Origin: Fidelibacterota bacterium
GTDB lineage: Bacteria > Fidelibacterota > UBA8477
Reading direction: 5' to 3'
Assembly (NCBI GenBank): GCA_021734045.1
Contig: JAIPJR010000060.1
Span: 1-17,743, forward strand
DNA length: 17,743 nucleotides
Position numbers and translations under genes: made by a program. How positions within the stretch are numbered: the stretch's first letter is position 1; every line of letters begins with the position of its first letter. The notes below the pieces were generated by a model. It did no database searches. It saw nothing but the letters and a program-made list of their open reading frames with translations, and was not told the origin of the DNA. This document shows, one piece after another, positions 1 through 17,743 of this stretch.

Positions 1-25
1 CGTGGTCGAGTTGTACTCGAAATAG
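1..25 (+). CDS. rpsD: 30S ribosomal protein S4, C-terminal end (partial)
   Basis: Codons from position 2 read VVELYSK and then TAG at 23-25. This matches the conserved C-terminus of ribosomal protein S4 (typically ..IVELYSK in FCB bacteria). The next gene is rpoA, and rpsD-rpoA-rplQ is the standard end of the alpha operon, so the assignment rests on both sequence and order. Only seven residues are visible. The stop lies 25 nt before the rpoA start, consistent with co-transcription. Confidence 0.82.
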
Positions 26-50
26 TCATTAGACGCAGAGAAGGGTAAAG

Positions 51-1031
51 ATGCCTAATTTTAACATACCGAATTCTTACACCAAACTGGAGAAAGAAAG
101 CGGTCCGAACAAGGAAACCTTTGTTGTTGAGCCTCTGGAGCGCGGTTATGGAATCACTGTGGGAAACAGCCTGCGGCGAATTCTTTTATCATCCGTGCCT
201 GGTGTGGCCATCACCTCCCTGCGGATCGATGGTGTCCTTCATGAGTTTTCCACCATTCCCGGTGTGCGTGAAGATGTCACTGAAATTGTATTGAATCTGA
301 AATCGGTGCGCTTTAAGCTCATTGATCCAAAACCGGATAAAGTGATTCTGGATTTAAAAGGCCCGGGTGAATTTAAAGCCGGCGACATCGGGAAAGAAAA
401 TTCTCAATTTGAGGTCCTGAATCCGGATTTGCTCATCTGTTCACTGAACGAAGATGCTGATGCTAAATTGGAATTGCGGATTGGTAAGGGACGCGGCTAC
501 GTACCCGCACACCAGAACAAACCGCCGGATTATCCCATTGGTACCATTTTCATCGATTCTATTTTTTCACCCGTGGTGAGTGCTTCATTTGAAGTTATTC
601 AACTCCAGGGTGGTGAAGATGTGGATATGGAAAAGCTGCATCTGACCATTGAGACGGATGGGAGTATCACACCGGAAGAGGCGTTGTCCTATTCTGGCAA
701 TCTGATGGTCCAGCATATGCAGGCTTTCATTATGGAAGAAACAACCCAACAGATTCATGAACCGGATTCCGAGGTGGATGAAGAGGTCTTGCGGATTCGG
801 AATGAGTTGAAACGGAGTATTGACGAACTGGAATTATCCGTACGCTCCTACAACTGTCTGCAGGCTGCCAATATCAAATCCATCGCTGATTTGGTGAGTA
901 AGGATGTCCATGAGATGCTCCGCTTCAAGAATTTCGGGCGGAAATCACTATCAGAACTCACTGAGAAGCTCACCGAACTGGGACTCCATTTCGGCATGGA
1001 TATCGACCAGTATCTGAAGGAAGATGTATAA
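51..1031 (+). CDS. rpoA: DNA-directed RNA polymerase subunit alpha
   Basis: The 326-aa protein is the alpha subunit of RNA polymerase, the dimeric scaffold on which beta and beta' assemble. The N-terminal domain (about residues 1-230) carries the diagnostic GYGITVGNSLRRILLSS and VREDVTEIVLNLK segments. A linker follows, then the C-terminal domain (about 250-320) with the helix-hairpin-helix type core (AANIKSIADLV, then FGRKSLSELTEKL) that contacts UP elements and activators. The length is normal for the family. The start is supported by an AAGGG Shine-Dalgarno sequence about 6 nt upstream of the ATG. It sits between rpsD and rplQ as in most bacteria. Confidence 0.98.
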   Translation: MPNFNIPNSYTKLEKESGPNKETFVVEPLERGYGITVGNSLRRILLSSVPGVAITSLRIDGVLHEFSTIPGVREDVTEIVLNLKSVRFKLIDPKPDKVILDLKGPGEFKAGDIGKENSQFEVLNPDLLICSLNEDADAKLELRIGKGRGYVPAHQNKPPDYPIGTIFIDSIFSPVVSASFEVIQLQGGEDVDMEKLHLTIETDGSITPEEALSYSGNLMVQHMQAFIMEETTQQIHEPDSEVDEEVLRIRNELKRSIDELELSVRSYNCLQAANIKSIADLVSKDVHEMLRFKNFGRKSLSELTEKLTELGLHFGMDIDQYLKEDV

Positions 1032-1039
1032 TCAATTGT

Positions 1040-1064
1040 AACTGTTCCGGTGACCGGGATGGTT
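1040..1064 (+). promoter_or_regulatory. Hairpin in the rpoA-rplQ spacer
   Basis: The RNA could fold with arms TTCCGG (1045-1050) and CCGGGA (1054-1059, one G-U pair) around a TGA loop, extended by AAC/GTT across a 2x2 internal loop. A T-rich stretch begins only about 10-15 nt later, so this is not a clean terminator. It may be a processing or pausing site between rpoA and rplQ, or chance. Confidence 0.25.
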
Positions 1065-1108
1065 AAGTTGATTTATTTTTTATAAGCTGAATTTATTAGG
1101 TAGATAGT

Positions 1109-1660
1109 ATGAGACACCAAAAGCGCGGAAGAAAGCTGAACCGGACTGCCAGTCATCGTAAAGCGATGCTGGCCAATATGGCTGCGAATCTGATTCTCTA
1201 TAAACAGATAAAAACCACTCACCCTAAGGCCTTGGAAACGCGTAGTTATGTTGAGCGTCTCATTACCAAAGCCAAAAAGGGAGATGTGCACGCCAGGCGG
1301 ATGGTTTTACGGAAACTACATCGGAAAGATGTGGTGAAGGTCCTGTTTGACGAAATCGCACCCCTTTATCAGGATCGGAATGGCGGGTATACCCGTATCA
1401 CCAAATTGGGGAGTCGCCCTAATGACGGAGCACCCATTTCGATTCTATCCCTGGTGGATTTTGAAGGTCAAATCACTGCCACCGAAGGTAAAGAGGAGAC
1501 CAAGAAACCGAAGAAGCTCGCGCCCAAAGCTGCCAAACCAGCCGAGAAAGCGCCTGAATCTGAGAAGAAGCCGGAACCTGAGGTTGAGGAAAAAGCTGAA
1601 GCAACACCTGATGAAGAACCATCGGTGGAGGAGCCGAAAGCAGACGATACCAAGGCCTAA
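1109..1660 (+). CDS. rplQ: 50S ribosomal protein L17 with a charged C-terminal tail
   Basis: The first ~120 residues are a complete L17: the MRHQKRGRKLNRTASHRKAM start, the ALETRSYVERLI segment and the GGYTRITKLGSRPNDGAP motif that precedes the end of the core. L17 lies near the peptide exit tunnel of the large subunit. Residues about 121-183 are a low-complexity tail of Lys, Glu, Ala and Pro (KKPKK, EKAPE, EEKAEATPDEEP) absent from the E. coli protein but common in Bacteroidota and relatives. The tail becomes acidic toward the end. The upstream Shine-Dalgarno is weak (AGGTAG). It is the last gene of the ribosomal operon, with an intrinsic terminator 43 nt downstream. Confidence 0.97.
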   Translation: MRHQKRGRKLNRTASHRKAMLANMAANLILYKQIKTTHPKALETRSYVERLITKAKKGDVHARRMVLRKLHRKDVVKVLFDEIAPLYQDRNGGYTRITKLGSRPNDGAPISILSLVDFEGQITATEGKEETKKPKKLAPKAAKPAEKAPESEKKPEPEVEEKAEATPDEEPSVEEPKADDTKA

Positions 1661-1679
1661 GCACGAACTTGTGTGCTTA
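1658..1679 (+). promoter_or_regulatory. Hairpin over the rplQ stop codon, just before the GHL10 start
   Basis: Perfect 7-bp inverted repeat TAAGCAC (1658-1664) / GTGCTTA (1673-1679) with an 8-nt loop. The left arm contains the rplQ stop codon and the right arm ends 3 nt before the ATG at 1683. There is no T-tract. Because the following gene has no visible Shine-Dalgarno, this structure could affect initiation there; that is inference. Confidence 0.35.
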
Positions 1680-1682
1680 CAA

Positions 1683-2849
1683 ATGATCATGGCGAAACGC
1701 TTAAAGACAGGGATATTCCCTGTCTTTTTTATTATGACACTCCTGGCGGGCTCATTGGAAGCTCGACTCCGGGTGAAAGGTCTCTGGGTGGTGCGGGGCA
1801 CCATGACGACCGAAGCCAGGGTGGATCGGATGATTCACTTCGCCATGAGTGGCAACTTTACCGATATTTATGTCCAAATCCGCGGACGCGGAGACGCATT
1901 TTACAATAGTCGTCTGGTTCCCAAATCACACCTGATACGGCCAGCCGGCTATGATCCCTTAGCTGATGTCATTCAAAAGGCGCACAGCACGGGAATCCGT
2001 GTACATATCTGGTTTAACACATACCTTTTGTGGTCGGCTCCCGACCTGCCTGATGACAGAACCCACCTTGCCAACCTGCATCCGGAATGGATCGACACCA
2101 ATGCCGAGGGGAAAAAGGACCTCTCAAGATTGCGGGAAGTCAGCCGTACCAATTTTGAAGGCGCATATCTTGCACCCACCAATGCCGATGTCAATCCCTA
2201 CCTGTTATCGGTTATCAATGAGTTGATTTCCAATTATCAGGTTGACGGGTTGCATTTTGACTACATCCGGTTTCAGGATGCCAATTACGGGTATAATCGT
2301 GGTGGCCGGAAGCAATTCATGCTGGAATACAAGGTGGATCCCATGACGCTGGTAAGTGGAAAAGGTTCCTACTGGTACAGTTTGAAACCAGAGGAGAAGA
2401 GGCGTTACTGGGAGCTGTGGAATAATTTTAAGCGGCAATCGATCACAAATTTTGTTGCCGATGCGTCTGATATGGTCAGGAAACGCAATCCCTCTATTCA
2501 GCTATCCGCAGCCGTTAAACCCAATTACCAGCAGGCGTATCACCGATTTTTTCAGGATTGGAAATTATGGCTTGATGCGGGTTATCTGGACTTTGTGGTG
2601 CCCATGAATTATGCGGTCACTATGCAGGATTTTGAAAATAACATCTCGCTCATGCGTGAGGCAGAAATTAATTTTAACCGGGTGTATATGGGACTTGCCA
2701 CCTATAATCAGCAACCTTATGCTGTCATTGGAAAAATTTATAAAACCATCGCCATGGCATTTCCCGGCATTGTGATTTTTTCTTACGATACCTATGAGCA
2801 ACATCCCAATTATTTTGATACAATTTTACCGGTAATTCGAAAGAACTGA
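1683..2849 (+). CDS. Secreted GHL10-family (DUF187, YngK-like) glycoside hydrolase-like protein
   Basis: From ATG 1683 the product is 388 aa (386 aa from the second ATG at 1689). It opens with a Sec signal peptide: a basic AKRLK, a hydrophobic core (GIFPVFFIMTLLAG) and a SLEA cleavage-like end. The rest matches the GHL10/DUF187 TIM-barrel family: KGLWVVRGTM, YVQIRGRGDAFY, VHIWFNTYL, the hallmark GLHFDYIRF (H191, D193) and VVPMNYAV. Related proteins are thought to act on carbohydrate or peptidoglycan-type substrates; the substrate here is unknown. No Shine-Dalgarno is visible at either ATG. The open frame runs further upstream inside rplQ, but that part is an out-of-frame Arg/Lys-rich read of L17 and was excluded. 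It lies 15 nt before hutU. Confidence 0.85.
   Translation: MIMAKRLKTGIFPVFFIMTLLAGSLEARLRVKGLWVVRGTMTTEARVDRMIHFAMSGNFTDIYVQIRGRGDAFYNSRLVPKSHLIRPAGYDPLADVIQKAHSTGIRVHIWFNTYLLWSAPDLPDDRTHLANLHPEWIDTNAEGKKDLSRLREVSRTNFEGAYLAPTNADVNPYLLSVINELISNYQVDGLHFDYIRFQDANYGYNRGGRKQFMLEYKVDPMTLVSGKGSYWYSLKPEEKRRYWELWNNFKRQSITNFVADASDMVRKRNPSIQLSAAVKPNYQQAYHRFFQDWKLWLDAGYLDFVVPMNYAVTMQDFENNISLMREAEINFNRVYMGLATYNQQPYAVIGKIYKTIAMAFPGIVIFSYDTYEQHPNYFDTILPVIRKN
1703..1730 (+). terminator. Intrinsic terminator of the ribosomal operon, inside the next gene
   Basis: Perfect 11-bp stem AAAGACAGGGA (1703-1713) / TCCCTGTCTTT (1717-1727), 3-nt loop TAT, and a run of six T (1725-1730) followed by ATT. This is a textbook rho-independent terminator placed 43 nt after rplQ. 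Its bases are also codons 8-16 of the downstream ORF (counted from 1683), where they encode part of the hydrophobic signal-peptide core. Confidence 0.85.
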
Positions 2850-2864
2850 TTCATCGGAGGAACC

Positions 2865-4517
2865 ATGCGGATTGAAAAAAACATTCCAATGGGTACCGAA
2901 TTACATTGCAAAGGATGGCATCAGGAAGCCGCTCTTAGAATGTTGCATCACAATGTGAATCCGGCGGTGGCTGAAAAGCCGGAAGAGCTTATTGTCTATG
3001 GTGGATATGGAAAAGCTGCCCGAAACTGGGAGGCTTTTGATGCCATTGTCCGGAGTCTGAAATCCCTGGGAAATGACGAAACACTGTTGATTCAATCGGG
3101 GAAACCGGTGGGCATTTTCAAGACGCACCCGGGTGCGCCACGGGTATTAATCAGTAATTCCATGCTGGTTCCCCAATGGGCGACATGGGATCATTTTAAC
3201 GAGCTGGATAAAAAAGGTTTGATGATGTACGGCCAGATGACGGCCGGGAGTTGGATCTATATCGGAACCCAGGGCATTCTGCAAGGTACTTATGAGACCC
3301 TGGCGTCGGTAGCGCAAAAGCATTTTTCAGGTGATTTGGCGGGAACGCTGACACTCACAGCCGGCCTGGGAGGAATGGGGGGCGCCCAGCCCCTGGCGGT
3401 GACGATGAACAAAGGGGTTGCTCTTGTGGTGGAGGTTGATCCCACGCGCATCCAGCGGCGGATGGAAACACGCTACCTGGATAAACACACCGATTCACTG
3501 GATGAGGCACTAGAATGGTGTCTGGAGGCGAAAAAGGCTAACACACCCTTGAGCGTGGGATTGCTGGGGAATGCCGCCGCTGTGTTGCCTGAACTGGTTC
3601 ACCGGGGAGTGCAGCCGGATATCGTAACCGATCAGACCTCGGCTCATGATGAATTACGCGGGTATGTACCGCATGAAATCACATTTGACGAAGCTCAGGA
3701 ATTGAGAACACGCGATCCAAAACGCTATGTTGAAATGAGTTATCAAAGTATGGCCCGACATGTTCAGGCTATGTTGGATTTTCAAAATGCCGGCGCTATT
3801 GTGTTTGATTACGGCAACAATATTCGGGCACAGGCTGAAAAGGCCGGTATCAGTAATGCATTTGATTTTCCCGGATTTGTCCCGGCGTACATTCGCCCCC
3901 TTTTCTGCCAGGGAAAGGGACCCTTCCGGTGGGTCGCACTTTCCGGCGACCCTAGCGACATCCATTATACAGATGAATTGGTGAAAAAGCTATTTCCCCA
4001 AGACAAAGCCTTGATTCGTTGGATTGACATGGCGCATGACAAGGTCGCTTTTCAGGGATTACCAAGCCGGATTTGTTGGCTGGGATATGGTGACCGTGCA
4101 AAATTCGGTTTGGCCATTAATGAAGCCGTACGGCGGGGTGATATATCCGCACCCATTGCCATTGGCCGGGACCATCTGGATTCGGGATCGGTGGCTTCAC
4201 CCAACCGGGAAACCGAAGGCATGCGGGACGGCTCAGACGCGGTAGCGGACTGGCCAATTTTGAATGCGCTCACCAATGCCGTTGGTGGTGCCAGCTGGAT
4301 TTCAGTACACCATGGTGGTGGTGTGGGAATGGGGTATGCCATTCATGCCGGAATGGTCATCGTGGCGGACGGCACTCGTGAAATGGATGAACGTTTAGAA
4401 CGTGTCCTCACCATCGACCCGGGTACCGGCGTCATGCGTCATGCTGATGCCGGGTATGAAGAGGCAATTCAGGTCGCCAGTGAAAAAAATATCAACCTCC
4501 CCATGATAAACGGGTAG
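2865..4517 (+). CDS. hutU: Urocanate hydratase (urocanase)
   Basis: The 550-aa enzyme converts urocanate to 4-imidazolone-5-propionate, the second step of histidine degradation, using tightly bound NAD+ as electrophile. It has full family length (about 550-560 aa). Visible motifs include [11 protein letters not shown] near the N-terminus, [29 protein letters not shown], the NAD-binding GLGGMGG (from residue 167), and [12 protein letters not shown], whose Cys404 corresponds to the conserved active-site cysteine (Cys410 in Pseudomonas putida). A GGAGG Shine-Dalgarno lies 6 nt before the ATG. It is followed 8 nt later by hutI, so the two form an operon. No histidine ammonia-lyase (hutH) is in this window. 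Confidence 0.97.
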
Positions 4518-4525
4518 GCGCAGCC

Positions 4526-5725
4526 ATGCTAAGAGGCATTACTAATCTTGGTCAATGGATTACGTGGAACCCTGACACCCGACAAATGGATGTTGGTGAA
4601 GGGGGGAGCATTGTATTTGATCGTGAGCGGGTTGGTGAAATCAGCAATCATGTATATTCCGGACCCGACTGGCTGAATGCGGAGGGACGGTTTGTTTCGC
4701 CGGGTTTTGTGGATTCACATACCCATCCGGCGTTTGCCGCTACACGAGAGCTTGAATTTGAGTTGCGCGGTCAGGGAAAATCCTATCAGGAGATAGCCGC
4801 TGCTGGCGGGGGCATTCGGAATTCAGTTAAAACACTTCGCGAGATACCTGAAGCGCGTCTTTCCGATTTAATTTCCGAGCGATTCAACCAATTTTTGGAT
4901 TACGGGACCACTACGCTGGAAGCAAAAAGCGGTTATGGATTGAGCCTGGATGCTGAATTAAAGTCGCTACGCGCTATTACTTCAGCAGCACAGCAGGTAC
5001 CCGTCTCTGTGCAGCGGACATTTTTAGGTGCCCATGAGTTTCCGGACGAATATCGTGAAAACCGGGCGGACTATGTGCGCCTGCTTACGGAGCAGATGAT
5101 TCCGGCGGTAGTGGAGGCGGGACTTGCGGAATATTGTGATGTGTTTTGCGAAGCAGGTGTTTACACACCGTCAGAGACCCGGGAGATTGCCCGGGCTGCC
5201 CAGCATTCCGGCTTGGCGGTGAGATTGCACGCCGATGAATTCGTAAGCACCGGCGGTGCTGAATTGGCTGTTGAGCTGGGAGCGCTTTCAGCAGACCATC
5301 TGATGGCTATTTCAGATGATGGGATTCAAGCATTAGCCCAATCAGATGTTGTGGCTACGCTGTTGCCTGGTACAACCTTCTTCCTGGGACAAAATCAGTG
5401 GGCTCCTGCCCGGCGGCTGTTGGATGCCGGTGCGATCATTGCGCTGGCAACTGACTTTAACCCCGGTAGCAATATGACACTCGCCATGCCCTTTATTTTA
5501 ACGCTGGCGGTTATTTATTTGCACTTAACGCCACTGGAAGCCTGGCAAGCCGCCACATTCGGGGGTGCCAAGGCATTGGGACTGTCGCAGGAAACCGGGT
5601 CGCTTCAGCCAGGTTTTCAGGCAGATTGTGTGATTTGGAACTGCGATAATTACCGGCAGGTACCCTATTTTTATGCTATGAATTTGGTACATTCAGTTGT
5701 GAAATCCGGACAGCGCGTCCGTTAA
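4526..5725 (+). CDS. hutI: Imidazolonepropionase
   Basis: The 399-aa amidohydrolase-superfamily enzyme opens the ring of 4-imidazolone-5-propionate to N-formimino-L-glutamate, the third step of histidine degradation. The metal-binding pattern is intact: DSHTHP (H65, H67), LHADEF (H235), SADHL (H258) and ATDFNPGS (D310). The family segments GGGIRNSVKTLRE and TTLEAKSGYGL are present. The N-terminus is a beta-rich domain that lacks a strong Shine-Dalgarno, and translation is probably coupled to hutU. Formiminoglutamate would need a downstream enzyme (hutG or hutF/ftcD type) that is not encoded here. Confidence 0.96.
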   Translation: MLRGITNLGQWITWNPDTRQMDVGEGGSIVFDRERVGEISNHVYSGPDWLNAEGRFVSPGFVDSHTHPAFAATRELEFELRGQGKSYQEIAAAGGGIRNSVKTLREIPEARLSDLISERFNQFLDYGTTTLEAKSGYGLSLDAELKSLRAITSAAQQVPVSVQRTFLGAHEFPDEYRENRADYVRLLTEQMIPAVVEAGLAEYCDVFCEAGVYTPSETREIARAAQHSGLAVRLHADEFVSTGGAELAVELGALSADHLMAISDDGIQALAQSDVVATLLPGTTFFLGQNQWAPARRLLDAGAIIALATDFNPGSNMTLAMPFILTLAVIYLHLTPLEAWQAATFGGAKALGLSQETGSLQPGFQADCVIWNCDNYRQVPYFYAMNLVHSVVKSGQRVR

Positions 5726-5752
5726 ATTATACCAGAACTCCGGGAGGATAAA

Positions 5753-6541
5753 ATGGTCAAAAAATTCGGTTTAAGCATTCGGTATTTACTCTGGGGCGCG
5801 CTTCTGGCGACAACGCTCACAGCCCAGGATACAGCCCGGATTTATCTGTCAACTGATGATGTGATTGAGTCCGGGGAGGACTTTTATTTAGATGTGAACC
5901 TTGAGAACAATATGGCGGTACGCGGCGTGGAGTTTTATCTCACAGCCAGCCCCAACTTACTCACCTTCCTGGAATCGGATACTACCCACCGGACTGCGGG
6001 ATTCACACTGGGGGACACGGTTTATAACGATACCACACTTCGCATCCTTCTCTCCGATTTTGGTGGTGCGGATATAATGCCGGGGAACGGCCCCATTATC
6101 CGGCTTAAATATGATGTGGATCCAACCGCGAACGGCGCTATTGAGATGAACTTTTCCGGGGTGATGGTGACTGGCCCGGGATCGGTCAATTATCCGGTTA
6201 ATGCCGAGAATATTACGCTGGATGTTTACACCAATGTTACTCCTCCTGTCGTGGCATCACCGTGGGGATATGATTTACTCTCGAACTACCCCAATCCATT
6301 CAATCCGGAGACGCATATTCAAATGACCCTGAGCCGAGAGCAGGCGGGTGATTTAACGATTTATTCAATTTCGGGTAAACCGGTGGTTGAATTAAACAGG
6401 GGCAGCTTTCCTTCGGGGAAACAGCAATACACCTGGAATGGCATGGATGCATTTGGTAAACCGGTGCCATCAGGCATCTACTTTTGCCATTTCCGTGGCA
6501 CAACAATCACACTCCAGCACAAACTCATCTTAATGCGATAA
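5753..6541 (+). CDS. Secreted cohesin-like protein with C-terminal sorting (T9SS/FlgD-Ig-like) domain
   Basis: The 262-aa product begins with a signal peptide (VKKFGLSIRYLLWGALLATTLTA, cleavage likely before Q25). Residues about 28-158 resemble a cohesin/carbohydrate-binding-type beta sandwich (ARIYLSTDDVIESGEDFYLDV, VRGVEFYLTASPNLLTFL, GPIIRLKYDV). Residues about 174-262 form the well-known tail that starts LLSNYPNPFNPETHI (Y179-P185) and runs through YSISGKPV, GMDAFGKPVPSGIYF to a basic end. Such tails are annotated as type IX secretion sorting or FlgD Ig-like domains in FCB genomes. The likely place is the outer surface or outside the cell; function unknown. The start has a strong GGGAGG site. 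A terminator-like hairpin overlaps the stop codon. Confidence 0.8.
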   Translation: MVKKFGLSIRYLLWGALLATTLTAQDTARIYLSTDDVIESGEDFYLDVNLENNMAVRGVEFYLTASPNLLTFLESDTTHRTAGFTLGDTVYNDTTLRILLSDFGGADIMPGNGPIIRLKYDVDPTANGAIEMNFSGVMVTGPGSVNYPVNAENITLDVYTNVTPPVVASPWGYDLLSNYPNPFNPETHIQMTLSREQAGDLTIYSISGKPVVELNRGSFPSGKQQYTWNGMDAFGKPVPSGIYFCHFRGTTITLQHKLILMR

Positions 6542-6558
6542 GCGATGACCCTTATCGC
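6535..6558 (+). terminator. Hairpin at the stop codon of the sorting-domain protein gene
   Basis: Perfect 8-bp stem GCGATAAG (6535-6542) / CTTATCGC (6551-6558) with an 8-nt loop. The TAA stop (6539-6541) is inside the left arm. The tail after it (TTGATTTGTGTTT) is T-rich but interrupted, so it may be a weak terminator or a 3'-end stabiliser that reduces expression of the next gene. Confidence 0.5.
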
Positions 6559-6625
6559 TTGATTTGTGTTTGGGTGGCGCACTATATTCGGGGCAATTGA
6601 AAAGCACACTTGTGGAGGGTCGGTT

Positions 6626-7048
6626 TTGAAAAAGCTTCTGATTTTTCTGATAAGCGCAACGCTCATCGTATCATGGGGGATGGCCCAGTCCACCTCTGCA
6701 TTATACCAGGAAGCGAATAAAGTATTTCAGACTTACCGATACAAAGTATCGTATGAAAATTTTCGTTTGCACACATTCACACAGGGTGATAAAGAGGTTC
6801 TGGAGTTGGTGATTGTCATCAATTCACGCCGAAATAATTTTGATGAGGCGATGCTGGTGGGATTTGCAGCGTCTGGAGCTGCCATCACGCATACTGGCAC
6901 GAAAGTGGACCTGGTGAATGTGGTCATAAAGGTTCAATACAAGGATGAAGTGTCCATATCGGCGATTGCTGATGCGCCGGATGTGATTGCACTTTATGAA
7001 AATAAACTGGCACCTAATGCATTCATGGCGAAGGTGATTTTTCACTGA
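6626..7048 (+). CDS. Small secreted protein of unknown function
   Basis: I do not recognise the family. The best start is TTG at 6626, with a strong GGAGGG Shine-Dalgarno (6614-6619) 6 nt upstream; this gives 140 aa. A longer frame from GTG 6566 would put 20 extra residues, including a Cys, in front of an obvious signal peptide and is less likely. The signal peptide is KKLLIFLISATLIVSWGMA, with cleavage before Q. The mature ~120 aa are an alpha/beta mix with a central hydrophobic stretch (LELVIVINSRR, LVGFAASGAAITHTG, VDLVNVVIKVQY). It ends at a clear terminator, and its neighbours are also envelope proteins. Confidence 0.7.
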   Translation: MKKLLIFLISATLIVSWGMAQSTSALYQEANKVFQTYRYKVSYENFRLHTFTQGDKEVLELVIVINSRRNNFDEAMLVGFAASGAAITHTGTKVDLVNVVIKVQYKDEVSISAIADAPDVIALYENKLAPNAFMAKVIFH

Positions 7049-7072
7049 TCATCCCTTGTCACTAAAAAACTG

Positions 7073-7101
7073 AAAGACCCACTTGCCCTGGGTCTTTTTT
7101 T
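7073..7101 (+). terminator. Intrinsic terminator after the small secreted protein gene
   Basis: Perfect 9-bp stem AAAGACCCA (7073-7081) / TGGGTCTTT (7089-7097), 7-nt loop and a run of seven T (7095-7101). The arms begin and end like the ribosomal-operon terminator (AAAGAC ... GTCTTTTTT). It ends the transcript coming from the left 39 nt before the lipoprotein gene, so that gene probably has its own promoter. Confidence 0.9.
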
Positions 7102-7140
7102 CGTTAAATAAGAACAAAATCAGGGAGCTGATACCGAAAT

Positions 7141-7842
7141 ATGAATCAAAATATTGCTATCATTTCAATCGCCAGCCTCTTGTTGTCGGCCTGTGCAACC
7201 CTTTTAGGACCGTCCGCAAAACCGGGAATTGACCTGGCTCAGCAGGGTGATTATGATGCTGCCATGCAGTATTACCAGCAGATTATTGAAGCAGGCGAAG
7301 CCAATGGAAAGATTTACCGGCATGCCTATGAAGCGGCTTTTAACCTGGAAGCATTTGATGAAGCCGATGAATTGTACGCTGCTGCAATCGAGGCGGGATT
7401 TTCACCGGATTCGATGCGATCTCTGGCGGTTGAATTGTGGTATAATCGCGCAAAAACTGCATTAGGCCAGGAACATTGGCAGACAGCAACCTATGCCGCC
7501 GGCCGGATCAAAGAAATAGCACCTGAAAGTAAACCAGATAAATTTTGCCAACACATGTTACAGGGAAAAGCGCTGTACGACAAAGGTTCGACCCGCCAGT
7601 TATGGGATGCGGTGGGCGAGTTTACTTTAGCAGCTAATCATGATGAGAAATCAGGTTTACCCTATCTATGGTTGGGGCGGACACGCTATAAAAATGACCG
7701 GATGAATTACGATGCTGCCCTGCAGGAGTATGACAAAGCGTTGGAAATAGAACCCGGCAGTGTTTGGTCTCAGACAGCCCGCGAAGAATCTGAAAAAATC
7801 CGGGCCGTTCGAGATAAAATGAAATCTTTCTGGGGCAGTTAG
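7141..7842 (+). CDS. TPR-containing lipoprotein
   Basis: The 233-aa product has a lipoprotein signal peptide with lipobox LSAC; C18 would be the lipidated residue. The following residues are alpha-helical with tetratricopeptide-like repeats: GIDLAQQGDYDAAMQYYQQII (about 29-50), an AYEAAFNLEAFDEADELYAAAIEAGF repeat (about 61-86), and a third near the C-terminus (YLWLGRTRYKNDRMNYDAALQEYDKALEIEPGS). Such proteins are envelope-bound protein-interaction scaffolds; the partner is unknown. A GGGAG motif lies about 13 nt before the ATG, a little far. Its TAG stop overlaps the TAA stop of the convergent PHP-domain gene, and its terminator lies inside that gene. Confidence 0.8.
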   Translation: MNQNIAIISIASLLLSACATLLGPSAKPGIDLAQQGDYDAAMQYYQQIIEAGEANGKIYRHAYEAAFNLEAFDEADELYAAAIEAGFSPDSMRSLAVELWYNRAKTALGQEHWQTATYAAGRIKEIAPESKPDKFCQHMLQGKALYDKGSTRQLWDAVGEFTLAANHDEKSGLPYLWLGRTRYKNDRMNYDAALQEYDKALEIEPGSVWSQTAREESEKIRAVRDKMKSFWGS

Positions 7843-9476
7843 CGTTGCGGTAGACGAACCCAGATCGGTGTAGAAAGATATACTCCCGGCCAGCGATTGT
7901 TGCCGGGAGTTTTTATTTCCAACCGAAAGTAGGTGGGTTCTGAAATCCGGAACTTCAGCGTGTGGTTCACCCGGAAGGTTTTTTTGGCCGGAACCTTTTC
8001 CCAGATAACGGCCTCCTGTCGGGCTGTGAGATTCCCCTGATACAGCAAAATATCGGAAATAACACCAAATTCTGCAGTGGAAAGACCTTCAAGTCGAATG
8101 GTCACATATTCTGAGAGAATTTCCACATCTTCACCGATCCGGTGGGTCATACCGTCCGGTGTAATCAATTGGAGATCACCCACCGGACCTGTGGAGGCGG
8201 CGGTACGGCGCTGCTGCATGGCTGAAATTAATTTTTCAGGTTCATTCCCGGTTGAATCAATCAGTGTGCGCGCCTGTCCCAAAATCTGGTCGTTCAAACG
8301 AAACAACATAATCATGGGCATTTTCACCTGGCGAAAGACATTGAAATTGCCATGGGCATCACTCCCGCCGTAAATGGCGAGTCTTAAGCCCTGGAGCAGT
8401 GCCCTGATCCAAAGGATTCTGCTTTTGGTGAAATCGCGACTTTCCGGTGTCCCGCTGATGACCTGAGCGCCATTCAATCCGGGAGTTAGCAGGTCATTGA
8501 ACTGCCATTCATCCCGGTCAATCAGAAGCCGGTGGAGGAAGGGCACTTTGTAGTTCAGATGGGCAGCGATTGACACTGTACCCTGGCTCCGATTTTCCAG
8601 TACATGGGACACTTTGTATTCCGACTTGGTTTTAAGCCAGCGTTCGGCACCATCTCCCGACCCCGGAAAAAATTGTGAATCATTCAGGTGTAAAAGGTGA
8701 ATATTCTGCTGTCGAACATTCCTGACTGTAATTTCCTCGCCGGGGATAAAAACAGATTTTTCCGCAGAATTGACCCCATTTAATTCCAGCATGGACCGGC
8801 GGCTGGTGTACCATTTCGTGAGTTGAGGATCATTGTGCAGGTAATCATCCGGTTTGTCGTCCAAATCATAGCTATGGTCCGTGGCGGCAACAAAATCCAG
8901 CCCCATGACCTCAGCACCGTGTTGCGTCATTTCCAATGGCGCACCGAATTCCACCTGATCCGCTGTAAGTTCGGTGTGAACATGGATATCACCCGTCCGC
9001 CAACCAGGCAGTTCCGGGAAATCTTCATCTGCGAGGTAGGTCTGTAATGGCTTTTTGGAAAGTCCTGAAAAATTATCAATCACCACCGTTTTTTTCCGGT
9101 TCCGGATGAGGAAGTGTAATTTGGGAACCAGGCTGATGTGCGCGGTACGAGGGAGTTCAACTTCATCCAGTGCAAATTCCTGATGAAACCAGGGTGTAGA
9201 GACTTCCTGATTAAGAGGAAATGTTGCCTCCCCCGATTCACCGGTTTCGGCTTGCCATTGAACCGACACTGATTTCAGGGTTAAAGGCCATCGGTGGGCA
9301 TCTTTTAGTAATAAAAAGAATGTAACCGGTCGTTCAGCCCTGATGCGCCAGGGACAGTCGAAGATGATTTCCGGCATTTTTCTAAAATAAAGGCTGATGG
9401 GGAAAAAACGGAATCGGTAGTGGATTTCAGCATAAAGGGGGATGAGAGGAAGAGTCGGTAATACAGTTTCAAACAA
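7839..9476 (-). CDS. CehA/McbA-type PHP-domain metallohydrolase
   Basis: The 545-aa product has a beta-rich N-terminal half (about 1-155) and a PHP phosphoesterase-type domain with its metal ligands visible: GDIHVHTELT (H165, H167), AATDHSYDLDD (D200, H201), PGEEIT (E247/E248), NIHLLHL (H260), AAHLNYK (H306) and YGGSDAHGN (D373, H375). The nearest named family is CehA/McbA-like, which includes carbaryl hydrolase relatives; the natural substrate here is unknown. No signal peptide is evident. The start is TTG 9476 with AAGGA about 9 nt upstream; an internal ATG at 9377 is possible but has no ribosome site. It converges on the lipoprotein gene with a 4-nt overlap. Confidence 0.82.
   Translation of the reverse strand: MFETVLPTLPLIPLYAEIHYRFRFFPISLYFRKMPEIIFDCPWRIRAERPVTFFLLLKDAHRWPLTLKSVSVQWQAETGESGEATFPLNQEVSTPWFHQEFALDEVELPRTAHISLVPKLHFLIRNRKKTVVIDNFSGLSKKPLQTYLADEDFPELPGWRTGDIHVHTELTADQVEFGAPLEMTQHGAEVMGLDFVAATDHSYDLDDKPDDYLHNDPQLTKWYTSRRSMLELNGVNSAEKSVFIPGEEITVRNVRQQNIHLLHLNDSQFFPGSGDGAERWLKTKSEYKVSHVLENRSQGTVSIAAHLNYKVPFLHRLLIDRDEWQFNDLLTPGLNGAQVISGTPESRDFTKSRILWIRALLQGLRLAIYGGSDAHGNFNVFRQVKMPMIMLFRLNDQILGQARTLIDSTGNEPEKLISAMQQRRTAASTGPVGDLQLITPDGMTHRIGEDVEILSEYVTIRLEGLSTAEFGVISDILLYQGNLTARQEAVIWEKVPAKKTFRVNHTLKFRISEPTYFRLEIKTPGNNRWPGVYLSTPIWVRLPQR
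7882..7914 (+). terminator. Intrinsic terminator of the lipoprotein gene, inside the antisense gene
   Basis: Perfect 9-bp stem ACTCCCGGC (7882-7890) / GCCGGGAGT (7902-7910), an 11-nt loop, then TTTTT-A-TTT. It is oriented for + strand transcription and lies 40 nt after the lipoprotein stop. On the minus strand the same bases encode the PGNNRWPG region near the C-terminus of the PHP-domain protein. Confidence 0.8.
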
Positions 9477-9548
9477 GCGCGTGAATCCTTTCCATGAGCG
9501 ATTAACCTATGAGGGTAGCGGAAAAGTTTCAAGCCTTTTTACAGCGGG

Positions 9549-9576
9549 TTGAATGTGGCAGGGGTTCTCATATAAT
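9549..9576 (+). promoter_or_regulatory. Putative sigma70-type promoter upstream of efp
   Basis: TTGAAT (9549-9554), a 16-nt spacer, and a perfect TATAAT (9571-9576). Transcription would start near 9583, giving a leader of about 215 nt that contains the 9701-9718 hairpin. FCB bacteria may use a different promoter consensus (Bacteroidota do), so this is tentative. Confidence 0.45.
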
Positions 9577-9737
9577 GCTGGTGAATTCATTGATACTCGA
9601 TGGCGCGTATTAAGCCTAGGGAAATACTGATTTTGAGTCGGAACATACCAGGAGGATTTAACGCCGGAACAACCCGATAACCCCTTGTAAATTCTTAAAT
9701 CAGCGATTTAATTCGCTGCGACACTGGGATAAACGAA

Positions 9738-9766
9738 TTGACATAAGAAGGGCGCAAATTTAAATT
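9738..9766 (+). promoter_or_regulatory. Second putative promoter close to efp
   Basis: Perfect TTGACA (9738-9743), a 17-nt spacer, then TAAATT (9761-9766, 4 of 6 matches). It overlaps a GGGCG/CGCCC inverted repeat (9750-9771) that could be an operator or an early leader hairpin. Transcription would begin about 25 nt before the efp ATG. Confidence 0.4.
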
Positions 9767-9797
9767 CGCCCGTCCAAAATGAGGATAATGAGGATTT

Positions 9798-10361
9798 ATG
9801 GGATCAACTGCTGATATCCGCAACAATCTGGTGATGGAATTCAATGGCGGACTATGGAAAGTTATTGAGTTTTTACATGTGAAGCCGGGCAAGGGAAATG
9901 CCTTCGTTCGGACAAAATTAAAAAATATTCCCGGGGGCCAGGTGGTCGAACATACCTTCCGCTCCGGTGAAAAAATTAATGATGTCCGCCTGGATGCTCG
10001 AGAGATGCAGTATCTCTACAACGACGGACATCTCTTCCACATCATGGACACCACGACATACGAACAAATCGCTATTGAAGAAACCCTGATGGAAAATGTG
10101 AAAAATTTCATCAAGGAAAATGACACCATTAAAGTGTTATTTCAGGATTCCACACCGGTGGATGTGGAGATTCCAGCCCATGTCATCCTTGCAATAACCG
10201 AAACGGATCCCGGTGTGCGGGGCGATACAGCGACTGGCGGCACCAAGCCTGCAACTCTGGAAACTGGTCTGGTGGTCAATGTACCCTTATTTCTTAACGA
10301 AGGGGATAAGGTGAAGGTCGACACCCGGAGCGGCGATTATCTGGAACGGATTCGCGAGTAA
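9798..10361 (+). CDS. efp: Translation elongation factor P
   Basis: The 187-aa protein has normal length for EF-P, which binds between the P and E sites and relieves stalling at polyproline. The N-terminal KOW-like domain carries the conserved loop HVKPGKGNA, with K32 at the site that is beta-lysylated in E. coli. The two C-terminal OB domains follow, including [25 protein letters not shown] and the [26 protein letters not shown] signature at the end. GAGG lies 4 nt before the ATG. It leads a cluster with accB and accC, a common bacterial order. The modification enzymes are not in this window. Confidence 0.98.
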
Positions 10362-10378
10362 CTGGAAAAGGAATTCCT

Positions 10379-10840
10379 TTGAATATTAAGCAGATTCAAC
10401 AATTGATTGATTTACTGGACCAATCCAATGGTATATCGGAAATAGAGTACTCCCGCTGGGGACGGAAGATTAGAGTCAGCAAAGCGGGAAATGGGGTGGT
10501 GAAGACAACCCCGCTTCAGGGACATGATCCGGTTGAACCGGTAGATCCACCTGCACCGAAAGTGGCGGAAGCGGAAAAACCTGCTACAGTGGGCAATGGA
10601 ACGGCGGTTGAGTTCAAATCTCCCATGGTGGGAACCTTTTATCGGTCACCATCACCAGATGCGGATCCTTTCGTCAAGGTTGGTGATCACGTAACAGTAG
10701 GCCAAACGCTCTGTATTATCGAGGCCATGAAAATCATGAATGAAATTGAGGCCGAGATTTCCGGTGTGGTCACCGATATTCTGGTGGAAAATGCCCAGCC
10801 GGTGGAATACAATCAGCCACTGCTCATTATTGAGTCCTGA
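10379..10840 (+). CDS. accB: Biotin carboxyl carrier protein of acetyl-CoA carboxylase
   Basis: The 153-aa protein carries the biotin that shuttles CO2 between biotin carboxylase and carboxyltransferase in the first committed step of fatty acid synthesis. It shows the usual three parts: an N-terminal helical region ([22 protein letters not shown]), a flexible Pro/Ala/Val linker (about 45-75), and a C-terminal biotinyl domain starting at [17 protein letters not shown] with the EAMKIMNEI motif; K118 is the biotinylated lysine. The start is TTG 10379, 17 nt after efp, preceded by AAGGA. It is followed 11 nt later by accC. Confidence 0.97.
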
Positions 10841-10851
10841 CGCTCCCTGGT

Positions 10852-12210
10852 ATGTTCAAAAAAATATTAATAGCAAATCGCGGTGAAATCGCGCTGCGCA
10901 TCATCCGTGCCTGCCGTGAGATGGACATTGCCACAGTGGCGGTTTTTTCCGAAGCGGATGAGCTGTCGCTGCATGTTCGCTTTGCCGATGAAGCCGTCTG
11001 CATCGGACCCGCCCCTTCCAATCAAAGCTACCTGAATATCCCGCGCATCCTGGCGGCAGCAGAAATCACCAATGCTGACGCTATTCATCCCGGGTACGGA
11101 TTTTTATCTGAGAACGCTGAGTTTTCCAGCATGTGTAAGGAGCACAACATCACCTTTATCGGCCCTGAAGGAGATGTCATTCGCGCCATGGGAGACAAAG
11201 CGTCGGCGAAGAAAACCATGAAGGCAGCCGGCGTACCGGTGATCCCCGGGAATGAGGGACTCCTCACCTCTATTGAAGATGCTGAAAAATTGGCGGAAAC
11301 CGTAGGGTATCCGGTGATTCTAAAAGCCACCGCAGGCGGTGGTGGCCGGGGTATGCGCATTGTTCGCGATCAAAAGGACATGGCTTCCTTCTACGGGATG
11401 GCTCAGGCAGAATCGGGTACCGCTTTTGGGAATAGTGCGCTGTATCTGGAAAAATTTGTTGAAAAACCCCGCCATGTGGAAATCCAGATAATCGGTGACA
11501 TGCATGGGAATGTGTACGCCCTGGGTGAACGCGAATGTTCCATCCAGCGCAGACATCAGAAATTATTGGAAGAGTCTCCTTCGCCGGTGGTAACACCGGA
11601 CCTGAGGCAACGCATGGGAGCGGCGGCAGAAGCGGGCGCCCGAAGCGTGAATTATGTTGGTGCAGGCACCATTGAGTTTTTGGTGGATAAAGACCTGAAT
11701 TTTTATTTCATGGAAATGAACACGCGCATCCAGGTGGAGCATCCGGTTACCGAATTGGTGTACGGCATTGATTTGATTAAAGAACAAATCCGTTGTCATG
11801 CGGGAGAAGAATTGCCCGATTGGTATAAAAAAATCCAACCCCGCGGACACGCTATTGAGTGTCGGATTAATGCGGAAGATCCGGCGAAAAATTTCATGCC
11901 CTCGCCAACAGAGGTACAAAACTTGCACTTCCCGGGTGGAATGGGGGTGCGTATCGATTCACATATCTATTCCGGCTATCGAATTTCACCGCATTACGAT
12001 TCCATGATTGCAAAATTAATCACCCACGGCCGAACCCGTGAGGAGGCAATCCGTCGCATGCAGCGAGCGCTGGATGAATTCGTTATCGAAGGTGTGAAAA
12101 CGACGATTCCCTTTCATAAACAATTATTGATGGATAAGAAGTTCCGGGCAGGTGATTTTGACACCACTTTTCTGGAGGGTTTCACTTTTGACCCGGAAAA
12201 ATACGATTGA
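10852..12210 (+). CDS. accC: Biotin carboxylase subunit of acetyl-CoA carboxylase
   Basis: The 452-aa ATP-grasp enzyme uses ATP and bicarbonate to carboxylate biotin on AccB. Family length and motifs are intact: [19 protein letters not shown] at the N-terminus, [13 protein letters not shown], the glycine-rich ATP loop [12 protein letters not shown], the [20 protein letters not shown] segment, and the catalytic [14 protein letters not shown]. The C-terminal part ends DTTFLEGF. It is encoded directly after accB. The carboxyltransferase subunits (accA/accD) are not here. Confidence 0.98.
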
Positions 12211-12230
12211 GCATTGATGGGAGTGTAAGG

Positions 12231-12608
12231 ATGAATGTACCAGACAATTTGATGTACACAGAAGAGCATGAATGGGTGAAGATTGACAGTAATATTGCCA
12301 CCATCGGCATTACCGATCATGCGCAGGGGGAGTTGGGGGATGTGGTGTTTGTGGAAATGCCCACCGTTGGCGACTCCTTTAAAAAAGGCGATGTGGTTGC
12401 AAGCATTGAGGCGGTGAAAACGGTTGCCGAGGTGTTTTTGCCGGTTTCCGGAAAAATTACTGAGGTAAATGAAGTATTGAATGACGCCCCGGAAACCATC
12501 AATCAGGACGCCCTGGGAGAGGGCTGGATGTTCAAAGTGGAGATGTCCGATCCATCGGAATTGGATGATTTGCTCTCAGCAGAAAGTTATAAAAATCTCA
12601 TTGAGTGA
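12231..12608 (+). CDS. gcvH: Glycine cleavage system H protein
   Basis: The 125-aa lipoyl carrier accepts the aminomethyl group from the P protein in glycine cleavage. Motifs: MYTEEHEWVK near the N-terminus, GITDHAQGELGDVVFVE, and the lipoyl site SIEAVKTVAEV with K63 as the modified lysine. I chose ATG 12231 because GGGAG (12219-12223) lies 7 nt upstream and the resulting MNVPDNLMYTEEHEW start is typical of GcvH. An upstream TTG at 12207 overlaps the accC stop and adds eight non-conserved residues. It is in the accBC operon and 3 nt before gcvPA. Confidence 0.96.
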   Translation: MNVPDNLMYTEEHEWVKIDSNIATIGITDHAQGELGDVVFVEMPTVGDSFKKGDVVASIEAVKTVAEVFLPVSGKITEVNEVLNDAPETINQDALGEGWMFKVEMSDPSELDDLLSAESYKNLIE

Positions 12609-12611
12609 TGC

Positions 12612-13955
12612 ATGCACCAGTACATACCTAATACCACCGATGATCAACGCCACATGCTGGAAACGCTGGGTGTAAAAACATTTGAAGAATTACTGGCATT
12701 GATTCCGGATGCGGTGCGCTTTCAGGGGGAGCTGCCCCTTGAGCCCGGTGTGTCTGAGTTGGAGCACAAATCAGATGTTATGAACCTGAGCCGGGGGAGC
12801 GCCAGCAGCAGCAGTCATATCTCGTTCATGGGGGCCGGCAGTTATGATCACTATATCCCCCAGATCGTGGATGTCTTGGTTTCCCGGTCAGAATTCTACA
12901 CGGCCTACACGCCTTATCAGGCAGAAGTAAGCCAGGGCACGCTCCAGGCCATGTTTGAATACCAATCCATGATCTGTGAACTTACCGGAATGTCTGTTGC
13001 GAATGCATCCTTGTATGATGGCGCTTCAGCGTTGGCAGAGGCATGTCTTTTGGCCGTGCGTCATACCCAACGAAACCGCATTCTCATTGCCGAGACCGTC
13101 AATCCTGTTTATCGGCAGGTTGCCGAAACCTATGGCCAGGCGTTGGATATTGCGTACGAATCACTGCCCGCCAGTGGGAGACTGACCGATCGTTCCAATC
13201 TTGACGGCATGGATCTGACCGATGTGGCCGCGGTTGTGGTGCAAACCCCCAATTTTTTTGGTCTGTTAGAAGATATTGATGGCATAAAGACAGCCATTGG
13301 TTCTGCCGATACCTTATTCATCACCGTGAACAATCCCATGAGCCTGGCGCTGATTAAATCGCCGGGTGAATTGGGTGCCGACATCGCTGTCGGCGAGGGT
13401 CAGGTACTGGGTGCGCACCAGAGTTACGGTGGACCCTACCTGGGTTTCATGGCTGTGACTGAAGCGTTAACACGTAAAATCCCCGGCCGGATCGTGGGTG
13501 AAACAGTGGATAATAGCGGGCGCCGGGCGTTCGTGATGGTGTTGCGGACGCGGGAGCAGGATATTCGCCGGGAGCGTGCCACATCCAATATTTGCACCAA
13601 CCAGGGATTGATTGCTCTGACAGCCTGCATTTATATGGCCGCACTGGGAAAGCAGGGGTTACGACGTGTGGCGGAATTATCAACACAGAAGGCTCACTAT
13701 CTCGCGGAAGCAATTGGGAGAATACCCGGATATTCAGTAGCGTCAGACACGCCGTTTTTCAATGAATTCGTCGTAGAGTGTCCGCTACCGGCTAAAGAGG
13801 TGATTCAAAAAGCGGGTTCTGAAGGTTTCCTGGCCGGTGTGGCAGTGGATGAATATTTTCCCGGTCATCCCGGTGAACTTTTAATAGCCGTGACTGAAAA
13901 ACGAACCCGCAAGGAAATGGATGCTCTTGTGCATTTCCTGACCACAATCGCGTAA
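12612..13955 (+). CDS. gcvPA: Glycine dehydrogenase (decarboxylating) subunit 1
   Basis: The 447-aa protein is the alpha half of a split P protein (heterotetrameric type), which decarboxylates glycine and loads the aminomethyl group onto GcvH. The typical start YIPNTTDDQRHMLETLGV, SSSSHISFMGAGSYDHYIPQIVD, TPYQAEVSQGTLQAMFEYQSMICELTGM and the SNICTNQGLIAL segment are visible. The PLP-binding lysine is on the beta subunit (gcvPB), which is not in this window; gcvT is also missing here. The start is 3 nt after the gcvH stop with only a weak ribosome site, suggesting coupled translation. Confidence 0.96.
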   Translation: MHQYIPNTTDDQRHMLETLGVKTFEELLALIPDAVRFQGELPLEPGVSELEHKSDVMNLSRGSASSSSHISFMGAGSYDHYIPQIVDVLVSRSEFYTAYTPYQAEVSQGTLQAMFEYQSMICELTGMSVANASLYDGASALAEACLLAVRHTQRNRILIAETVNPVYRQVAETYGQALDIAYESLPASGRLTDRSNLDGMDLTDVAAVVVQTPNFFGLLEDIDGIKTAIGSADTLFITVNNPMSLALIKSPGELGADIAVGEGQVLGAHQSYGGPYLGFMAVTEALTRKIPGRIVGETVDNSGRRAFVMVLRTREQDIRRERATSNICTNQGLIALTACIYMAALGKQGLRRVAELSTQKAHYLAEAIGRIPGYSVASDTPFFNEFVVECPLPAKEVIQKAGSEGFLAGVAVDEYFPGHPGELLIAVTEKRTRKEMDALVHFLTTIA

Positions 13956-13976
13956 AGCAATCGATTAATAATTTCC

Positions 13977-14723
13977 ATGAGTGTTTATCAGGCATTACTC
14001 CAATCCGCTGAGCGCCAGGGCGCTGGTTATCTGGTATTGATTGACCCGGACAATTGGACGGAAGAATCAGTCGTCAAATTTGTGGAGCAGGTTAATGCCT
14101 CCGGTGCTGATGCGATCATGGTGGGCGGGAGCCTGAATACGCGTGGGAACTGGGACAGCAAGCTAATCCAGATTAAAAAAGCGGCTAGCTTGCCGGTGCT
14201 ATTGTTTCCCGGTTCGTTAGGCCAGGTTTCTGAACACGCCGACGCCCTGCTCTTTCTTTCGCTCATTAGTGGGCGCAACCCCCAATCGCTCATCGCTGAC
14301 CAGGTTCATGCAGCGCCATTAATCCAACACATTGGGATTGAGCCGATTGCGACCGCCTATATGTTGGTAGAGAGCGGGAAGCCCACTACGGCAGAATTTA
14401 TGAGCGGTACGCGCCCTTTACCCCGTTCGAAACCGGACATCGCGGTAGCCCATGCATTAGCGGCAGCTTATTTGGGATTTAAATTGATTTATCTGGAAGC
14501 CGGTAGTGGGGCAGAATTGAGTGTACCAATTGAGATGATTCAGGCGGTAGCCCAATCGACGGACGTGCCGGTGATGGTTGGCGGGGGGATTCGTGAACCT
14601 GAGATGGCTGCTGAGTATGTTTCAGCCGGCGCGCGTTTTATTATCACCGGGAACGTGTTAGAGGCAAATCCGGATCCTGGCCTGCTTAAAGCCTTTGCAA
14701 GAGCGGTACACCGCAAAAATTAA
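13977..14723 (+). CDS. Geranylgeranylglyceryl phosphate synthase (group II, bacterial)
   Basis: The 248-aa TIM-barrel protein belongs to the GGGPS/PcrB family, which joins a polyprenyl diphosphate to sn-glycerol-1-phosphate by an ether bond. Motifs: LVLIDPDNWTEE, DAIMVGGSLN, PVLLFPGSLGQVSEHADALLFLSLISGRNP, KLIYLEAGSGA, and the phosphate-binding VMVGGGIREPE and ITGNVLE. In Archaea this is the first committed step toward ether lipids. Group II members occur in Bacteroidota and other FCB bacteria, and the C20 preference is inferred from that placement, not proven. PcrB (C35) is the alternative. It follows gcvPA by 21 nt and overlaps the recombinase gene by 1 nt (TAATGA), so it is in the operon. 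Confidence 0.93.
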   Translation: MSVYQALLQSAERQGAGYLVLIDPDNWTEESVVKFVEQVNASGADAIMVGGSLNTRGNWDSKLIQIKKAASLPVLLFPGSLGQVSEHADALLFLSLISGRNPQSLIADQVHAAPLIQHIGIEPIATAYMLVESGKPTTAEFMSGTRPLPRSKPDIAVAHALAAAYLGFKLIYLEAGSGAELSVPIEMIQAVAQSTDVPVMVGGGIREPEMAAEYVSAGARFIITGNVLEANPDPGLLKAFARAVHRKN

Positions 14724-15637
14724 TGAGTCCGCCTGAATCCATTCCGGACAAGGCTTTACTTCAAGATTTTAAGATTTATCTGCAGATTGAGCGCAATTTA
14801 GCAGAGAATACGCGCTTGGCGTATTTGACGGACATGGAGGACTTCTGGATATTTGCTCTCTCCCATGGTGTTCGTCATCCTGCAAAAGTCACCCGTACCT
14901 TATTGGTTCAATATGTTTCTGCTCTGGCTAAACGGAAAATGGCAGATACGACCCTGGCACGCCATTTTTCCTCATTGCGCATGTACTATCGTTTTCTGAT
15001 TATGGAAGGTCGTGTCAAAGAAGATCCTACGGTGTATTTGGAATCACCTAAACTTCCCGCCAAACTTCCCAAAATCCTGGATGTCGTGGATATCGTCCGA
15101 CTGTTGGAGGCTATTGATACCGCCACGTGGCTGGGTATTCGCAACCGGGCAATGTTTGAGCTGTTATACGCCACCGGAATGCGGGTAAGTGAATTGTGTG
15201 AATTGACACAGGATCAACTGATTCTGGACGAAGATCTGATTCGCGTGCGTGGAAAAGGGGATAAGGAACGACTGGTACCGGTGGGTGGTGAGGCGAAATT
15301 TTGGCTTAATCGTTATCTGGAAGAAGCCCGGCCCAAATTGCTGAAGGGCCACCTCACGCATGGAGAAGTATTTTTAAATAACCGTGGTCAGCGGCTGCAG
15401 CGCAAAGGTGTGTGGTTTATCCTGAAGGAACTGGTGAAAACCAGTGGGTTAAAGAAATCGGTGAGTCCTCACGTGTTCCGGCATTCATTTGCCACGCACT
15501 TATTGGAAGGCGGCGCAGATTTGCGGGTTGTACAGGAGATGCTGGGACATTCGGACATTGCAACAACGCAAATATATACGCACCTGGATAGCTCTTATCT
15601 GCGGGAAGTTCATCGTACATTCCATCCCCGCGCCTGA
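14723..15637 (+). CDS. Xer-type tyrosine recombinase (XerC/XerD)
   Basis: The 304-aa protein has an N-terminal SAM-like core-binding domain (about 10-105: LAENTRLAYLTDMEDF, TLARHFSSLRMYYRFLI) and a catalytic domain with all expected residues: R154 (ATGMRVSELCEL), K178 (RGKGDKERLVPVG), H250 and R253 (SPHVFRHSFATHLLEGG), H276 (LGHSDIATTQIYTHL) and nucleophile Y285. Length and motifs fit the housekeeping Xer enzymes that resolve chromosome dimers at dif rather than a phage integrase. I cannot decide between XerC and XerD. The ATG overlaps the GGGPS stop. It ends convergently with selD, with a 32-nt gap and no clear terminator. Confidence 0.9.
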   Translation: MSPPESIPDKALLQDFKIYLQIERNLAENTRLAYLTDMEDFWIFALSHGVRHPAKVTRTLLVQYVSALAKRKMADTTLARHFSSLRMYYRFLIMEGRVKEDPTVYLESPKLPAKLPKILDVVDIVRLLEAIDTATWLGIRNRAMFELLYATGMRVSELCELTQDQLILDEDLIRVRGKGDKERLVPVGGEAKFWLNRYLEEARPKLLKGHLTHGEVFLNNRGQRLQRKGVWFILKELVKTSGLKKSVSPHVFRHSFATHLLEGGADLRVVQEMLGHSDIATTQIYTHLDSSYLREVHRTFHPRA

Positions 15638-15669
15638 TTTTTTCGCGATTAAATTTTATTTTACTGGAA

Positions 15670-16740
15670 CTACAACACCTTGATTTCCGGGCATTCGCCG
15701 GTCAAAGGTATGAAGGTACCAACCATGGCTGCCGTAATACCGGCCTTTTTTAGCGCTGAGAGGCAACTGACGGCCCTTTCTTCCGGCAGGCAGATAAGCA
15801 GTCCACCGGAAGTCTGGGGATCGAACAGGAGCCAATTTTCAGGAGCATCGAGCCGCGAAGTGAGTGTGACCCGGGGGTGATAAAATTCCCGGTTTGTTTT
15901 GGTTCCACCGGGTAAAATGCCTTGTTTGGCAAAAACTACCGCACCGGGCAGAAGGGGCAATTCTTCCAACTGTAATTCCAAACTAACACCACTGGCATCA
16001 CAGATTTCCAGCGCATGACCAACCAGGCCGAAGCCGGTCACATCGGTGAGCGCATGGCAATCTGAGGCGACGGCAATCTCACTGGCTTCCCGGTTCAGCA
16101 TAATCATCGTTTCAATCATCTGATCCGTTTCGGAAGTTGATGCAAGTTTGCGTTTTACAGCTGTTCCAAGGATTCCGGTGCCAAGCGGTTTGGTAAGTAT
16201 CAATCGATCGCCGGCTCTGGCCCCTTTGTTGGTCTTCAAGTGCTCAGGATGCACTGTTCCGGTCACACTTAGGCCATATTTCACTTCGTCATCTTTTATA
16301 GAATGGCCACCCACCAGCAACGCTCCGGCTTCCTCGATCTTGGAGAGTCCACCCAGTAGGATGTCTTTGAGAACCTGCTTATCCATGGTCTCAATGGGAA
16401 AGCCAACGATATTCATGGCGGTGAGCGGCGTACCACCCATGGCGTAAATATCGCTGAAAGCGTTGGCGGCGGCTACCTGACCAAAGATGAACGGGTCGTC
16501 CACGATGGGTGTGAAAAAATCCAGCGTCTGGATAATGGCCAAATCGGGCCGCAGTTTATAAACGCCGGCATCGTCGTGAGAGTCAGCACCCACCAATAAA
16601 TTCTCATGCTGCGGCAAGCGTAAACCACACAAAATGTCGTCCAGGTCCCCCGGACCGATTTTACCCGCTCACCCGGCGGCTTTCACCCGGGCTGTCAGAT
16701 GGATGGGCTGCTGATTTTGCTGCTCAGTCGGTGTGCTCAT
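15670..16740 (-). CDS. selD: Selenide, water dikinase, a selenocysteine-containing protein
   Basis: SelD makes selenophosphate, the selenium donor for selenocysteine, from selenide and ATP. Frame 15670-16632 alone gives an N-terminally truncated protein. Reading upstream, the same frame continues through one TGA (16671-16669) to ATG 16740, giving 356 aa with Sec at position 24 in KAAGUAGKIGPGDL. E. coli SelD has catalytic Cys17 and Lys20; here U24 and K27 keep the same spacing. Further motifs: SHDDAGVYKL, QTLDFFTPIVDDPFIFGQVAAANAFSDIYAMGG, VGGHSIKD, GDRLILTKPLGTG, ALTDVTGFGLVGHALE and FDPQTSGGLL. A SECIS-like hairpin follows the TGA. No strong Shine-Dalgarno is seen. Presence implies selA, selB and tRNA-Sec elsewhere. 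Confidence 0.95.
16644..16656 (-). promoter_or_regulatory. SECIS-like hairpin in selD
   Basis: Read on the minus strand, GGTCC (16656-16652), loop GGG, GGACC (16648-16644) forms a perfect 5-bp stem starting 12 nt after the TGA at 16671-16669. The apical loop begins 18 nt after the TGA and starts with G. As I remember the bacterial SECIS rules (apical loop about 16-37 nt after UGA, a G in the first two loop positions), it fits. Such hairpins bind SelB to direct selenocysteine insertion. Confidence 0.65.
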
Positions 16741-16887
16741 AGCGTTCGTTAAATTTCCCTTTCATTGAGGGGAAATATATTCATCAAATGAGAGGCTGGG
16801 TGAGATATCTGGGAAATCCGGGTATGCCGGATGAATGGCCCGGAAAAGTTGTTGGCTATTCCAAACGCTCGCGTTTGTGTAATGAGA
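16741..16887. other. Spacer between the toxin-antitoxin-like pair and selD
   Basis: No gene is seen. A short inverted repeat CAAACGC (16862-16868) / GCGTTTG (16871-16877) follows the Doc-like gene stop at 16888, but there is no T-tract on either strand, so it is a poor terminator. The inverted repeat next to selD is listed separately. The selD promoter probably lies here but I cannot place it firmly. Confidence 0.5.
16753..16776 (-). promoter_or_regulatory. Inverted repeat in the selD leader
   Basis: ATTTCCC (16753-16759) / GGGAAAT (16770-16776), a perfect 7-bp inverted repeat with a 10-nt loop, 12 nt upstream of the selD ATG. In the selD mRNA the only purine-rich ribosome-site candidate (AAAGGGAA) would be partly inside the stem. 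It could be an operator or a translational control hairpin; chance is possible in this AT-rich stretch. Confidence 0.35.
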
Positions 16888-17271
16888 TTAGCTGGTAAGA
16901 TTTGCCATGAGCATGGCAACTTTTTGTTCCGTGGTAGATTTCCGGAATTTCAGGGTGCGAATAATCGCCTCAATTTGATCTGCACCCAGCTTCCGACCCA
17001 GCTGCTGGTGAACCCATAGGCTAAGTAACAGCGCAGTACGGTCATTTTGCGAGGCGAATGGCTTGACCTCAATAAGGGTCGTGAAAATTTGCTCCAGGTA
17101 CTTGGTTGGCACATCGCCTGATCGGGATAAATCGGTGGCAATCTGTTCTGAAGAGGGGATTGCTGCTAATTTCCCATAACCGTCCTGGCTTTCAGCCCCA
17201 AAATGGCTGATGAATGACTCGCAGAGGGTCCAATTCATGAGTGAAACCAACAATATGTCGGGTTTATTCAC
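16888..17271 (-). CDS. Doc-like (Fic/Doc fold) protein with a degenerate active site, partner of an AbrB-type antitoxin
   Basis: The 127-aa product has no obvious annotation, but its size and layout match the P1 toxin Doc (126 aa). The segment K70-P-F-A-S-Q-N-D-R78-T-A-L aligns without gaps to the Doc core H66-I-F-N-D-A-N-K-R74-T-A-L: F, N, R, T, A and L are kept, but catalytic His becomes Lys, Asp becomes Ser and Lys becomes Asp. A hydrophobic helix (LLLSLWVHQQLGRKL) follows as in Doc. Doc kinases phosphorylate EF-Tu; this one is predicted to be inactive or changed. The start is GTG 17271 with a strong GAGGAGG ribosome site inside the end of the antitoxin gene, 2 nt after its stop, so translation is coupled. 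Chance similarity is not excluded. Confidence 0.6.
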   Translation of the reverse strand: MNKPDILLVSLMNWTLCESFISHFGAESQDGYGKLAAIPSSEQIATDLSRSGDVPTKYLEQIFTTLIEVKPFASQNDRTALLLSLWVHQQLGRKLGADQIEAIIRTLKFRKSTTEQKVAMLMANLTS

Positions 17272-17273
17272 GA

Positions 17274-17516
17274 TTATTCCTCCTCGAGACGGGCCAAGTA
17301 CTGCTCGTGCTTTTCAATAAATGAACCCAGCTTTTCGACCAGGGTACGACTCAGGACATTCATATCACCTGGAATGGGTTTGATAGTAATCTCACTGTTC
17401 TTCTCATCCACATCCAGCGTCACTTCTGAGCCTTTGTCCAGGTGTAGTGATGTGAGGGTCGATCGGGGAATCACAATCCCCAGAGATGATCCAATTTGTA
17501 TAATTTTACGCTTCAT
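17274..17516 (-). CDS. SpoVT/AbrB (MazE-like) family antitoxin
   Basis: The 80-aa product has an N-terminal swapped-hairpin AbrB DNA-binding domain (about 3-47: KIIQIGSSLGIVIPRSTLTSLHLDKGSEVTLDV, then SEITIKPI) and a helical, charged C-terminal tail (about 55-80) of the kind that binds and blocks a toxin. The IGSSLGIVIPR motif is diagnostic. The ATG is preceded by GGAGG (17525-17521). The gene lies directly before the Doc-like gene, as antitoxins usually do, and likely represses its own promoter through the palindrome just upstream. Confidence 0.88.
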   Translation of the reverse strand: MKRKIIQIGSSLGIVIPRSTLTSLHLDKGSEVTLDVDEKNSEITIKPIPGDMNVLSRTLVEKLGSFIEKHEQYLARLEEE

Positions 17517-17526
17517 TTGACCTCCG

Positions 17527-17539
17527 TATCATTATGATA
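17527..17539. promoter_or_regulatory. Palindromic operator candidate upstream of the antitoxin gene
   Basis: TATCAT-T-ATGATA is a perfect 13-nt palindrome that ends 2 nt before the antitoxin ribosome-binding site. AbrB/MazE-type antitoxins commonly autoregulate by binding palindromes over their promoter. The flanking sequence is AT-rich (ATAATATCATAAT on the minus strand) and could contain the -10 element. Confidence 0.5.
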
Positions 17540-17606
17540 TTATTGTACTGCCTCGAGGGTCGGAGTTACAAATGAATTTGATGGTATATTACTGAATGTG
17601 ATACAG

Positions 17607-17660
17607 TGTCAGCGGGCACTTGAAACTGGGCCACTTGTGGGCACTTCAAAGTGGGCCACC
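17607..17660. repeat. Two tandem 21-nt repeats, probable end of an insertion sequence
   Basis: Copies at 17614-17634 and 17639-17659 (period 25 nt) share the frame GGGCACTT-n-AAA-n-TGGGCCAC and differ only at two positions, G/C and C/G, that change together. The second copy contains a perfect inverted repeat CACTTCAAAGTG. The stretch begins TGTCAGC at 17607. Multiple short repeats at a TG terminus are typical of IS21-family ends, and the truncated minus-strand frame just inside (ending 17674) fits a transposase tail. The family name is inference. Confidence 0.45.
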
Positions 17661-17673
17661 CTTTGAGCGTAGT

Positions 17674-17743
17674 TTAGCTGTCTGATTTCTTCTTCTCCAA
17701 CTTCTTTTCTTCGATATTCATTTCTCCTTTTGTGATGTTTCTA
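17674..17743 (-). CDS. C-terminal tail of a truncated frame, possibly a transposase subunit
   Basis: The frame is open from the window edge to TAA (17676-17674) and reads about 22 residues, very rich in Lys and Glu (KGEMNIEEKKLEKKKSDS at the end). The stop lies 14 nt inside the repeats that look like an insertion sequence end, which is where an IS21-type transposase gene would finish. The frame is too short to identify. An internal ATG at 17721 with AGGAG just upstream could instead start a 15-residue peptide. Confidence 0.3.
   Translation of the reverse strand, partial: RNITKGEMNIEEKKLEKKKSDS

What the first reader, a model, noticed from the sequence alone, without database searches (positions are those of the whole stretch)
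16888..17516. AbrB-type antitoxin paired with a Doc-fold protein whose catalytic loop is rewritten
The two genes have the exact layout of an AbrB-Doc toxin-antitoxin module (small antitoxin first, 2-nt gap, coupled ribosome site, 127-aa partner). The core loop KPFASQNDR keeps F, N, R and the TAL after it but replaces His by Lys, Asp by Ser and Lys by Asp. The frame is intact, so this is not simple decay. Options are a domesticated regulator, a co-repressor without toxin activity, or a Fic-fold enzyme with a different chemistry.
Basis: partly seen in the sequence, partly recalled or inferred. Interest (0 to 1): 0.65.

Follow-up and report, generated by a model that had tools for sequence, protein, structure and literature searches.

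The report
Conserved dead-motif Doc with AbrB partner
A small gene pair that looks like a bacterial toxin and its antidote has been kept intact and under strong selection in one group of marine bacteria although the 'toxin' has lost almost all the amino acids of its known active site, so it probably now serves as part of a gene regulator rather than as a toxin.

Summary
An 80-aa AbrB/MazE protein (17274-17516, -) and a 127-aa partner (16888-17271, -) lie 2 nt apart with a coupled ribosome site. The partner is a real but remote Doc homologue: its family profile aligns with ten canonical Docs over 116 columns (score 53.7; 200 permuted controls, maximum 22.7). It is not decaying: profile searches of 245 Neomarinimicrobiota genomes found 22 orthologues, one per genome, all unbroken; in pairs with dS 0.2 to 1.5, dN/dS is 0.02-0.06. 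In 19 of them (three other families) the loop reads E-P-F-x-S-[KR]-N-[RK], with few exceptions; in the window's genus [KL]-P-F-x-[ST]-Q-N-x-R. Every member lacks the catalytic His, the metal-binding Asp and the Gly; only P, F and N are invariant. Outside the window's genus the unit is abrB1-abrB2-doc-like. None was found on plasmids, phages or viral contigs. A palindrome that occurs once in the genome lies between promoter and abrB start. Best reading: a domesticated, catalytically dead Doc kept as co-repressor/partner of AbrB. A changed chemistry is not excluded. Structure prediction failed (pLDDT 54), so the fold rests on sequence profiles. New variant of composite mazE-doc.

The parts
17274..17516 (-). 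abrB/mazE-type antitoxin-like gene, 80 aa (P0002)
   Evidence: Pfam MazE_antitoxin 4e-9, above the gathering score; NCBIfam TIGR02609 doc_partner 1.3e-7, below its cut-off, positions 1-72 of 74
16888..17271 (-). Doc-like gene with rewritten catalytic loop, 127 aa, GTG start (P0001)
   Evidence: 22-member family; hhalign to canonical Docs; PHROG 577 and TIGR01550 hits of its relatives
17038..17064 (-). codons of the loop KPFASQNDR (residues 70-78), in place of HPFxDGNKR
   Evidence: translation; alignment with canonical Docs
17279..17285 (-). ribosome-binding site GAGGAGG of the Doc-like gene, inside the 3' end of abrB (translational coupling)
   Evidence: sequence
17542..17571 (-). sigma-70-like promoter TTGTAA-18-TACAAT of the operon
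   Evidence: 4 promoter-like sites found, 1.8 expected, so weak alone; the stretch is shared with G001
17527..17539 (.). palindrome TATCATaATGATA between the -10 box and the abrB start; probable operator
   Evidence: present in G000 and G001 at the same place, the only exact copy in each genome; altered to AATCATAATCAT in G002

Best explanation
This is a domesticated composite mazE-doc module. The AbrB-like protein dimer binds the palindrome over the operon's promoter/start region, and its C-terminal tail holds the Doc-like protein. The Doc-like protein keeps the Doc scaffold and the antitoxin-binding role but has lost the Fic/Doc catalytic residues, so it acts as a co-repressor or scaffold in the manner of Phd-Doc and has no EF-Tu kinase activity. 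Shown here: the operon, homology to Doc, loss of the motif in every member, purifying selection, single-copy presence with conserved synteny, a unique palindrome. Inferred: complex formation, DNA binding, lack of toxicity, and the function as a regulator.
For: Doc homology: hhalign score 53.7, probability 95.7, 116 columns, against a maximum of 22.7 in 200 permuted controls, and 36.3 with the loop masked; window genus to main clade 46.8 and main clade to canonical Docs 53.2. Loss of the motif: no His, Asp or Gly at the motif positions in any of 22 members; P, F and N invariant. Selection: dN/dS 0.02-0.06 in five of the seven pairs where it could be computed; the other two are near-identical pairs with dS 0.02 and 0.11; no stops in 22 of 22. 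Domestication: one copy per genome; synteny shared across families f9, f12 and f13 (mutS on one side in f12 and f13, adenine deaminase and/or asparaginase on the other); selD/glgA neighbours in the window's genus; no relatives on plasmids, phages or viral contigs. Partner retained: AbrB adjacent in all 22; TIGR02609 matches to position 72 of 74, tail included. Operator: palindrome once per genome, next to the promoter. Precedent: Doc and Phd repress together (PMC3920265); E. faecalis Phd recognises one palindromic operator (PMC13034048).
Against: No biochemical data. A Fic protein with a degenerate core motif (C. fetus Fic2) is still toxic in E. coli (PMC5651007), so loss of the motif does not prove loss of toxicity. 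In the main clade a Glu at the His position and many other polar residues are invariant, more than a plain scaffold seems to need. The palindrome is not kept in the main clade or fully in G002. The predicted structure was unusable.
Confidence: 0.55

Rival explanations
1. Still a toxin or enzyme: a Doc-fold enzyme with a new active site (E-P-F-x-S-[KR]-N-[RK] in the main clade) and different chemistry, held in check by one or two AbrB antitoxins.
For: 19 of 19 main-clade members keep Glu at the His position plus invariant R30, C49, N57, D60, Q64, Y70, Y71, N82, D114, N120, D122. Degenerate-motif Fic2 is toxic (PMC5651007). A known Doc clade D2 has His->Gln (PMC4454073). The toxin-antitoxin layout with coupling is kept.
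Against: The window's genus replaces the Glu by Lys or Leu and most of the other invariant residues too, so a shared chemistry is unlikely there. Strict single-copy presence with conserved neighbours is unusual for addiction modules.
Confidence: 0.2
2. Anti-addiction or immunity module: the AbrB protein and inactive Doc give protection against incoming mazE-doc elements by cross-neutralising or cross-repressing them.
For: AbrB tail and Doc scaffold are retained without the known catalytic residues. Fic proteins neutralise other Fic proteins in C. fetus (PMC5651007).
Against: Canonical Docs are rare in this phylum (9 of 245 genomes over the TIGR01550 cut-off), and doc_partner-type AbrB genes outside this cassette are few, so there is little visible need.
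Confidence: 0.1
3. A relict toxin-antitoxin module in decay.
For: The catalytic motif is lost; the window's genus sits on a long branch.
Against: 22 of 22 intact frames, dN/dS 0.02-0.06, conserved synteny.
Confidence: 0.03
4. Not Doc at all: an unrelated helical protein whose loop resembles the Fic motif by chance.
For: No significant Pfam, NCBIfam or PDB hit for the window protein or its family against PDB sequences. AlphaFold model of low confidence with no Fic match worth trusting.
Against: Full-length profile match far above the controls, still high with the loop masked; PHROG 577 and TIGR01550 hits of relatives; the partner is of the Doc-antitoxin type.
Confidence: 0.05

Closest known systems
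TasAB / composite mazE-doc toxin-antitoxin systems (TIGR02609 + TIGR01550; Fico and Mahillon 2006, PMC1626090)
   Same: AbrB/MazE-type gene first, Doc-type gene directly after and translationally coupled; similar lengths; homologous proteins.
   Different: The conserved TasB motif H(x)5NKR is lost; two abrB genes in most relatives; 2-nt gap here and 8-nt overlap in the relatives rather than 4-nt overlap; single-copy, chromosomal, with conserved neighbours.
P1 Phd-Doc
   Same: Doc scaffold by profile homology; antitoxin-toxin operon with a palindrome at the promoter; likely co-repression.
   Different: AbrB instead of Phd; no catalytic His, Asp, Gly or Lys in the loop; kinase activity not expected.
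Doc clade D2 (His->Gln) and other Fic/Doc proteins with altered motifs (PMC4454073); AvrB
   Same: Fido-superfamily proteins without a standard motif.
   Different: D2 keeps [DE][GV]NKR, this family does not; AvrB is a secreted effector without an antitoxin partner.
Campylobacter fetus Fic2 (PMC5651007)
   Same: Degenerate core motif, with a partner encoded next to it.
   Different: A Fic rather than a Doc protein; the partner is another Fic protein; toxicity was shown there.

Membership tests
mazE-doc (TasAB) type II toxin-antitoxin module | antitoxin gene directly before toxin gene, coupled | tested here: met
   2-nt gap with ribosome site in the abrB end; 8-nt overlap in relatives
mazE-doc (TasAB) type II toxin-antitoxin module | AbrB/MazE-fold antitoxin of the Doc-partner kind | tested here: met
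   Pfam MazE above cut-off; TIGR02609 significant but below its curated cut-off
mazE-doc (TasAB) type II toxin-antitoxin module | second protein homologous to Doc | tested here: met
   hhalign with permuted controls; PHROG 577 and TIGR01550 hits in relatives; the window protein alone hits no family model
mazE-doc (TasAB) type II toxin-antitoxin module | Fic/Doc catalytic motif HxFx[DE][GA]NKR | tested here: not met
   KPFASQNDR; His, Asp and Gly absent in all 22 members
mazE-doc (TasAB) type II toxin-antitoxin module | toxicity of the second protein and neutralisation by the first | not testable with these tools
   needs expression experiments
Fic/Doc (Fido) fold | Doc topology in a structure or confident model | tested here: inconclusive
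   AlphaFold2 with 2 sequences, pLDDT 54; structure search uninformative
Doc clade D2 | motif Qx[FY]x[DE][GV]NKR | tested here: not met
   loop sequences; definition from PMC4454073
Phd-Doc-type autoregulation (conditional cooperativity) | palindromic operator at the promoter | tested here: met
   TATCATaATGATA, once per genome in G000 and G001; not found in the main clade
Phd-Doc-type autoregulation (conditional cooperativity) | toxin-dependent change in operator binding | not testable with these tools
   needs gel-shift assays

The most novel reading that the evidence does not exclude
The 22-member family is a new Doc-fold enzyme class in Neomarinimicrobiota with its own conserved active site (Glu at the His position, a conserved C-x2-G-x2-L-[ST]-N flap and a C-terminal D-x4-G-N-x-D-I-S-x-W motif), controlled by a hetero-complex of two AbrB proteins, and doing a housekeeping modification rather than killing.
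Probability: 0.12. Interest if true: 0.8.

Novelty: new variant of a known kind. Interest (0 to 1): 0.5.

Why it matters
Toxin-antitoxin modules are often proposed to turn into ordinary regulators, but clear cases are few in which the toxin partner, stripped of its catalytic residues, is kept under strong purifying selection across several bacterial families. This one gives a defined three-gene (abrB1-abrB2-doc-like) and two-gene (abrB-doc-like) comparison in which the co-repressor role of Doc can be tested apart from its toxicity.

Tried and rejected
AlphaFold2 on the window protein with its 88% relative: pLDDT 54; Foldseek and VIA-align on it gave nothing usable. The absence of a Fic match there says nothing. 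Profile search against PDB sequences: nothing significant. Viral contigs, phages and plasmids: no relatives. A regulon for the palindrome: no second exact site in G000 or G001. Search outside the phylum by genome: not possible with the handles on hand, and the one genome-contig scan, made with the window protein, reached only its close relative. Rejected: decay (selection, intact frames) and chance resemblance of the loop (profile controls). Rfam search around the operon and selD: nothing.

Full report
What is there. On the minus strand at the right end of the window lie an 80-aa AbrB/MazE-type ORF (17274-17516) and a 127-aa ORF (16888-17271, GTG start), 2 nt apart, with a GAGGAGG ribosome site in the end of the first. 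The first protein matches Pfam MazE_antitoxin above its cut-off and the NCBIfam model for antitoxins of Doc (TIGR02609) significantly but below its cut-off. The second matches no family model on its own. The contig belongs to a 2.5-Mb genome whose nearest named relative is a Candidatus Neomarinimicrobiota MAG.

Is the second protein a Doc? One species of the genus has it at 88% and another at 66% identity. A profile of these plus one distant relative found 22 members in 245 genomes of the phylum, and the final profile found the same 22, the best of the weak hits below them being the Fic motif of ordinary Fic proteins. The 22-member profile aligns with ten canonical Doc proteins, mostly from plasmid mazE-doc and phd-doc modules, over 116 columns with score 53.7; 200 column-permuted versions of the Doc alignment gave at most 22.7; with the loop masked the score is still 36.3. 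The window's genus matches the other members at 46.8 and canonical Docs at 26.5 (permuted maximum 20.8), so its link to Doc rests partly on the other members. Ten members hit PHROG 577 (Doc-like toxin, best 1e-4) and four hit TIGR01550 (best 8.5e-4). In the tree the 22 form one group apart from the canonical Docs (99/98), with the window's genus on a very long branch. Structure prediction from two sequences was too poor to use (pLDDT 54).

The loop. Canonical HPFxDGNKRTA has become KPFASQNDRTA in the window, LPFDTQNIRTA in G002, and E-PF-x-[SGT]-[KRN]-N-[RKI]-x in the other 19 members. Pro, Phe and Asn are invariant; the catalytic His, the Asp and the Gly are gone everywhere; the final Arg is kept only in the window's genus.

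Not decay, not mobile. All 22 frames are intact. In five of the seven pairs in which dN/dS could be computed it is 0.02-0.06; the other two (0.40 and 0.24) are near-identical pairs with dS 0.02 and 0.11, too little change to judge. There is one copy per genome. In the three other families the order is abrB1-abrB2-doc-like (abrB1 was not recovered by the script in one of 19, where a shorter frame is present; abrB2 likewise in another, where it starts with GTG), with the doc-like start overlapping the abrB2 end by 8 nt. Neighbours are shared between families: mutS upstream in f12 and f13, adenine deaminase downstream in f9 and f13, asparaginase nearby in f9 and f12; in the window's genus the pair lies between selD and glgA, as seen in G001 and G002 (gene names read by eye from the translations). 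No relative was found on plasmids, phages or viral contigs. The window's genome has a single abrB of this kind.

Regulation. Upstream of the window's abrB there is TTGTAA-18-TACAAT and, just downstream of it, TATCATaATGATA (17527-17539), at the same place in G001 and nowhere else in either genome; G002 has an altered form. The main clade has a different, recurrent TTGATT/TATTTT promoter-like pair and no such palindrome.

Mechanism. The best-supported reading is a former mazE-doc module kept as a regulator: AbrB binds DNA and, through its tail, the Doc-like protein, which serves as a co-repressor as Doc does with Phd (PMC3920265). Complex formation, DNA binding and the lack of toxicity are inferred. 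The main caution is that a degenerate-motif Fic protein has been shown to be toxic (PMC5651007), and that the main clade keeps many polar residues without exception, which could mark an interface or a new active site.

Novelty. Composite mazE-doc modules are known (PMC1626090), as are Doc clades with a changed motif (PMC4454073). A Doc family that has lost His, Asp and Gly in every member, is held in single copy through several families and often carries two AbrB genes was not found in the papers searched; that search covers open-access papers only.

Noticed in passing
window 15670-16740 (-): selD has an in-frame TGA at codon 24 (KAAG-U-AGKIGPGDL), so it is probably a selenocysteine-containing SelD; the ORF finder cuts it to start at 16632. 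The open frame in G001 and G002 also begins at AGKIGPGDL, directly after a stop.
   Followed up: partly
window about 17606-17743: The right end of the contig is a repeated sequence with four 100%-identical copies in the genome and one in G001, several at contig ends: an insertion-element-like end placed between the operon and the place where relatives have glgA.
   Followed up: partly
L065-L079, families f9/f12/f13: Two paralogous abrB genes in tandem before the doc-like gene; each forms its own group in the tree, so the duplication is older than these families.
   Followed up: partly
window about 17560-17610 (-): Two similar stretches, TCACATTCA and TCAAATTCA, about 21 bp apart upstream of the promoter, recur in G000 and G001 and in part in G002; possible further binding sites.
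   Followed up: no
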